Source of the DNA: Chloracidobacterium thermophilum B
GTDB lineage: Bacteria > Acidobacteriota > Blastocatellia > Chloracidobacteriales > Chloracidobacteriaceae
DNA: 64,000 nt
Reading direction: 5' to 3'
Assembly (NCBI RefSeq): GCF_000226295.1
Contig: NC_016024.1
Coordinates: forward strand, 541,501 to 605,500
The stretch's first letter is position 1, and each line of letters starts with the position of its first letter. A model generated the notes under the pieces. It was not told where the DNA came from. It ran no database searches and worked only from the letters and a program-made list of their open reading frames with translations. The translations under genes were made by a program, and so were the position numbers. This document shows, one piece after another, positions 1 through 64,000 of the stretch.

Positions 1-370
1 AGGCGCGCTGGCTGTTGACCGGCGCACGCCCCGTCCGTCGGTTGCCATTCTGGCGTACCTGTCTGACCGGTGGGTTGTCCTCCACGGCCGTCGGGGCCGG
101 TTGCGCTGGTGTCGCGGCTGGCGCTTCCTCTGGAACGAGGCGATAGGTCTGCCCCTGAATCTGCACCCTACCTTCGGCTGGCAGTAACGGCTGGGCAACC
201 GGTGTCTGCACCGGGAGGACCAGCGGCGCGGATGCCGGCGCTGGTCCAGAAACGGGCGGAAAGCCGGAACGGGTCAACAGCGCACCCGCGCCGCCGCCTG
301 CCAGAAACATAGCCAAAGCCCCGGCCGTGAGCTTGAGTGTATGGGGATGTTTCAGCCAATTGAAGTCCAT
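1..370 (-). CDS. Exported or membrane-anchored protein, C-terminus cut by window edge
   Basis: Reading leftwards from ATG at 370 there is an open frame of at least 123 codons that runs off the left edge. The N-terminus (MDFNWLKHPHTLKLTAGALA) leads into a hydrophobic Ala/Gly/Leu segment at about residues 13-31, so it is a signal peptide or N-terminal anchor. The visible rest is Pro/Ala-rich, low-complexity and probably periplasmic, ending in a basic stretch. A GGAGG lies about 6 bases upstream of the ATG, which decides the start. It lies downstream of rapZ on the same strand but about 325 bp away, so it is probably transcribed separately. No domain is recognised and the function is unknown. 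Confidence 0.7.
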   Translation of the reverse strand, partial: MDFNWLKHPHTLKLTAGALAMFLAGGGAGALLTRSGFPPVSGPAPASAPLVLPVQTPVAQPLLPAEGRVQIQGQTYRLVPEEAPAATPAQPAPTAVEDNPPVRQVRQNGNRRTGRAPVNSQRA

Positions 371-696
371 GGAGAGTCCTCCGTCGTCGGTCAAAAGATG
401 CTTGGGGCGTCAACCTCGACAACTGGAAGGACAAACACCGTGCCACGCCAGCACGTCAGACCGGAAGCAAGGCACCGGGAAGCTGTGAAAACCGGGCTGG
501 AAAATACTTTGTTCCGTCGTTTTTCCGGTTTTTTCAGTCTTGCCCGTTTGTTGCCTGCCTTCAGCCTGTCCACAGCAGGGATTGCGGGGCCCGTGTCTGG
601 CCGTGGTGAGGTACACGATTTCGTGTATGACACCGAGGCACGTACTCCAGTTGGTGCAGATGAACAAGGGCAGGGAAAGACTCCGGTCGGGGGACT
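371..696. other. Intergenic region with a short palindrome
   Basis: No convincing gene lies between the end of rapZ and the start of the left-edge gene. The only structure seen is a 7-2-7 inverted repeat at 612-627 (TACACGA, 2-base centre, TCGTGTA), which could be an operator for the leftward gene. A T-rich stretch lies at about 510-535. No sigma-70 promoter could be assigned with confidence. Confidence 0.35.
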
Positions 697-1596
697 TCAC
701 TTGGCAATGTCGCGGTGCCGGACGCGCACGGGAAAACGCAGCTTGCGGACTTCTTTCGCCAGTGCCTCGGCCATCATCACCGACCGGTGTTTGCCACCCG
801 TGCAGCCAATGGCAATCGTGAGGTAACTGCGTCCGTCGCGCGCATAGCGCGGGACGACAAAGGCAAGCAGTTCCGCAAAGCGGTTGCGGGTTTCAACCAC
901 TTCTTCGTCAGCGAGCAGGAAATCGGTAACGGGCGCGTCCCTGCCGGTCAGGGGGCGCAGTTCGGGAACGTAGTGGGGGTTTTTGAGAAAGCGTACATCG
1001 AGCACCAGATCGGCTTCCGTCGGGATGCCGTGTTTGAAACCAAAGCTCAGCAGCAGGACGCGCATGCGGGCCGTCTGCCCGGCACCGAGGGCTTCTCCGA
1101 GCTGGCGGCGGAGGTCGTAAATGGTCAACCCGGAGGTGTCAATGATGCGGTCGGCGAGTTCGCGGACCGGCGCCAGCAGCGTCCGTTCGGCCTGGATGGC
1201 GGCGCGGAGTCCGCGCGTGTGGCGGTTCGCCGTATCCAGCGGATGCGGGCGGCGGGTTTCGCTGTAGCGGCGCATGAGCACGTCGTCAGTGGCTTCAAAA
1301 AACAGCAGCCGGACGTGGCTGACGAGTTCACGCAGCCGCGTGTAGGCCGCCGGAAAGGCGGCGACAAAAGCCGGTTCCCGCGCATCCACCACGACGGCCG
1401 CGCGGGACAGTCCGCCTTCCGAACGGCGGCACAGTTCGGCAAAGGTCGGCAGCAGCGCCACCGGCAGGTTGTCCACACCAAAGTAGCCCAGGTCTTCCAA
1501 GGCATTGAGCGCCGACTGTTTGCCGGAACCGCTTAGTCCGGTGATGACCACAAAGTTTGGCGGCGCAGGCGGGGGAGACTTGGGGCGACGCGGCAT
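697..1596 (-). CDS. rapZ: RapZ/YvcJ-type nucleotide-binding protein (RNase adapter family)
   Basis: A 299-residue protein of normal length for the family. RapZ proteins bind nucleotides and, in Escherichia coli, steer RNase E onto the sRNA GlmZ to control amino-sugar synthesis; the role outside enterobacteria is less clear. The N-terminus has a P-loop (GLSGSGKQSALNALED) followed by the family signature GYFGVDNLPV, and the C-terminal domain has GCTGGKHRSV. The P-loop residue after Lys is Gln, not Ser/Thr, which is unusual but has relatives. The start is placed at ATG 1596 (MPRRPKS). A longer frame reaching 1716 would overlap the terminator at 1687-1724 and is not family-like. Confidence 0.9.
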   Translation of the reverse strand: MPRRPKSPPPAPPNFVVITGLSGSGKQSALNALEDLGYFGVDNLPVALLPTFAELCRRSEGGLSRAAVVVDAREPAFVAAFPAAYTRLRELVSHVRLLFFEATDDVLMRRYSETRRPHPLDTANRHTRGLRAAIQAERTLLAPVRELADRIIDTSGLTIYDLRRQLGEALGAGQTARMRVLLLSFGFKHGIPTEADLVLDVRFLKNPHYVPELRPLTGRDAPVTDFLLADEEVVETRNRFAELLAFVVPRYARDGRSYLTIAIGCTGGKHRSVMMAEALAKEVRKLRFPVRVRHRDIAK

Positions 1597-1686
1597 CACG
1601 AATCCAAAATGGCCGGCCGGGCGGGGAATCAGCGTGCTGGCCACATCCTGTGTCGTGCCAGCCACATTGGGCAAGGTGCCGCCAAC

Positions 1687-1724
1687 AAAAACGTTCGGGA
1701 TGCCTCTGAAAGGCATCCCGAACG
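1687..1724 (-). terminator. Rho-independent terminator of the NuoI-like gene
   Basis: A perfect 14-bp stem (1692-1705 with 1711-1724) has a 5-base loop and is followed, on the minus strand, by a run of five T at 1691-1687. It sits 28 bp downstream of the ferredoxin gene stop and upstream of rapZ, so it should separate the two transcripts. Confidence 0.85.
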
Positions 1725-1751
1725 GCGTGACTGGCAGTGTTACGTTGGGTT

Positions 1752-2303
1752 TCAGTTCAGTTGGCGTCCGTAGCGGACGATTTCCCGTCCCTTTTCGAGC
1801 TGTTCGCGGTCCCAGACCATGCCGGCCCGGTTGTAGCTGGCCAGCTCAAACTCCTGAGTCAGCTCGATGCAGTCGGTCGGGCAGGCTTCCACGCACAGGT
1901 CGCAGAACATGCAGCGCGACGTGTCATAGACATAGGTGGCGAGAACTTTCTTCTTCTTCGGCTTGCCGTCTTCCATGACCACGCGGTTGACAGCGCCGAC
2001 ATTGATGCAGTTTTCCGGGCAGGCCAGGGCGCACAGGTTACACGCAATGCACAGCGTGTCGCCGGTGGCCGGGTCGAGGTTCAGACGTGGCGCGCCACGA
2101 AACCGCTCGCTGACCTTGGGACGCTCTTCCGGGTAAAACTCCGTGTAAGCGCCGCGCAGCGGGTCACCGCCGGTGCCACGGGGTTCGGTCAGTACCTTTT
2201 TGGTGTACTTGAAGGTAAGCGCAAAGCCCTTGAGCAAATCCAGCATGAAGAAACGCTCCAGGGTCTGCTTCCAGTTGCGTCTGGCGGGCGCGGTTGTCGT
2301 CAT
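1752..2303 (-). CDS. nuoI: NuoI-type 2[4Fe-4S] ferredoxin subunit
   Basis: A 183-residue protein matching complex I subunit NuoI, which carries clusters N6a and N6b between the peripheral and membrane arms. Both cluster motifs are intact: C85, C88, C91, C95 (CIACNLCALACPENCI) and C131, C134, C137, C141 (CMFCDLCVEACPTDCI). An N-terminal amphipathic part (LLKGFALTFKYTKKVL) is typical of NuoI membrane association. No other nuo gene is in the window, so it is either a dispersed complex I gene or an independent ferredoxin of the same family. The gene ends at a strong terminator. Confidence 0.88.
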   Translation of the reverse strand: MTTTAPARRNWKQTLERFFMLDLLKGFALTFKYTKKVLTEPRGTGGDPLRGAYTEFYPEERPKVSERFRGAPRLNLDPATGDTLCIACNLCALACPENCINVGAVNRVVMEDGKPKKKKVLATYVYDTSRCMFCDLCVEACPTDCIELTQEFELASYNRAGMVWDREQLEKGREIVRYGRQLN

Positions 2304-2510
2304 AAGTGTTTTTTCCTCGTGGGAGTTGCAAGTGCCGGGCCGGCGTGGAGGTTGAACCGCGTGAAAGCGTGGTATAGCCTTCCGGGGCTACTGGCGAAGC
2401 CGTCAACCACGATTTGTGCCAAGTGGTGGTGACGTTTGCCGGCGTCATTGAAAGCGTTTGAGGACTTTCAAACTGTTTGCAGGCACACATTTCAAGGGAG
2501 GTATCCGGTA

Positions 2511-3230
2511 ATGCATGGATGGCTAAGAACGGTCGTGGCCGGGTTGCTTGTGGGGACGCCGCTGCTGGTCGGCAGCGTTTCAACCCCGGCAGCCGCGGCC
2601 AAAGCAGCCGCGGTCAAAATTGACCGCAAGGTACGCGAACGGCTCGACCGTTCAGCAGAGATACTGACCGAAATCATGCGCGCGCCTGACCAGGGCCTGT
2701 CGCCGGATTTTCTGCGCCAGTGTGAAGGGTTGGTGTTCATTCCGGGCGTCAAAAAAGGCGCCCTCATCGTGGGTGGACAGTTTGGCCGGGGCGTCATGGT
2801 CGTGCGCCAACCCGACCGGCAGTGGGGGCCGCCCGGCTTTGTCACGCTGGGAGGCGGCAGCTTTGGCCTCCAAATCGGCGGGCAGAGCACCGATGTCATT
2901 TTGCTGGTGATGAACCGCCGCGGGATTGAAAAACTGGCTTCCAACAAGTTCAAACTCGGCGCGGATGCCTCGGTGGCGGCCGGCCCTGTGGGGCGTGACC
3001 TCAAAGCGGGGACGGACATCCAGATGCAGGCCGAGATTCTCAGCTATTCGCGTTCACAGGGCGTCTTTGCGGGCCTGTCCCTGGAAGGCGCGACCCTGCA
3101 GGTGGATGATGAGGCCAACAAAGCCATTTACGGGCGCACCGTGGCCAGCCGGGAAGTCGTCGAAGGCACGCTGCCGCGCCCGAAAGAGGCCGCCCGGCTG
3201 TATGCCGCCCTCCGGCGGTACGCCGGTTGA
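2511..3230 (+). CDS. Exported SYLF-domain (DUF500/Ysc84) lipid-binding protein
   Basis: A 239-residue protein. The start ATG at 2511 is preceded by a strong AGGGAGG 10 bases upstream; an upstream in-frame extension to 2436 lacks support. Residues 1-28 form a signal peptide ending in an Ala-rich cleavage region. The rest is a SYLF domain (about residues 40-230) with the family blocks GLVFIPGVKKGALIVGGQFG, GGGSFGLQIGGQ and DVILLVMN. SYLF domains bind phosphoinositides in eukaryotes; bacterial members are exported and their role is not established. It stands alone, divergent from the ferredoxin gene. Confidence 0.85.
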   Translation: MHGWLRTVVAGLLVGTPLLVGSVSTPAAAAKAAAVKIDRKVRERLDRSAEILTEIMRAPDQGLSPDFLRQCEGLVFIPGVKKGALIVGGQFGRGVMVVRQPDRQWGPPGFVTLGGGSFGLQIGGQSTDVILLVMNRRGIEKLASNKFKLGADASVAAGPVGRDLKAGTDIQMQAEILSYSRSQGVFAGLSLEGATLQVDDEANKAIYGRTVASREVVEGTLPRPKEAARLYAALRRYAG

Positions 3231-3265
3231 CCGTGATGCTTCGCTTTCAGAAAACAAGCTGAACC

Positions 3266-4450
3266 ATGCCTTTGTCCTCGTCAGCCGTTTACCTTGACAA
3301 TGCCGCCACGACCCGCGTGCTGCCGGAAGTTGTGGCGGCTTTGTTGCCGTACCTGACCGAGCAGTACGGCAATGCCTCATCGGTGCACGCCTTTGGGCAA
3401 CGGGCCCGGTCAGCCGTTGAACGCGCCCGCCGGCAGGTGGCTGCGCTGATTGGCAGTGAACCCTCCGAAATCACCTTTCTCAGCGGCGGGACGGAAGCCA
3501 ACAATCTGGCCATTCGGGGTCTTGTGGAAGCCTATGGCGATCCTGTCCGCCGCAAGCACATCATCACCACAGCCTTTGAGCATCCGTCCGTGCTGGCCCC
3601 ATGCCAGGCGCTCGAAGCGGCCGGCTTTCGGGTGACGTACCTGCCAGTCGGCGCAGCCGGGCAGGTGAAGGTGGAAGATGTGGCCCAGTCCCTGACCGAT
3701 GAGACCTGCCTGGTGACGGTCATGCTGGCCAACAATGAAGTCGGCACGCTGCAACCGGTGGCCGACATCGGGGCGCTGGTCGCGGAACGTCGCCAGCGTG
3801 GACAAGCCATTTTTCTGCATACGGATGCTGTGCAGGCCGTCGGCAAAATTCCCGTCAACGTACGTGACCTGAAGGTGGACCTGCTCTCGCTTTCCGGCCA
3901 CAAGCTGCACGCGCCCAAAGGCATCGGCGCGCTGTACGTTGCCAGGCACGTACGGTTGGCGGCGCAGCAGCTTGGAGGCCAACAGGAACGCGGCCGCCGG
4001 GCCGGAACGGAAGCCGTTGCCCACATCGTGGCGCTGGGCTGTGCGGCGGAGCTGGCCGCCAAACGGCTTGACCAGATGGAAGCCGTCCGTGCGCTGCGCG
4101 ATGAACTCGAACATGGGCTGCACGCGCGCCTGCCCCGGCTGGTCATCAATGGTGCTGCGTCGCCGCGTTTGCCCAACCTGACCAACCTTGCATTTGACGG
4201 CCTTGATGCCAATCGGCTCGTCATCGCCCTTGACCTTGCCGGCATTGCCGTTTCAACGGGTTCGGCCTGCTCCTCCGGCACGACCGAGCCGAGCCATGTC
4301 CTGCGCGCCATGGGGTTGCCGCCGGAGCGGGTGCGTGGCTCCATCCGCGTTAGCCTGAGCCAGGAAACGACGGCAGCTGACATCGCCCGGGTGCTGGAAG
4401 TGCTGCCCCAGACGGTGGAGCGTCTGTCCCGTCAGTCCGTCGCTGCCTGA
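3266..4450 (+). CDS. Cysteine desulfurase (NifS/IscS family)
   Basis: A 394-residue PLP enzyme that converts cysteine to alanine and an enzyme-bound persulfide, supplying sulfur for Fe-S clusters and tRNA thiolation. Visible features are the PLP-stacking His in EHPSVL (H106), the Schiff-base lysine in SGHKLHAPKG (K213) and the mobile-loop persulfide cysteine in STGSACSSG (C335). The longer loop after C335 (SSGTTEPSHVL) matches group I NifS/IscS enzymes. No isc or suf scaffold genes are adjacent. It is followed after 4 bases by threonine synthase, so the two are probably cotranscribed. Confidence 0.92.
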   Translation: MPLSSSAVYLDNAATTRVLPEVVAALLPYLTEQYGNASSVHAFGQRARSAVERARRQVAALIGSEPSEITFLSGGTEANNLAIRGLVEAYGDPVRRKHIITTAFEHPSVLAPCQALEAAGFRVTYLPVGAAGQVKVEDVAQSLTDETCLVTVMLANNEVGTLQPVADIGALVAERRQRGQAIFLHTDAVQAVGKIPVNVRDLKVDLLSLSGHKLHAPKGIGALYVARHVRLAAQQLGGQQERGRRAGTEAVAHIVALGCAAELAAKRLDQMEAVRALRDELEHGLHARLPRLVINGAASPRLPNLTNLAFDGLDANRLVIALDLAGIAVSTGSACSSGTTEPSHVLRAMGLPPERVRGSIRVSLSQETTAADIARVLEVLPQTVERLSRQSVAA

Positions 4451-4454
4451 AAAC

Positions 4455-5834
4455 ATGTCAAGTGAAGGCTTCCCACGCGCCACAGCCTATCTTCAGTGCA
4501 TCGAGACAACCTGCCGGGCCACCTACGACGCCAGCGAGCGAATCTACACCTGCGAGCAGTGCGGTGGTTTGCTCGATGTGCAGTACGAATGGCAACGCGC
4601 CCGGTTGTTCGATGTACTGGAGACCTTCGATGCCCGGCGTGCGTCTTTTCATCCACACGACACCAGCGGCGTCTGGCGTTTTCGTGAACTGCTGCCCTTT
4701 GTGACTTCGCCGGCGCAGATCGTCACTCTGGGCGAAGGCAACACCCCAGTGTGGGATGCGCCACGCAGCGCCGGCTATGCCGGTCTCAAACGGCTGGCGG
4801 TGAAGCACCAGGGTCTCAATCCGACCGGTTCCTTCAAGGACAACGGCATGACGACCGGCATGGCGCAGGCCCGCCGGCTGGGCGCGCGGGCCGTGGCCTG
4901 TGCCAGTACCGGCAACACTTCGGCTTCGCTGGCCGCCTATGCTGCGCGCGCCGGTGTTCACGGAATTGTCTTCATCCCCGGCGGGCGCATTGCCTACGGT
5001 AAACTGGCGCAAAGTCTCGATTACGGTGCGGTGACGCTCCAGATTGAAGGCAACTTCGACGATGCCATGCGGCTGGTTCGGGAACTGGCCCGTACCACGC
5101 CGCTGTATCTGCTCAACTCGGTCAATCCATTCCGGCTTGAAGGGCAAAAGACCATTGCCTTCGAGCTGTTGCAGCAGCGCCGGTGGCGCGTACCCGACTG
5201 GGTTGTGGTGCCCGGCGGCAATCTCGGCAATGTCTCGGCGCTGGGCAAGGGCTTCAAAGAACTGCATAACTTGGGGCTGATCGCACGGCTTCCCCGGTTG
5301 GCCGTCGTTCAGGCGGAAGGGGCAGCGCCGCTGGCGCAGTGGTACGCAGCCGGCCAGACCGGCAATCTTGCGCCTGTGGCGCGGCCCAAGACCCTGGCCA
5401 CGGCGATTCAGATTGGTAATCCCGTGTCGTGGCTGAAAGCCGTTCGCGCCCTGGAGTGGACAAACGGTGTGTGTGCCGTGGTTTCCGAACAGGAAATTGC
5501 CGACGCCAAAGCTATGCTGGGGCGCGACGGCATCGGCTGTGAACCGGCCAGCGCCGCCACCGTGGCTGGACTCCGGCGACTGGTCAGCGAAAGGGTTGTT
5601 GACCCGGATGCCGACGTGGTGGCGATTCTGACCGGCAACGCCCTCAAGGACCCGGACTTCACGGTGCAGTACCACACCGGGCAGCTCTACACCGACGCCG
5701 AACGTGAAACGCACCTTACCCACGCCGAAGGGAAGCTTGTCCCGACCTTTGCCAACACGCCACGGCAGGTTCCGGCGGATGCCACCGTTCTGCGGCAGGT
5801 CATCCTCGACCTTCTGGAAACACCGCCGGCCTGA
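4455..5834 (+). CDS. thrC: Threonine synthase
   Basis: A 459-residue fold-type II PLP enzyme converting O-phosphohomoserine to threonine. The PLP lysine is K128 in NPTGSFKDNGM and the phosphate-binding loop is seen in ASTGNTSASLAAYAARAG and PGGNLGNVSALGKGF. The N-terminus carries a small zinc-ribbon-like Cys set (C15, C20, C33, C36), common in longer threonine synthases. It starts 4 bases after the cysteine desulfurase stop. No thrA or thrB is nearby. Confidence 0.93.
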   Translation: MSSEGFPRATAYLQCIETTCRATYDASERIYTCEQCGGLLDVQYEWQRARLFDVLETFDARRASFHPHDTSGVWRFRELLPFVTSPAQIVTLGEGNTPVWDAPRSAGYAGLKRLAVKHQGLNPTGSFKDNGMTTGMAQARRLGARAVACASTGNTSASLAAYAARAGVHGIVFIPGGRIAYGKLAQSLDYGAVTLQIEGNFDDAMRLVRELARTTPLYLLNSVNPFRLEGQKTIAFELLQQRRWRVPDWVVVPGGNLGNVSALGKGFKELHNLGLIARLPRLAVVQAEGAAPLAQWYAAGQTGNLAPVARPKTLATAIQIGNPVSWLKAVRALEWTNGVCAVVSEQEIADAKAMLGRDGIGCEPASAATVAGLRRLVSERVVDPDADVVAILTGNALKDPDFTVQYHTGQLYTDAERETHLTHAEGKLVPTFANTPRQVPADATVLRQVILDLLETPPA

Positions 5835-5843
5835 TTGGGGCGT

Positions 5844-6620
5844 ATGCGGCAGGGGGTGCTTTTCCAAAGGCATGGCAGACGACACTGGCTGATCTGGCTG
5901 CTTATGGCCGGTTGGCTGCTTGCCGGTGTCGTTCCTGTCCTTTCCCAGGAAGACGATCCTGAGACCCTGCCGGAAAAAAGCCCCAACTGGACAGAACGCA
6001 CCGGCGCACGCGCGGCCTTTGTCGCCGATGCCGGTCTGGCGGCGCTGCGGGTGACGCCCGGCCCCGGCGGCGATCTCAAACAGCGCCTGCGCGTCGGGCG
6101 GCGCGTCTATGTGCTTGGCGGACGCCGGGTGGTTGAAGACCGTGTATATGTGTTCGTCGCCGTGACCCGGCGCACACGAGGCTGGATGGACCGGCGGGCG
6201 CTGGTACGTCCGGCCCAGCCGGGAGATGATGCCAGGCTGCTGGCGCTCATCCGGGCTGAAACCGGCGGCTACGAACGCCTGCGGCTGTGCCGGCTGTTTG
6301 AAAACCTGTTCCGCCGGTCGCCCCAGTTGCCAACGGTGCTGTTGCTGCTTGGAGAAACGGCCGAGGCCGAGGCCCCGCTGATATACCGGCGCGCCGAACG
6401 CCGGGTGTCACAGCGGGCCGCCGCTGGGAATGCCGATGTCAGGGCTTACTTTGATGACGAGCCGGCGCTGGATCGGTACAACCGGCTGGGGGTGAAGTTC
6501 CGCTATGATGCGGTGCGGAAGGCGTATCGCTACGACGGCGCGGCCTACCGGCGGCTGGTACAACAGTACCCACGCGCGCCGGAAGCCGAAATAGCGCGCC
6601 AGCGGTTGGCCGGCTTCTGA
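5844..6620 (+). CDS. Exported protein with an SH3-like N-terminal domain
   Basis: About 258 residues. A basic N-terminus (RQGVLFQRHGRRH) precedes a hydrophobic signal segment (IWLLMAGWLLAGVVPVL) with likely cleavage near Ser-Gln. Residues about 50-115 resemble a bacterial SH3 fold (ALRVTPGPGGDLKQRLRVGR, then RRTRGWMDRRALV), consistent with peptidoglycan or ligand binding in the periplasm. The C-terminal half is charged and helical with YRYDGAAYRRLVQQYP, reminiscent of a TPR-like tail. ATG 5844 was chosen; a TTG at 5835 directly after the thrC stop is an alternative. The specific function is unknown. Confidence 0.65.
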   Translation: MRQGVLFQRHGRRHWLIWLLMAGWLLAGVVPVLSQEDDPETLPEKSPNWTERTGARAAFVADAGLAALRVTPGPGGDLKQRLRVGRRVYVLGGRRVVEDRVYVFVAVTRRTRGWMDRRALVRPAQPGDDARLLALIRAETGGYERLRLCRLFENLFRRSPQLPTVLLLLGETAEAEAPLIYRRAERRVSQRAAAGNADVRAYFDDEPALDRYNRLGVKFRYDAVRKAYRYDGAAYRRLVQQYPRAPEAEIARQRLAGF

Positions 6621-6636
6621 GGTGGTTGTGGTCAGC

Positions 6637-6897
6637 CTACGGACAGGTGCACGGTGCGCCGCTTCCGCCCCGGCGGTCGGCCGCGGCTTCTGCCTGGGCG
6701 CGGGTGTCGAATTCGCCGAGCAGGCAGACCTGTCCACGGGCGCGCTGCATCTGCTCCGGGGTGCGCGTGTCCACTTCGAGTTTCCCATTGGCGCAGTAGA
6801 GACGGTACTTTACATCCGCGTTGACAACGCCAAGAGCTAGGCAGCCTGCCAGTCCCAACGCCAAACCTGCGAGCAGAGCTGAACGTACGGTCAGCAT
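6637..6897 (-). CDS. Small putative lipoprotein
   Basis: An 86-residue protein with a hydrophobic leader and a lipobox LAGC ending at about residue 19. The mature part contains further cysteines (YCANGKLEVDT, QVCLLGEFDT and the C-terminal CTCP), so disulfides are possible in the periplasm. An AGGGAG lies about 12 bases upstream of the ATG. It is convergent with the preceding SH3-like gene, 16 bp apart. No family is recognised. Confidence 0.6.
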   Translation of the reverse strand: MLTVRSALLAGLALGLAGCLALGVVNADVKYRLYCANGKLEVDTRTPEQMQRARGQVCLLGEFDTRAQAEAAADRRGGSGAPCTCP

Positions 6898-7065
6898 GGC
6901 AAGTTTTTCTCCCTATCCAAAGCAACGTATCCTGTCCAAGGCAGCATATTGGAGCGCTTCCGGTACGGAACTTTTGGTGTGCGTTGCACATCAAAGGTTG
7001 CTTGCGCCATAGTGCCGGATGGTTGCTGGTGGTCGCAACATCTGACTGAGGTTTGATTTCACGCG

Positions 7066-8271
7066 ATGCTCAAACTGACGGAAGGTCAACTGCGCCGTCT
7101 GGCCGAAACCTTGGACACGCTGCACTTGCGTGGCGTTCTGGGGGGAAACGTGCCGGCCTCCCGCAGCCGGACAGCGCTCATTGGTCAGGTCGTCGAACAG
7201 GCCCGGCAGCATGCGGCAACGGCGCACCGGCTCTACGAAGCCACCCGGCTGACACCGGAGCAGGTGCGGGAGTGGTTGGCCGAAGCCGCCCCGGACCTGC
7301 CGCCGGAAGCCTACACGCGCCTGATGCAGCTTCTGACGGCTTCGCTGGAGCCGGGTGAGCTGATTCCGGCCCAGCAGGTCGTGAGCCTGCTGACGATTGG
7401 GTTGCCAACGGTTCTGGAAGAACTGCGTGAGATTGAGTACCGCCGGCCGCGCCCGGGCCTGACCTATCACGAATTTCAGGTTGCCCGTCACCGCCGGGCG
7501 GCCCTTCAGAAGCTGCTCGAAGGTATCGGAACGCCGGAGCCGCAGCCGTTCGTGCCCGATCCCTTTCAGTTGGCGGCGGTTGCTTTTGTGACCGAGGAAG
7601 ACAAGGATGTGCTCGTGGCTGCGCCGACCGGTTCGGGCAAAACCTGGATTGCCGAGCAGGCTATCCGGTGCTTCCTCGAACGGGGTGGCACAGCGTGGTA
7701 CACCTCTCCGCTCAAGGCGCTTTCCAACGACAAGTTCCGTGAGTTTGGGCGGAAGTTTGGCCCCGACGCCGTGGGTCTCATTACGGGCGACCGCCGGGTG
7801 AACCCCGATGCGCCACTCAAAATTGCCACGACCGAGATTTACCGCAACGGCCTCTATGACGCGATGACGCGGGACGGCGTTTTTGGCGCGCCGGATTTGG
7901 TCGTTTTTGACGAAGTTCACTACCTTGGCGACCGCCACCGGGGCGTTGTGTGGGAAGAGTCCATTATCTACACGCCCGCTTCGACGCGCCTGCTGATGTT
8001 GTCGGCCACGGTTGGCAATGCCAGGGAACTGGCGGAATGGGTGACATGGACGCGCGGTGTTGAATGCCGGCTGGTGGCGCATCCGCAGCGGCCCGTGCCG
8101 CTGCGGACGGCCTTCATTCACCCGGATGGACGCCTTCAGCCGCTTTTCGAGGAAGGCAGTCCCGGACGCTTGCAGGCTGATGTCGAAGCCCTGTACATCA
8201 AAGCCAAGCAGCAGGAAGCGGCTGAGCAGGCGCGCCGGCGCCGTCCGCCTTTTCACCGCCGCCGGCGCTGA
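7066..8271 (+). CDS. DEAD/DEAH helicase N-terminal half (Ski2/Mtr4-like), no C-terminal RecA domain
   Basis: A 401-residue protein. Residues about 1-160 form a helical N-terminal region. The RecA1 domain follows with motif I APTGSGKT, motif Ia TSPLKALSNDKFREFG, TGDRRVNP, TTEIYRNGLYD, motif II DEVH in VVFDEVHYLGDRHRGVVWEE, and motif III LSATVGNA. These details resemble Ski2/Mtr4-type RNA helicases. The protein stops after about 60 more residues in an Arg-rich tail (RRRRPPFHRRRR), so motifs IV-VI and the second RecA domain are absent. The downstream sequence in all forward frames does not continue the helicase; a GC-rich repeat begins within a few bases of the stop. It could be a truncated remnant or a genuine single-RecA protein. 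Confidence 0.75.
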   Translation: MLKLTEGQLRRLAETLDTLHLRGVLGGNVPASRSRTALIGQVVEQARQHAATAHRLYEATRLTPEQVREWLAEAAPDLPPEAYTRLMQLLTASLEPGELIPAQQVVSLLTIGLPTVLEELREIEYRRPRPGLTYHEFQVARHRRAALQKLLEGIGTPEPQPFVPDPFQLAAVAFVTEEDKDVLVAAPTGSGKTWIAEQAIRCFLERGGTAWYTSPLKALSNDKFREFGRKFGPDAVGLITGDRRVNPDAPLKIATTEIYRNGLYDAMTRDGVFGAPDLVVFDEVHYLGDRHRGVVWEESIIYTPASTRLLMLSATVGNARELAEWVTWTRGVECRLVAHPQRPVPLRTAFIHPDGRLQPLFEEGSPGRLQADVEALYIKAKQQEAAEQARRRRPPFHRRRR

Positions 8272-8273
8272 CA

Positions 8274-8345
8274 CACGGGGGGCGTGGGCATCCCGCCCGC
8301 TGCTTTCACTAAAGCACACCGGGGGGCGCGGGCGTCCCACCCGCT
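8274..8345. repeat. Two copies of a REP-like GC-rich repeat
   Basis: Two imperfect direct copies of about 25-28 bp (8274-8301 and 8317-8345) share the core GGGGGGCG-GGGC-TCCC-CCCGCT with 22 of 25 bases identical. Each has internal dyad symmetry (GGGC..CCC). They lie between the convergent 3' ends of the half helicase and the cytochrome fusion gene, a typical place for REP-like extragenic elements. Confidence 0.6.
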
Positions 8346-8367
8346 TGGGAACGGGAACAAGCGGTGC

Positions 8368-11300
8368 CTACCGCTTCCGGTCGTCTCCGGCATACTTGAT
8401 GCCGAGTTTGGTGAGAAACTCCTTGGGCGCGATGCTGCCGATGAGGGCGAACACGTAGTCGTTGGGAATCCGCGCGATTTCGGACTTGTCCCGGATACTT
8501 TCGATAATGACTTCCCGATCGGTAATCTCACGGATGCCGGCGCCAAAGTAGGCTTTGATACGGCCGGCATCCATGCCGTAGTACACCCACATTTTGTTTT
8601 CGAGCGTCAGGTCTTTCGGGAAATCTGACCGGATGACGAGCGTGACGTGATTCGCTTCGGCCTCCGGCGGGAACTTGATCGTGCCATCGGGTTGGCGTTG
8701 GCCGGTCAGGTCCACGGCGGCTTCGACGGCCGAGTTGCCCGCGCCGACGACGACAATGTGTTTCCCTTTGAAGGCGCTGGGGTCCTGCAGGCGGTACAGC
8801 ACCCGGCCTTCGACCTCGCCGGGGCAGCCCAGTTTGCGCGGCTCGCCGGCATTGCCAATCGCCAGCACGACCTTGCGCGCGCGATACCCCTGCGCATGTT
8901 TGGTGGTTCTGACGACAAAGACTTCGCCCTCGCGCACAATTTCCTTGCAGCCTTCATATTCCCGGATGACCAGACCAAGCTTCTCGACGGTTTCATCCCA
9001 CCACGCGAGCATGTTTTCCTTGATGTCACCCGGCCCTTCGAGGCGGATTGCGCCGAGCGGCGGGTCGGAAGGGTTGAAGGGGTTGAAGGCGACGTACTTG
9101 CCGGCCGGATACTTGTCGGCGATGGTTGCGTATCGCCGGCCCTGTTCGATGGCGACGTAGCGCAGGCCCAGTTCGGCGGCCCGCGCCACAGCGGAAATCC
9201 CGCCCGGCCCGATCCCGATGATGGCCACGTCGTACTCGGCCCCGGCGACCGGCCCCTCAGCCTTGAGTTTCTCGGCAATGCGCTCGATGGCGAGCCGTCC
9301 TTCCTTGATGGCATTCCGAATGAGCGGTACGCCGGATACGTCCCCGACGAGATAGATGCCCGGCACGGTTTCGGTTTCAAAGCCTTCGTTGGCACCTTTG
9401 CGCAGGGGCTTGGGTGCTTCCCGGATGTTTTGCCGCGTGTTGATGAGAACACAGGACTGCGGCACGGTCGGACAGGCCTGCTGGCAGCCGGTGTCTTCCA
9501 TGCACTGTTCAAGGTTGACGACGATGGCGTGGTGCTCCTGATCGTCAAAGCCCAACACATCCTGGGGGCAGGCCAGAATGCAGGCGTGGCAGCCGATGCA
9601 GGTTTCATAGTTGATAACCGGATGGGGAATCGGGTGTTCCCGTGCCGAGGCGCGCGCGCGCTCGACCTGGGCTGGCGATTCCCACCGTTCGGCGTAGCGT
9701 GTGTCGGTAAACTTGCGGTGCCGGTTGGCCAGATCGAGGGCGTTGCCTTTGAGCGTTGCCTGTTCCCGCCGTTTGCGCAGCGTGTCGAAGGTCAGGAACC
9801 CGATGCCGGTCAGTGGGATGAGGCTGAAAAACAGCAGCCAGTTGCCAAGGGTGAAGCCGCCGAACCTGGCCGCCAGACTCGTCCACTGCCAGTCCTTTCC
9901 GCCACGATATACCCGGTCTTTGGTGAACACGACCGGTTCGGGACCGCTTCCGGCCGGACGGCGGGCCGCCGTCAGCGTTTGCGACTGGGGGTGCTGGGCG
10001 TGGCAGGAGTTGCAGTCAATGCCGAGGCGCAGGGCGTCGGTGTCGAGTTCCCTGAGCGATGCGGTTTGGACGTATGCCTGCCCGTGGCATACGGCACATT
10101 TGTCGCGGTTGATGACCTTGACCTCGGCCGCGCCTTTGGCAAACGAACCGTCATGGCACTCGCTGCACTTCCAGGCGCTCGTGGCCGGCGCAACAGCAGC
10201 GTGAATGAGATGAAACTTGGTCGAAGGATCGAGCGGCGTCCGGCTTTCGGCAAAGAGTTTGTCCCACTTCGGATTCATCGGATGCTGCCACGACCACACG
10301 CCGTTTTCGACCGGATAGCCGAATGAGCCACGGTGCGGTTCGCGCAGGGGGGTGCCGTCCTTCAGGCTGACGGCCTTGGGATGGGTTGGCCCGTCGCGGT
10401 GGCAATCAATGCACATGCTGCGCGAAACGATGCCGGGGCGGAAATCCGCGCCTTTGTGTTCGGTGTGGCAGTCCACGCACTGCATCCCGGCTTCTTCGTG
10501 TTTGGCAATGACGGTCGTGTTGAAATGGTTGGTTTCGTGGCAGTCCACGCACTTGTTCTGCATGGAAGAGGTGACGGCATGGCAGGCATTGCACTTGTTT
10601 TCCACCGGTGCGTTGGCCACGAGCTTCAGCTCCAGCCGCTGCTGGATGGGGGCCGGCAACCGGTCAGCCGGAAGGGCATGCGGATTTGACGTGTCGCCCG
10701 GCAGGTAGGCCGCTTCCCAGACGAAAAAGGCCGCCAGGCAGAGCACGGTTGCCACCGCGCCAAAGACATACAGGTAGCCCCGCGGCCACGGACGGATCAG
10801 ATCGTTGGTGGGAATCCAGTTGAACCGTTTTTTCCCCAAGTGCAGGTTGTGCTTTTTGAGTTCTTCGGGGAGTTCGCGGGGTTCGAGCGGAGACCGCTCA
10901 TCCAGCTTCTGCTCGCCCTTGATGGCCGCCTTGCGCCGCTCCCAGAAGACGTTCATCGCCTGCTGGAAACGCTTCTGTTCCTGTTCCGGCAGCGCGAGGA
11001 TGGAGGTCAGCAGACCGGTCATGCCGCGCTGGAGGCGGGCTGCCTGAAGCAGGCCGGTCGCCGTTTGTGGTGGGGGCGTCTGTTCCGGTGCTTCTGGCGT
11101 TGTGGCGGCTGGCGGCGTTTCCAGACGTTGCGTTTTACCGGTCAGGTTTTGCGTCACACCGCGTTGCTGAAGGTAGCCGGTCAGCTTTGGCAGCAGCGCC
11201 GTCTTACCCTGGGCAGTGGCCTGGAGGGGATCGCCGAGCAGGCGTGTGCTGCGTTCAGACGCGGCATAGGTGTCCACCTGGCGGTCCACGTCGAGCGTCA

Positions 11301-11607
11301 GGGTGCCCTCTGCAAGTGTCGGCCGGAGAACAAAAATGCCAATGCGGATGACATCGTCGGGCTGGAGTTCGACGGTTTCGACCAGAGCGCCGTTGACCTG
11401 GGTGCCGTTCGTGCTGGAAAGGTTCGTCAGCCACCAGCGCCCTTCGACTTCCCGGATGCCGGCATGAATCCGCGACACCGTGGGATGGTTGAGCACTAGG
11501 TCGCAGTCGGTCTGGGAGCCGATGACCAGTCCTTCCAGTTCGAGGACGAGATCGCCTTTATCGAGAAGGTCTTTCCGCTGAATGAGGAAGCGACTGAGTT
11601 TCGCCAT
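8368..11607 (-). CDS. FHA - heptaheme cytochrome c - ferredoxin - NAD(P)H:flavin oxidoreductase fusion
   Basis: A 1079-residue fusion. FHA domain about 20-95 (VSRIHAGIREVEG, LSSTNGTQVNG; the usual Gly-Arg of the first strand reads Gly-Ser). Transmembrane helix about 277-300. Seven CxxCH heme c motifs begin near residues 339, 353, 377, 399, 481, 504 and 532. Second transmembrane helix about 582-607, followed by RKRRE. 4Fe-4S ferredoxin 670-720 (CIGCHACILACP, then a second Cys set). A GDVSG motif near 755, then a thioredoxin-reductase-like module with FAD site GIGPGG (about 798) and NAD(P) site GAGNSA (about 955). The charges flanking the helices put FHA, ferredoxin and flavin domains in the cytoplasm and the hemes in the periplasm. 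This would be a one-polypeptide route from NAD(P)H to periplasmic hemes. It lies 83 bp downstream of its partner gene on the same strand. Confidence 0.9.
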   Translation of the reverse strand: MAKLSRFLIQRKDLLDKGDLVLELEGLVIGSQTDCDLVLNHPTVSRIHAGIREVEGRWWLTNLSSTNGTQVNGALVETVELQPDDVIRIGIFVLRPTLAEGTLTLDVDRQVDTYAASERSTRLLGDPLQATAQGKTALLPKLTGYLQQRGVTQNLTGKTQRLETPPAATTPEAPEQTPPPQTATGLLQAARLQRGMTGLLTSILALPEQEQKRFQQAMNVFWERRKAAIKGEQKLDERSPLEPRELPEELKKHNLHLGKKRFNWIPTNDLIRPWPRGYLYVFGAVATVLCLAAFFVWEAAYLPGDTSNPHALPADRLPAPIQQRLELKLVANAPVENKCNACHAVTSSMQNKCVDCHETNHFNTTVIAKHEEAGMQCVDCHTEHKGADFRPGIVSRSMCIDCHRDGPTHPKAVSLKDGTPLREPHRGSFGYPVENGVWSWQHPMNPKWDKLFAESRTPLDPSTKFHLIHAAVAPATSAWKCSECHDGSFAKGAAEVKVINRDKCAVCHGQAYVQTASLRELDTDALRLGIDCNSCHAQHPQSQTLTAARRPAGSGPEPVVFTKDRVYRGGKDWQWTSLAARFGGFTLGNWLLFFSLIPLTGIGFLTFDTLRKRREQATLKGNALDLANRHRKFTDTRYAERWESPAQVERARASAREHPIPHPVINYETCIGCHACILACPQDVLGFDDQEHHAIVVNLEQCMEDTGCQQACPTVPQSCVLINTRQNIREAPKPLRKGANEGFETETVPGIYLVGDVSGVPLIRNAIKEGRLAIERIAEKLKAEGPVAGAEYDVAIIGIGPGGISAVARAAELGLRYVAIEQGRRYATIADKYPAGKYVAFNPFNPSDPPLGAIRLEGPGDIKENMLAWWDETVEKLGLVIREYEGCKEIVREGEVFVVRTTKHAQGYRARKVVLAIGNAGEPRKLGCPGEVEGRVLYRLQDPSAFKGKHIVVVGAGNSAVEAAVDLTGQRQPDGTIKFPPEAEANHVTLVIRSDFPKDLTLENKMWVYYGMDAGRIKAYFGAGIREITDREVIIESIRDKSEIARIPNDYVFALIGSIAPKEFLTKLGIKYAGDDRKR

Positions 11608-11690
11608 GGTGGTTTCCAGGTTCAGTGAAGAAAGGTTGCTGGTCGCGCCGGCGGGGGAGAGCGGTCATACGACGTTTCAGGTCGCGCGCC

Positions 11691-14300
11691 TTAGCGCCAC
11701 AGGTAGTACACCACCTGAAAAATATGGACGACCATCAGGGCAAGCATGACGGAAGTCGAAATGACGTGGGGTGGCAGCCACAACTTCAGCGCCCGGTGAA
11801 TGTAAAGCAGCGCATCAATCCGCCGGATGGTGGCCAGGGCGTCGAGGATTTGTCCCAGAACCGCCTGCTCCGTCGGCGTCGTCTGGCTGGCGATGGCCTT
11901 GGCAAAGCGTTGCCGCACGTGTTTTAGCAGATCGTCGAGGGATTCCCGGTGCAGGTACTGCCGAAAGAGAAAGCCCAGTGAAAGCAGCGCCGCCACAGCC
12001 TGGTCGCGCGCGACCAGGAACGTCTGGGCAAATTGCGCCCTGCGCCCTTCCTTTTCGGCCTGTTCCTGGACCGTTACGGTCAGGTCGGCAATTTCCTGGT
12101 ACAGCTCCTCCCGCCGCCGCAGCAGGTCTTCGGCCAGAAGCGGCTCACCTTCGATTTTGGTCAGCAGCCGGGGGCCAAGCTGATACAGCAGGATGCCGAT
12201 AAGTCCAGTCAGGATGACCAGATCAAAGGAGATCATCAGCGCCGCTGTGACGGCCCCACCCAGATTCGTTCCGCCGTGAAGCAGCAGGACAATGCCGGCG
12301 ATGACACCGGCATAGGTGTGCGACAGCATCCAGACCTTGAGCGCTCCGCCCCGTCGCCGCCACATCTGCCGGCGGACGGGATAGAGCATGACGATGATGA
12401 TGCCGGCCAGTCCGACCAGTCCGGTGATCCAGCGGAAGTTGAACCAGTCCGACCTGAAGAGCGGCGTTCCCAGCCCATACTGGACGATGCCGGCCATGGT
12501 CGCCCCGCACAGCAGCACCGTCACCACGATGCCCACCAGGTGCGCCAGCCACTTGGCCCGGTCGGCATGTCCAAACGCATTGCCGGCGATCATCGAACCC
12601 GGATGACGCAGGGCCGGGCCGTGAATCCGGGCGATTTCGTTGAAGTAGGCGGTGGGCTTTACCCGTTTGAGCGCCCCGGTCGGACAGTTTTCCTCGCAGT
12701 TGTACTTGTGGGTGGCATAGACCGGCTTGCCGCCGGCGTCCTTCGGATTCAGGGGCGTGTTGTTGCACAGGTTGCACTTGATGGCGACCAGCTCTTCGCC
12801 CTGAGTTACCGGCTGGGGTTTGGGATCAAAGCGCAGTCCGAAGGCCGCCAACGGATCAAAGGATGCTTCTGGCGTCGTCTCTCCCCTGGCTGCTCCTCCT
12901 TTGCCGTTGCGGGACGCCCCGTTTTTGGACGGCGCCGCCTTGGCCGGCAGCTTGGCCGCGGAAGCTTTGAGTTCGCTCCGGGGGATGAGGGAAATGGCAT
13001 TGTAGGGGCACTGGGTCGCGCAATCGCTGCAACCAATGCACAGACTGGGAAGGATATCCACCTGTCCCCCCTCGAAGCGTGCAATGGCCCCAGTTGGGCA
13101 ACCGGTCAGGCACTCCGGGTCCTTGCAGTGCAGGCACACGGCCGGCATGAGCAGGGATTGGTCAAGGGTGGTGTGCGTCGGCGTCCGGGGGCGCAGGACG
13201 TGAATGCCCGTTCGTTTGAGCCGGGCATGTCCGTGAATCTGGTGGCAGGCCAGCGAGCAGTTGCCGCAGCGGATGCACAGGTCCATGTCCATCAGCAGCA
13301 GGTTGTTGGCATCCGCCAGCCCACGGTCAAGGAGGCGTTCCTGAGCTGTCTTGACGGCCGGGTTGAAGACCAAGGCTTGCGTCGGCTGGAGGGGTGTGCC
13401 GATGTCTCCGGCAGCCCCCAGCGCTGCCCGCAGCGCCTCCAGCAGGGCCGGGTCGCGGTGGAGGGCTTCGACCGGGATTTCCAGCAGTTCGGTCCGGCTC
13501 ATCGCCACGGCCCGGTAGGGAAACCGCGCCTCACGGACGGTCAGAGCATTGAAACCAAGGATGTAGCCCGGTCCCAGGTAATCTGTGACTTCTCCGTTCT
13601 GCGCCTGCCCGATGCGTTTGACCCAGCCATCCCGGATGAGCAGCAGCTTGCGGATGACTTCGCCTGCACTGGCCAGGACATGGCCCCGGGCAACCAACTG
13701 AAAATCCGCAATTTCGGCGACTTTTTTCCGCAGTTCGTCGGGAATCTGAAGCTGATTGGCAACGGCTGCGCGTCCGTTGTTGCGATAGGTGATGTCCAGC
13801 GCCGCTCCAAACTTCCTGAGCTTGCGCAGGACGCGCAGCGCCGGCCGTTGGACTTCCAGCACCCGCGCGCCGCGCTGCCGGTGGGCAATGACCGTGGCGC
13901 TGCGTGGCATCCCGGCCAGTACACCCATTTCACCGAAGGGTTTGCCCGGCTCAAAAACAGCCACCGGCTCGGCCACCCCGGCCACGAAGACTTCGACGGC
14001 CCCGGCCACGACGATGAAGAACGTGTTGGTGTCCCAGTCGCCCTGGCGTACGATCTCCAGTCCCGGTGGATAGTCATACATCCGTATGTAGGGCCCCACC
14101 TTCTTGCCGGGGCCGTAGTTGCGCCCGTAGATGGCAACTTCCAAATCCACGCCAAACTTGTAGCCATGGCCGGGTTCGTATTCGACCAGTTCTTCAATGG
14201 CTGAAATCCCCCGGATGGCTTCGAGGATGGCATGCCGGTTGGCGATCTCCTGACGTTTCATCGCAGTGGCTGTCACGGTGGCCGTCGCCGCAGCGTTCAT
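11691..14300 (-). CDS. cNMP-binding, multi-[4Fe-4S], di-heme b membrane protein
   Basis: An 869-residue protein from ATG 14300 (GGAGAA upstream). Residues about 75-165 are a cyclic-nucleotide-binding domain with an intact phosphate-binding cassette (FGEMGVLAGMPRSATV); a second, degenerate one spans about 195-285. Then come ferredoxin motifs: CIRCGNCSLACH (342-352), CLHCKDPECLTGCP (389-401), CIGCSDCATQCP (421-431) and CNLCNN...CEENCP (509-539). A linker leads to five predicted transmembrane helices (about 584-610, 624-643, 655-676, 684-708, 845-866). H661/H675 and H845/H859 are both HX13H pairs, the arrangement that holds two stacked b hemes in ferric reductase/NOX-type proteins. It is upstream of the FHA-cytochrome fusion and very probably cotranscribed with it. 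Confidence 0.88.
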   Translation of the reverse strand: MNAAATATVTATAMKRQEIANRHAILEAIRGISAIEELVEYEPGHGYKFGVDLEVAIYGRNYGPGKKVGPYIRMYDYPPGLEIVRQGDWDTNTFFIVVAGAVEVFVAGVAEPVAVFEPGKPFGEMGVLAGMPRSATVIAHRQRGARVLEVQRPALRVLRKLRKFGAALDITYRNNGRAAVANQLQIPDELRKKVAEIADFQLVARGHVLASAGEVIRKLLLIRDGWVKRIGQAQNGEVTDYLGPGYILGFNALTVREARFPYRAVAMSRTELLEIPVEALHRDPALLEALRAALGAAGDIGTPLQPTQALVFNPAVKTAQERLLDRGLADANNLLLMDMDLCIRCGNCSLACHQIHGHARLKRTGIHVLRPRTPTHTTLDQSLLMPAVCLHCKDPECLTGCPTGAIARFEGGQVDILPSLCIGCSDCATQCPYNAISLIPRSELKASAAKLPAKAAPSKNGASRNGKGGAARGETTPEASFDPLAAFGLRFDPKPQPVTQGEELVAIKCNLCNNTPLNPKDAGGKPVYATHKYNCEENCPTGALKRVKPTAYFNEIARIHGPALRHPGSMIAGNAFGHADRAKWLAHLVGIVVTVLLCGATMAGIVQYGLGTPLFRSDWFNFRWITGLVGLAGIIIVMLYPVRRQMWRRRGGALKVWMLSHTYAGVIAGIVLLLHGGTNLGGAVTAALMISFDLVILTGLIGILLYQLGPRLLTKIEGEPLLAEDLLRRREELYQEIADLTVTVQEQAEKEGRRAQFAQTFLVARDQAVAALLSLGFLFRQYLHRESLDDLLKHVRQRFAKAIASQTTPTEQAVLGQILDALATIRRIDALLYIHRALKLWLPPHVISTSVMLALMVVHIFQVVYYLWR

Positions 14301-14608
14301 AGGATATTGTTCTCCAGGTAGGGGTGCCCACCAACGACCGACTGGGTGGTGATGATGGGCGCGGCAAGGTGTTTGGTGCCAGGTTGAGAGGTGGCCTGGG
14401 CTGGGGGATGAAGATAGCCGATTTGTGAACAAAACAACACTTCAGGGCCGACCTCCCAAAAGGGGTGAGCTGCCCGGCCGCCTGACGCTTGTCAGATGAC
14501 CGCGTGGGCGTGACATATTGGTGTCGGCAACCTGGCGGCGTACCATGCACTGGAAGTGACGCAAATGCCAGGGAACAGACGATCTTTTCTGCGAGGCATC
14601 TTCAATCC
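14301..14608. promoter_or_regulatory. Divergent intergenic region between redox gene pair and phosphatase gene
   Basis: This 308-bp stretch separates two divergently transcribed units and must hold both promoters. Open frames that extend into it from either side lack ribosome sites and family similarity, and it contains no convincing gene. No cyclic-nucleotide regulator-type palindrome or strong sigma-70 hexamer pair was recognised by eye. Confidence 0.4.
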
Positions 14609-16288
14609 ATGAGTTTTTCCCGAATGTTGGTGGCGGCTCTGGTGCTGGCGGGCACGGTGCTGCCATGGGTCGGGGGGCTGGGCACGGCTTCCTGTGCGGC
14701 TGCCCAGAACCGCGCGAATGCCCCCGGCTACCGGCTCGTCGTGGGGATTGTCGTCGATCAGTTGCGGGCGGATTACCTGGAGCGTTTCGACGATCTGTTT
14801 GGTGAAAAGGGTTTCAGACGGCTCAAGACCAAAGGCGCGTACTTTGCCAATGCGCACTACGGGCATGCCTGTACCTACACCGGGCCGGGTCATGCCGTGA
14901 TCCTGACCGGTTCCACGGCCGCCATAACCGGCATCATTGGCAACAAGTGGTATGACCGCCAAAGCGGCAAGGTCATCGAGAGCATCACGGACGAAACGAC
15001 CACTGGCGTCCCTGAAGGCAAAGGGGCTTCACCGCGTCGGTTGCTGGTTTCCACTCTGGCGGACGAACTCAAAGCGGCAACGGGCGGGCAGGCCAAGTCT
15101 ATCGGTATATCGCTCAAAAACCGGGGTGCGATTCTCCCGGTCGGACGTACCGCCGACGCTGCCTACTGGTTTGACGACAAGCGTGGACAGATGCAGACCA
15201 GCACTTACTACATGAAGGAACTCCCGGCGTGGGTGGCGGCCTTCAATGCCCGGCGGATTCCCGATCAGTGGTTTGGCAAAACCTGGGAGAAGTTGCTGCC
15301 GGAAGCGGTCTATGCCCGCTGTACGGCGGATGATGTGCCTTACGAAGGGCGCTTTGCCGGTGGCGGGCCGGCTTTCCCGCACCAGGTCGGCCGCGGCGAC
15401 AAACCCAATGCCCGGTTCTATGACGACTTCACCATGACGCCTTGGGCCAATGACTTTCTGGTGGAGTTTGCCACTGCGGCCATTGAAAACGAACGGCTTG
15501 GCGCTGACGACATCCCCGATGTCCTGACCATCAGCTTTTCGGCCAATGACCTTGTTGGGCATGCCTTTGGGCCGAACAGCCACGAGGTGCTCGACATCAC
15601 GGTACGGACTGACCAGACCCTTGCCCGGCTGCTCGATGTGATTGACGCCAAGGTGGGCCTCGACCGGACGCTGGTGTTCCTGACGGCTGACCACGGTGTG
15701 TCGCCGGTGCCGGAATATGCCCAGCAGCAACGTCTGCACAGCCGCCGGATTCCCTTCGAGCAGGTGGCAGTGGCGATGAAACGCGCTTTGGACGCAAAAT
15801 TCGGCGCCGGGCAGTGGTTTGCCGGTTTTTCTGCCGAGTCGGTGTACTTCGATCTGGCGACCATCGCGGAGAAAAAGCTCGAACGTGCCGAGGTGGAGCG
15901 GGTGGCCGCCGAAGCTGCACTGACCGTCGAGGGCATTGCCGCCGCCTTTACCCGCACTCAACTTCTATCCGGCGGCCTGCCGCGAACACCTTTGACCGAG
16001 CGCGTCCAGATGGCCTTTCACCCACAGCGCAGCGGGGATGTCTTTCTCGTGCCCGAGCCGTTTTGCTTCTTTGGCAGCGAGGAGTACACCACGGCGACAA
16101 CCCACGGCACACCTTACGCTTATGACACGCACGTACCGGTCATGCTCATGGGGCGCGGTATTCGCCCCGGCACGTATTGGGCAGAGGCCAGTCCTTCGGA
16201 CATTGCCCCCACCCTGGCGGCCCTGCTGGGGATTACGCCGCCAAATGGCACGGTAGGGCGGCCGCTCCAGGAGGCGCTATCCCGTTAG
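14609..16288 (+). CDS. PafA-type alkaline phosphatase / phosphodiesterase superfamily, exported
   Basis: A 559-residue protein from ATG 14609, which starts an export signal (about residues 1-31, ending in an Ala-rich stretch). The mature part is a metal-dependent phosphatase of the nucleotide pyrophosphatase/PafA branch. Visible motifs are VVDQLRADYL (first metal Asp, D50), the nucleophile region CTYTGPGHAVILTGS (Thr about 89-91), SANDLVGHAFGP with metal Asp/His, TADHGVSPVPEY, and a late YAYDTHVPVMLMG His-containing motif. It probably releases phosphate from phosphomonoesters in the periplasm. A longer frame to 14489 is rejected because it would bury the signal peptide. Confidence 0.85.
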   Translation: MSFSRMLVAALVLAGTVLPWVGGLGTASCAAAQNRANAPGYRLVVGIVVDQLRADYLERFDDLFGEKGFRRLKTKGAYFANAHYGHACTYTGPGHAVILTGSTAAITGIIGNKWYDRQSGKVIESITDETTTGVPEGKGASPRRLLVSTLADELKAATGGQAKSIGISLKNRGAILPVGRTADAAYWFDDKRGQMQTSTYYMKELPAWVAAFNARRIPDQWFGKTWEKLLPEAVYARCTADDVPYEGRFAGGGPAFPHQVGRGDKPNARFYDDFTMTPWANDFLVEFATAAIENERLGADDIPDVLTISFSANDLVGHAFGPNSHEVLDITVRTDQTLARLLDVIDAKVGLDRTLVFLTADHGVSPVPEYAQQQRLHSRRIPFEQVAVAMKRALDAKFGAGQWFAGFSAESVYFDLATIAEKKLERAEVERVAAEAALTVEGIAAAFTRTQLLSGGLPRTPLTERVQMAFHPQRSGDVFLVPEPFCFFGSEEYTTATTHGTPYAYDTHVPVMLMGRGIRPGTYWAEASPSDIAPTLAALLGITPPNGTVGRPLQEALSR

Positions 16289-16479
16289 GTTGCTCAGGCA
16301 GCCGTGGCGTTTCTCCAGCCCAAAGGCTGTGGCGTGCTGTACAGGCGTCATTGGCCGGGTTGCGACCTGTGCTATGCTTTCCTTTAGCCACGGTTGCACC
16401 ACTCACCTCTCTGCGTTGCCAGGGAAACACCTGATGACGTGTGGTTTTCCGGTCATCATTGTCACCGAGGGCATGAACC

Positions 16480-18192
16480 GTGAAACGTTCGCTCAGGCTA
16501 TGTTACTCGCTCATTCTCAGCGCCCTGCTTATTCTGCTGGCTCCACTGCGTGAACATCAGGCCCATCCCCAGGGGATGCCGACCATTTCGGCTGCAGATG
16601 AACTGATGCACCGGGCGGCGCTGCTGGCCCAGTCGTTGTATGGACGCCCTCCGGCAGCGCGTGAGGAAAGTGAATATCTGGCCCTGGTGAATGTGTACAC
16701 CCGCGCCATCGCGCTGGATACCAATGCGGCGGCCGGGGATGCAGCGCTCGTGGCCCGGGCGGAGCTGTTCCGCGAAATGGCGCAGTTGTTCAACAAACCG
16801 CGCTATCTCTATGCCGCACTGGACAGCTATGACGCTGTGCTGCGCCGCTATCCCGATGGGCCGTTCATTGTCCGCGCCCTGGTCGGGGTGGCGCGGATTC
16901 ACGAGCGCGATCTGAAAACGCCCGAAGCGGCGATGCAGGCCTACGGCGAAATCATCCGCCGCTTTCCACAGTCGGTCAGCGCCCGCGAGGCTCTGGCCTG
17001 TGTGGCGCGGCTTCAGTCCACGGCCGGACAGCGGACGCCCCGCGATGTCGCCGAAGCCTATTCCGAAGATGATGCCGCCGGAGTGACGACCATCAGCCAG
17101 GTGCGTCATTTTTCGGGGCCGGACTACGCGCGGGTCATCCTCGACCTGAGCATTGGCACAGCTTACGAGCGGCGGGTTGAAGGGACATCGCTGGTGATTC
17201 GACTGCCGTCGGCCCGGCTGTCACCGCTGGTGACGCCGGTGCAGAGCTTGGCTCCGGCCAGCGGGATGCTGCGGCAGGTCCGGCTCACCAGCCGGGAGGG
17301 TGGTGTTGAAGTGCGCATCGAGTGCACGCGCCTGCGCGACTTTGCCATCTTTGCCCTCGACAACCCGGCCCGGCTCGTGGCCGATGTGCGCGGCGCGCAA
17401 CCGATTGCCGAGGAACCAACGCTGCTGGCGGAGTCGCCTGTCCCTTCGGCGGGGGCCGTGCCGGGGTCGCTTGTCCGCGCCTTGGGTCTCAAGGTCAAGC
17501 GCATCATCATCGATCCGGGGCACGGCGGCTCGGACACGGGTGCGATTGGCCGGGATGGTATCTACGAAAAGGATGTCGCCCTCGACATTGCCCTGCGCCT
17601 GCGTGCGGCCATTCAGCGGGAACTCAAGGATGTCGAAGTCCTGTTGACGCGCGATACCGACCGGTATGTGCCGCTGGAAGAACGGACGGCGATGGCCAAT
17701 GCCCGGCAGGCGGACCTGTTTATTTCGATTCATCTCAACTCCAGCCCGACGCCGTTGGCCAGCGGTGTGGAGACCTACTTCCTGAGTCTGGATGCCACGA
17801 AGGAGGAACTTGAGGTCGCCACCCGCGAAAATGCGACGACCTCGCGCAGCGCCGGTGAGTTGCAGGGGCTGCTTCAACGCATCATCACAGACACGCGGGT
17901 GGCGGAGTCGCGTACCTTTGCCCAGAGCATTCAGAGCAGTCTGGTGGCGGGTCTGGGTCGTATCAGCCCGACAGCCGGCTTCAATCGCGGCGTCAAAAAG
18001 GCACCGTTCGTCGTGCTGCTGGGGGCCAACATGCCGAGTGTGTTGACGGAAGTTTCCTTCCTGAGCCATCCCAAGGACGGCGAGGCGCTGCGCACAATTG
18101 AGTTTCGGCAGAGCATTGCCGAGTCGCTGTGTGACGGCATCAAGCGGTACATCGAAACCCTGAAACGTCCAGGCATGGTTGCGGCCGAGTAA
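16480..18192 (+). CDS. N-acetylmuramoyl-L-alanine amidase with TPR-like and AMIN domains
   Basis: A 570-residue exported protein starting with GTG 16480 (GAGGG about 10 bases upstream). A signal peptide is followed by a TPR-like helical region (about 40-180, with YDAVLRRYPDGPFIVRAL and YGEIIRRFPQSVSA), an AMIN domain (about 200-300) that targets septal peptidoglycan or pili, and a C-terminal Amidase_3 domain (about 340-560). Zinc and catalytic motifs are IIIDPGHGGSDTGA with the following Glu in YEKDVALDIA, SIHLNSS, and LTEVSFLSHPKDGE. It cleaves the bond between MurNAc and the stem peptide during cell separation or wall remodelling. Confidence 0.9.
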   Translation: MKRSLRLCYSLILSALLILLAPLREHQAHPQGMPTISAADELMHRAALLAQSLYGRPPAAREESEYLALVNVYTRAIALDTNAAAGDAALVARAELFREMAQLFNKPRYLYAALDSYDAVLRRYPDGPFIVRALVGVARIHERDLKTPEAAMQAYGEIIRRFPQSVSAREALACVARLQSTAGQRTPRDVAEAYSEDDAAGVTTISQVRHFSGPDYARVILDLSIGTAYERRVEGTSLVIRLPSARLSPLVTPVQSLAPASGMLRQVRLTSREGGVEVRIECTRLRDFAIFALDNPARLVADVRGAQPIAEEPTLLAESPVPSAGAVPGSLVRALGLKVKRIIIDPGHGGSDTGAIGRDGIYEKDVALDIALRLRAAIQRELKDVEVLLTRDTDRYVPLEERTAMANARQADLFISIHLNSSPTPLASGVETYFLSLDATKEELEVATRENATTSRSAGELQGLLQRIITDTRVAESRTFAQSIQSSLVAGLGRISPTAGFNRGVKKAPFVVLLGANMPSVLTEVSFLSHPKDGEALRTIEFRQSIAESLCDGIKRYIETLKRPGMVAAE

Positions 18193-18367
18193 TACAGGGG
18201 ATTTTCGGGCTTCAATCGGGGAGTCTGAAGCAAGGTTTGAAAGCCGACCTGCCGGATGTGGGCTGTGCAGTGGTATGTTGAAGTGTGCCTACGGCCATCG
18301 TTTGAGGTAAGCAAAGATTTGACATCGGATTTGACAGCGAGCTTCTTCGGGACAGGACGGAAGCAGG

Positions 18368-19246
18368 TTGGCGAAAAGAAACGGTACGCCCTTTCCAGCA
18401 ATCAGGCGAAACAGAAAACGTCACATAGCCTTTGGCTGGTACGGTGGAAAGTATTCACATCTCGACTGGCTTCTGCCTTTGTTGCCTCATTGTCACCATT
18501 ACTGTGAACCGTTTGGTGGCTCAGCCGCCGTCTTATTGAATCGGGAGCCATCGCCTGTGGAGACGTACAATGATGTTGATGGTGAAGTTGTCAACTTCTT
18601 CCGGGTTCTTCGGGACGAACTGGAATCTCTGGTAAGGGCCATTGGTTTGACTCCTTTTTCACGTGAAGAATTTGCAGTTGCCTGTGAGATTGATCCCAGT
18701 CTGGACCCTGTTGAGCGGGCGCGAAGATTCTATGTCCGCGCCCGTCAGGTACGTACCGGATTAGCACAATCGGCAACCGTCGGACGGTGGGCCAACTGCA
18801 AAAATACAAGCCGGGCCGGCATGGCCGGAGCTGTCTCCCGCTGGCTTGGAGCCGTTGAGAGCCTCCCAGACATAGCCTTGCGTTTATTGCAGGTTCAGAT
18901 TGAGAACCGACCAGCCATTGACATCATCCGCATGTATGACTCCCCTGAGACACTGTTTTACTGCGATCCGCCGTATGTTCACGAGACAAGAGGCGACAAT
19001 AATGCCTATGCCTATGAAATGACCGATGAAGAACACCGGGAACTGGCAAGTGTACTGAACTCTGTCCAAGGGCTTGTGGCAGTTTCAGGCTACGAATGTA
19101 AGTTGATGAATGATTTATATCCCTCTCCAAAGTGGCGCAAAAATGTTGCTCCAGCAAAAACAATACACTCAACAAAAGATGAAAGAACTGAAATTCTGTG
19201 GACGAATTACGATCCCAAGTCTATAAGATACAGAGGGTTATTTTAG
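18368..19246 (+). CDS. D12-class (Dam-like) N6-adenine DNA methyltransferase
   Basis: A 292-residue enzyme. SAM-binding motif WYGGK (residues 24-28) and EPFGGSAAVLLN (47-58), then YNDVDGEVVNFF, and catalytic motif IV DPPY (200-203) place it in the alpha/D12 class with Dam and M.DpnII. The start is TTG 18368 because no ATG lies near the conserved N-terminus. Four bases separate it from the next gene, a probable restriction endonuclease, so it likely protects the host against that enzyme. GC content falls along the gene, especially towards its 3' end, which suggests acquisition by transfer. Confidence 0.88.
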   Translation: MAKRNGTPFPAIRRNRKRHIAFGWYGGKYSHLDWLLPLLPHCHHYCEPFGGSAAVLLNREPSPVETYNDVDGEVVNFFRVLRDELESLVRAIGLTPFSREEFAVACEIDPSLDPVERARRFYVRARQVRTGLAQSATVGRWANCKNTSRAGMAGAVSRWLGAVESLPDIALRLLQVQIENRPAIDIIRMYDSPETLFYCDPPYVHETRGDNNAYAYEMTDEEHRELASVLNSVQGLVAVSGYECKLMNDLYPSPKWRKNVAPAKTIHSTKDERTEILWTNYDPKSIRYRGLF

Positions 19247-19250
19247 TACA

Positions 19251-20381
19251 ATGACAGAGCCAGACCAAATCCTCTCAGATGCACTAGAACGTGCTTCCAG
19301 GGACATAAACAAACCAATAGTTACAAATGACGAAATTCGCTCCAAGATTGAGCAGGTGTGTCGGGAACCCAGAAATCGTGCCTGCGCAAGGTTTCTCATG
19401 GCTTGTGCTTTGGCCAGGATACACCAGTCAACTGCTGATCCCCGGAAACCATACACAGAGATTGGTAGTGAGGATGCTTTCTCCGGGCGTTCCTATGATG
19501 AAAAGTATATTTCACGTTTGATATACGAAAATCATTTGCCTCTCAACCCTACAACGGCTTTCCTTACTCCTGCTTTCCGTAATCTGAATAAACCTCTCAC
19601 AGTGGATGTAAAGTTAAATGGTGAACCTCCACATACATACGAAATGACTTTGCAACTGCTTGATGAAATTTATCAGGGTAGGGTATCGGCTGAGGACTTG
19701 CTGACCGAAGTATTGCGTTTTTTGGTACTCATACGGGAAGAGAGAAAGAAAAGGATAGAAATTCTGCTTGACGGACTCAAATCTGAAAACAAGCTAACTT
19801 TGTCATCGGAAGAAATCGTTAGCCTGATTGAACAACATTTGAAGTGTAAAAACTCCAGCAGATTGCCTGTTTTGATTGTTGCTGCTGCTTACCAGTCAGT
19901 AAAAGATAAGCTTAAAGAAGAAGTTTTACCGTTGGCGAGCCATCAGGCTGCTGACAAACAAACGCGCTCTTTTGGAGATGTTGAAATCTGCCTCGAAAAT
20001 GAAGACCAAGTAGTAACAGTATATGAAATGAAAAGGAAGTGTGTGACAATTGATGATATAGACTCAGCTTGCGTAAAAATTTCGCCTGCAAGCAGAAAAA
20101 TAAACAACTATATTTTTATAACTACTGAAACAATTGAGGATGATGTCAGATTGTATGCACTGAGTTGTTATGAACGAACTGAAGGAACAGAAATTGCTAT
20201 ACTTGATTGTATAGGTTTTCTGCGACATTTTTTGCATATTTTCCACAGGTCAAGAGCCAGATTTCTGGATACCTACCAAAATCTCGTGTTGAGCGAACCT
20301 GAGAGTGCTGTCAGTCAAGCCCTGAAAGAAGCCTTTCTGGCGCTAAGACAGGCAGCAGAGGATAGGGGATCAGAGGACTGA
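19251..20381 (+). CDS. Probable type II restriction endonuclease, SacI-like
   Basis: A 376-residue protein starting 4 bases after the methylase stop. A conserved-looking block near residues 64-86 (DPRKPYTEIGSEDAFSGR then SYDEKYI) resembles what I recall of SacI-family endonucleases. A candidate PD-(D/E)xK site is D243 in FGDVEIC with E259 and K261 in YEMKRK. No helicase or specificity subunit is present. The gene is clearly AT-rich with codon use unlike its neighbours, as expected for a mobile restriction-modification pair. The endonuclease call rests mainly on context and the weak nuclease motif; the SacI link is from memory. Confidence 0.68.
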   Translation: MTEPDQILSDALERASRDINKPIVTNDEIRSKIEQVCREPRNRACARFLMACALARIHQSTADPRKPYTEIGSEDAFSGRSYDEKYISRLIYENHLPLNPTTAFLTPAFRNLNKPLTVDVKLNGEPPHTYEMTLQLLDEIYQGRVSAEDLLTEVLRFLVLIREERKKRIEILLDGLKSENKLTLSSEEIVSLIEQHLKCKNSSRLPVLIVAAAYQSVKDKLKEEVLPLASHQAADKQTRSFGDVEICLENEDQVVTVYEMKRKCVTIDDIDSACVKISPASRKINNYIFITTETIEDDVRLYALSCYERTEGTEIAILDCIGFLRHFLHIFHRSRARFLDTYQNLVLSEPESAVSQALKEAFLALRQAAEDRGSED

Positions 20382-20444
20382 CTCAGGCCTGGTATCCCAC
20401 TGCCGGGTCGTATGCCCAGGTGAAGCCATTGCTGGTTCATAAGC

Positions 20445-22415
20445 TTACGACCGCTTGAAGCCACGTTCAATCAGTGACATGTCAAACCGCAGAATGATCG
20501 GCCGACCATGCGGGCAGTTGGTCGGCTGCTCGCACTGGAACAGTTCATCCACAAGCCATGTCATCTTTTCCGGCGTCAGGTTCATGTTGACCTTGATGGC
20601 CGCCCGGCAGGCCAGACTGGCTGCCAGTTCGCGCAGGAAATGCTCGCGGGAAACGGTCTGCTGCTCGGACACCAGAGCGTCCAGCAACTCGGTCAGCAGG
20701 GTTTTGGCGTCCTCTGCACTCAGGTCGGCCGGTACGCCCTGCACCGCCACCGTGCGCCCGGCCAGGCGGGTGGTCCGAAATCCGGCAGCTTCCAGCTCAC
20801 TTTCCAGCGCGTCAAACACCGTCGCCTGGGCCGGTGACAAATCCACAACCAGTGGCGTCAGCAGCATTTGCACCAGTACGTCGCGTGCCAGCAGGGCGCG
20901 TACCCGCTGCTCGAACAAAATCCGCTCGTGGGCTACGTGCTGGTCAATAAGCAGCAGTCCATCGGCGTCGGCCGCCACAATGTAACTGTCGTGAATCTGT
21001 CCCAGGATGCGCACATCCGTCCGCCGTCCGTCCGGTGGATGCAGTTCAGCCGTGGGCCGGGTCGGGTGCGCCTGCCGGACTGTGCCAGCGCAGCGCGTCC
21101 GGGGACGGCCGCCCAGAATGCTGTGCAGGCGGGCGGTGGCTTCATCCAGTGGCTCCGGCGTCGGCAGTGTGGCTGCGGAAGGCGTTGCGGAACCGGAACC
21201 TGCGTCGGGATGGGGTGTCGCCGTGAAAAAGGGCGGCGGTTGGCGCTCATTCCGGCCCGGACTTGCCGGAACGGTCACAGGTGGCGGTGGCGCCAAGGCC
21301 TGAAGCGCCGCCTGAACCGCTGGCGCCGACGGCCTGCGTGTCTCCGTGGAGGGTGAGGTGGCGGCAGGGGAGATGGGCGGGTGCGCCGGAGGCGTCGCCG
21401 CCGTCGTGGGGAAAGGCGCGAACTGGGGCGACCGTCCAAGCGCCTGCTGTACGGCCGTGACGATGCTCTCCAGCACATGTTGCGGTGTGCGGAAGCGCAC
21501 TTCGGTCTTTTGGGGATGGACGTTGACATCCACCATGTCGGGCGGCACTTCCACAAACAGCATTGCGGCCGGAAACACACCCGGCGGCAGGATGTTACGG
21601 TAGGCATCCGACAGCGCCCGACCGATGAGCTTGTCCCGTACGAAACGGCGGTTGACGAAAAGGTACTGTCCGTCCCGGCTCGTCCGCTGGACGTGGGGAC
21701 GCGAGACAAAACCCCCGACGGCAATCCCGCCTTGGGCGAATTCGACAGGCGCCAGACTGTCGAGCATGTTCGCGCCGAAAAGCTGGTAGGCGCGGGCGCG
21801 CAGATCGGTTGTGGCCGTCACGGCCAGCACCTGCCGTCCGTTGTGTTGCAGGGTGAAGCCGCACTGCGGATGCGCCAGCGCATAGTGGGTGACGAGATTC
21901 GTGATGTGGAAGGCTTCCGTCGCTTCGGTTTTGAGAAACTTGCGCCGGGCCGGGAGGTTGAAAAACAGGTCGCGCACAAGGATTTCCGTGCCGCCGGGTG
22001 CAGCGACTTCGCGGACGTGCCGCAGCTTCCCGCCTTCGAGACAGACTTCCGTGCCGGAGGTTGCGCCGTGCAGTTTTGTCGTGAGCGTGACGCGCGCCAC
22101 CGAGCCGATGGCCGCCAGGGCTTCACCCCGGAAACCGAAGGTTTGAATCGCCATGAGTTCTTCGGCCGTGCGGATTTTGCTCGTGGCGTGACGTTCAAAG
22201 GCCAGGATGGCGTCGTCCTGCGTCATCCCTTCGCCGTCGTCCCGAATCCGAATGCTCTCCTTGCCGCCACGTTCAACGGCAAGGTCAATCTGGTGGGCCT
22301 GGGCATCAAGGGCATTTTCGAGGCACTCCTTGACAATTGAAGCCGGACGCTCGACGACTTCCCCGGCGGCAATCCGGTTGGCGACGACATCCGGCAGAAT
22401 GCGAATCTTGGACAT
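20445..22415 (-). CDS. mutL: DNA mismatch repair protein MutL (endonuclease type)
   Basis: A 656-residue protein. The GHKL ATPase N-terminus is intact: VVKE-type ECLENALDA, DDGEGM, TSKI and GFRGEALAAI. A Pro-rich linker (about 335-460) precedes the C-terminal dimerisation and nuclease domain, with DQHVAHERILFE (491-502), ACRAAIK (about 602) and CPHGRP (634-639). These are the metal-site motifs of nicking MutL proteins; the usual DQHA reads DQHV. MutL couples mismatch recognition by MutS to strand incision. It lies 45 bp downstream of priA on the same strand. Confidence 0.94.
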   Translation of the reverse strand: MSKIRILPDVVANRIAAGEVVERPASIVKECLENALDAQAHQIDLAVERGGKESIRIRDDGEGMTQDDAILAFERHATSKIRTAEELMAIQTFGFRGEALAAIGSVARVTLTTKLHGATSGTEVCLEGGKLRHVREVAAPGGTEILVRDLFFNLPARRKFLKTEATEAFHITNLVTHYALAHPQCGFTLQHNGRQVLAVTATTDLRARAYQLFGANMLDSLAPVEFAQGGIAVGGFVSRPHVQRTSRDGQYLFVNRRFVRDKLIGRALSDAYRNILPPGVFPAAMLFVEVPPDMVDVNVHPQKTEVRFRTPQHVLESIVTAVQQALGRSPQFAPFPTTAATPPAHPPISPAATSPSTETRRPSAPAVQAALQALAPPPPVTVPASPGRNERQPPPFFTATPHPDAGSGSATPSAATLPTPEPLDEATARLHSILGGRPRTRCAGTVRQAHPTRPTAELHPPDGRRTDVRILGQIHDSYIVAADADGLLLIDQHVAHERILFEQRVRALLARDVLVQMLLTPLVVDLSPAQATVFDALESELEAAGFRTTRLAGRTVAVQGVPADLSAEDAKTLLTELLDALVSEQQTVSREHFLRELAASLACRAAIKVNMNLTPEKMTWLVDELFQCEQPTNCPHGRPIILRFDMSLIERGFKRS

Positions 22416-22460
22416 AGGCTCTGGCTGCCTGTGGGGTGAGGTGAGCGCCGGCGTCCGGCT

Positions 22461-24968
22461 TCACATCAGGTCAATCGGGTCAATTTCGATGAAGACGTGG
22501 CGGCGCTCCGTATCGGTCAGCGCCGGCAGCATGTGCCCCAGCGCGTGACGTATCTGCATGCGCTGGCGGCCTTTGAGCAGGATTTGAAACCGGTACTCGC
22601 CGCGCAGCCGGGCGAGGGGTGCCGGGGCCGGCCCCAGAACGCGCAGCGGAGCATCCGCTGAAGCCGCCTGCGGAATGGCTGCGCGCAGCAGTTCGGCCAC
22701 TTTTTCTCCCAGCGCCTGACCTTCGAGTTCCCGTTCGTGACGGATGATGACCGTAGCCAGGACACAGAAGGGCGGGTAGTACGCCGCCTGGCGCTGGATG
22801 AGTTCCTGTTCAAAAAACGCCCGGTAGTCCTGCTGACAGCCGGTTGCCAGGGCGTAATGTTCGGGGCGGTAGGTTTGCACGATGACCCGGCCGGGGCGGT
22901 CGCCGCGGCCGGCGCGGCCGGCAACCTGGGCGATGAGTTGAAAGGTGCGTTCCGGGGCGCGGAAGTCTGGCATCATCAGTCCGGCGTCCACCGAGACGAC
23001 GCCGACCAGCGTGACATTGGGAAAATCATGCCCTTTGGCAATCATCTGTGTCCCAACGAGAATGTTGAGGCTGCCGGAGGCGAAGTCGTTGAAGATACGC
23101 TCAAAAGCGCCGCGTCGCCGCGTCGTATCGCGGTCAAGGCGCGCAATGGCAAGCGTGGGAAACAGCTCGCGCAGGCGGGCTTCGAGCTGCTCCGTTCCTT
23201 CGCCGACGTAAGCAATGCCTTCGCCCTGGCACTCCGGGCAGCGGCCGGGCGGTGGCGTCGTGTAGCCACAGTAGTGGCAGGCCAGGTAATGGTCGGTGCG
23301 GTGGTAGGTCAGTGTGACCGAGCAGTAAGGACACCCCATGACAAAGCCACACGCCCGGCACAGCCAGCAACTGGCGAAACCGCGCCGGTTCAGCAGCACC
23401 ATGACCTGTTCGCCCTGGCTACAGGTTTCGGCAATAGCTGTCTGGAGTTCATCCGAGATGAAGCGCGGCTCCCGGTGGCGCTTGAAGACTTCCCGCATGT
23501 CCACCAGGGTCACTTCCGGCAGGCTCCGGTTGCCGATGCGCTGCGGCAGTTCCAGCCGGGTGTACTTCCCGACCACGGTATGCTGGAACGTCTCGATGGC
23601 CGGCGTGGCGCTGCCCAGAATGACCGGACAGTTGAGCCGGCTGGCGCGCAGGATGGCGATGTCGCGTCCGTGGTAGTGCGGCACGCTCTCGGACTGCTTG
23701 TAGGACGTGTCGTGTTCTTCGTCCACGACGATGAGGCGCAGGTTGACCAGTGGGGCAAAGACGGCCGAGCGGGTGCCGATGACCACCCGGGCGTCGCCTG
23801 ACCGGATGCGCTCCCACTCGTCCACCCGTTCGCCCGGCGACAGCGAGGAATGGAGCAGCGCCACCAGCGAGCCGAAACGCTGGATGAGCCGGCGCGCCAG
23901 CAGTGGGGTCAGCCCAATTTCCGGCACGAGCATCAGTGCCGAGCCGCCACGTTGCAGGACGGCGCTGATGGCGGCCAGATAGACTTCCGTTTTGCCGGAA
24001 CCCGTGACGCCGTGGAGCAGAAAGGTGCGGAAGCGTCCGCTGTCGTGGGCGGCCAGAACCGCCTCGCAGGCCTGGCGCTGTTCCGGCGTGAGTTCGGGGG
24101 CCGGTTCCGCCGGCAGGGGCGCCAGATGGGCCAGCGGGTTGCGCCGAATGGTCTCCGGGACGATTTCGACCAGCCCTTTTTTGGCCATCTGACGGAGTAC
24201 CGCCGGGCTGACCTCGGCCTCAGCGACCAGCTCGGACACCAGCGCCGTCGGCGTTTCGTCTAGGTACGCCAGAACGCGCGCCTGTGCCGGCGACAGTGGG
24301 CGTTCCGGTTGGTCGGCAGGGCGTTCTATCCGTCGCACGACCAGCCGCCGTTTGAGTCGGACCGTCGCTTCGCCGGTGCGGGTTGTGAGGCTGACCAGTC
24401 CCAGGTGTTCCAGTTCACGCGCAACCTGCCGTGGGTTTTTCCCAAAGCGGTCAGGAGGCAGATCATCGAGCCGAACCGCCCCACCGACTTCCACCAGCCA
24501 CGCCAGCAGGCGTCCATTCCGGGTGCGGGGCGAAACGGAACCGGCCTGCACGGCCCGGCGTCCGTCTTCGGTGAGTTCAATCCAGTCTTCGAGGCGGACA
24601 TCGAGACCGGGCGGCAGGGCCACCTTGAGGGTCTCGCCCCACGGCGCGTAGTAGTAGTCGGCGACCCACTGGGTGAGCTTCAGAATCTCATCGTTGATGA
24701 CCGGTGTTTCGTCAATCCAGTCGGCAATGTCCTTGACGGCGGAGGGCTGCCCCGCCGGTTTGGCCGCCAGCGCCGCCGGGAGTTGCTCGTGGATGGCGAC
24801 GACATACCCGATCAGGGTCTGGCGTCCAAAGGGAACGACAACCCGGCAGCCCGGCCCGGCCATGGCGTGGTACGCCGCCGGGATGCGGTAGGTGTAGGTT
24901 TGGGTCACGGCCGCCGGTACTGCCACTTCGGCGTAGAGTTCAGGGGGAGCAGGGAACGTTTCCGGCAT
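22461..24968 (-). CDS. priA: Primosomal protein N' (replication restart helicase PriA)
   Basis: An 835-residue superfamily 2 helicase that reloads the replisome at collapsed forks. The N-terminal 3' DNA-binding domain is followed by Walker A GVTGSGKT (320-327), the DEEHD box (416-420), and GTRSAVFAP. The zinc-binding insert has eight cysteines (CRACG, CPYC, CHYCG, CPEC). Helicase motif regions VGTQMIAKGHDFPNVTLVG and QVAGRAGRGDRPGRV are intact. It is the first gene of a probable priA-mutL unit. The IS607 element lies just upstream of its start. Confidence 0.95.
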   Translation of the reverse strand: MPETFPAPPELYAEVAVPAAVTQTYTYRIPAAYHAMAGPGCRVVVPFGRQTLIGYVVAIHEQLPAALAAKPAGQPSAVKDIADWIDETPVINDEILKLTQWVADYYYAPWGETLKVALPPGLDVRLEDWIELTEDGRRAVQAGSVSPRTRNGRLLAWLVEVGGAVRLDDLPPDRFGKNPRQVARELEHLGLVSLTTRTGEATVRLKRRLVVRRIERPADQPERPLSPAQARVLAYLDETPTALVSELVAEAEVSPAVLRQMAKKGLVEIVPETIRRNPLAHLAPLPAEPAPELTPEQRQACEAVLAAHDSGRFRTFLLHGVTGSGKTEVYLAAISAVLQRGGSALMLVPEIGLTPLLARRLIQRFGSLVALLHSSLSPGERVDEWERIRSGDARVVIGTRSAVFAPLVNLRLIVVDEEHDTSYKQSESVPHYHGRDIAILRASRLNCPVILGSATPAIETFQHTVVGKYTRLELPQRIGNRSLPEVTLVDMREVFKRHREPRFISDELQTAIAETCSQGEQVMVLLNRRGFASCWLCRACGFVMGCPYCSVTLTYHRTDHYLACHYCGYTTPPPGRCPECQGEGIAYVGEGTEQLEARLRELFPTLAIARLDRDTTRRRGAFERIFNDFASGSLNILVGTQMIAKGHDFPNVTLVGVVSVDAGLMMPDFRAPERTFQLIAQVAGRAGRGDRPGRVIVQTYRPEHYALATGCQQDYRAFFEQELIQRQAAYYPPFCVLATVIIRHERELEGQALGEKVAELLRAAIPQAASADAPLRVLGPAPAPLARLRGEYRFQILLKGRQRMQIRHALGHMLPALTDTERRHVFIEIDPIDLM

Positions 24969-25040
24969 GACACGCAGGCACTCCCCGGCAGCTCAGGGGC
25001 GCGGCGGGGAACAGTCTGGGAGTGTGATTCTAGTCAATGA

Positions 25041-25059
25041 TACGCTGAACTATGCTGAA
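25041..25059. repeat. IS607 left-end imperfect inverted repeat
   Basis: The 19-mer TACGCTGAAC-TA-TGCTGAA matches, in inverted orientation, the right end at 26756-26774, with only the central two bases different. A second inverted pair, TATGCTGA (25051-25058) and TCAGCATA (25077-25084), brackets a TATAAT at 25067-25072. These are plausible TnpA binding sites overlapping the tnpA promoter. Confidence 0.65.
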
Positions 25060-25066
25060 AATAATG

Positions 25067-25072
25067 TATAAT
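25067..25072 (+). promoter_or_regulatory. Probable tnpA -10 element
   Basis: TATAAT lies about 23 bp upstream of the tnpA ATG, inside the palindromic left end. The -35 region falls within the inverted repeat (near 25045-25050) and is a poor match. The location suggests that TnpA binding would repress its own promoter. Confidence 0.45.
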
Positions 25073-25094
25073 ATGCTCAGCATAGTTGCTTGGC

Positions 25095-25688
25095 ATGACT
25101 AGGTATGTAAAACCGAGAGAAGCGGCGGATTATTTTGGGGTGTGTCTCCACACTTTGAGGCGGTGGGAACAGAAAGGTTGGATCAATGCAACACGTACAC
25201 CATCTGGTAGGGCGAGAAGGTATGACCTCGACAGCTACATCAAAACGCCAAGAAAAGTCAAACGAGTCGTTTTGTACGCCCGAGTCAGCAGTCGAGGACA
25301 GAAACCAGACTTGGAGAGACAAATTGCAAGACTGGTTAACCTCTATCCTGGAGCCGAAGTGGTCGGAGAGGTTGGCGGCGGTCTCAACTTCAAAAGACCA
25401 AAGTTCCTTGCCTTATTGGAACGAGTCCGTGCAGGAGATGTCGGAACAATTGTGGTCGCTCACCGGGATCGACTCTGCCGGTTTGGATTTGAGTTCGTTG
25501 AGTGGTACTGCCATCAATACGGGTGCGAAGTCTTGGTTCTCGATGACGATCACCTTTCTCCCCAACAGGAACTGGTTGAGGATATCCTCACCATCCTGCA
25601 CTGCTTCAGTAGTCGGCTCTACGGACTTGGGAAGTATCGGACTGCAATCGAGAAAGATACGGATTTATCCAGAACCAGCGCTGGCTAA
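25095..25688 (+). CDS. tnpA: IS607-family serine recombinase (transposase A)
   Basis: A 197-residue protein from ATG 25095. Residues about 1-45 form a MerR-like helix-turn-helix (PREAADYFGVCLHTLRRWEQ, then GWINATRTPSGRARRY). The catalytic resolvase-type domain follows with the nucleophile serine in YARVSSRGQK, then DLERQIARL and HRDRLCRFGFEFVE. The C-terminus ends in FSSRLYGLGKYR, as in other IS607 TnpA proteins. It cuts and joins DNA through a phosphoserine intermediate and generates no target duplication. Its 3' end overlaps the start of tnpB. Confidence 0.93.
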   Translation: MTRYVKPREAADYFGVCLHTLRRWEQKGWINATRTPSGRARRYDLDSYIKTPRKVKRVVLYARVSSRGQKPDLERQIARLVNLYPGAEVVGEVGGGLNFKRPKFLALLERVRAGDVGTIVVAHRDRLCRFGFEFVEWYCHQYGCEVLVLDDDHLSPQQELVEDILTILHCFSSRLYGLGKYRTAIEKDTDLSRTSAG

Positions 25689-26775
25689 AGTTTGGAAGCA
25701 GTGGCAAGCGGCGTGCCGGTACTGCTACAACCAAGGGATTGCCTATCAGCGTCAGTATGGTGCCCCAAAAACAGCCAGAAAGCTGCGGGACATCATTCTG
25801 CGCTCCGACCTGCCCCAGTGGGTGAAGGACACCCCCTGCCATATCAAGCAGAACGCGGTCGTCGAGGCGTGGTTGGCGTTTCGCCGGAGCAAAGACGCGA
25901 GGTTTCGTAGTGTGCGGGACAGGTCGCATACACTGCAATTCAACGCCGGCAACTTTCGCAATGGGACGTGGTATCCGAAAATCACCCGAGGCTTGACGTT
26001 TCGTGCGTCCGAGGAGATACCCGGAGAATGGACACGCGGAACTGAGCTAATGCGGGTGAAAGACAGATGGTATGCCATCTTTCCTGAGCCCGTGAACGAG
26101 CAGTGTTCGTTAGCAAAGGGGGGGATTGCGCTTGACCCTGGAGTAAGAAGTTTCTTTACAGGGTTTGATGGGACAGGTTTTGTAGATATTGCCAAAGGGG
26201 ACTTTGGTAGGATCGCTCGGCTGTGCTACCACCTGGACGCTCTGCAATCCAGGCTGAGCAAAGTACCGAGACTTAAGCGTAGGCGAATGCGGCAAGCGGC
26301 GTTTCGTCTGCGAGAGAAAATCAGGGACTTGGTGGACGAGTGCCATCGCAAGGTAGCGGCGTTCCTAACGGATAACTACCGATTGATATTTCTCCCCACT
26401 TTCGAGTCAGCCAGGATGGTTGCCAAGGCAGGGAGGAAGTTTGGTAGCAAGACGGCGAGGGCGATGCTCACTTGGGCGCACTATCGGTTCAAACAGTTCC
26501 TGAAGTTTCAAGCCAAAAAGAAAAACGTGGTTGTCGTGGAAGTATCGGAAGCGTACACCAGCAAAACCTGTACCAAGTGCGGGCACATCCACACTAAGTT
26601 AGGTGGTGCAAAGGTGTTTAGATGCCCCAAGTGCAACCATAGGCTACCACGAGATTGGCAAGGTGCTCTGGGTGTTATGCTCAGAGCTTTGCGGGATACC
26701 GCCATTCTGTTCAGAAATGGACAGGATGCTATCGCTTCACCGTTGAGCAGTAATGTTCAGCAGTGTTCAGCGTAA
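25627..26775 (+). CDS. tnpB: TnpB-type RNA-guided nuclease (IS607 accessory protein)
   Basis: About 382 residues. The RuvC catalytic triad is intact: D170 in GGIALDPGVRSFF, E260 in LIFLPTFESAR and D343 in RLPRDWQGALG. A four-cysteine zinc ribbon lies between motifs II and III (CTKCGHIHTK..., FRCPKCNHR). The family start block SRKIRIYPEPA appears at residues 8-18. The start is uncertain: TTG 25627 places it just before this block; ATG 25543 in the same frame is possible but mostly shadows tnpA. TnpB proteins use an RNA made from the element's right end to cut DNA and aid retention of the element. Confidence 0.88.
   Translation: MGSIGLQSRKIRIYPEPALAKVWKQWQAACRYCYNQGIAYQRQYGAPKTARKLRDIILRSDLPQWVKDTPCHIKQNAVVEAWLAFRRSKDARFRSVRDRSHTLQFNAGNFRNGTWYPKITRGLTFRASEEIPGEWTRGTELMRVKDRWYAIFPEPVNEQCSLAKGGIALDPGVRSFFTGFDGTGFVDIAKGDFGRIARLCYHLDALQSRLSKVPRLKRRRMRQAAFRLREKIRDLVDECHRKVAAFLTDNYRLIFLPTFESARMVAKAGRKFGSKTARAMLTWAHYRFKQFLKFQAKKKNVVVVEVSEAYTSKTCTKCGHIHTKLGGAKVFRCPKCNHRLPRDWQGALGVMLRALRDTAILFRNGQDAIASPLSSNVQQCSA
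26756..26774. repeat. IS607 right-end imperfect inverted repeat
   Basis: Inverted partner of the left-end 19-mer at 25041-25059. It overlaps the last codons and the stop of tnpB and lies about 20 bp from the 3' end of the RNase J gene. Confidence 0.6.
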
Positions 26776-26794
26776 ATGTATCAGGCAAGGGCGC

Positions 26795-28468
26795 CTACAC
26801 GACGACAACCAGTGGGACAATGGTCGGTTTTTGTCCTGTGACGCGCATGATATGGCGTTTGAGCGCCAGGCGCAGGTGTTCCTGGAAGTGTTCCTTGCCG
26901 CCGTTGATGCGCTCGGCTGGAGGCAGGGCTTCGACGGCAGCCAGCACCACATCGCGCAGTTCGGCAATTTCTTCCTCGTCGCCATCCACGCCCAGATAAC
27001 CGCGTGTGGTGATTTCCGGCGGCCCGAGCAGCATCCCGCTGGATTCCTCCACGGCGACGCCGGCAATGACGACGCCTTCGTAGGCCAGACGCTTCCGGTC
27101 GCGGAGCAGGGTTTCATCAAGTTCGAGCGAGCAGGTGTCGTCAATATACACCCGGTTGATTGTAATCTTGTCGCCCAGCCGGGCCGTTTCGCCGTCGAGC
27201 ACCACGACATCGCCGCTTTCGACGAGCAGGACGCGGTCGGGGCTGTAGCCCAGCGTCTGACAGGCAAAGAGCTTGTGCCGGTACAGTTGCCGGTATTCGC
27301 CGTGAATGGGAATGAAATACTTTGGGCGCACGGCTTCGAGCATCAGGCGCAGGTCTTCCTGGGCCCCGTGTCCCGACACGTGGATGCGCGCCTGGGTGGC
27401 ATCAATAACCTGGACTTCATTGCGGTAGCAGCGGTTGATGAGCCGTGAGATGGCCTTTTCATTGCCCGGAATCTGGCGGGCCGAAAGCACGACTGTGTCG
27501 CCGGCTTCCATCCAGGCCTGCCGGTGGCTGCGGTCGGCAATCCGCCACATTGCCCCCATCGGTTCACCCTGGCAGCCCGAAGCCAGCACCACGGTTTCGC
27601 CTGGCTCATAGTGCTTGAAGTCCTTGGCGCTGACCAGAAGATCGGCCGTGTCGAGAAAGCCGGTGCGTTCGGCAATCTCGATGTTGCGCTCCATGGCCCG
27701 GCCGACCGCGACCACCTGCCGTCCGAACTGCCGGGCGAGGTCGAAGACGATCTGAATGCGGTGAATGCTTGAAGCAAAGCAACTGACGAAGATGCGTCCG
27801 GTGGCGCGGTCGAAAATTTCCTCCAGCGCCGGGATAACAACCCTTTCGGAGGGCATCTGCCCTGGACGCTCGATGTTGGTTGAGTCGGACAGCAGCGCGA
27901 GCACACCACGGCGTCCGACGGCGCGCAGGCGTTCGACATCAATGGCGTCGCCGCAGACAGGCGTGGCGTCAAACTTGAAGTCCCCGGAGTGCACCACCGT
28001 GCCAATCGGCGTGGTGATGGCCAGCGCGCAGCAATCCACCGTGGAGTGGGAAACCCGGATGTATTCGACGGAAAACGCACCGACCTCGACGGTCTCACCG
28101 GCGCGTACCGGGTGCAGTTGGGTCGTGGCCAGCAGGTGATGTTCTTCAAGGCGCGGCTCGACGATGCTGAGGGTGTAGGGCGTGCCGTACACCGGCACAT
28201 TGACCTTTTTGAGCAGGAACGGCAGTGAGCCGATATGGTCTTCGTGGCTGTGGGTGAGCAGAACGGCCCGCACCTGTTCCCGGTGACGTTCGAGAAAGGT
28301 GAAGTCCGGGGTCATCGAGTCCACACCAAAGTGCCCGACTTCGGAAAACATCAAACCGGCGTCAATCACGATGATGTCTGCGCCGTAGCGCAGCACCATG
28401 CAGTTCATGCCGAACTCGCCGAGTCCGCCCAAGGGGATGATTTCCAGTGTGGTATCGTGTGCATTCAT
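26795..28468 (-). CDS. rnj: Ribonuclease J
   Basis: A 557-residue metallo-beta-lactamase/beta-CASP nuclease with endo- and 5'-exonuclease activity in mRNA decay and rRNA maturation. Zinc ligands are in LTHSHEDHIGSLPFLL, the SHSTVD block and HSGDFKFD; beta-CASP motifs include SDSTNIERPG, VSCFASSIHRIQ, SGCQGEPMGA, and the late ARIHVSGHGAQEDL and PIHGEYR. The C-terminal domain is present and ends in VTGQKPTIVPLVVVV, so the adjacent IS607 has not truncated it. Confidence 0.95.
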   Translation of the reverse strand: MNAHDTTLEIIPLGGLGEFGMNCMVLRYGADIIVIDAGLMFSEVGHFGVDSMTPDFTFLERHREQVRAVLLTHSHEDHIGSLPFLLKKVNVPVYGTPYTLSIVEPRLEEHHLLATTQLHPVRAGETVEVGAFSVEYIRVSHSTVDCCALAITTPIGTVVHSGDFKFDATPVCGDAIDVERLRAVGRRGVLALLSDSTNIERPGQMPSERVVIPALEEIFDRATGRIFVSCFASSIHRIQIVFDLARQFGRQVVAVGRAMERNIEIAERTGFLDTADLLVSAKDFKHYEPGETVVLASGCQGEPMGAMWRIADRSHRQAWMEAGDTVVLSARQIPGNEKAISRLINRCYRNEVQVIDATQARIHVSGHGAQEDLRLMLEAVRPKYFIPIHGEYRQLYRHKLFACQTLGYSPDRVLLVESGDVVVLDGETARLGDKITINRVYIDDTCSLELDETLLRDRKRLAYEGVVIAGVAVEESSGMLLGPPEITTRGYLGVDGDEEEIAELRDVVLAAVEALPPAERINGGKEHFQEHLRLALKRHIMRVTGQKPTIVPLVVVV

Positions 28469-28621
28469 GCCGCCTGCCTTGCGCCGGCCGGAGGGTGGCC
28501 GGCAATGGGTGGTTGGTGAACCGGGAGAAGTTCCCAGTCATAGTAGCGAAGTTTGCCGTCGGCGGCGATGTGTGACAGCTTTGTTTCTGCCATCCCGCCT
28601 GCTCCCGCTTTGGCGTTGCCC

Positions 28622-29434
28622 ATGAACCTGACGGGAAAAATCGGTTTGGTCATTGTCGTGGGGTTGCTGCTGGTGGCGTTGGTCGGACCGTTCTTCATTC
28701 CGCTGGAGCGGGTGACGTTTCAGGACCTGGAACGCAGTTTTGACCCGCCCTCGTGGCAACATCCGATGGGGCTGGACGAAAACGGCCGCGACATCCTGGC
28801 GCGGGTTGTCTATGGGGCGCGAATTTCGCTGTCCGTTGGGGTGACGGTGGTGGTCATTTCAGCCACGGTTGGTCTGCTTCTGGGGTTGCTGTCCGGCTAC
28901 GCCGGGGGCTGGGTGGACCGCTTCATTTCCGGTTTCTGGTTCAACGTGTTTCTGGCCTTTCCGGGCATTCTGCTGGCCATTGCCACCGTGGCCTTTCTCG
29001 GCGCCAGCCTGGCGAACCTCATTTTTGCGCTGTGTGTGATTGGCTGGGTAGGGTATGCCCGGCTTATCCGGGCGCAGGTGCTCAAAGTCCGGGAGTACGA
29101 CTTCGTGACCGCGGCCCGGGCGCTGGGCGCCAGCGACCTGCGGATTCTGTTCCGGCACATTCTGCCGAATGCTGTGCAGCCGTTGATTGTGCAGGCGAGC
29201 CTGGGGATGGCCGGGGCCATTTTGGCTGAGGCCAGTCTGAGTTTTCTGGGGTTGGGGATTCCGCCGCCGATGCCAAGCTGGGGGGCGATGCTGAGTGATG
29301 CCCGGACACACTTCGCTTCAGGGTGGCACCTGACTGTTTTTCCAGCCGCCATGATCACCCTGACGGTACTCGGCTTCAACCTGCTGGGAGATGGATTGCG
29401 GGAGTGGCTCGATCCCAGGCAGCGCCCCCGGTGA
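28622..29434 (+). CDS. DppC/OppC-type ABC transporter permease
   Basis: A 270-residue inner membrane permease of the peptide/nickel transporter family. Residues about 8-30 form the first helix, followed by the family block HPMGLDENGRDILARVVYGARISL. The EAA loop that contacts the ATPase is DFVTAARALGASDLRILFRHILPNA. About six helices are present, ending in LGDGLREWLDPR. No DppB, ATPase or substrate-binding gene is adjacent, so partners must lie elsewhere. ATG 28622 starts the helix naturally, but no strong ribosome site is seen and an upstream start at 28553 or 28568 cannot be excluded. Confidence 0.85.
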   Translation: MNLTGKIGLVIVVGLLLVALVGPFFIPLERVTFQDLERSFDPPSWQHPMGLDENGRDILARVVYGARISLSVGVTVVVISATVGLLLGLLSGYAGGWVDRFISGFWFNVFLAFPGILLAIATVAFLGASLANLIFALCVIGWVGYARLIRAQVLKVREYDFVTAARALGASDLRILFRHILPNAVQPLIVQASLGMAGAILAEASLSFLGLGIPPPMPSWGAMLSDARTHFASGWHLTVFPAAMITLTVLGFNLLGDGLREWLDPRQRPR

Positions 29435-29592
29435 GCATGGGCGCGCGGCTGGTTGCTTCCATTCCCGGTATTGCCTAGCATCAGGGCCACAAACCGCTTG
29501 CCTTCTGAGTTTGTTGCCAACCCGCATTTGTTTTCCGGCAGACCGCCTGTTGCAGAGGTCGCACCGTTGGGTTCAGGGAGGAACTTGTCCGT

Positions 29593-30837
29593 ATGTCTGC
29601 GCCAAACCAACTGGGACACATTCAGCAAAGTTTCAATCAGGTCTTGCAGATGATGTTGTCGGTCTCCGACAAGGTGAGCGACCTCATCTTTTCACCGGGG
29701 CGTCCGCCGCAGGTCGAACTTGTCGGACAACTGCGTGCGGTCAAGATTCAGGGGTTGGAGCAACTCACGCCGCAGCATACCCACGCCTTTGCACAGGTGT
29801 TGCTCGCCAACAATCCGGCCAACCTCGAAAAGTTTGAAAAGTTCGGTTCGGTGGATTTGTCCTACAGTGTGCCGGGGCACTCGCGTTTCCGCGTCAATGT
29901 CTTCAGGCAGCGGGGCACGGAAGCCATTGTCATGCGGGTGATTCCGAATCGGATTCCGACGCTTGAAGAATTGGGGTTGCCGCCCCAGCTCCGCCAGATT
30001 GCCGACCTCAAAAACGGCATCGTGCTGGTGACGGGGCCGACCGGAAGCGGCAAGTCCTCCACACTGGCGGCCATCATCAACCTGATCAACGAGACGAAGT
30101 ACTACCACATCGTCACCATTGAAGACCCCATTGAGTTCATTCACCCGCACAAAAACTCCACAATTCACCAGCGCGAGCTGCACAGCGACACGCCGGATTT
30201 TGCCTTGGCGCTGCGGGCTGCCCTGCGGCAGGCGCCCAAGGTCATTCTTGTCGGTGAAATGCGTGACCGCGAAACCATCGAAATTGCGATGGAAGCCTCT
30301 GAGACAGGGCACCTGGTGCTCTCGACGCTGCACACGATTGACGCGGCCAAAACCGTGGATCGCATCATCGGCGTTTTCCCGAAAAGTGAAGAGCACATTG
30401 TGCGGACGCGCCTGGCGCAGTCGTTTCGCTACATCATTTCCCAGCGGCTCATCCCACGCGCCGACCAGCGGGGGCGGGTGGCGGCCATCGAAATCCTGCG
30501 TTCGACAATGCGGACCCGCGAATACATCGAAAAAGGCGAAACCGCCGGGAAAACCCTCGTGGATGCCATGCGCGACGGGGAAATCGAAGGCATGCAGCAT
30601 TTTGACGGGGTGATCGAAAAGCTCATCCGCCAGAATGTCATCACCAAAGAGGACGGTCTGGCCTACGCCACCAATCCGGGCAACCTCATGTTGCAGTTGA
30701 GCGACATGGGGCGTCCGTCGCCGCAGGATGTCATGCCGCCGACCACTGGCGGCCACCGTATACCCAGTGAGTCTGCCAAGCCCTCACCTGCGCCGGGGGT
30801 ACGTCCCGGCTCAATGCTGGATATGCTTGAACGCTGA
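29593..30837 (+). CDS. pilT: Type IV pilus retraction ATPase PilT/PilU family
   Basis: A 414-residue hexameric secretion ATPase that powers pilus retraction and twitching. The start is set by AGGGAGG about 10 bases upstream. Walker A is GPTGSGKSS, the Asp box is VTIEDPIEF, Walker B is VILVGEMRDRETIEIAMEA, and the His box is LSTLHTIDAAKTVDRI. The C-terminal tail (PSPAPGVRPGSMLDMLER) is Pro-rich. The QRLIPR motif and C-terminal region fit PilT, but PilU cannot be excluded. The only other pilus gene in the window is the prepilin peptidase at 61-62 kb. Confidence 0.92.
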   Translation: MSAPNQLGHIQQSFNQVLQMMLSVSDKVSDLIFSPGRPPQVELVGQLRAVKIQGLEQLTPQHTHAFAQVLLANNPANLEKFEKFGSVDLSYSVPGHSRFRVNVFRQRGTEAIVMRVIPNRIPTLEELGLPPQLRQIADLKNGIVLVTGPTGSGKSSTLAAIINLINETKYYHIVTIEDPIEFIHPHKNSTIHQRELHSDTPDFALALRAALRQAPKVILVGEMRDRETIEIAMEASETGHLVLSTLHTIDAAKTVDRIIGVFPKSEEHIVRTRLAQSFRYIISQRLIPRADQRGRVAAIEILRSTMRTREYIEKGETAGKTLVDAMRDGEIEGMQHFDGVIEKLIRQNVITKEDGLAYATNPGNLMLQLSDMGRPSPQDVMPPTTGGHRIPSESAKPSPAPGVRPGSMLDMLER

Positions 30838-30992
30838 TGGCGTGTGCCACGTCCCCCTGTCCTTGTCCCCAGCCGGACAGAAAGGCTTTTTTCTGGCAGG
30901 GCCCTCTGCCGCGCCGGCGGCCCGTTGCGTCATGGGTTATCAGTCGGTTAGTGTTTCTGCCTGAACCATTTCCGGGCTGGAGGAATTTCGCC

Positions 30993-31322
30993 ATGGACGC
31001 GGCTTCCAAGGCATCTGCTGAGGCATCGCCTCGCACCTTCGAGGCGTTCTTCCCACACTATCTCGCCATGCACAGCCATCCCATGACGCGCATGTTCCAC
31101 TTCATTGGGACGATTTTGCAGGTACCTATCCTGCTGGCCTGTGCCCTGACCGGCTGGTGGTGGGGGCTGCTCGCCATTCCGGTCGTATCTTATGGTCTCG
31201 CCTGGTTTTCCCATTTTGTCTTTGAGCGAAACCGGCCCGCGACGTGGACCAACCCGTGGTACTCCCTGCTCGGCGATTACAAAATGGTGGGCATGATGCT
31301 GCGGGGGCAGTTGTGGCGCTGA
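30993..31322 (+). CDS. DUF962 / Mpo1-like membrane protein
   Basis: A 109-residue protein from ATG 30993, with GGAGGAAT 8 bases upstream. The DUF962 signature is visible: FFPHYLAMHSHPMTRMFHFI, then two hydrophobic segments, then WFSHFVFERNRPATW and NPWYSLLGDYKMV. Yeast Mpo1, of this family, is an iron-dependent 2-hydroxy fatty acid dioxygenase; the conserved His residues are present here. Activity in bacteria is not established. It sits between pilT and a DUF445 gene on the same strand. Confidence 0.85.
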   Translation: MDAASKASAEASPRTFEAFFPHYLAMHSHPMTRMFHFIGTILQVPILLACALTGWWWGLLAIPVVSYGLAWFSHFVFERNRPATWTNPWYSLLGDYKMVGMMLRGQLWR

Positions 31323-31422
31323 CGCGCGTCACACGCCAGTCTATTGCCGGCCGGTAGTCGCTGGGGCGCTGGCCGGACGCTGTTGATGCTTCCTTTCCTT
31401 CGGCTGAAGCGACGGGTGCGCC

Positions 31423-32286
31423 ATGCTGACTTCCGTCTGGGGAACGGCGCTGCTGCATCTGCTGATTGCCACCGGCCATGGCTTTCTTGGGGCGTGGCTG
31501 GCGGTGCGGATGGTGTTTCGTCCCCGCCGGGCGTGGCGACTGTTCGGCTGGCGGATTCCCTTCACGCCGGGCATGATCCCGGCAGAACGCGAGGCCTTTC
31601 TCAAACGCTTCGCCAATGTCATTGCTGAGCGGGTGCTGACGGTCGAAACCATTGCCGATGAAATCATGGCGTTGGGAATCGAGGGGGAAGTGGGCGCGGC
31701 ATCCCTCCGGCACTATGCGGAGCAAACTTCCAGCGAGGAATTCCTGCGCCATCTGGCGCAGCGCATTGTCGCGTTGCTGGCCGATGAACGTAACGCTGCC
31801 GGTATCGGACGCCGGCTGACCGAAGGGTTTGCCAATGTCGTCATTGAGGAAGTCGGGCACACATACGGTCTGGTCGGGCGTCTGATTGCCCACCGGCTTG
31901 TGGAACTGGGGATGCTCAAGCGCATCCTCACCCTGGCGCTCGAAGACATCGCCGTGCTTCTGAGTCAGAACGAGCCGGCACGGACCGCCATGGTGGAAAC
32001 CATCACCACTGTGGGCAGCCACCTGTTTGCCTCGGAGGCGGTCAACCTGCACGTGATGGCTTCGGATGTCACGCCGATTACCGAGTTTGTGCAGTCGCTT
32101 GGCCGCCGGCTTGACATTGAGACCCTGTTGCGGACCCAGCTCGAACGTCTGACCGACCAGATGATTGAGGAACTCATCTACCGCGCAGCCGGCCGGGAGT
32201 TGCGCATGATTGTCCGCTTCGGGGCGCTGGTCGGTCTGGGTGTGGGAATTCTTCAGGCCGGGCTTTTTCTGTTGACGGAATCCTGA
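31423..32286 (+). CDS. DUF445 family membrane protein
   Basis: A 287-residue protein. The N-terminal family block is visible: GHGFLGAWLAVRMVFRPRRA and then WRIPFTPGMIPAEREAF. A long helical central region is followed by a C-terminal hydrophobic helix (VRFGALVGLGVGILQAGLFL). DUF445 proteins are anchored at both ends in the membrane and their function is unsettled. It is probably cotranscribed with the DUF962 gene 100 bp upstream. Confidence 0.85.
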   Translation: MLTSVWGTALLHLLIATGHGFLGAWLAVRMVFRPRRAWRLFGWRIPFTPGMIPAEREAFLKRFANVIAERVLTVETIADEIMALGIEGEVGAASLRHYAEQTSSEEFLRHLAQRIVALLADERNAAGIGRRLTEGFANVVIEEVGHTYGLVGRLIAHRLVELGMLKRILTLALEDIAVLLSQNEPARTAMVETITTVGSHLFASEAVNLHVMASDVTPITEFVQSLGRRLDIETLLRTQLERLTDQMIEELIYRAAGRELRMIVRFGALVGLGVGILQAGLFLLTES

Positions 32287-32312
32287 GAACGATGCGGGAA
32301 CGGCCGGGTGGT

Positions 32313-33086
32313 TTACTCCGGGGGGGTGGAGGCGTCTGCGCTTTGGGAAGTCGCCGTCGGCCGGGTGCTCAGCCGTTCCTGAATGAACGCCAGCATCTTC
32401 TGGAGCACTTCTTCCGGTGAAAGTGACGACGTATCGAGCCAGATGGCATCGTCGGCGCGGCGTAGCGGGGCAATGGCCCGGTTGTAATCCCGGCGGTCAC
32501 GTTCGAGCACGTCCAGGCGGGTCTGTTCGCGGGTGCAGTCCACACCGCGTGCGCGCTGCTCGGCATAGCGGCGTTCGGTGCGTGTTTCCACGCTGGCATC
32601 GAGAAAAAACTTCACGTCGGCATCGGGAAACACGTGGGTGCCGATGTCGCGTCCGTCCATGACGACCGTCCCTTCAGCGCCCATGCGCCGCTGCTGAGCC
32701 ACGAGCGCCGACCGGACGCCGGCGATAGCCGACACAATTGAGGCATAGCGGCTGACGACGGGCAGCCGGATGTCCTCGGAGACATCCTCGTTGTCAGCAA
32801 AAACCTGCAGGTGAAACGGATCGCCGGCCAGTGTAATCGCTGTGGTGCGGGCAATTTCGGACAACCGGGCTTCCTGTTCGGGGTTCAGGGGTTCGGGTGG
32901 GTCGCTGGGATGAATCACTCCCAGCCGGAAGCCCTTGAGAGCGACAGTGCGGTACATGGCACCCGTGTCGATGTAGAGCGCGCCAAGCTGCGCCGCCAGA
33001 AGCTTCCCGATGGTGCTTTTGCCGGCGCCGGCCGGACCATCAATGGCAATGACGATGTGTTGAGCGGGCGGTGTGACTTCCTTCAT
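32313..33086 (-). CDS. cmk: Cytidylate kinase
   Basis: A 257-residue NMP kinase phosphorylating CMP and dCMP. The P-loop is AIDGPAGAGKSTIGK, followed by LYIDTGAMYRTVAL, the insert domain, SRYASIVSAIAGVR, VMDGRDIGTHVFPDAD and KFFLDAS. The C-terminus carries about 20 extra polar residues (TRPTATSQSADASTPPE). Convergent with the DUF445 gene, 26 bp apart. It is not next to rpsA, its common neighbour elsewhere. Confidence 0.93.
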   Translation of the reverse strand: MKEVTPPAQHIVIAIDGPAGAGKSTIGKLLAAQLGALYIDTGAMYRTVALKGFRLGVIHPSDPPEPLNPEQEARLSEIARTTAITLAGDPFHLQVFADNEDVSEDIRLPVVSRYASIVSAIAGVRSALVAQQRRMGAEGTVVMDGRDIGTHVFPDADVKFFLDASVETRTERRYAEQRARGVDCTREQTRLDVLERDRRDYNRAIAPLRRADDAIWLDTSSLSPEEVLQKMLAFIQERLSTRPTATSQSADASTPPE

Positions 33087-33148
33087 AGGTGTCAGGGCCG
33101 CTGTGGGCTGCCGCGCAGATGCTGCGGGCGGTCTGGAGTATGTGACCT

Positions 33149-33826
33149 TCAGAACACGGCTTCTCCGGCCAGATCGGCGATGACCAGGGGATAGACGACA
33201 TCCAGAAACTGCTGGACGATATAGCCGGAGGCGCCCCAGATTGGGTCACGGTCGGCATGATGGAAAAAATACACATTGCGGAGACGGTGATTGACGATGA
33301 ACTGCCGCACTTCACGGGCTTCAGTCCGCGCAATGACAGGTAGTGGAACTTCGATGAGGGCTTCGGTTTCGCGGTCATCAAGGCGGAACTCCATAGGGTA
33401 GGGAATGACGCCCACCACTGGAGTAATCCGAAAACCGGTATGCGTGGCAAAGGTTTCGAGCAAACCAAGCACCAGCACCTGCTCTGCCGGCAGACCGATT
33501 TCTTCCTGGGCTTCGCGCAGCGCCGTCATCACGGGGGAGATGTCTTGGGGGTCGCGCCGTCCGCCCGGAAAGGCTACTTCCCCACGGTGGCGACGCAGGT
33601 GGGAGGCCCGCTTGGTCAACAGCAGGTGGGGGATACCCTGCTTGAAAAACAATGGAACCAGTACCGCCGCCTGCACGTCATCACCGCCGGTCGGCTGATA
33701 GCCGGCATCCCACGGTTGCAGCACTTGCGCCGCCTGCCGCGTAAACTCGATGCTGACCGTGTAACGTTGTAAGTCAGCCCCACCCTGGCTGCTGACGGAC
33801 CAACCTGATTGGAGATGGATACCCAT
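33149..33826 (-). CDS. Nudix hydrolase, CoA pyrophosphatase-like
   Basis: A 225-residue Nudix protein. The Nudix box is GGRRDPQDISPVMTALREAQ plus EEIGL, with the upstream block LTKRASHLRRHRGEVAFPGG typical of the NudL/CoA-diphosphatase subfamily (UPF0035 signature LLTxRxxxLxxHxGxxxFPGG). It probably hydrolyses CoA or related diphosphates. The chosen ATG at 33826 shares a CATG with the oppositely directed gene starting at 33825. No ribosome site is evident for it, so the true start may be slightly downstream. Confidence 0.88.
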   Translation of the reverse strand: MGIHLQSGWSVSSQGGADLQRYTVSIEFTRQAAQVLQPWDAGYQPTGGDDVQAAVLVPLFFKQGIPHLLLTKRASHLRRHRGEVAFPGGRRDPQDISPVMTALREAQEEIGLPAEQVLVLGLLETFATHTGFRITPVVGVIPYPMEFRLDDRETEALIEVPLPVIARTEAREVRQFIVNHRLRNVYFFHHADRDPIWGASGYIVQQFLDVVYPLVIADLAGEAVF

Positions 33827-34433
33827 GCGGATGTTATACGTACTCGTGCTGCTTGGCGTTTGGTTCACCACGGCGGAGGGACAAACCCCGCGTCGCCGTG
33901 CCCTGCCGCCGTCCCCGGTTCCAGTGACGACCACGCTCCCTGACCGGATGCCAGCCGAGCCGTCGGCCGGGGTGTCGGGTGCCCCGGACGCCGAGCCGCC
34001 CGATCCCATCGTGCGAGAACTCCAGGCCCTGGTCAAGGCAGTCGTGGCGCTCAAGGCGCAAACCAGGGTGCAGGCCGCCAATGTCCTGCTGGATACCCTG
34101 CTCAAACGCCAGACCACGCTCGAAGGCCAGATCGAAACCATTCAGTCTGAGTATGACCGGGTACGCGCTGAGCGGGCGGCCAACCTGGCACGGTTGCAAG
34201 ACCTGGCGGCGGAAGTGTCGCGTATGGCTTATGTGTCCCAGGCAGAGGCCGAGGCGCGCGTGCGGGCCGATGTGGCCAGTCGGGATGCCGCCTTTCAGAC
34301 CCGCCTGACGAGTCTGGAGGCCCGTTTCAACGAAAAGCGCGCTGAACTGGTGCAGGTCAATGCCGAAATCGAGTTGCTCAAGGGCCGCCTCCGGGGCTTC
34401 ATTGACGAGCCGGCTGAGACTGGCCAGCCCTGA
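33825..34433 (+). CDS. Exported coiled-coil protein
   Basis: A 202-residue protein with a signal peptide (MRMLYVLVLLGVWFTTAEG), a Pro-rich stretch to about residue 62, and then a long heptad-like helical region (about 64-190) dominated by Ala, Glu, Arg and Leu. It is probably a periplasmic coiled coil. GGAG lies about 10 bases upstream. Its ATG overlaps that of the divergent Nudix gene. No family is recognised. Confidence 0.7.
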   Translation: MRMLYVLVLLGVWFTTAEGQTPRRRALPPSPVPVTTTLPDRMPAEPSAGVSGAPDAEPPDPIVRELQALVKAVVALKAQTRVQAANVLLDTLLKRQTTLEGQIETIQSEYDRVRAERAANLARLQDLAAEVSRMAYVSQAEAEARVRADVASRDAAFQTRLTSLEARFNEKRAELVQVNAEIELLKGRLRGFIDEPAETGQP

Positions 34434-34594
34434 TACCGCAACCAGTTTTCCGGCAGGAACCTGCTGAAAGGGATAGCCACCTTCCGAGTGGCTTCGATAA
34501 AGTCTGCGGCACCAAGGAAAGCTCTCTGCGCTTGCATTCGTTGACGCTTTCAGCGAATGGGCCACACTACCTTTACTCAGGAGTCCTGCAATCT

Positions 34595-35194
34595 ATGCCT
34601 TTCGACCTGCCAGAACTACCTTACGCCAAGGATGCCCTTGCACCGCATATTTCGGCGACGACATTCGAGTTCCACCACGGCAAACACCACAAGGCCTATG
34701 TGGACAACACGAACAAACTCATCGAAGGCACGCCCCATGCCGACAAATCACTGGAAGAAATCATCCAGGCCGCCCATACCGATGGCAATGCAGCCCTGTT
34801 CAACAACGCTGCCCAAGTCTGGAACCACACCTTTTTCTGGAATTCGATGAAGCCAAACGGCGGCGGCGCACCGACGGGTGAGCTGGCCGACCGCATCAAT
34901 CATGCCTTCGGCGGACTTGAGCAATTCAAGGAGGCTTTCAAGCAGGCCGGCGTGACGCAGTTTGGCAGCGGTTGGGCCTGGCTCGTCCTTGACCATGGCG
35001 ACCTGAAAATCATCAAAACCGCTAACGCCGACCTGCCGCTCGTCCACGGGCAGACGGCGCTGCTGACCTGCGATGTCTGGGAACATGCCTACTATCTCGA
35101 CTTTCAGAACCGCCGCCCGGATTTCCTCCAGGCGTATCTGGATTACCTGATCAACTGGGATTTTGCGGCGGCCAATCTGGCTCAGGCGGCCTGA
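34595..35194 (+). CDS. sodB: Superoxide dismutase, Fe type
   Basis: A 199-residue enzyme. Metal ligands are H27-type FEFHHGKHHKAYVDN, His in QVWNHTFFWNSM, and DVWEHAYYLDF (Asp, His). The Gln in AAQVWNHTFFW and GSGWAWLVL are typical of iron-type SODs, though cambialistic use of Mn is possible. It dismutates superoxide in the cytoplasm. It is monocistronic, ending at a strong hairpin. Confidence 0.95.
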   Translation: MPFDLPELPYAKDALAPHISATTFEFHHGKHHKAYVDNTNKLIEGTPHADKSLEEIIQAAHTDGNAALFNNAAQVWNHTFFWNSMKPNGGGAPTGELADRINHAFGGLEQFKEAFKQAGVTQFGSGWAWLVLDHGDLKIIKTANADLPLVHGQTALLTCDVWEHAYYLDFQNRRPDFLQAYLDYLINWDFAAANLAQAA

Positions 35195-35225
35195 CGCCAG
35201 CCAGACTTTCGCCTCGTCCGTGTCA

Positions 35226-35260
35226 AAGGGCTGCCGGGAGACTCTCTCCCGGCAGCCCTT
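35226..35260. terminator. Bidirectional hairpin between sodB and a convergent gene
   Basis: A perfect 16-bp stem (35226-35241 with 35245-35260) with a 3-base loop lies between the convergent stops of sodB (35194) and the next gene (35297). The T tracts are short on both sides, but the position and stability support termination from both directions. Confidence 0.8.
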
Positions 35261-35296
35261 GATGGTTTCCCGGCTGTGTGTCTGGAAAGCGGCAGG

Positions 35297-36181
35297 TTAG
35301 TCGAGCACTTTCACATCGGTCTGGAAACGCCGGTAGTTGGTGTAACGAATCTCCAGCCGGATACGGATGGACTGGTTTGGAAACTCCAGCGTGTCATCGG
35401 CATAGACGTAGGTTGGAAACCAGAACCTGCCATCAATGTTTTCGCGGTAGCTCTCGAAGCGCGGGAACTTGTTGTTTCGGTCTTCGGGCAGCGTCCGCCC
35501 GGCCGTTTTGACCACCATGAGGTCCTGGGTGTCCACCCAGACGCGGCCGGCGAAAAACCGCTTCCCGCCATGCTCGAATTTGGGGACGCGCTTGGGACGA
35601 ACGTCAAAAACATAGGTGTCGAGTTCGTCGAGCCGCTCGCGCGTCACGTACTCGATGTTGTAAAGCGGGGCGTTTTCCCTGGTGATTGCAAAAGGCTTCG
35701 TTGTTCCGAAGTCTTCCAGATCGGCCGGAGTGATCTGTAGTCCCTGCAGGGTCGAAGGCGGAAAGCGTTTGACTTCTTCGCGGCGCTGTCCGCTTTCGGT
35801 GAAGGAAACCTCAGAAAGCCGGTAAAACTCACCTGTCGGCCGGTCATCGAACCCAATGGTTTGCATGCGCACTTCCTGGCGATAAATGTAGTTGGCGAAC
35901 TCCCGCAGCAGCAGGGATTCGTTCTCGGTGAAGCGTTCGATGACCTGGGCGATGTCAAGGGGGCTGCCCCGACGCACGTTAGGGGGCGTGCTGCGACCAG
36001 CATTGGGGGACGGGAACTCCTGCTCCGCTGAACCGGTCGGCGGCTGGGTCACGGTGCGTGGGCGGCCGCCGCTTTGTGCCGGGGCTGTAACAATTCCCAA
36101 ACTGCCCCACCCAAACAGGGCAATGACCAGAAACACCATACACTGTTTGGAAAGTGTCCGACGAACATGGTGGAGTGTCAT
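35297..36181 (-). CDS. Exported protein, possible LolA-like outer-membrane-lipoprotein-sorting fold
   Basis: A 294-residue protein with a signal peptide (residues about 1-36, cleavage near APAQS), a Pro/Gly-rich linker and a beta-rich domain. The pattern of IYRQEVRMQTIG, FYRLSEVSF, FAGRVWVDTQDLMVVKTAGR and RFWFPTYVYADDTLEF resembles the acidobacterial proteins related to outer membrane lipoprotein-sorting proteins. This assignment is by pattern only. It is convergent with sodB. Confidence 0.65.
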   Translation of the reverse strand: MTLHHVRRTLSKQCMVFLVIALFGWGSLGIVTAPAQSGGRPRTVTQPPTGSAEQEFPSPNAGRSTPPNVRRGSPLDIAQVIERFTENESLLLREFANYIYRQEVRMQTIGFDDRPTGEFYRLSEVSFTESGQRREEVKRFPPSTLQGLQITPADLEDFGTTKPFAITRENAPLYNIEYVTRERLDELDTYVFDVRPKRVPKFEHGGKRFFAGRVWVDTQDLMVVKTAGRTLPEDRNNKFPRFESYRENIDGRFWFPTYVYADDTLEFPNQSIRIRLEIRYTNYRRFQTDVKVLD

Positions 36182-36386
36182 GTCGGTATCCTTTCAGTAT
36201 CCTTGTCATCAAAAACTCAATGCTACGCCATAGCGACGACGCGCTGGAATCCGTTGGAAGCATAGCAGGCAGAGACCGTTTCCTGGACTTTGGCTGGGTC
36301 GTGTATGCTTAACCGCCGCTTGACACGCAGAGCAAGACACCACAGCCTTCATCCAGGCCGCACAAAGCGGATGCCACTGAGTTGCT

Positions 36387-37235
36387 ATGAAAAACCTTAT
36401 TCTTTCGGCTATCCCGTTTTTTCTGCTCACCATCATCCTGGAAGCTGTCTGGGACAAAATCAAGGGAACGGGTTTCGTCACCTGGAAAGACAGCCTGACC
36501 AACATTGCGATTGGCACCGGAAGCCTGCTGGGCAAATTCATCCCCACCGCCACAATTTACTGGTTCTGCTGGTACATTTCACCGCTCAGAATCGAACCCG
36601 CCTGGTGGTCGTGGGCCGTGGTGCTGCTGCTCGATGACTTCTTCTACTACTGGTTTCACCGGATCAGCCACGAGAGCCGGTTCTTCTGGAACATGCACGT
36701 TGTCCACCATTCGAGCGATCACTACAACCTGAGTGTGGCCGTCCGCCAGAGCTGGTTTGGGGGATTGGTGGCGTGGGTTTTCTACGTGCCCATTGCATTG
36801 CTCGGTTTCCCGCCGGAGATGATGCTGACGGCGCATGCCATCAATCTGCTGTATCAGTATTGGATTCACACGCAGTTCATCGGGCGCTTGGGCTGGCTCG
36901 AATGGATTTTCAACTGTCCGACGCACCATCGCGTTCACCACGGCGTCAACGAGCCTTACCTGGACAAAAACTACGGTGGGATTCTCATCATCTGGGACCG
37001 GCTCTTTGGCACTTTTGCTGAGGAAACCGAGCCGGTGCGCTATGGCATCATCAAGCCCCTGCGCAGTTACAACCCGCTGTGGGCCAATCTTCACGCCTGG
37101 AAAGAAATGCTTGATGCGATGCGGACCCGCCCGACCTGGCGTGAGAAATGGCAGTGCGTCTGGGGCGCACCGGCGATGAATCCAGCCCAAGCGCCGGCCT
37201 GGCAGCCGGAGACAAGGGCGACCGCACAGGTCTGA
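36387..37235 (+). CDS. Sterol desaturase / fatty acid hydroxylase superfamily membrane protein
   Basis: A 282-residue integral membrane di-iron protein. The His-box set is present: HRISH preceded by DDFFYYWF, HVVHHSS, and HHRVHHG near the C-terminal third, plus an intermediate HTQFIG. The start MKNLILSAIPFFLL is the first of about five hydrophobic segments. Family members hydroxylate or desaturate sterols, fatty acids or carotenoids with O2; the substrate here cannot be told. No lipid or carotenoid genes are adjacent. Confidence 0.88.
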   Translation: MKNLILSAIPFFLLTIILEAVWDKIKGTGFVTWKDSLTNIAIGTGSLLGKFIPTATIYWFCWYISPLRIEPAWWSWAVVLLLDDFFYYWFHRISHESRFFWNMHVVHHSSDHYNLSVAVRQSWFGGLVAWVFYVPIALLGFPPEMMLTAHAINLLYQYWIHTQFIGRLGWLEWIFNCPTHHRVHHGVNEPYLDKNYGGILIIWDRLFGTFAEETEPVRYGIIKPLRSYNPLWANLHAWKEMLDAMRTRPTWREKWQCVWGAPAMNPAQAPAWQPETRATAQV

Positions 37236-37340
37236 ACTTGCATCGCCAGGGCAGGTTGGGGCAAGGTGTCGGGGCGCTGCCTGTCACGCTGTGCCGGTGT
37301 GTTTTCGTCCCCTCTGATGGTGCGGCGCAACCTGGAGGGT

Positions 37341-37373
37341 ATCCCGCGTGGGATGCCACCCTTGGGAGGTGGC
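37341..37373 (+). promoter_or_regulatory. Tandem small hairpins covering the ribosome site of the next ORF
   Basis: Two adjacent dyads precede the small gene at 37380: ATCCC-GCGT-GGGAT (37341-37354) and GCCACC-CTTGGGA-GGTGGC (37355-37373). The GGGAGG ribosome-binding site lies in the loop and 3' arm of the second. They may modulate translation of the downstream gene, or may simply be another REP-like element. Confidence 0.35.
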
Positions 37374-37379
37374 AAGACG

Positions 37380-37646
37380 ATGGCCTGCTTTCAAGACCCA
37401 CAGAAACGCTTTTCGCCGGTAGAAGTGGTTGAACGGTTGCTCATTCTGTACCACTGCGGCGACACACCGCCGTCCCTCTATCTGGCCTCGGACTTCGATC
37501 TGGCGCTGTATCTCGACGGTCTGGGCTTTGATGCCTACAGCCGCGAGCATCTGGTTGAGCGTCAACGGGCGATAGACTTCAATCGCTTTTCGATGAACGT
37601 CCTGCCGAGTGGTGATCGCGGGCACAGCCACTTGACAGCGCACTGA
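37380..37646 (+). CDS. Small hypothetical protein
   Basis: An 88-residue open frame with a good GGGAGG about 9 bases upstream of ATG 37380. The sequence has a soluble, helical look (FSPVEVVERLLILYHCG, LYLASDFDLALYLDGLGFDA). The opposite strand also carries an open frame of similar length, but its composition is shadow-like. No family is recognised. Confidence 0.5.
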   Translation: MACFQDPQKRFSPVEVVERLLILYHCGDTPPSLYLASDFDLALYLDGLGFDAYSREHLVERQRAIDFNRFSMNVLPSGDRGHSHLTAH

Positions 37647-37785
37647 AGGGTTTACAAGCGGCAGTTCTGAAACCTGCCGGTAGCGCCTTACAAAGTTTTC
37701 CTGGCTGCTACTGGCAAGGTGTCCAAGTTTGTTCTCCGCCTTGAGCTAACAGCTTGTGGAGCTATGATTTGGGTTTCGATGAGTG

Positions 37786-38304
37786 TTACTTCATCACAAT
37801 TGTTACTTCATCGCGAAGGATTGTTACTTGGTATTCAAGTTCATTTTTTCTGGCTTCTATTACTGTAAAAGAAGATGACTCTTCAACTTGATAGGAGAAA
37901 CCGTTTTCCTCAAACTTCTCTTTATAGTAAGAGACTACATCTTCTCTTGAACAAGTTGTTTTTATGGTTATTTCTCCCTCAGAACTAAATTCTGCTTCTA
38001 CTTCAGTATCCGAGTCGCGACAAACAAGCCAAGCCTGCCTCGAAGGAATTGTTACTGTTCTAGATTGCTCTCCTGAATGTGAAAATCTCATTTTTGCTCT
38101 TCCAGGAAGTGAGACTTCCGTCTCTCCCTCGGAAAATAGTGCTATTTCTTCACCAGAAGCCAATTTTACCTTCTTAGGAAAACCATATCTCGATATTAGA
38201 GGTATCGAAGGAATGATACCTATCACAAAGAAAGAGGCAAGAGTGATAAAATATATCTTCCAGAATTTCTGTTTATCTTGGTCTTCGGGTTTCCTGAAGT
38301 ACAT
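37786..38304 (-). CDS. Membrane-anchored hypothetical protein, AT-rich
   Basis: A 172-residue protein. ATG 38304 is chosen because GGAGGG lies 7 bases upstream, inside the last codons of the preceding RDD gene; the longer form from 38328 would overlap that gene. A charged N-terminus precedes one transmembrane helix (about residues 16-38), followed by a soluble, beta-rich domain with many Ser, Glu and Val. No family is recognised. It forms a two-gene unit with the RDD protein and shares its low GC content. Confidence 0.7.
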   Translation of the reverse strand: MYFRKPEDQDKQKFWKIYFITLASFFVIGIIPSIPLISRYGFPKKVKLASGEEIALFSEGETEVSLPGRAKMRFSHSGEQSRTVTIPSRQAWLVCRDSDTEVEAEFSSEGEITIKTTCSREDVVSYYKEKFEENGFSYQVEESSSFTVIEARKNELEYQVTILRDEVTIVMK

Positions 38305-38306
38305 GA

Positions 38307-39149
38307 CTAGTCCCTCCAAAGTCTCCAAGCTAACTGTATAAGTCTCAAAGCTGTCTGCAGGCGACCTAACGGAGCTTCTTCTGCTTCCTGTGATTTTTCA
38401 GCTTTTTCCGAGATGTCATAAACATTTACTCCAAGGAGCAAATCATACAACTGTCTGCGTTCTGGGCTAAAAACCAACCAGCCGCCAAGTATTGCCTGAA
38501 GGACGAGGACGTGCCAAAAAAGGCGGCCCCCGCTGGCGAAAAGCGCAACGAAAATAGACACCCTCAACAATTCACGAATTACAGATTTTTCATAACTGAG
38601 GAAAGTTTTACTCTCTTTATCAAGGACAACTGTTCCTGCTAAAAACTTGCCGGGCGTTCTACCGTAAGTACATGTTGAGTAAACATTCAGTCCGAGGCTA
38701 ATAAGAAAGCCAATAGCCATGAGAATATAAGGAGATGATGTTATGGCTTCTTCTAAAGTAAGGCCTTGTAACTTTGCTGTGCCTGCCTGTACGTAGAGTA
38801 GTAGGAAACCTGGAAAAGCGAACAATCCATAAGAAAGTTGATCTAACAAGAAACCACGGAATCTTTGGCTAAGAGTAGGGAGTGTGTATTGCTCTGCTTG
38901 AAAGCTTTGATAGGTAACTGGTTGATAGAGAGATGGAGGGGACGATGTTTCCTTTTGTGATGGAGGCCTTTTTCTTTGTTCCTCGAAAGCTTCCCGAAGG
39001 GCCGGCACTTCCTTTGCTATCCTCCAGCCCAATCCCTGCCGGAAAATCATGTCTTCCGGTAAGACCCTACCTTCAATAACCCACTGCTTCAGCTCGTCAA
39101 TGTTCGTTTCATATTCGTATCCCTGAATTTTGACCAGCCACTTGCTCAT
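38307..39149 (-). CDS. RDD family membrane protein with N-terminal GYF_2-like domain
   Basis: A 280-residue protein. Residues about 1-50 (WLVKIQGYEYETNIDELKQW and VIEGRVLPEDMI) look like a GYF_2 domain that may bind a peptide or partner. After a polar linker the RDD domain begins at SQRFRGFLLDQL, with three or more helices and the family motif YGRTPGKFLAG. RDD proteins are poorly understood and some are linked to ion tolerance. GGAGGGG precedes the start. AT-rich compared with neighbours. Confidence 0.78.
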   Translation of the reverse strand: MSKWLVKIQGYEYETNIDELKQWVIEGRVLPEDMIFRQGLGWRIAKEVPALREAFEEQRKRPPSQKETSSPPSLYQPVTYQSFQAEQYTLPTLSQRFRGFLLDQLSYGLFAFPGFLLLYVQAGTAKLQGLTLEEAITSSPYILMAIGFLISLGLNVYSTCTYGRTPGKFLAGTVVLDKESKTFLSYEKSVIRELLRVSIFVALFASGGRLFWHVLVLQAILGGWLVFSPERRQLYDLLLGVNVYDISEKAEKSQEAEEAPLGRLQTALRLIQLAWRLWRD

Positions 39150-39401
39150 ATTTTCCCCTCCGCCTGAGTGTATCCCACAGTCACCGCATTTGATTTCTTG
39201 ACAGGCGATACGGAGGCCGTATTACCGGAATGTGAAATCCGCTTGTGGTGATTATGAAAGGGGGGAGAAGTGGCGTTGGGCGACCAAGTGTGCAGGGTTG
39301 CCCATGAAGGCTACAGCATGAAACGTCCCTGCGAGGGATGCCCAGCAGTTCTTTCCACAACGATGGAGGCAGGACTGTAGCACAGAAGGTAAAAAAACAC
39401 C

Positions 39402-40208
39402 TTACGTCCGCTGGCGCGCGAGCATGGCGGCAGGCGCGGTGGTGTCGCTGTCGGACAACTCGCGGTCAAGGGCTTCAAGGCACTGGCGGGCGGCTGCCCG
39501 GTGCTGAGGTTTGCCTTGGGTGGTGTGGTGCACGAGGCTGTCGTACAGCGCATCGAGCTGGTCATCCGAAACCTGTTCCTCTGAAGCCACCGACAGGCTC
39601 GCTGCCATCAGGTCGGCGATGCGCCGCTGGTCTTCGGAAGGAAAATGGCTGAGGCAGTCCAGGAAGCCGTCAAGGTCGGAAGTGATAAGATCGGCGTAGA
39701 ACGTCCCCAGCAGTTCCGCCGATTCTCCGACGCACCGCTGCGCCGCCCCCAGCAGGGGCTGCCGCAGGGTTGTGTCGCCGCGACGGCAGAGCGAAATGAC
39801 ATACTCGATCGCGTCGTCATCTTCGGTCGGATCGGCCAGCCGCGCCTCAAACGCCTGCAACACAATTCCGCGATTGTGAGCGTAGTTTTCCTCCAGCGCT
39901 GCCAGCAGATAGGCAACGGCTACCGCCCGCTTGCCGGTGGCGCGCTGCTGTTCCGCCAGAAGCGCCTGCCGAACCGCCGCCCGGTCGTAGTATTCCAGCT
40001 CTTCCGCATCCGCGTAGTCGTCCGCCAAGAGTTCACTGAGCAGCGGGTCAGTGACGGCTTCCTTGGCGGCAACGGTGTCAGGTGTCAGGTGTGGTGCCTG
40101 TGGAAACCTTGTGTGCGACCGCGACACGAGCCAGACCGATACTCCGGCAGCAAGCGCGAGGCTGCCAAGCAAAGCACCAACGGCCAGACGTTTAGGCAAG
40201 TCACGCAT
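39402..40208 (-). CDS. Exported or anchored helical protein of unknown function
   Basis: A 268-residue protein from ATG 40208. A basic start (MRDLPKR) and a hydrophobic segment (about 8-28) form an anchor or signal peptide. The rest is Ala/Leu/Asp/Glu-rich helical sequence (AVAVAYLLAALEENYAHNRG, LDGFLDCLSHFPSEDQRR) that could be a HEAT- or TPR-like scaffold. A TTG start at 40247 is possible but would overlap the end of the DJ-1 gene. No family is recognised. Confidence 0.6.
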   Translation of the reverse strand: MRDLPKRLAVGALLGSLALAAGVSVWLVSRSHTRFPQAPHLTPDTVAAKEAVTDPLLSELLADDYADAEELEYYDRAAVRQALLAEQQRATGKRAVAVAYLLAALEENYAHNRGIVLQAFEARLADPTEDDDAIEYVISLCRRGDTTLRQPLLGAAQRCVGESAELLGTFYADLITSDLDGFLDCLSHFPSEDQRRIADLMAASLSVASEEQVSDDQLDALYDSLVHHTTQGKPQHRAAARQCLEALDRELSDSDTTAPAAMLARQRT

Positions 40209-40243
40209 AACCGATTTGAGACGGAAAAACGCAGACGCCGGAA

Positions 40244-40816
40244 TCAAACTCCAGATGTGGACGGCGACACAAGCATCGCTTGGGAAAGCCGCTGCGCCGT
40301 GGCTTCATCCACCAGGTGCGCCACCAGTTCAAGGGCAAACTCAAAGGCCGTGCCGGGACTGCGACTCGTCACCGTCCGGCCGTCCACTACGACCCGCTGC
40401 TCAACATACTCGCCGCCGGCTGCCTGCAACGGTTCGCGTACGCTGGGATGCGACGTGAAGCGCTTGCCGCGCAGAACGCCGAAGGAAGCCAACGCCAGCG
40501 GCGCGGCACAAATGGCCGCAACCCAGCCATCCTGCTCCGCCGTACGCTGGACGAGCCGCGCCACCCGCGCATCATCCCGCAGGTTGGTCGCGCCCGGCAG
40601 CCCGCCGGGGAGAACGACAGCGTCGAAGTGGTCTTCCACCACGGCGTCCAGGGTCGTCTCGGCCACCAGGGGGATGTCATGCGAGCCGGTGACGGTCGGA
40701 TGGTCAGTCAGGGAAGCCGTCACCACGGTGATCCCGGCCCGGCGCAGGACATCCACGACGATGACCGCTTCCATTTCCTCAAAGCCTACCGCGAGGGGAA
40801 CCAGAACTTTCGGCAT
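40244..40816 (-). CDS. DJ-1/PfpI family protein (YajL/ThiJ-like)
   Basis: A 190-residue protein with the DJ-1 core. The acidic residue in VGFEEMEA near the N-terminus and the nucleophilic cysteine in VAAICAAPLALA are present, as is the helper region LPGGLPGATNLRDD. Family members include deglycase/glyoxalase-like and chaperone activities in oxidative stress. Here it is closer to YajL than to PfpI proteases by length and motifs. Specific substrate unknown. Confidence 0.88.
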   Translation of the reverse strand: MPKVLVPLAVGFEEMEAVIVVDVLRRAGITVVTASLTDHPTVTGSHDIPLVAETTLDAVVEDHFDAVVLPGGLPGATNLRDDARVARLVQRTAEQDGWVAAICAAPLALASFGVLRGKRFTSHPSVREPLQAAGGEYVEQRVVVDGRTVTSRSPGTAFEFALELVAHLVDEATAQRLSQAMLVSPSTSGV

Positions 40817-40880
40817 ACGCTGCGAGCTTGGGCGTGAGTTTAGGTCGTGAATGATTTCTCAAGCGTTGTTGGAGAGCGTT

Positions 40881-41627
40881 ATGCTGGCTGCAAAGCCAGC
40901 CCATCGTCAAGCCGTTTTCAGTGAAGTGCTGCACCGTATGCAACCATCAAAGCCAAAACCCATATCCGCCAACTCGGTCAATGACGACCTGGCAGCCCAG
41001 CGCCGCCGGATGCAGACGGTCATCCGGCGTTTGCGCCGCGCTTATCCCGATGCCCGTTGCTCGCTCAACTACCGCACGCCGCTGGAACTGCTTGTCGCCA
41101 CGATTCTTTCCGCCCAGTGTACGGATGAGCGGGTCAACCTCGTCACCAGGGAACTGTTCCAGAAATACCGTACGGCGGCGGACTATGCCCGGGCCGACCT
41201 GGAAACCCTGCAGGAAGACATTCGCTCAACCGGCTTTTACCGTAACAAAGCCAAGGCGTTGCAGGGCATGGGGCAGCGGCTTGTCGAGCGCTTCGGCGGG
41301 GAAGTGCCGCGTACCATGGAAGACCTGCTGACGCTGCCCGGTGTGGCCCGCAAAACGGCCAACGTCGTTTTGGGCAATGCCTTCGGGCAAGCGCCGGGCG
41401 TGGTGGTGGATACGCATGTCACCCGGCTGGCAAGGCGCCTGGGGTTTTCCGCCGCGCCGACGCCCGAAAAAATTGAGCGCGATCTGATGGCCATCGTGCC
41501 GCGACAGCACTACGTCATGCTGCCGCACTGGTTCATTTTTCACGGGCGCGCCGTCTGCCGCGCGCGGAATCCGCAGTGTCAGTCCTGTATCCTGGCCGAT
41601 CTTTGTCCCTCAGCCGGACAGGTCTGA
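40881..41627 (+). CDS. nth: Endonuclease III
   Basis: A 248-residue base-excision repair glycosylase/AP lyase removing oxidised pyrimidines. The helix-hairpin-helix with catalytic lysine is LPGVARKTANVVLGNAFG and the catalytic aspartate is in VVVDTHVTRLARRLG. The C-terminal [4Fe-4S] motif CRARNPQCQSCILADLC is intact. ATG 40881 is supported by GGAG 7 bases upstream; it gives about 40 extra N-terminal residues over the E. coli protein, and a start at 40938 is also possible. Confidence 0.93.
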   Translation: MLAAKPAHRQAVFSEVLHRMQPSKPKPISANSVNDDLAAQRRRMQTVIRRLRRAYPDARCSLNYRTPLELLVATILSAQCTDERVNLVTRELFQKYRTAADYARADLETLQEDIRSTGFYRNKAKALQGMGQRLVERFGGEVPRTMEDLLTLPGVARKTANVVLGNAFGQAPGVVVDTHVTRLARRLGFSAAPTPEKIERDLMAIVPRQHYVMLPHWFIFHGRAVCRARNPQCQSCILADLCPSAGQV

Positions 41628-41639
41628 ACTGTTTGGCCC

Positions 41640-42827
41640 TTATCGCTGCTCCCGTTGCCGCTGCCGCCAGTACACGAGTCCTCCGCCAAGGATGAGCAGC
41701 AGCGCCTCGCCAGGGATGATGACCGGCTGTTCCTGCACGACGATGTTGGCCGGCGGACGAATCGTGGTCTGCGTCGTGGCCGGAACGATGACCGGGTTGG
41801 TCTGAAACACCCGCTGGTCACGCTCGGTGTGAAAATACGTCGTCAGAAAAGTGTCTTCAGCCGGCTGAAATTCCGGTTGGGTGGGTGCAAGAACCCGCTT
41901 GGTCCAGTCGGCTGCCGGGATGCGGTCGGCAAAGGGGACGGCCGCTGGCTCAAACAAAAGCGTTCCATCGGCGCGAACCTCGGTGCGTTCCCTGGTCACA
42001 ATGAACGCCTTGAAGTTGCGGTGCTTTGGTACATCTTCCAAGGCAGGAAATGGGGCCGGGCAGGTAAGCGGAACGACCGGTTGCTCGGTTGTGAAGGACA
42101 CCACGAAGGGTTGAATCGAGGCTTGCTCATCATACCCAAGAGCAGTGTCTGCTGGGTCTGTTCGGGCTGTAACAATCACCCAGGTGGCCTTTTGGTCAAG
42201 GTGAGGTTTAGCCCACGCTAAAAATGACTCCGACAACTGAAGCGGTTTTTCCGGCGTGGGCGGCTTGGTTGGGTCAAAGGGAGTTTCTTCAGGGCGGCGC
42301 GCCACAGCCTTCTGGAGCGCTTTGGTCAATTCCTCTTTCGTGGCGCGGGGTAGGGTCTCTATGCTGGCTTCGGCGACGCGCCGGGCTACCACGATCTGCC
42401 CTGGTTGCGGTCTGGGAAGTGCGCTGGGTTTGACGACCGGCTTGGGTTTGAACCACTCCCACAACCAAAAGGCCAGCTTCCAGCGCCGGCGCGTCTCGAT
42501 GAGCGTCGGAGCAAGATATTCGCTCAGGCGAAGGAAAATCTGTGGCCCGGCCGCTGCCAACTGAACTTCACCCGGAAAGGGCATCGCCCAAGCAAAGGCT
42601 TCTCCGCGAAAGCGGATGGCCGGCTCAAATACGACGGTTTCGCGCTTGGCAGCCGCGTCGTAGTAGATGAGCAGCCGGTCCTCTGCATAGTTGAAAGGTA
42701 CGTTATCACGGGTCACGATGCCGGCTGCTCTCACCGGCCCCGAAGCAATGCCGGCGCCGAGCCAGAGGCATCCGATCCCAATGGCAACACCGGCCACGAT
42801 CCGCCAGACAGACAAGTATGTGTTCAT
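41640..42827 (-). CDS. Exported DUF2330-like protein with C-terminal transmembrane tail
   Basis: A 395-residue protein with a signal peptide (about 1-35) and a large extracytoplasmic domain. The block RLLIYYDAAAKRETVVFEP followed by FAWAMPFPGEV resembles DUF2330. The C-terminus has a hydrophobic segment (ALLLILGGGLVYW) and basic tail, so it may remain membrane anchored. Its ATG overlaps the OPT transporter stop by 4 bases (ATGA), so translation is coupled and the two probably act together. Confidence 0.7.
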   Translation of the reverse strand: MNTYLSVWRIVAGVAIGIGCLWLGAGIASGPVRAAGIVTRDNVPFNYAEDRLLIYYDAAAKRETVVFEPAIRFRGEAFAWAMPFPGEVQLAAAGPQIFLRLSEYLAPTLIETRRRWKLAFWLWEWFKPKPVVKPSALPRPQPGQIVVARRVAEASIETLPRATKEELTKALQKAVARRPEETPFDPTKPPTPEKPLQLSESFLAWAKPHLDQKATWVIVTARTDPADTALGYDEQASIQPFVVSFTTEQPVVPLTCPAPFPALEDVPKHRNFKAFIVTRERTEVRADGTLLFEPAAVPFADRIPAADWTKRVLAPTQPEFQPAEDTFLTTYFHTERDQRVFQTNPVIVPATTQTTIRPPANIVVQEQPVIIPGEALLLILGGGLVYWRQRQREQR

Positions 42828-45127
42828 GATTTCGTTCCAACCGGAGACGAACGTGCAACTCGATAAAGGCCAATACCCAGCAGCAGAAACACCGCGACAG
42901 CCCAGGCGTCGGCAAAGGCACCGTGTTCGAGCGCCGGGAAGTGTTCGGCCACGTTGAGCGTGGTCAGAAATCCGCCAGCGACAACCGTCAGGGCGGCCAG
43001 CAGCAGGCCTCCAATCGAGCCGCCAGCGATGAGTCCCGAACTGAACAGAACGCCACTCCCGGCCTCCGCTTCCGCTTCAGAAACCGCGCCGCCCGTTTGA
43101 CGGTCAACCAGCCAGCGGATGAAGCCTCCGACGAAAATTGCCGCCGAAGTCGAAAACGGCAGGTACAGTCCGACCGCAAACGGCAACGCCGCCACGCCGC
43201 ACAACTCCATGGTGATGGAAATAAACATGCCCAGCAGCACCAGTCCCCACGGGAGTTTCTGGGTCAGAATGCCGTCAATGATGAGCTTCATGAGGCTGGC
43301 TTTGGGGGCGGAGTAGGGCAGGTCGCGCCGGTCAAGCCGGTAGTGGGCCTGTCCCTGCTCGTCCACGAGATATTCCACGACCACTTCCGGCGACGTGGCC
43401 ACCTGCACGACACGGTAGGTCTGGTCATCGAGGCCGCGCAGGGTCCGGCCGGTGTCTGTGCCCTGTATGGGCCCGGTCGTTTCAACGAGCTGTCTGGTTT
43501 CAATCCCGCCCACGCCCGGATCAATGATGAACCGAATCTGTCCGGCGTCGTTGATGAGGTAGCGTCCGGGAAGCAGTCCCGCCGCCGGTTCGGTCACGTT
43601 GTGAATGCGGTAGGTTTTTCCGGCGAGCGTCACGGTACGGTTCTCGGTCGCTGTAGCCGTGTAGCCCGGTGCTTCCTTGGGGAAGTAAATCGTGTTCGAG
43701 TCGTTCAGAAACGAAAGCACCCAGCCGATGGCCAGCGCTGAGGTGGTCACACCGATGACCAGTCCGATTTGCTGCTGCCGTGGCGTAGCCCCAACCAGAA
43801 AGCCCGTTTTCAAATCCTGCGACGTTGCCCCGCCAATGGCCGCTGCAATACACACCACCGCGCCGACCGAGAGCGCCACGACCCGCGCTTCGATCCCGAC
43901 TTTCCCAATCGCCAGAAAGATAAGGCAGGTCAGCAGGATTGTGGCGACCGTCATGCCGGAAATCGGATTCGAGGAAGAGCCGATTTCGCCCGTAATCCGG
44001 GACGACACAGTGACGAAGAAAAAGCCAAAGGCGATGATCATCGCCGCTGCCAGCAGGCTGAACCCAAGCTCGCCCGCCGTGAAGTAAATGACGGTGCTGA
44101 GAATGATCCACAGCAGCCCGGCGCCGCCCAGAACGAAGTTCATCGGCAGGTCGTTTTCGGTCCGCACTACGGCCGTCGCGGCGGCGGCCTTGAAGCCCCC
44201 CACGCCGGCGCGGAAGGCGGACAGGATCATCGGCAGGGAGCGTACCAGGCTGATGATGCCGCCGGTGGCGACTGCGCCGGCCCCGATGTAAAGCACGAAG
44301 TTGGTCCGCACATCGCTGGGCGACATGTCCCGGATGAGCTTTGCTGCCGGGAACAGTGGTTCACTAAGGCCGCTGCCGAAAAAGACAATCGTCGGGATGA
44401 GCACCAGATACGACAACGCACCGCCGGCCAGCATAATCCCGGCCACCCGCGGCCCGATGATGTAGCCGACGCCCATCAGTTCCGGCGACACTTCGGCGCT
44501 GAGCGTCGCGCCGGGCAGCGCCTTGCCCAAGGCCTTTTCGGGATACTCTTTCCACAGGTGCAGCCCGGACATCAGGAACTTGTACAGCAGCGCCAGCCCG
44601 AAGCCTCCAAAGACGAGCCTGGCCTGGCTACCGCCCTTTTCGCCGACGATGAGCACTTCGGCGCAGGCCGTGCCTTCGGGATAGGTCAGCTTGCCGTGTT
44701 CCTTGACGATGAGCGCCCGCCGGAGGGGAATCATCAGCAGGACGCCCAACCAACCGCCGGTCAGCGCCGTCAGGGTCGTGCGCGACAGATCGAGTGCATA
44801 GCCCATCAGCAACAGCGCCGGCACGGTAAAGACGACGCCCGCCGCGACCGATTCGCCGGCCGAGCCAATCGTCTGCGTCATGTTGTTTTCGAGAATGGAA
44901 CTTTTGCCCAGCGCCCGGAAAATCGTGATGGAAAGGACGGCAATCGGAATCGAGGCCGATACCGTCAGACCGACCTTGAGCGCCAGATAAACGGAAGACG
45001 CCCCGAAGACGATCCCCAGAATGACGCCGACGAGGACGCTGCGCAGGGTAAATTCCGGCAGGACGGCTTCGCTGGCCACAAAGGGCTGGAAGTGCGTCGC
45101 CGCCGGTGACTCAACTTGGGTGGACAT
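42824..45127 (-). CDS. OPT-family oligopeptide transporter with soluble insertion
   Basis: A 767-residue membrane protein of the OPT family. Family blocks are visible: FGASSVYLALKVGLTVSASI, NNMTQTIGSAGESVAAGVVF, and KLTYPEGTACAEVL. About 14 helices are expected. Between the helix near VLSFLNDSN and the block SLMKLIIDGILTQKLPWGLV lies an unusual hydrophilic stretch of about 110 residues (NRTVTLAGKTYRIHN onwards), which looks like a small beta domain. Substrates may be oligopeptides or metal chelates. It overlaps the DUF2330-like gene by 4 bases. Confidence 0.88.
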   Translation of the reverse strand: MSTQVESPAATHFQPFVASEAVLPEFTLRSVLVGVILGIVFGASSVYLALKVGLTVSASIPIAVLSITIFRALGKSSILENNMTQTIGSAGESVAAGVVFTVPALLLMGYALDLSRTTLTALTGGWLGVLLMIPLRRALIVKEHGKLTYPEGTACAEVLIVGEKGGSQARLVFGGFGLALLYKFLMSGLHLWKEYPEKALGKALPGATLSAEVSPELMGVGYIIGPRVAGIMLAGGALSYLVLIPTIVFFGSGLSEPLFPAAKLIRDMSPSDVRTNFVLYIGAGAVATGGIISLVRSLPMILSAFRAGVGGFKAAAATAVVRTENDLPMNFVLGGAGLLWIILSTVIYFTAGELGFSLLAAAMIIAFGFFFVTVSSRITGEIGSSSNPISGMTVATILLTCLIFLAIGKVGIEARVVALSVGAVVCIAAAIGGATSQDLKTGFLVGATPRQQQIGLVIGVTTSALAIGWVLSFLNDSNTIYFPKEAPGYTATATENRTVTLAGKTYRIHNVTEPAAGLLPGRYLINDAGQIRFIIDPGVGGIETRQLVETTGPIQGTDTGRTLRGLDDQTYRVVQVATSPEVVVEYLVDEQGQAHYRLDRRDLPYSAPKASLMKLIIDGILTQKLPWGLVLLGMFISITMELCGVAALPFAVGLYLPFSTSAAIFVGGFIRWLVDRQTGGAVSEAEAEAGSGVLFSSGLIAGGSIGGLLLAALTVVAGGFLTTLNVAEHFPALEHGAFADAWAVAVFLLLGIGLYRVARSSPVGTKS

Positions 45128-45159
45128 GGGTGAGTTTGGCTCCAGTTCGGGCAGGGGGT

Positions 45160-46830
45160 TCAGGTCTTCTTGCGTTGGAAGGCCTCGCCGGGAAGCCAGT
45201 CGGGCATCGCCGGGTCATCGGCAACGGTGGCCACGATGAGCAGGGCAAACTGCGCATGCTGGGCCGCCCCCCGAAAGTCCCAGTCTTCCTGAATGGTGTC
45301 CGTGGGTTGGTGGTAGTCGCGGCGCACGTAGGTGTCAAACCGCTGTTTGCCCCAGCCTTCCGGTTTGCCTTCGACTTCGACGCCAAAGTTGAGCGACAGA
45401 CACGGTACACCGGCCTTGGCAAAGCAGAAGTGGTCAGAGCGGAAAAATGAGCCGTTCTGGGGGAACGGGTCCGGCTTCATCACCAGCCCCTCCAGTTTGG
45501 CCAGCGCGTCAATGGTTTTGCCAAGCGTCGAACGCTCCGCCCCCAGCGGAACGAAATCGCGGGTGCGCCCAAAGACATTGACTTCGTCGAGGTTGATGTT
45601 GGCTGCCGTTTTTTCGAGGGGAATGAGGGGGTGTTCGCAGTAATACTGCGCCCCCAGCAGGCCCTGTTCTTCGGCCGTGACCGACAAAAACAGCACTGAT
45701 CGGCGCGGACGCCAGTCTGATTTCCCCAACGCCTCGGCCATCGCCAGCAGAGCTGCCACGCCCGAAGCATTGTCCAGCGCGCCACGGTAAATCAGCCGTT
45801 GCCCGGAAGCCGGGTCTTCCTTGACGCCAAAGTGGTCGTAGTGCGCCGTGACGACAACACATTCATCGCGCAACTTCTCGTCACGCCCTGGCAGCCACCC
45901 GACGACATTCGGTGACTCAAGTGTGGACACTTCACTTTTCAGGTGCAGCGAAAGGGTCGTGTCGAGCGGCACCGGGCGGAAGTCCCGCCGTTCGGCCTGC
46001 TCGATGAGCGTGGCCAGCCGCTTGCCGCCGAGCTGGGCAATCCGCACGGCTGCATCATCGGTAATCCACGATTTCAAGGCCACGACCGGCGGGGAGTTGG
46101 CATCCCGGACGAGTTCCGACCGCGTGCCGGTGTTGGAGCTTTGGACCACCTGCCACGGATAGGTGGCGCTCTCGGTCGTGTGAATGAGCAGCACCCCGCG
46201 CGCGCCCTGGCGGGCGGCTTCCTCGTACTTGTACGTCCAACGCCCGTAGTAGGTCAGCGTCCGCCCCTGAAAAATGGACGGGTTGTGCAGTCCCGGATCG
46301 TTGACCAGCAGCATGACGATCTTGCCGCGCACGTCCACGTCCTTGTAGTCGTTCCAGTCATATTCCGGTGCGACGATGCCGTAGCCGGCAAAGACAACCG
46401 GAACATCATCGAACCGGACTTCAGGCAGGCACTCACCGGATTGCGCCGTGAACTCCGTCCCATACGCCAGTTCGACGGTTGCCCCGGACGCTGCGCGAAA
46501 GGTCATCGTGGTTGGGATGGCGCGCAGATTGACAATAGGCACGTTCTGGAAATACGAGCCGCCAAGCGGCTCCAGCCCGTAGGTCTGGAACTGGGCGGCG
46601 ATGTACTTCGCCGTAAGGAGTCCGCCGCGCGTGCCAGGGGCGCGGCCTTCAAACAGATCATCGGAAAGCAGTTCAGTGTGGGCGCGCAAGGTGGCCGGTT
46701 GAATCCGGGCCAAAATGGCGCGGACTTCGGCCGGGACGGAGACGGTTTCCGTTGCCCTGACCGGCATGCCAATCTGGATGACCAGCCACAGCAGCCACCA
46801 GCCCGCAACGCCCAGGCGCAGCGTTTTCAT
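45160..46830 (-). CDS. M28 family zinc aminopeptidase, exported, with PA domain
   Basis: A 556-residue protein from ATG 46830 (GAGGA about 10 bases upstream), which starts a signal peptide (about 1-28). A PA-domain-like insert (about 130-260, with VVFAGYGIVAPEYDWNDYKD) precedes the M28 catalytic core. Zinc ligands are in TAHYDHFGV, RGALDNASGVAALL, TAEEQGLLG, and the late His in RRDYHQPTDTIQ. It probably trims peptides in the periplasm. It lies 33 bp upstream of the OPT-transporter gene, so peptide release and uptake may be linked. Confidence 0.88.
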   Translation of the reverse strand: MKTLRLGVAGWWLLWLVIQIGMPVRATETVSVPAEVRAILARIQPATLRAHTELLSDDLFEGRAPGTRGGLLTAKYIAAQFQTYGLEPLGGSYFQNVPIVNLRAIPTTMTFRAASGATVELAYGTEFTAQSGECLPEVRFDDVPVVFAGYGIVAPEYDWNDYKDVDVRGKIVMLLVNDPGLHNPSIFQGRTLTYYGRWTYKYEEAARQGARGVLLIHTTESATYPWQVVQSSNTGTRSELVRDANSPPVVALKSWITDDAAVRIAQLGGKRLATLIEQAERRDFRPVPLDTTLSLHLKSEVSTLESPNVVGWLPGRDEKLRDECVVVTAHYDHFGVKEDPASGQRLIYRGALDNASGVAALLAMAEALGKSDWRPRRSVLFLSVTAEEQGLLGAQYYCEHPLIPLEKTAANINLDEVNVFGRTRDFVPLGAERSTLGKTIDALAKLEGLVMKPDPFPQNGSFFRSDHFCFAKAGVPCLSLNFGVEVEGKPEGWGKQRFDTYVRRDYHQPTDTIQEDWDFRGAAQHAQFALLIVATVADDPAMPDWLPGEAFQRKKT

Positions 46831-47026
46831 TACGGTCTGTCCTCGTGGAAACCAAAAGGTTGCCGATATTTGACGAACATCAAACGGTAGCGGCATTCTC
46901 ATGCCAACGCCGGTGGAATTTCAACGGCAAAAACACGTTCTGCCAGACTCATCCCGCTGAAAAAACACCTGATGCCTGGGCGGTTGCTTTCACGGACGGT
47001 TGGCTCGCAAGATTTTGGGGGGCAGC

Positions 47027-48247
47027 ATGCAGCCTGGTGACACGCTGGGGCCATACACTCTTGTCCGCCTGCTCGGACGGGGCGCTTTTGGGCAGGTCTG
47101 GCTGGCGGAACGGCGCACGGCGCTGGCCGTGACGCGCGTGGCCCTCAAAATTCCGCTGGCAGACGATGTGGACCTCGATGCCATCCGCAAGGAGGCGTCC
47201 ATCTGGGCCCAGGCCAGCGGCCATCCCAACGTGCTGCCCATCATCGAGGCCGATATTTACGACGGCCAGGTGGTCATCGTCAGCGAGTACGCCCCGGACG
47301 GTTCGCTGGTGGACTGGCTGGTGCGGAAGGGCGGTGTCGTCAGCCTGCCGGAAGCCGCCAAAATGGTGGATGGGATTCTCGCCGGGCTGGAGCACCTGCA
47401 TGCGCGCCAGATCGTTCACCGCGACCTGAAGCCGGCCAACGTGCTGCTGCAAGGGGAAACGCCCCGGCTGGCGGACTTTGGCATTGCGCGGGTGGTGCGT
47501 GCCACCTCCCACACGGGACACATTGCCGGCACACCGGCTTACATGCCGCCGGAGGCCTTCGACGGCGTACGTACCGAGCAGGGCGATCTGTGGGCCGCCG
47601 GCGTGGTTTTCCAGCAGCTCATCACCGGCAGGTTGCCGTTTCCACAGGCCGACCTGCCCTCTCTGATGGCGGCTATTCTCACCCGCGAGCCGGCACCGCT
47701 TCCGGCTGATTTTCCGCCTGCTGTGCGGTCATTTCTGGCGACGGCGCTGTGCAAGGACCCGGCGCACCGTTTTGCCACAGCCACGGCGATGCGGCGGGCG
47801 TTGGCGCAGGCCGTTGCGGCGTCAGCCCCGGTCGGGGCCTGGGGGGCGTCCCCGGCGACAGCGCCGGCGCGTCCGGCCACCGACAGCCGGGCGGCCGCTG
47901 TCACCGTACCGGCGGCATCCGTTCCGGCGCCGGTTTCGACGCCGGCCGGGGCTGCTCCGTCTGCAATCCCGGCCACCCCGACCGCCGATACGCTGCCGCT
48001 GCCGCCGGACCGCGCTGCCGGCCTCGGCCCGGCAGCTTCCGCTGCCTTGGGCAGCCACAACAAAAACCGTCTGGACAGCGAGACCCCCGGCACAGAGAGC
48101 CGGGGCAACCAGGGCCGGGAAAGCCAGGGCCGGGAAAGTCAGGGTTGGTGGTGGATTGCGGCTGGTGTTGCCGTAACCCTGCTGTTGGGGGCGACATTGT
48201 TTCTGGCCCTGCTGGTCTATTTTCAGGGCCAGGCTTTCCGCTCCTAG
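47027..48247 (+). CDS. Ser/Thr protein kinase, ends at an in-frame TAG
   Basis: A 406-residue Hanks-type kinase from ATG 47027 (GGGGGG just upstream). Kinase motifs are GRGAFGQVWLA (Gly loop), VALKIP (lysine), EYAPDGSL, HRDLKPANVLL (catalytic loop), DFGIARV (metal) and PPEAFDG in place of APE. The catalytic domain spans about 10-265, followed by a Pro/Ala-rich juxtamembrane linker and one transmembrane helix (about 383-402). The frame stops at TAG 48245-48247. The same frame continues directly with a Pro-rich, SPOR-like and YARHG part, so this looks like the front portion of a longer receptor kinase. Confidence 0.87.
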   Translation: MQPGDTLGPYTLVRLLGRGAFGQVWLAERRTALAVTRVALKIPLADDVDLDAIRKEASIWAQASGHPNVLPIIEADIYDGQVVIVSEYAPDGSLVDWLVRKGGVVSLPEAAKMVDGILAGLEHLHARQIVHRDLKPANVLLQGETPRLADFGIARVVRATSHTGHIAGTPAYMPPEAFDGVRTEQGDLWAAGVVFQQLITGRLPFPQADLPSLMAAILTREPAPLPADFPPAVRSFLATALCKDPAHRFATATAMRRALAQAVAASAPVGAWGASPATAPARPATDSRAAAVTVPAASVPAPVSTPAGAAPSAIPATPTADTLPLPPDRAAGLGPAASAALGSHNKNRLDSETPGTESRGNQGRESQGRESQGWWWIAAGVAVTLLLGATLFLALLVYFQGQAFRS

Positions 48248-48262
48248 GCACAGCCGGCTCCT

Positions 48263-48964
48263 GTGCCGCCGGTTGTGGAACCGGCACCATCCCCGGCGCT
48301 CCCCACAAGGTCAGATACTCCGGCATTGGATACCCCGGCTGAACCTGCTGCCGAGCCACCCGCGCCGCCGACCTCCCTCGAACCGGGTTCGGAAGGGTTT
48401 TACGTCATTGCCTTCTCGGCCAAAACGGCCGAGGCTGCCGAAGCCAGAAAACAGTCCTATCTCAAGGCCGGCTTGCAGCCCTTTGTCGTCAAAACGGACG
48501 ACTGGACGAACTTCGAGCCGGGCTTTTACATCGTGGCGCTGGGGATTTACCCCACGGAAGCTGAGGCAAAGGCTGTCGCGTCACTGGCAAAGGAAAAGGG
48601 AATCAGTGCCTATACCAAAGCCTCCGGCCCGCCCCGCCAGCCCGAAGCTGCCGGCCCGGACGCCCCGAACCCGGATGACGTACCGGGGGATTTCCCGGAG
48701 GCTTCGCTGCGCGATCTCACCGATGATGACCTGCGCGACCTGACTGCAGAAGAGCTGCGTCTGATGCGCAACGAGATACTGGCGCGGCATGGCTATCGTT
48801 TTTCCGACCCGGAGTTGGCTGCGCACTTTGGCGCGCAGCCGTGGTACCATCCGACCGACGGCAATGCCGAAGACAAGCTGACCGCCGTTGAGCGCCGCAA
48901 TATCGAGCGGATTCGGCAGGCTGAAAAACAGGCCAGAGCGGCTGAACGAACCCCCAGGGATTGA
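48263..48964 (+). CDS. SPOR-like / YARHG protein, in frame with the kinase after a TAG
   Basis: A 233-residue frame beginning at GTG 48263 with no ribosome site. A Pro-rich stretch is followed by a SPOR-like domain (about 45-118: [37 protein letters not shown]) and a YARHG domain (about 160-215: [25 protein letters not shown]). The 15 bases between the kinase stop and this GTG code in frame for AQPAP, without further stops. It is most simply the extracytoplasmic part of the kinase, separated by a nonsense codon or by a sequencing error. Confidence 0.7.
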
Positions 48965-49151
48965 AATCCTGAGAAGTTGGAGCCAGCGTGTACGCCCAGG
49001 GGCGTCGCATCCACCCCGACCGCCTATTGAGACGACCCGGGCAAAGGGCTATCGTCAATCATCTCACCTGCGATGTGGCCGTTGCTCCGACCGGCCACGA
49101 ACTGTCGCGCTGCTGCCCGGCGCCGACTGCTACCGAGCGAGGTATCTGGCC

Positions 49152-50564
49152 GTGGACAAGGAATTCGCTGCTCTCGAAGAAGCTCTCGAACGTATCTGGG
49201 AAATCGCCCGTGGGTTTGGTCTCGACCCGTTTCCGGTGAACTTTGAGATCGTACCGGCAACGGTGATGTACGAGATTGGCTCGTATGCACTGCCGGGCCG
49301 TTTCTCCCACTGGACGTTCGGCAAGGCTTACCACCGGATGAAAACGATGTACGACTTCGGGCTGTCGCGCATTTATGAAGTCGTCATCAACACGAACCCG
49401 GCCTATGGCTTCCTGCTTGAAACCAACTCACCGCTCCAGAACAAGCTCGTGATGGCGCATGTGCTGGGGCATGTCGATTTCTTCAAGCACAACGCCTACT
49501 TTGCCCACACCAACCGGCGGATGGTGGATGAAGTCAACCTGCATGCGGCGCGTATTGAGGAGTATGAGTTCAAGTACGGCCGCAAGACCGTCGAGGCTTT
49601 TCTGGATGCCGTGCTCTCCATCGAGGAGCACATAGACCCCAACTTTTTCATTCGCAAGGAACGTGACCTGCCCCCGCCGCCGGAGAAAAAAAGCACCAGC
49701 GGCCGGGAAAATCCCTTTGAGGACATCCTGCGGTTGGGCGAGAAGCCGGCCGGCGAGACGGCACCGCCGCCGAAACGCAAGCCGGGCGAGCTGGTCTATC
49801 CCGAAAAAGACCTCGTCTGGTTCATTGCCAACTATTCCCCTGTGCTCGAAGAATGGCAGCGCGACGTGATGATGATGATTCACGACGAAATGCTCTATTT
49901 CGTGCCGCAGATGCAGACGAAAATCATGAACGAAGGCTGGGCCAGCTATTGGCATGCCCGCATCATGCGCGAACTGTGCGAGGGCACAGATGAATTCGTT
50001 GAGTTTGCCGAACTGCACGCTTCGGTCGTCTCACCCCACAAGGGGCAGCTCAATCCCTACTATCTGGGCTACAAAATCTTTGAAGACATCGAGCGCCGCT
50101 GGGACAACCCGACGGCCGAGGAACGGGAAGCCTACGGCCGTCCCGGTGGGCAGGGGCGCGAAAAAATCTTCGAGGTGCGGGAAGTGGAAAGTGACGTGTC
50201 CTTCCTGCGTAACTACCTGACGGAAGAGCTGGTCGAAGAACTCGATCTTTATGTCTATGAACTCGTGGATGACGAGGAGTGGACGATCACGGAAAAACGC
50301 TGGGAGCGCGTCCGTGACCAGTTGGTGGCCAATATGACCAACTTCGGCTTCCCGTACATCGAAGTTACGGATGGGGATTACAACCGAAACCGCGAGTTGT
50401 ACCTGACCCATCGGTTTGAGGGGGTGGAACTGGACCTCAAATACGCGCGCAAGGTGCTGGAATACATCTACACCCTGTGGGGGCGGCCGGTGCACCTGGA
50501 AACCCGCGCGGACAATGAGCCACTCGTCCTGCACTATGACGGAAGCAGCCACGACGAAGACTAG
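49152..50564 (+). CDS. SpoVR family protein
   Basis: A 470-residue protein from GTG 49152 with GAGG about 9 bases upstream. Family blocks include [67 protein letters not shown] and [14 protein letters not shown]. SpoVR proteins are conserved in bacteria with and without spores; in E. coli YcgB is tied to a stress-kinase operon with YeaG/YeaH. Neither partner is next to it here. The upstream part of the open frame (48888-49151) is not family-like. Confidence 0.9.
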
Positions 50565-50644
50565 TGCGCTGCCCTGGCTTGTATTGGACGTGCCTTGTCC
50601 ACCACACTTCAGGCCCTGATTGAAACCAAGGGAGGGATACCACT

Positions 50645-52000
50645 GTGCGTGGTGAATACCAGACACTTCGTATGCTGGCCTGTGCTGGCAAGATCACTGA
50701 GGAGATGATCGCCGTCGCCGAGGACGAGCGGCTCGACCCGGAATTCATCCGGCAGGGGCTGGCCGACGGCACCATCGTCATCCCTAAAAACATTCGTCAC
50801 CACTTTCGTCCAATCGGCATTGGCAAGGGACTCCGCACGAAGGTCAATGCCAACATTGGCGCGTCGGGCTACCACCAACTGCTCGAAGAGGAAATCGCCA
50901 AGCTGCACGCCGCCGTGCAGTACGGGGCCGACAGCGTCATGGACCTCTCGACCGGGACGGATTTGGACCTGATCCGTGAAACGCTCATCCGGGAAAGCCC
51001 GCTCATGCTGGGCACGGTGCCCATTTACCAGGTCGCTGCAGAGGGTTCGATTCTGAAAATGGACCCGGAAGAGTTGTTTGCCGTCATCGAGAAGCAGGCG
51101 CAGCAGGGCGTGGATTACATGACCGTCCACTGCGGGGTGACGAAGGAAACAGTCCGAAAACTGCGCCAGCACCAGCGCATCGAGGGAATTGTCAGCCGGG
51201 GCGGGGCACTGCTGGCGGCCTACATTGAAGCCACCGGCAATGAAAATCCGCTCTATGAACAGTTTGACCGCCTGTGCGACATCTTTGCCCGCTACGACGT
51301 GACCTTTTCGCTGGGCGACGGTCTGCGTCCGGGTGCGACAAGTGATGCCAGCGACCGGGGACAGTTGGCCGAGTTGCTGGTTTTGGGCGAACTTGTGGCG
51401 CGCGCGCGGGAGAAGGGTTGCCAGGTGATGGTGGAAGGCCCGGGCCACGTGCCGCTCGACCAGATCGTGGCCAACGTACAGCTTCAGAAGCGCGTCTGTG
51501 ACGGAGCGCCGTTTTATGTGCTGGGGCCGCTGACCTGCGATGTTGCGCCCGGTTACGACCACATCACGGGCGCTATCGGCGGTGCGATTGCTGCCGCTGC
51601 CGGCACGGACATGCTGTGCTACGTCACTCCGGCCGAGCACCTGCGGCTGCCCGACCGGCAGGATGTCATTGAAGGCGTGATCGCAACGCGCATTGCCGCT
51701 CACTCCGGGGATTTGGTGAAGGGCGTCAAGGGGGCCAAGGCCTGGAACGATCAGATGTCCCGCTACCGCAAGCAGCTCGACTGGGACGGAATGTTCCGGT
51801 TGGCGATGGATCCCGAAAAGGCGCGGCGCTACAAGGAAGAATCCGAAGCCGCCAATGCCAAGGTCTGCTCGATGTGTGGCAGCCTCTGCTCCATCAACAT
51901 TGACAACGCGGCCATCGGGAAGTTTTCCGGGCAGAAGCCGGATACCTCAGAGAAGTTTCTGACCCCGCGCCCGGCAGCCGCCGTGGCCGGTAGGGACTGA
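50645..52000 (+). CDS. thiC: Phosphomethylpyrimidine synthase ThiC
   Basis: A 451-residue radical SAM enzyme that rearranges aminoimidazole ribotide to HMP-phosphate in thiamine synthesis. Start GTG 50645 follows GGGAGGG. Conserved blocks are [67 protein letters not shown], and the C-terminal [4Fe-4S] motif CSMCGSLC. The 80 bp upstream show no TPP riboswitch. No other thi gene is adjacent. Confidence 0.95.
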
Positions 52001-52032
52001 AGGATGTCGGGCTGGGCAAAACACAGAGAGAC

Positions 52033-52061
52033 TTGACAGCCAGTGGCATCCCGCCTACTCT
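52033..52061 (+). promoter_or_regulatory. Sigma-70-type promoter of the tRNA-Val/tRNA-Asp unit
   Basis: A perfect -35 TTGACA (52033-52038) and a -10-like TACTCT (52056-52061) are separated by 17 bp. Transcription would start near 52068, about 23 bp before tRNA-Val. Confidence 0.6.
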
Positions 52062-52090
52062 GGACGTTCTCCGACGCGGGGAGCGGTGAT

Positions 52091-52165
52091 GGGCGGTTAG
52101 CTCAGTGGTAGAGCATCGGTCTTACAAACCGGGGGTCACTGGTTCGAGCCCAGTACCGCCCACCA
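52091..52165 (+). tRNA. tRNA-Val (anticodon UAC)
   Basis: A cloverleaf with acceptor GGGCGGT pairing ACCGCCC, a TAGCTCAGTGGTAGAGC D arm, anticodon loop CTTACAA (UAC reads GUA), and a GGTTCGAGCC T arm. The 3' CCA is encoded (52163-52165). Confidence 0.97.
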
Positions 52166-52217
52166 CGTCGCAGCGCGGACAGGCGCGGTGGGACGTGAGC
52201 GGGGGAGAACAATTTGC

Positions 52218-52294
<77 letters not shown>

Positions 52295-52412
52295 CACATT
52301 TCAAGGGAACAAAGCCGTGCTTCGTTGTTGCTGAAGGACGGCTTTTCCTTTTGTTCAGAAACCCTTTGCCCCCCTGTGAAATGCCCCTGTCGCCGGTCAG
52401 TCTGCCAAGCTC

Positions 52413-52937
52413 ATGCCGTTCAGCCACATTGATGAAACCGGACGCCTCACGATGGTGGATGTCGGAGAAAAGCCAATCACCGACCGGACGGCGACGGCTT
52501 CGGGTGTGGTGTTGATGCGGCCGGAAACCGTGGCGGCCATTCGCGCCCGGACGACACCCAAGGGCGATCCGCTCGAAGCTGCCCGCCTGGCGGGCATCCT
52601 GGCGGCCAAACAAACCGACCGGCTGATTCCCCTGTGCCATACGCTGCCGCTGGCCTATGTCAACGTCGAACTGACGCTGGCGGCGGACCACATCCTCATC
52701 ACCGCGACGGCCCGGGCGCGAGCCAGCACGGGCGTCGAGATGGAGGCCCTGACCGCCGTCAGTGTGGCGGCACTTACCCTGTTTGACATGTGCAAGGCCA
52801 TTGACCGTACGATGCGGATTACGGACATTCAGGTGCGGTCAAAAACGGGCGGCGCGTCGGACTGGCCGGCGTCGGAGACGCCGACCTCGGACGTGCCACC
52901 ATCACCGGGCCTGACTTCCTCCGGGGCGGAAACGTAA
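52413..52937 (+). CDS. moaC: Cyclic pyranopterin monophosphate synthase MoaC
   Basis: A 174-residue molybdenum cofactor enzyme. Conserved blocks are [46 protein letters not shown] and [10 protein letters not shown]. It has a polar C-terminal tail longer than usual (about 20 residues rich in Ser, Pro and Thr). It is followed 3 bases later by a cheR-like gene. No other moa gene is present here. Confidence 0.94.
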
Positions 52938-52940
52938 GCG

Positions 52941-53786
52941 ATGCCGGTCAAGAAGCGGAATCTGACCAATCCCCACCTGCCGCAGCTCGAAAAGGCCCTG
53001 GCCCAGGTTTACGGCTGGGCTCCGAACGAGACCCTGCGGGCGGCACTGCAAGCCGTGGTGACGGACAAGGCGCGCCGGCTGCTCTTTGACGAGATGACCT
53101 ACTGCCGCGTGGCCGCGCAGTCGCCCGGCGAACTTCATTCGGTTGCGGAGGAAATTGCGCTGGGTGAAACCAGTTTCTTCCGCGAGCCGGAGCAGTTTCG
53201 GGCTTTGTGGCGCATGGTGCTGCCTGAACTCATCGAGAAGCGCGCCGACACGAAACGCCTGCGATTGTGGAGCGCCGGCTGCTCGACGGGTGAAGAGCCG
53301 TTTTCGCTGGCGATGATTCTGGAAGACCTGCTTGGGGAAGCATCCGACTGGCGCATCGAAATCCTGGCCGTAGACCTGCGCAGCAAAGCCCTGCTGCATG
53401 CCAGCCAGGGGCGTTACCATCCACTCCAGTTGCGGAATCTTGACCCGGCACTACGTGACCGGTTTTTCCACGGCAGCCAGTCCCCGGATGCACCGCCGGG
53501 CGAGCTTGACCGCCGGTTGCGCCGCAACATCCGCCTGCGCCATGCCAACCTGTACGACCCGCACCTGTGGCAACACCTGCCGGGGCCGTTCGATGTCATT
53601 GTGTGCAGCAATGTGTTGACGCACATGCACTACACGGCCGTACAGCAGACGACGGCCCGCATCCAGCAGGCGCTGGCTCCGGGCGGCTATCTGCTGGTTG
53701 GGAGTGTCGAGGTCGGACTGGTCAACCAGGCGCGGCTGCGTCCCTCACAGGCGTTGCCACGTGGCTTTTTCCACCGTCCTGAGTAA
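52941..53786 (+). CDS. CheR-type chemoreceptor glutamate methyltransferase
   Basis: A 281-residue SAM-dependent methyltransferase. The N-terminal helical domain precedes GETSFFREPEQF, SAM motif I LWSAGCSTGEEPFSLAM, EILAVDLRSKALLHAS, and VIVCSNVLTHMHYTA, which stands in place of the usual CRNVLIYF. The C-terminus is PGGYLLVGSVEV. It methylates MCP glutamates in chemotaxis or a chemosensory pathway for pili. No che genes are adjacent, so the target is unknown. Confidence 0.87.
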   Translation: MPVKKRNLTNPHLPQLEKALAQVYGWAPNETLRAALQAVVTDKARRLLFDEMTYCRVAAQSPGELHSVAEEIALGETSFFREPEQFRALWRMVLPELIEKRADTKRLRLWSAGCSTGEEPFSLAMILEDLLGEASDWRIEILAVDLRSKALLHASQGRYHPLQLRNLDPALRDRFFHGSQSPDAPPGELDRRLRRNIRLRHANLYDPHLWQHLPGPFDVIVCSNVLTHMHYTAVQQTTARIQQALAPGGYLLVGSVEVGLVNQARLRPSQALPRGFFHRPE

Positions 53787-53857
53787 CAGAATGAGTAACA
53801 GAAAATGGGCGGCCGGGTCGTGCAGGACGCAACCCAGTTGCGCTACAACGTCCGGCT

Positions 53858-56047
53858 ATGATGAACCGTCGCCATTTTTTGTCTCTGTGTTGTCTGACGG
53901 CCGGCTGGTGTTCCACGGTGTGGGGGCAGCGGCGTCCAGGTCCGCCGCCGGTTTTGGGGCGCGCCAACTCGGCCCAGCGGGTCTTTGCACGGCTGCTTCA
54001 GCTTGAAGATGAGCGGTACTACCACGCCGAGGAGTTCGTGGATTTCCTTGGCTCGTCCAACGCCCGCGTGCGGCGGCGCGCCTGCCTGGCGCTTGGTCGC
54101 ATCGGCGATCCCCGGTCATACACCCTGCTGCTGGAACGGCTCTACGATGACGGCAACCCACGGGTGCGCGCCATGGCTGCCTTCGCCCTGGGCGAACTGG
54201 AAACGACTGAACCGCTGGAAGACCTGCGCCGGATGCTGGTGCGGGAAACGGAAATGCTGCCGGTGCGGGCGCGCTGTGCAGAAGCTCTGGGCAAAATCGC
54301 CGCCGCCAATGCCAAAACCCTTGACGCAGACACCCTTCAGGGGCTGTTGGCCGCCGGGTTGAAGTCCCTGCCGCGGCCAACGGAAGACATCCCGCCCGGC
54401 AGCGAACGTGAGCTGTTCACCACACTGTGCCTGACGGCCGTGATGCGGATGCGCCAGGCGGCAGGCCTGCCGCCACTGCTCAGGTGGCTGGCGTCGCCAA
54501 ATGCGAACGTTCGTTTCCACGCGGCCAACGCTTTGGCGCGGTTGAGCGATCTGCCGGAAGCGGAAAAGACCCTGACCCGCGAACGTGAGAAGCTCGTGGC
54601 AGCCTTCCGGGATGAAGGGGAGACCGTGGTGCAAGTGGCTCTGGCGCGGGTGTTGGGGGCTATTGGCGACGCAGAAGCAATGGCGGCGCTGCTCCCCCGT
54701 CTGGCTGCGGCAGAAGCCGCCGTGCGGATTGCCGTCATCCGGGCCCTGTCAAACGCACGCCAACCGGAAGAAGTCGTCCCGCCGTTGCTGGACCGGCTGC
54801 GTGCCGGGCTGTCCCGCTATGCCAAAGTGGAAGCCGATGAGCGCCCGACATGGGATGGTCTGCCGGAGCTTTTGACGCTGGCTGAAGCCCTGGGCCGCCT
54901 GAAAGCCACCGAAGCGCAACCGTGGCTGGAACGGCTGCGGATGCTGCCGACGGGCAGGCTGGGAGCCAACCCGGAAGTCGAAATTGCCCTGGCGCGGCTT
55001 GGCACAGCAGCCTTTCTGGGGGCTAACCCGGACAAGCCACTGCTTCCGCCGGACGACGACTGGCGGGCGCAGGCGCATTACTTTGCTGGTCTGGCCGCGC
55101 TGCCGCCGGAAGAGCCGCGCCGCCGCCGCGTGGTCGAGGATTTTCTGGCGCGAACCGTCCTTGATGCCCGTGCGCGCACGGCGCTGCTGGCGGCCGTGCC
55201 GAAAACGCCGGCGTGGGCCGCCGTCTGGGAGCAGGAACTGCGTCACCCGGATGTCATGGTGCGGGCGGCGGCCGCCGCCGCATTGGAAGTGTTGCCACCG
55301 ACCGACCAGGGGCGAAAGGCGCTCATTGCCGCCCTGACTACGGCGCGGGAGGACACGCAAAACGATGCCCGGCTGGCCATCCTCAAGGCCTTGGCAGCCG
55401 ACCCGCATCCCGACACAGAAGCTGCCTTTGATCTGGCCCTGCGTGACCCGGACTGGCTGGTACGCAGGCAGTCCGGTGAAATACTCCGGCGGCGGCTTCC
55501 GTCCACCCTGAGCGAGGAAGAGCGCGCGCAGGCAGGCGAGATGCTCGACAGCCGGATTGGGATTTGCCGCACGAACCGTCCGGCAGCCTTTTATGGCCGG
55601 CTGGTGCGGCAGTATGCGCGGCATCCGCGCGCCGTCATCACCACGACCAAAGGCGAACTGACCCTGGAATTGTTTTCCGAGGATGCGCCTCTGACGGTTG
55701 AGAACTTCATCGCCCTGGCCGAACGTGGTTTCTTCGACGACCTGACCTTTCACCGGGTCGTTCCCAACTTTGTCGTCCAGGGCGGCGATCCACGCGGCGA
55801 TGGCGATGGCGGCCCCGGCTACCAGATTCGCTGTGAAATCAACGAACGGCCCTACCTGCGGGGCAGTGTCGGCATGGCACTTTCGGGCAAGGATACGGGC
55901 GGAAGCCAGTGGTTCATCTGTCACCTGCCGCAGCCGCACCTGGACGGCGGCTACACCTGTTTCGGGCAGGTCGTCGAAGGCTTGGAGACCTTGGACCGGC
56001 TGGTGCGCCAGGACCGCATTCTGGGCATTCGTCTGGTGAAGGATTAG
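53858..56047 (+). CDS. Tat-exported HEAT-repeat protein fused to a cyclophilin domain
   Basis: A 729-residue protein. The start MMNRRHFLSLCCLTAG has a twin-arginine signal (RRHFL). HEAT-type repeats fill about residues 30-560, for example VRRRACLALGRIGDPRS, PRVRAMAAFALGELE and VRFHAANALARL. The C-terminal about 170 residues are a cyclophilin domain: FHRVVPNFVVQGGDP, GSVGMALSGKDTGGSQWFIC and HLDGGYTCFGQVVEG. The usual His of the last block is Tyr. It may fold or scaffold partner proteins in the periplasm. Confidence 0.87.
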   Translation: MMNRRHFLSLCCLTAGWCSTVWGQRRPGPPPVLGRANSAQRVFARLLQLEDERYYHAEEFVDFLGSSNARVRRRACLALGRIGDPRSYTLLLERLYDDGNPRVRAMAAFALGELETTEPLEDLRRMLVRETEMLPVRARCAEALGKIAAANAKTLDADTLQGLLAAGLKSLPRPTEDIPPGSERELFTTLCLTAVMRMRQAAGLPPLLRWLASPNANVRFHAANALARLSDLPEAEKTLTREREKLVAAFRDEGETVVQVALARVLGAIGDAEAMAALLPRLAAAEAAVRIAVIRALSNARQPEEVVPPLLDRLRAGLSRYAKVEADERPTWDGLPELLTLAEALGRLKATEAQPWLERLRMLPTGRLGANPEVEIALARLGTAAFLGANPDKPLLPPDDDWRAQAHYFAGLAALPPEEPRRRRVVEDFLARTVLDARARTALLAAVPKTPAWAAVWEQELRHPDVMVRAAAAAALEVLPPTDQGRKALIAALTTAREDTQNDARLAILKALAADPHPDTEAAFDLALRDPDWLVRRQSGEILRRRLPSTLSEEERAQAGEMLDSRIGICRTNRPAAFYGRLVRQYARHPRAVITTTKGELTLELFSEDAPLTVENFIALAERGFFDDLTFHRVVPNFVVQGGDPRGDGDGGPGYQIRCEINERPYLRGSVGMALSGKDTGGSQWFICHLPQPHLDGGYTCFGQVVEGLETLDRLVRQDRILGIRLVKD

Positions 56048-56062
56048 CAGGCAGGGAAGCAG

Positions 56063-56138
<76 letters not shown>

Positions 56139-56274
56139 CCATTTCCTGTGGCAGGGCGGAATAGTACCACGTCTGTCAAGATGCCGGGGAAAGTGAGGTT
56201 GGCGCGTCGGCGTTGTCCTCATCCCGCCCGGTGGTTAGACTGGACAAACCAACTGGGAAGGCAGGGTGCGCCGT

Positions 56275-57000
56275 ATGGAAACAAAGCCCACCATCGAAAC
56301 CGTTTTGGAAAGAATGGCTGAGCAGACAGCCATACTTCAGGAGTTGGTGAGGGAAATCACCAGCCTGAAGGCTTTGACGCCGGAAGTTGCAGCCATAAAG
56401 GCCGCGCAGCAGACATTGATGACGGAAGTCCTCACCCTGAAGTCTGAACAGCAGGCGCTGAAAGACAGTCAGCAGGTGTTGCTGACGGAAGTTGCGGCTG
56501 TAAAGGCCGCGCAGCAGACATTGATGACGGAAGTCTTCACGCTGAAGTCTGAACAGCAGGCGCTGCTGACGGAAGTTGCGGCTGTAAAGGCCGCGCAGCA
56601 GACGTTGATGACGGAAGTCCTCACCCTGAAGTCTGAACAGCAGGCGCTGAAAGACGGTCAGCAGGCGTTGCTGATGGAAGTTGCGGCTGTAAAGGCCGCG
56701 CAGCAGACGTTGATGACGGAAGTCCTCACCCTGAAGTCTGAACAGCAGGCGCTGAAAGACGGTCAGCAGGCGTTGCTGACGGAAGTTGCGGCTGTAAAGG
56801 CCGCGCAGCAGACATTGATGACGGAAGTCTTCACGCTGAAGTCTGAACAGTCAGCGATGAAAGCCATGCTGCAGGAAATAGACACGCGCACCCGCCGGAT
56901 CGATCACCGCATCACAGTTCTTGCCCAGGACATGCTCGACCTGCGTGCCACCATGCAGCGGATTGATGCCGATCTGCTTTCCCTGAAAGCCGTTGGATAG
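56275..57000 (+). CDS. Coiled-coil protein built from tandem heptad repeats
   Basis: A 241-residue protein from ATG 56275. After a unique helical N-terminus (about 35 residues) comes a run of repeats of the form EVAAVKAAQQTLMTEV plus LTLKSEQQALKDGQQALLT. Units of 35 residues are five heptads; one unit has 28 residues (four heptads). The unique C-terminal part (TRTRRIDHRITVLAQDMLDL) continues the coiled coil. No signal peptide, so it is probably cytoplasmic. Function unknown. Confidence 0.8.
   Translation: METKPTIETVLERMAEQTAILQELVREITSLKALTPEVAAIKAAQQTLMTEVLTLKSEQQALKDSQQVLLTEVAAVKAAQQTLMTEVFTLKSEQQALLTEVAAVKAAQQTLMTEVLTLKSEQQALKDGQQALLMEVAAVKAAQQTLMTEVLTLKSEQQALKDGQQALLTEVAAVKAAQQTLMTEVFTLKSEQSAMKAMLQEIDTRTRRIDHRITVLAQDMLDLRATMQRIDADLLSLKAVG
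56383..56850 (+). repeat. Tandem 105-bp (and one 84-bp) in-frame repeats
   Basis: Units begin at 56383, 56488, 56572, 56677 and 56782. Units 1, 3 and 4 are 105 bp; unit 2 is 84 bp and lacks exactly one 21-bp heptad; unit 5 is partial. Copies are nearly identical at DNA level (for example GCCGCGCAGCAGAC recurs in each), indicating recent duplication or ongoing homogenisation. Confidence 0.9.
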
Positions 57001-57059
57001 CACGTGTGCTGTTGCCAGCAGAAGACAAGTACCGTTCAGAAGCTGGAAATCCGGTGGGC

Positions 57060-58013
57060 CTACGGACGTTTGGCGCGGGCGCGACGCACCTCATCAGGGC
57101 TGGGCGGCGTGCCATTCCAGACGGCCAGCACTTTTCCCTGCCGCAGCAGAACGATACGCGGGGTGTCGCCATCCGCCAGCAGACGCTTGAAGTCCTCTTT
57201 GGAAATCTCACCCAGCTCGAACTTGGCCCCGAACCGCTGAATGAAAAACTTGCGACGCCATTCCTCATTGGAGCAGAGCGCCACGAACAGCGGAAAATCC
57301 TTCACACCCACGTAGGCATTGAGCTGCGGGACGCTTTCCTGGCAATGGCTGCACTCCGTGTCAATGAGCGCCACGAGACGTTCGCCCGTCGCCACATTGA
57401 CCGTGGTCCCGGAGACCTTGACCCGCGACCAGTCGCTGCCGCCAAGCGGGAAGCCAAAAGCCAGCGGCGTGAGCAGACCAAACAACGCACAGAGCAGGAC
57501 GCCCAGACCGCGCCAGCGGCGTGGCTGCAAGGCCGTCACTGTGGCCTGCGGTTTCCACACCAGCCATCCCGAAACCACGGTCACCAGCAGCATCAGACTA
57601 TCCTCCAGCAGGGCTTCCTTTGGGCTGCGTTTGACCTGTGAGCCAAAACAGCCACAGTCCTCGACCGGAATGCCGGCGAGGATGACCCACCCCAGCGCGC
57701 CCATGAAGATGAGCGTCAGGCATCCGGCCCCCACCAGCGCCCAGCGCAGGCGGTAGCCGAGAATCAGCGCCGCGCCCAGCGCGCACTCGGCCACAAGCAA
57801 GCCCCAGGCAATGGCCGTTTGCATGGCTTTTCCCGGCACAAGTTGGAAACCAGCCACCTGCCGCACGAAATCAAAGGGTTCGAGCGCCTTGATGACGCCG
57901 GCGGCCAGCCACACCAGCCCCAGCAGGGCGGCCAGCCCCCAGCCAAGATAAAACCGCCACGGCAGGGAAGCGGCTTCTGAGCGTTGGGAAGCCGCCTCGG
58001 CGACGTTGCTCAT
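57060..58013 (-). CDS. MauE/DoxX-type membrane protein fused to a thioredoxin-like domain
   Basis: A 317-residue protein. Five hydrophobic segments (about 22-42, 66-86, 92-113, 138-152, 168-188) form a MauE-like domain with the motif CGCFG (120-124). The C-terminal periplasmic region (about 195-317) resembles a thioredoxin fold with the redox pair CSHC (221-224) in LIDTECSHCQESVPQL. It may carry electrons for disulfide exchange in the envelope, like the VKOR- or MauE-thioredoxin fusions. Its start overlaps the stop of the E2-like gene by 4 bases. Confidence 0.85.
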   Translation of the reverse strand: MSNVAEAASQRSEAASLPWRFYLGWGLAALLGLVWLAAGVIKALEPFDFVRQVAGFQLVPGKAMQTAIAWGLLVAECALGAALILGYRLRWALVGAGCLTLIFMGALGWVILAGIPVEDCGCFGSQVKRSPKEALLEDSLMLLVTVVSGWLVWKPQATVTALQPRRWRGLGVLLCALFGLLTPLAFGFPLGGSDWSRVKVSGTTVNVATGERLVALIDTECSHCQESVPQLNAYVGVKDFPLFVALCSNEEWRRKFFIQRFGAKFELGEISKEDFKRLLADGDTPRIVLLRQGKVLAVWNGTPPSPDEVRRARAKRP

Positions 58014-58579
58014 GAGCGAATCTGAAAGCGTCCGCCCGGACGGACGTCAGTCGGTCGGGGCGGCGTAATCCGTTTGACCACGAAGGTATGCGTCGGCTTT
58101 TCGCCAGGGACGGGCAGCTTCGCCTGATCACAGGGAAACAGCGTCGGGTTGGCATAGAACCAATCCGCCGCCTTATAGTTGGCAATGCTGTGCGGGTCAA
58201 TGAGCTGTGGGTCGAACTGAAACAAACGCGCCAGCTTGATGACAAACGACGCCAGCCCCTCGCGGAAGTCCCAGTGACCAATGCAGATTTTGCCGTCCGG
58301 CCACACGTGCGGATGAAAAATGGGGGTCATGCCGTGCATCATCACGGTCGGCTTCTCGAAAGGATGGTTGGGCGACAGCAGAATCCGAATCTGGTGCTCG
58401 TCGCGGGTTGTGTTGGGGCCGATGTAGCTGCGAATCCGAAGCGTTACGATGTAGTCCGTGGCCGGGACGTTGAGGTTTTGCCAGTGGATGTATTCGCCCC
58501 GGATGGTACGCATTTCCTCATAGTCCGCCGCCAGGCGAGCGCGCCGGACATCATCAGGCGTGGCCATGAAAACCGTCAT
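58010..58579 (-). CDS. E2 ubiquitin-conjugating-enzyme-like (UBC fold) protein
   Basis: A 189-residue protein from ATG 58579 (ATG 58567 is an alternative). The UBC pattern is visible in order: EEMRTIRGEYIHW, a strand with IVTLRIRSYIGP, ILLSPNHPFEKPTVMM, then IFHPHVWPDGKICIG and LARLFQFDP with YKAADWFYAN. The candidate active cysteine is C99 in GKICIG. The canonical HPN tripeptide reads HPH, so the Asn used for isopeptide formation is replaced by His. A basic, Pro-rich tail follows. No E1, JAB peptidase, RING or ubiquitin-like gene is in the window. The downstream MauE-thioredoxin gene overlaps it by 4 bases. Confidence 0.78.
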   Translation of the reverse strand: MTVFMATPDDVRRARLAADYEEMRTIRGEYIHWQNLNVPATDYIVTLRIRSYIGPNTTRDEHQIRILLSPNHPFEKPTVMMHGMTPIFHPHVWPDGKICIGHWDFREGLASFVIKLARLFQFDPQLIDPHSIANYKAADWFYANPTLFPCDQAKLPVPGEKPTHTFVVKRITPPRPTDVRPGGRFQIRS

Positions 58580-58690
58580 CCCCCATTTCCCTGGAATCGT
58601 TTCACCGGTAGAGTAGGCCCATTGTAGCCCGGCTTGGGGCAATCGAAAAACAAACGGTGCATTCCCCCGGGCCCGTCGCCATTCTTCACC

Positions 58691-59467
58691 ATGGAAAATC
58701 CCATTGCCTTTCAGGGTTCGGAAAAAGCCAGGCGCATCCAGGCGATGTTTGCCGGCATTGCGCCGACCTACGACCAGCTCAACCACTGGCTTTCACTCAA
58801 CATTGACAAACGCTGGCGACGCGCGGCCGTCCGGGAAGTGCAGGACGTGCTGACGCGGCCCGGCGCCCGCGCCCTTGATGTCTGCTGTGGGACAGCCGAT
58901 CTGGCGCTGGAACTGGGCCGGCTGGCCCCCACGGTCGGCGTGGATTTCTGTCAGCCGATGCTGCTCCGGGGCATGGAGAAAGTCCGGCAGAGTGGCCGTC
59001 CGGTGCATCTGCTCGCTGGCGACGCCCTGGCGCTTCCCTTTGCCGATGCCAGTTTCGATGTCGCCACGGTCGCCTTTGGAATTCGCAACGTCGTGGACCT
59101 GGACGGGGCGCTGGCCGAGCTGTACCGCGTCCTGAAGCCGGGCGGCAAGGTGGCCATTCTGGAGTTTTCCCACCCGGTCGTGCCCGGCCTCAAACCGCTG
59201 TTCGGCTTCTACTTCACGCAGATTCTGCCACGCATTGGCAATGCCGTCTCACGGTCAGGCTATGCCTACTCGTATCTGCCGGCGTCGGTACAGCACTTTC
59301 CCGACCAGCCCACCCTTGCGGCCCGGATGGAGCAGGCCGGGTTTCAGCAGGTGAAGTGGCGCAACCTGTCGGGCGGCATTGCCGCCCTGCACACCGGCGT
59401 CAGGCCGGCCGTGACCAATCCGGTGAGCGCTGATCCCGTCAGCACCGGCGTTGACGCTGACCGTTGA
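58691..59467 (+). CDS. menG: Demethylmenaquinone/ubiquinone C-methyltransferase (MenG/UbiE)
   Basis: A 258-residue SAM-dependent methyltransferase from ATG 58691 (MENPIAFQG). Family motifs are MFAGIAPTYDQLNHWLSLNI, DVCCGTADLALEL, FGIRNVVDLDGALAELYRVL, KPGGKVAILEFSHP and SGYAYSYLPASV. It adds the ring methyl group in quinone synthesis; menaquinone is more likely if the relationship to Chloracidobacterium holds. It is divergent from the E2-like gene. Confidence 0.92.
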   Translation: MENPIAFQGSEKARRIQAMFAGIAPTYDQLNHWLSLNIDKRWRRAAVREVQDVLTRPGARALDVCCGTADLALELGRLAPTVGVDFCQPMLLRGMEKVRQSGRPVHLLAGDALALPFADASFDVATVAFGIRNVVDLDGALAELYRVLKPGGKVAILEFSHPVVPGLKPLFGFYFTQILPRIGNAVSRSGYAYSYLPASVQHFPDQPTLAARMEQAGFQQVKWRNLSGGIAALHTGVRPAVTNPVSADPVSTGVDADR

Positions 59468-59482
59468 TACCAACGGTCAGCG
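59455..59482. terminator. Possible hairpin terminator spanning the menG stop
   Basis: A perfect 11-bp stem (59455-59465 with 59472-59482) with a 6-base loop includes the menG stop codon. It lies between menG and the convergent purH. There is no T tract, so its role as a terminator is uncertain. Confidence 0.5.
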
Positions 59483-59503
59483 CGTATGACCGGCGCTGGA
59501 AGT

Positions 59504-61087
59504 CTAGTGCCGGAAATGGCGCATGCCGGTAAAGACCATAGCCAGTCCATGCTCATCGGCGGCGGCGATGACTTCTTCATCCCGAATTGAGCCACCGGGC
59601 TGAATGACCGCCCGCGCACCGTGGCGCGCCGCTTCATCGAGACCGTCCCGGAAGGGGAAAAAGGCATCCGACGCGACGACCGCACCGGACAGCGGCAGAC
59701 AGGCCTTCATCGCGCCCAGCCTGACGGCGTCAATGCGGCTCATCTGTCCGGCCCCGACGCCAAGCAACTGGCCCTGCCGGGCATAGACAATGGCGTTCGA
59801 CTTGACGTGCTTGCAGACCGTCCACGCAAAGAGCAGGTCGCGCCATTCGTCCTCGGAGGGCGACCGGCGGGTGACGACGCGCATCTCGTCCGGCGTCGCC
59901 AGCCGATCATCCGGCGATTGCACGAGCAGGCCGCCGGAGATCGTACGGAAGTCCGCTGCCGGGCGGGCTTCGTCGGCAACCACCAGCAGGCGCAGGTTTT
60001 TCCTGGCCGCCAGCACCTTTTGCGCCGCGTCATCGAAGCCGGGCGCAATGATGACCTCCAGGAAGATTTCGGACAGTTCGGTAGCCGTGCCCGCGTCAAC
60101 CGTCCGGTTGAACGCCACGATGCCGCCAAAGGCCGCGACCGGATCGGTTTCCCGCGCCAGACGGAAGGCTTCGAGCGGAACGGCCCCCAGCCCGACGCCA
60201 CATGGGTTGGTGTGCTTGACGATGACGCAGGCCGCCGCATCCCGGAATTCGCCGACCAGTCCCCAGGCGGCATCGGCATCGAGCAGGTTGTTGAACGACA
60301 ATTCCTTGCCCTGTAGCTGGCGGGCCGCAGCCAAACCGCCGGCAGGATGCTCCGCTGGCACGTAGAGTGCTGCTGACTGGTGCGGGTTTTCACCATACCG
60401 CAGCGCCTGTTGCCGGTGCAGGACGAGTGACAGGCGGGGGGGAAAGGCGTCAGGAGGCTGAAGCTGAACCTGCCCCGTCGCTTCCTCGAACTGTGTCCGG
60501 TTGGCCAGAAAGTCGGCAATCATCCGGTCATAGCGTGCTGTGTGGGCAAAGGCCTTGCAGGCCAGACGGTAGCGTGTCGCGGCGGAGATGCTTCCGGTGT
60601 GGGTCAGTTCCGCCGCCAGTGCGGCATAGTCGGCCGGGTCGGTGACGACAACGACATGCTGGAAATTTTTGGCTGCGGCCCGGATGAGGGTCGGCCCGCC
60701 GATGTCAATGTTTTCCAGGGCTTCAGCAAAGGTGACTTCCGGGCGCGCAATGGTGTCGGCAAAGGGATAGAGGTTGACGACGACGAAATCAAAGCGGCTG
60801 ATGTCGTGCAGGGCGAGTTGTTCAAGATGTTCCGGCAGGTCGCGCCGTGCCAGAATTCCGGCGTGAATGCGTGGATGCAGGGTTTTGACGCGCCCATCGA
60901 GCATTTCTGGAAAACCCGTGACCGAGGCCACATCCAGGACGGAAATACCGGCCTCGAGAAGGGTTTGCGCTGTCCCGCCGGTTGAGACGAGTTCGAGGCC
61001 GTGGGCGTGCAGGGTGCGTGCAAAGTCAACCAGTCCCTGCTTGTCAGACACACTCAGCAGGGCGCGTGGGGGAAGGGGTAAGGTCAT
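59504..61087 (-). CDS. purH: Bifunctional AICAR transformylase / IMP cyclohydrolase
   Basis: A 527-residue enzyme for the last two steps of IMP synthesis. The N-terminal MGS-like cyclohydrolase domain shows [44 protein letters not shown] and NLYPF. The transformylase domain has [58 protein letters not shown] and [17 protein letters not shown]. Length and domain order are normal. It is convergent with menG. Confidence 0.95.
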
Positions 61088-61139
61088 AGGCGTTTACAGA
61101 GTCTGGCGGATTGCCGAAGATGATGTCCCAAACGGGATC

Positions 61140-62468
61140 ATGTCTGCGCACGATAACAAAACCCGTTTCTCTTGTCTTTCGCCCGGAATTCGGCCTAAAA
61201 GCCTGGCATCCACTGCTTTTGGTCTGGTTCTGGCAATGTTTGTTTCGATGGTCGAACTCCACGACAGCCTGCCGCTCTGGTTTTGGGCCATCTGGGCTTT
61301 TGTCGTCGGAAGCTGCATCGGCAGCTTTCTCAACGTGGTGATCTACCGCCTGCCACGCGGCGGCTCGGTCAACTCACCGCCCCGGTCCTACTGCCCAAGC
61401 TGCAACGCAACCATTGCCTGGTACGACAACCTGCCCATTCTCAGTTTTCTGCTGCTCCGGGGGAAGTGCCGTGCCTGTGGGGTGCGTATTTCCTGGCAGT
61501 ACCCGCTGGTGGAACTGGCAACCGGACTGCTCTTCCTCACCGCACTGCTGGTTTTTGGTCCGACGTTGCAATGTGTCTTCAACTGCGCCTTCGCGGCGGC
61601 GCTGGTGGCGCTCATCGTGACGGATTTCAACGAACAAATCCTGCCCGATGCCATTACCCTGCCCGGTACGGCCCTGGCGCTGGCGGCGCGGCTGCTGGAC
61701 CACAATCTGGTCGGGCTGCCCTGGATGAACCTGTTTTTTGAAGGACTGACCGGATGGCCGCTCCCGATGACCGGGCTGGCCGGCTCACTGGTCAACGCGC
61801 TGCTGGGAATGGCCATTGGTGCCGGTGCGCTCTGGGTGCTGGGCGTCGGTTACTTTCGCCTGCGCGCCTTTCCCATTCGGACACCCGACGATCTGGCAGA
61901 CTTTCTCAAGCGCCGCTGCGTGGTCGGCACCCTGGCCCGCCTCAAGCTGCGCCACGCAAACGGCAAACGCGGCGTTGTTTATGTGCTCGGCGGGGATTTC
62001 AGCGAACTGTCGCCGGAGGAACTGGCCGCGGCTGAGTTTGCCTCGTCCAATACCGGTACGCCGGAACTCAGCATGACGGCACTTGACGGAGCCTGCGTCG
62101 AGCCGGGAGAACGGGGCGTCCGCATCACAAGTATCCCGGATGCCCTCGAAAACACCGTGGATGGCCAGCTCGAACCCGGTGATACCATTGTCTCCGGCAA
62201 CCTGGAAGGCATGGGGCTGGGCGACGTGAAGATGATGCTGTTTGTCGGGGCGTTTCTGGGCGGAGGGCTGACCTTTTTCGTACTGCTCATGGCCTCGCTG
62301 CTGGGGGTTTTGGTATCCCTGCCACGTCTGCTGCTGCGCGGGTCATCCGCCCTTCAGCATGCGCTGCCGTTTGGCGTCATGCTGGGGTTGGCGGCGCTGG
62401 TGGCGCTCTTTTGCGGAGAAAAGGGGCTGACAACCTATCTTGACTTCCTTTCCAGCTTCATATCCTGA
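61140..62468 (+). CDS. pilD: Prepilin peptidase with a large insertion
   Basis: A 442-residue (from ATG 61140) inner membrane aspartyl protease that cleaves and methylates type IV prepilins. The zinc-binding cysteines are CPSC (85-88) and CRAC (110-113), next to the [20 protein letters not shown] block. Catalytic aspartates are D162 in [12 protein letters not shown] and D362 in [10 protein letters not shown]. Between about 243 and 355, where relatives have a short loop, there is a hydrophilic stretch of about 110 residues. Starts at 61236 or 61248 are also possible. Works with pilT elsewhere in the window. Confidence 0.9.
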
Positions 62469-62475
62469 ATGCTTT

Positions 62476-63576
62476 ATGCCTGACGCATCCACCCTCAATG
62501 CTTCCACCCTTCAGTCCGTCATGGCCGATGCCCACCGGCGACTGGCTGCCACCTTTGGCGAACGCTTCCCGGAATGGACGCTGCCGGACTTTGAACTTCC
62601 GACATCCATACCACCCCGCCGGCAGTGGCAGGCGGTCAATGATTACTGGCTGGCCCGCAGGCAGGGTGTGCTGGCGCTCAAACTCAAGGAACTGGGCGCG
62701 TTGCCGGCTGACCAGCGGCCGGTGCAGGGAGCCGCACTCAACCGCTTCAAGGCCGAAGTCGAAGCCGTCCTGTCCGACCTTGAAGCTCAAGTACGGGCTT
62801 TCGAGGAAGCTGAAACCATCCGGCGCGAAGCCGTGGATGTCACCCTGCCGGGGCTGGTACGCCGGCGCGGGCGCGCCCATCCGCTGACGCAAATCCGGGA
62901 ACGCATTGAGGACATCTTTGTGGCCATGGGCTACGCCGTCGAAGACGGCCCGGAAGTGGACACGGTGTTTTACAACTTCGACGCCCTCAACATTCCACCA
63001 GACCACCCGGCGCGCGATCTGACCGATACGTTTTACCTTGACGACGAACTGGCGCTGCGGTCACAGACCTCAAACGTACAAATCCACGCCATGCAGCGGC
63101 GCAAGCCCCCTTTACGGATCATCGCACCGGGGCGCGTCTTTCGTCGCGATGAGCCGGACGCCACCCACAACCCGATGTTTTTTCAGGTGGAAGGTCTCAA
63201 CGTCGCGCCCGGCATCACCATGGGCGACCTCAAGGGCACGCTTCAGGTGTTTCTCACCCGGCTGTTTGAACGTCCGGTGACACTGCGTTTCCGGCCGAGC
63301 TACTTCCCCTTCGTCGAACCGGGCGCGGAGACCGACTTTCAGTGTCCGTTCTGCGGCGGCTCCGGCTGCCGCATCTGCAAGCATACCGGCTGGATTGAAC
63401 TCGGCGGCTCCGGGATGGTGCATCCCAACGTCCTGCGCGCCTGTGGGATTGACCCGACGGAATTCTCCGGCTTTGCCTTCGGCTTCGGCATTGACCGCAT
63501 GGCTGCGCTGCTCTACGGCATTGATGACATCCGGCTGTACTTTGAAAACGACCTGCGGTTTTTGAGCCAGTTCTGA
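62476..63576 (+). CDS. pheS: Phenylalanyl-tRNA synthetase alpha subunit
   Basis: A 366-residue class II synthetase subunit from ATG 62476. The helical N-terminus is followed by the catalytic core with [62 protein letters not shown] and the ending [21 protein letters not shown] Cys-rich insertion [17 protein letters not shown] may bind zinc. pheT does not follow within the 420 bp left in the window. Confidence 0.95.
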
Positions 63577-63608
63577 CCGCACCCCTTCCCGCGCCGTACC
63601 GTGAACCC

Positions 63609-64000
63609 ATGAAATGCCTGCTGTTCCTGCTGCTCACTGGAAGTCTGGGCCTCTTCGGCGGCCCGGCGCAAACATCGGCACAAACATCGGCACAGGCCCC
63701 GGCGTCGGCGCCAACGCCTGACCGCCAGCAGCTTCGGGTCTGGCAGGGGCGCTATCCGCACCACGATGTCAGGGGGCCGCGCGGCCGGGTGCAGAAAATC
63801 AGCTTTTTCAAGCTGCCGGCGTTACGCAAGCCGCTCGCCGAGATGCTGGGGGAGGACTTTCTCGATGGCGTCGAACAGGGGAATTACCTTGAAGAACCCA
63901 TTGAGCTGTTCGGGGATTATCTCCTCGTCCGGCTGTATCCCAACCTGCGCCGGATAGAGGACGAACACCGGCTCATCATCGTCGTGCCACTGGAAGGAAC
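63609..64000 (+). CDS. Exported protein, C-terminus cut by window edge
   Basis: From ATG 63609 the frame is open to the right edge (130 codons). The N-terminus (MKCLLFLLLTGSLGLFGGPA) is a signal peptide, followed by a short QTSA-type duplication and a polar domain with RGRVQKISFFKLPALRKPLA and GDYLLVRLYPNLRRIEDEHR. No family is recognised. Cotranscription with pheS is plausible. Confidence 0.65.
   Translation, partial: MKCLLFLLLTGSLGLFGGPAQTSAQTSAQAPASAPTPDRQQLRVWQGRYPHHDVRGPRGRVQKISFFKLPALRKPLAEMLGEDFLDGVEQGNYLEEPIELFGDYLLVRLYPNLRRIEDEHRLIIVVPLEG

What the first reader, a model, noticed from the sequence alone, without database searches (positions are those of the whole stretch)
8368..11607. 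FHA domain fused to a seven-heme cytochrome c, ferredoxin and NAD(P)H-flavin module
Seen: one 1079-residue frame holds an FHA domain, a helix, seven CxxCH motifs, a second helix, a 4Fe-4S domain and a thioredoxin-reductase-like module with FAD and NAD(P) motifs. Known: FHA binds phosphothreonine; multiheme c domains act in the periplasm. Inference: it could be a phospho-regulated single-chain conduit from NAD(P)H to periplasmic hemes. I know of no characterised protein with this order.
Basis: partly seen in the sequence, partly recalled or inferred. Interest (0 to 1): 0.8.

Follow-up and report, generated by a model that had tools for sequence, protein, structure and literature searches.

The report
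Half of a gated electron-export machine
A bacterial protein that joins a cytoplasmic NAD(P)H-reductase end to seven haems outside the membrane turns out to be one half of a conserved two-gene machine, with a cyclic-nucleotide-binding membrane partner, that probably lets Acidobacteriota push surplus electrons through the cell envelope under signal control.

Summary
In detail: window 8368-11607, minus strand, is an intact 1079-aa frame with FHA, TM helix, seven CxxCH, TM helix, 2x4Fe-4S and a TrxR-like FAD/NAD(P) module. It recurs in 6 of 6 other same-genus genomes, so it is no assembly error. "Phospho-regulated single-chain conduit" is only partly right. Its two helices hold no histidine and offer no haem route across the membrane. 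The missing part is the next gene (11691-14432, minus): cyclic-nucleotide-binding domains, 16 conserved cysteines (four 4Fe-4S) and five TM helices with two H-x13-H pairs (predicted di-haem b). The two genes are adjacent in 61 of 62 testable loci. In relatives the reductase splits off, is fused to the partner's domains, or is replaced by a NuoEF-like module. Neighbours are multihaem cytochromes, a probable outer-membrane barrel and, in three loci, a cyclase/phosphodiesterase pair. In 396 Acidobacteriota genomes the partner's membrane domain (46) and the LVIVD-cytochrome (41) or barrel (40) genes coincide in 36. Best reading: a cyclic-nucleotide-gated NAD(P)H-to-exterior electron conduit; the FHA in this lineage lost its phosphate-binding arginine. 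Electron flow, direction and gating are inferred. Not described in the papers seen.

The parts
8368..11607 (-). P: FHA - TM - heptahaem c - TM - 2[4Fe-4S] - TrxR-like NAD(P)H/FAD protein, 1079 aa
   Evidence: intact frame; Pfam; conserved in relatives
11338..11526 (-). FHA domain (aa 28-90); GR-motif arginine replaced by Ser31
   Evidence: Pfam; column count
10717..10773 (-). TM helix 1 of P (aa 279-297), in to out
   Evidence: hydropathy and K/R bias
9991..10680 (-). periplasmic heptahaem domain (aa 310-539): 7 CxxCH + 7 invariant extra His
   Evidence: 29 of 29 rows
9793..9849 (-). TM helix 2 of P (aa 587-605), out to in, followed by a K/R-rich stretch
9451..9624 (-). ferredoxin domain (aa 662-719), 8 invariant Cys
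   Evidence: Pfam; 25 of 25 rows
8386..9234 (-). TrxR/YpdA-like FAD-NAD(P) module (aa 792-1074), no CxxC
   Evidence: Pfam; Cys only at 887 and 928 after residue 740; best PDB fold YpdA Z 18.4, rmsd 5.7, 264 aligned
11691..14432 (-). N: partner gene, cNMP x2 - 4x[4Fe-4S] - 5 TM; listed start is TTG, likelier start ATG at 14300 by comparison with relatives; 83 bp upstream of P
13833..14072 (-). cNMP-binding domain 1 with canonical phosphate-binding cassette (FGEM..PR.AT)
   Evidence: Pfam; Arg invariant in 41 rows and Glu in 90% or more
13353..13760 (-). cNMP-binding domain 2 (degenerate cassette)
   Evidence: two stretches in Pfam; consensus; CNB fold
12684..13277 (-). DsrO/HydN-like iron-sulfur domain, 16 conserved Cys
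   Evidence: NCBIfam (the 25 rows shown of 42 are all under cut-off); conserved in every row with a residue there (17-26 rows per column)
11694..12560 (-). membrane domain of N, five TM helices, predicted two b-haems (H705/H719 and H889/H903)
   Evidence: His 27 of 27 rows; TM flanks; AlphaFold2 helices

Best explanation
P and its neighbour N are two halves of one inner-membrane oxidoreductase. Proposed path: NAD(P)H reduces FAD in P's TrxR-like module; electrons pass to P's 2[4Fe-4S] domain, then to N's four cytoplasmic [4Fe-4S] clusters, across the membrane through two b-haems in N, and out to P's seven periplasmic c-haems. From there they go to periplasmic multihaem cytochromes and, at the outer membrane, to a probable beta-barrel / LVIVD-multihaem pair whose homologues this genome carries on its second contig. 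The net effect is a leak of reducing power to the outside, so it needs a gate: the most likely gate is a cyclic nucleotide bound by N; P's FHA is probably a docking domain that in this lineage no longer reads phosphothreonine. Shown by sequence: parts, topology pattern, conserved ligands, operon, module exchange, co-occurrence. Inferred: cofactor binding, electron flow and its direction, gating.
For: Ligands: 7 CxxCH + 7 extra His in P 29/29; four TM His of N 27/27; 16 Cys of N. N-P adjacency on one strand in 61 of 62 testable loci, median gap 44 bp. The same modules recur on different chains: TrxR-cNMP-FeS on one chain (L136, L137, L140), FHA-10haem-FHA (L136, L137), TrxR-FHA (L135), and a NuoEF-like protein plus HoxU-like-cNMP-FeS in L142: the input is an NAD(P)H module by several routes. 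Co-occurrence of N's membrane domain with the LVIVD cytochrome (36 shared of 46 and 41) and with the barrel (36 shared of 46 and 40) in 396 genomes; in genus g13 the same 2 of the 14 listed genomes hold all three and 12 hold none. Own genome holds barrel and LVIVD 10-CxxCH protein side by side (L129) and further multihaem proteins. A PDEase_II gene and an FHA-GAF-cyclase gene lie just downstream of P in L038, L039, L057 and form a pair in the own genome.
Against: No biochemistry. N's membrane domain matches no Pfam family credibly (E up to 1) and no PDB sequence credibly; its fold was not tested alone. AlphaFold2 confidence is moderate (N pLDDT 74, iron-sulfur part about 40-60; P pLDDT 69, pTM 0.42). 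Ten loci lack the reductase nearby, and the 8 of them in the tree fall in one clade, so NAD(P)H input by this module is not universal. 10 of 46 genomes with the membrane domain have neither barrel nor LVIVD cytochrome, and 5 of 41 with the LVIVD cytochrome (4 of 40 with the barrel) lack the membrane domain at the thresholds used. In the window genome the outer-membrane genes are on another contig. The barrel rests on weak signs only.
Confidence: 0.6

Rival explanations
1. Quinone-linked version: N's b-haems exchange electrons with menaquinol, so N-P is an NAD(P)H- and quinol-linked cytochrome c reductase working like CbcL, with the exterior only one of its outlets.
For: CbcL, a di-haem b domain joined to a multihaem c domain, is described as a quinone oxidoreductase (PMC9129911, passages); further conserved His 631 and 879 lie near N's TM helices (25 of 26 and 25 of 27 rows).
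Against: N carries 16 conserved iron-sulfur cysteines and neighbours supply NAD(P)H modules, which a pure quinol dehydrogenase would not need.
Confidence: 0.3
2. Reverse flow: electrons from outside (or from periplasmic donors) enter through P's haems and, driven by reverse electron transport, reduce ferredoxin or NAD(P)+ in these organisms.
For: All carriers are reversible in principle; barrel/cytochrome pairs could import electrons.
Against: Moving electrons inward to NADP+ runs against both redox span and membrane potential (inference). Genes for a coupling ion pump were not searched for.
Confidence: 0.12
3. Redox sensor/signalling device: FHA, cNMP and cyclase genes mean the complex reports the NAD(P)H or envelope redox state to a signalling pathway, with little electron flux.
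For: FHA and cNMP domains are present in nearly all loci read; an FHA-GAF-cyclase and a phosphodiesterase gene lie next to P in three loci.
Against: A full chain of about 16 predicted redox centres and co-inheritance with outer-membrane cytochromes fits flux better; the FHA phosphate-contact Arg is lost in this lineage.
Confidence: 0.12

Closest known systems
CbcL of Geobacter sulfurreducens (inner-membrane b/c cytochrome of extracellular electron transfer)
   Same: Transmembrane di-haem b domain plus periplasmic bis-His multihaem c domain feeding periplasmic cytochromes (PMC9129911, passages)
   Different: CbcL is one chain with six TM helices and nine haems and is described as a quinone oxidoreductase; here b and c parts are on two chains and a flavin/iron-sulfur NAD(P)H input and FHA/cNMP domains are added
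Rnf-MmcA of Methanosarcina acetivorans
   Same: Electrons pass to a multihaem c-type cytochrome used in intra- and extracellular electron transport (search listing and abstract start only, PMC11024163)
   Different: Rnf uses ferredoxin, membrane flavins and ion pumping (recalled); Rnf subunits were not searched for here
YpdA / TrxR-like ferredoxin-NADP reductases
   Same: Best fold and sequence matches of residues 790-1075
   Different: No CxxC; NCBIfam YpdA score 124.9 against a cut-off of 339.9; fused to ferredoxin, haems and FHA
Porin-cytochrome conduits (Mtr, Pcc)
   Same: Barrel-like and multihaem genes inherited together, some multihaem proteins with MtrC/MtrF-type domain matches
   Different: The own-genome barrel protein has no Pfam match at E 0.5 and its partner is an LVIVD-repeat cytochrome

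Membership tests
FHA (pThr-binding) | FHA fold by profile | tested here: met
   PF00498 67.4 bits, cut-off 20.7
FHA (pThr-binding) | Arg of the GR motif (phosphate contact; recalled) | tested here: not met
   Ser31 in the window; Arg in 50 of 62 rows but missing in 9 of 12 fused loci
multihaem c-type cytochrome | CxxCH motifs with a second axial histidine each | tested here: met
   7 CxxCH + 7 extra His, 29 of 29 rows; haem itself not shown
thioredoxin reductase | redox-active CxxC | tested here: not met
   no CxxC after residue 780
YpdA bacillithiol disulfide reductase | NCBIfam TIGR04018 cut-off | tested here: not met
   124.9 of 339.9 bits
cyclic-nucleotide-binding protein (N) | cNMP domain with Glu/Arg phosphate-binding cassette | tested here: met
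   PF00027 88.6 bits; Arg invariant in 41 rows, Glu in 90% or more; binding untested
CbcL-type b/c oxidoreductase | membrane domain with two b-haems | tested here: inconclusive
   two H-x13-H pairs invariant in 27 rows; fold not tested alone
CbcL-type b/c oxidoreductase | b and c domains on one chain | tested here: not met
   separate genes N and P in 61 of 62 testable loci; in L098 N is also a separate gene
CbcL-type b/c oxidoreductase | quinol oxidation | not testable with these tools
   needs enzymology
Mtr/Pcc porin-cytochrome | MtrB-type or other recognised outer-membrane porin | tested here: inconclusive
   no Pfam match to the own-genome barrel protein; aromatic 11.7%, C-terminal Phe, modest strand-alternation z 2.0 against at most 1.5 in 28 other frames

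The most novel reading that the evidence does not exclude
A quinone-independent respiratory exit: a modular, cyclic-nucleotide-gated complex that carries electrons straight from NAD(P)H through iron-sulfur and b-haem relays to periplasmic and then extracellular multihaem cytochromes, present in a chlorophototrophic acidobacterium and, with exchanged NAD(P)H-input modules (TrxR-like, NuoEF-like, FNR-type), in many Acidobacteriota and some Pseudomonadota.
Probability: 0.42. Interest if true: 0.9.

Novelty: new variant of a known kind. Interest (0 to 1): 0.78.

Why it matters
Extracellular electron transfer is usually thought to be fed from the quinol pool (recalled); a complex drawing directly on NAD(P)H and switched by a second messenger would be a different way to run and control it. 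It would also give Acidobacteriota, common soil bacteria, and a hot-spring phototroph, a concrete testable route for dumping reducing power. The natural fusions and fissions make the electron path readable from sequence and testable part by part.

Tried and rejected
Assembly artefact or two genes joined: rejected, same frame in 6 of 6 other same-genus genomes; the split form was seen in other families.

Eighth haem: rejected, the CxxCH at 670 lies in the ferredoxin.

Thioredoxin or bacillithiol reductase: rejected as enzyme identity (no CxxC, YpdA score far under cut-off).

Fold of N's membrane domain: not settled. Fold searches were filled by the cNMP domain; PDB and Pfam sequence searches gave nothing credible. 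Absence of a match is no evidence of a new fold.

The roughly 1-1.6 kb between P and the split-off reductase gene in L055, L056 and L058 was not identified.

Literature: all 10 searches used. Searches returned no paper; the others listed papers (one search showed 15 of 108, 6 of 11), and nothing in the listings or passages I saw describes this protein or operon. PMC11788075, PMC6759342, PMC8100337 and PMC9129911 were read in passages only. The organism name Chloracidobacterium rests on titles of related records and on recalled genome layout.

Rows and controls: the P alignment used 28 homologue rows plus the window; near-duplicates L009, L011-L014, L019 and truncated or duplicate L021, L027, L045 were left out. 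The N alignment used 26 rows plus the window. One search used 55 rows (window and loci whose N is over 700 aa). Co-occurrence ignores kinship and joins three searches with different E-value limits (1e-10, 1e-60, 1e-30). The family search that located multihaem genes (PF14522, E up to 0.1) also rang in 5 of 14 control genomes, over the cut-off in 2; I rely on the CxxCH counts instead. The barrel score is home-made.
Full report
OBSERVATION. The frame is real and intact on the minus strand, 8368..11607, 1079 aa. Domains by Pfam: FHA 28-90, ferredoxin 662-713, Pyr_redox 792-1074, with c3-type cytochrome signal at 478-544. Seven CxxCH lie between two hydrophobic helices (279-297, 587-605); an eighth CxxCH belongs to the ferredoxin. 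The protein recurs in 6 of 6 other same-genus genomes, in one of them cut by a contig end.

ANATOMY. In an alignment of 29 rows the seven CxxCH and exactly seven further histidines of the outer domain are invariant, which fits seven bis-His, purely electron-carrying haems. The ferredoxin keeps eight cysteines in 25 of 25 rows. The TrxR-like module has no CxxC; the nearest solved folds are YpdA (Z 18.4, rmsd 5.7, 264 aligned), other TrxR-like proteins and TrxR-type ferredoxin-NADP reductases. So it most likely passes electrons from NAD(P)H through FAD to the fused ferredoxin. Charges place FHA and flavin inside and haems outside: 5 K/R in the 15 residues after helix 2, and more K/R before than after helix 1 in 52 of 59 homologues. 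Neither helix has a histidine, so P alone offers no haem route across the membrane.

THE PARTNER. 83 bp upstream on the same strand, 11691..14432, lies N: cNMP-binding domains (two Pfam stretches), a DsrO/HydN-like iron-sulfur region and five TM helices. Sixteen cysteines are conserved in every row that has a residue there, and four TM histidines, in two H-x13-H pairs on helices 3 and 5, are invariant in 27 of 27 rows. By charge, helices 3 and 5 run the same way, so the first histidines can pair on the inner side and the second on the outer side, as in cytochrome b (comparison recalled). This is a predicted two-haem wire across the membrane. The first cNMP domain keeps the phosphate-binding cassette: Arg133 (numbering from the likely start) is invariant and Glu124 is in 90% or more of 41 rows.

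OPERON AND MODULE EXCHANGE. A scan of a public genome collection with N's membrane domain gave 68 loci: 67 with N, all titled as Acidobacteriota, Blastocatellia, Pyrinomonadaceae or Chloracidobacterium except L049, titled Actinomycetota though its contig name says Acidobacteria; the 68th is a weak gammaproteobacterial hit, L113. Of the 67 (L046-L112), 62 have at least 300 bp after N; P follows on the same strand in 61 (median gap 44 bp). The exception, L098, has FHA and cytochrome on two consecutive frames. Among the 61: 12 fused to the reductase, 34 with the reductase as a separate downstream gene, 10 without it nearby, 5 cut by contig ends. On a tree of N the fused state needs two changes, one not being ruled out by well-supported branches. 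In other classes of the phylum the same modules appear rearranged (12 regions fetched; two of them, L143 and L144, repeat L087 and L095): TrxR-cNMP-cNMP-FeS on one chain (L136, L137, L140), FHA-10haem-FHA (L136, L137), TrxR-FHA (L135), and in L142 a NuoEF-like protein followed by HoxU-like-cNMP-FeS, all under NCBIfam cut-offs. In Pseudomonadota 15 of 398 genomes hold the membrane domain, the query genome included. Of 10 regions read there, 9 hold a multihaem protein like the one beside it in L113, 6 an FNR-type reductase like L113's and 6 a protein like the cNMP/iron-sulfur proteins of L135 or L141; one region (L155) showed none of these. What tends to stay together is an NAD(P)H module, an iron-sulfur relay, the membrane domain and a multihaem c protein.

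OUTWARD LINKS. Around N-P in the 67 loci, frequent neighbour families are nine-haem type (31 loci), four-haem type (24), a 259-aa family without Pfam match (19), HbpS-like (17), TPR (15) and barrel-like (14) proteins. In L057 the order is barrel-like, LVIVD-repeat 9-CxxCH protein, 4-haem, 8-haem, 9-haem, N, P; L064 has the same order from the LVIVD protein on, with an unidentified cut frame before it. The window genome holds the barrel-like and a 10-CxxCH LVIVD protein side by side on contig 2 (L129), a 9-CxxCH protein with a lipobox-like start beside a 4-CxxCH protein (L130) and a 9-CxxCH/HbpS pair (L131). In 396 Acidobacteriota genomes: membrane domain 46, LVIVD cytochrome 41, barrel 40; membrane domain shared with each of them in 36 (Fisher 1.6e-36 for the LVIVD protein, kinship ignored). 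Against: 10 have the membrane domain with neither, and 5 have the LVIVD protein (4 of them the barrel too) without it. In genus g13 the same two of 14 listed genomes have all three and twelve have none, which points to joint gain or loss.

SIGNAL. The one class III cyclase found in the window genome (the family also rings in 5 of 14 control genomes) is an FHA-GAF-cyclase protein with a weak PilZ match, next to a PDEase_II/metallo-beta-lactamase gene, about 9 kb from the 9-CxxCH protein of L130. Homologues of both lie just downstream of P in L038, L039 and L057; the phosphodiesterase alone lies within 5 kb downstream of P in L040 and L064; weaker cyclase matches lie upstream of N in L079 and L110. 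This links cyclic-nucleotide turnover to the machine in those lineages.

MECHANISM AND LIMITS. Best reading: NAD(P)H - FAD - 2[4Fe-4S] (P) - 4[4Fe-4S] - b - b (N) - 7 c (P) - periplasmic and outer-membrane cytochromes, gated by cyclic nucleotide on N. Outward flow is downhill in redox and membrane potential (inference). Ten loci lack the reductase nearby. The barrel rests on composition, C-terminal Phe and a modest home-made strand score.

NOVELTY. No paper seen describes this protein, operon or the LVIVD/barrel pair (open PMC papers only, long lists seen in part). Parts are known kinds; the combination - a CbcL-like b/c relay on two chains with direct NAD(P)H input and second-messenger domains - is a new variant.

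Noticed in passing
L153 2409-3696 (own genome C2 about 986.4-987.7 kb): CRISPR-like array: 18 copies, shared part about 36 nt, spacing 71-74 nt, also read as a false 305-aa frame.
   Followed up: partly
window 18368-20381: D12-class adenine DNA methyltransferase followed by a 376-aa gene with no Pfam match, perhaps its restriction partner.
   Followed up: partly
window 25186-26775: TnpB/OrfB-type (IS605, Cas12f1-like) protein with about 150 aa before its first matched domain.
   Followed up: no
window 7066-8271: 401-aa frame with a DEAD-box domain and no second helicase domain matched; may be a truncated helicase.
   Followed up: no
L154 1-10211; parts also in L113, L157, L158, L161, L162: Pseudomonadota operon: multihaem, barrel-like, FNR-type reductase, c554-like, cNMP-FeS, membrane b domain, ten-haem protein in L154; the other loci show some of these parts. 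May be a further unnamed electron-export system.
   Followed up: partly
L131 12403-15782 (own genome C2 about 300-304 kb): Nine-CxxCH protein beside an HbpS-like protein; a 1118-aa gene nearby (5193-8546) weakly matches N proteins; possibly alternative complex III (recalled).
   Followed up: no
genomes G007 and G009: Each carries two copies of the N-P pair.
   Followed up: no
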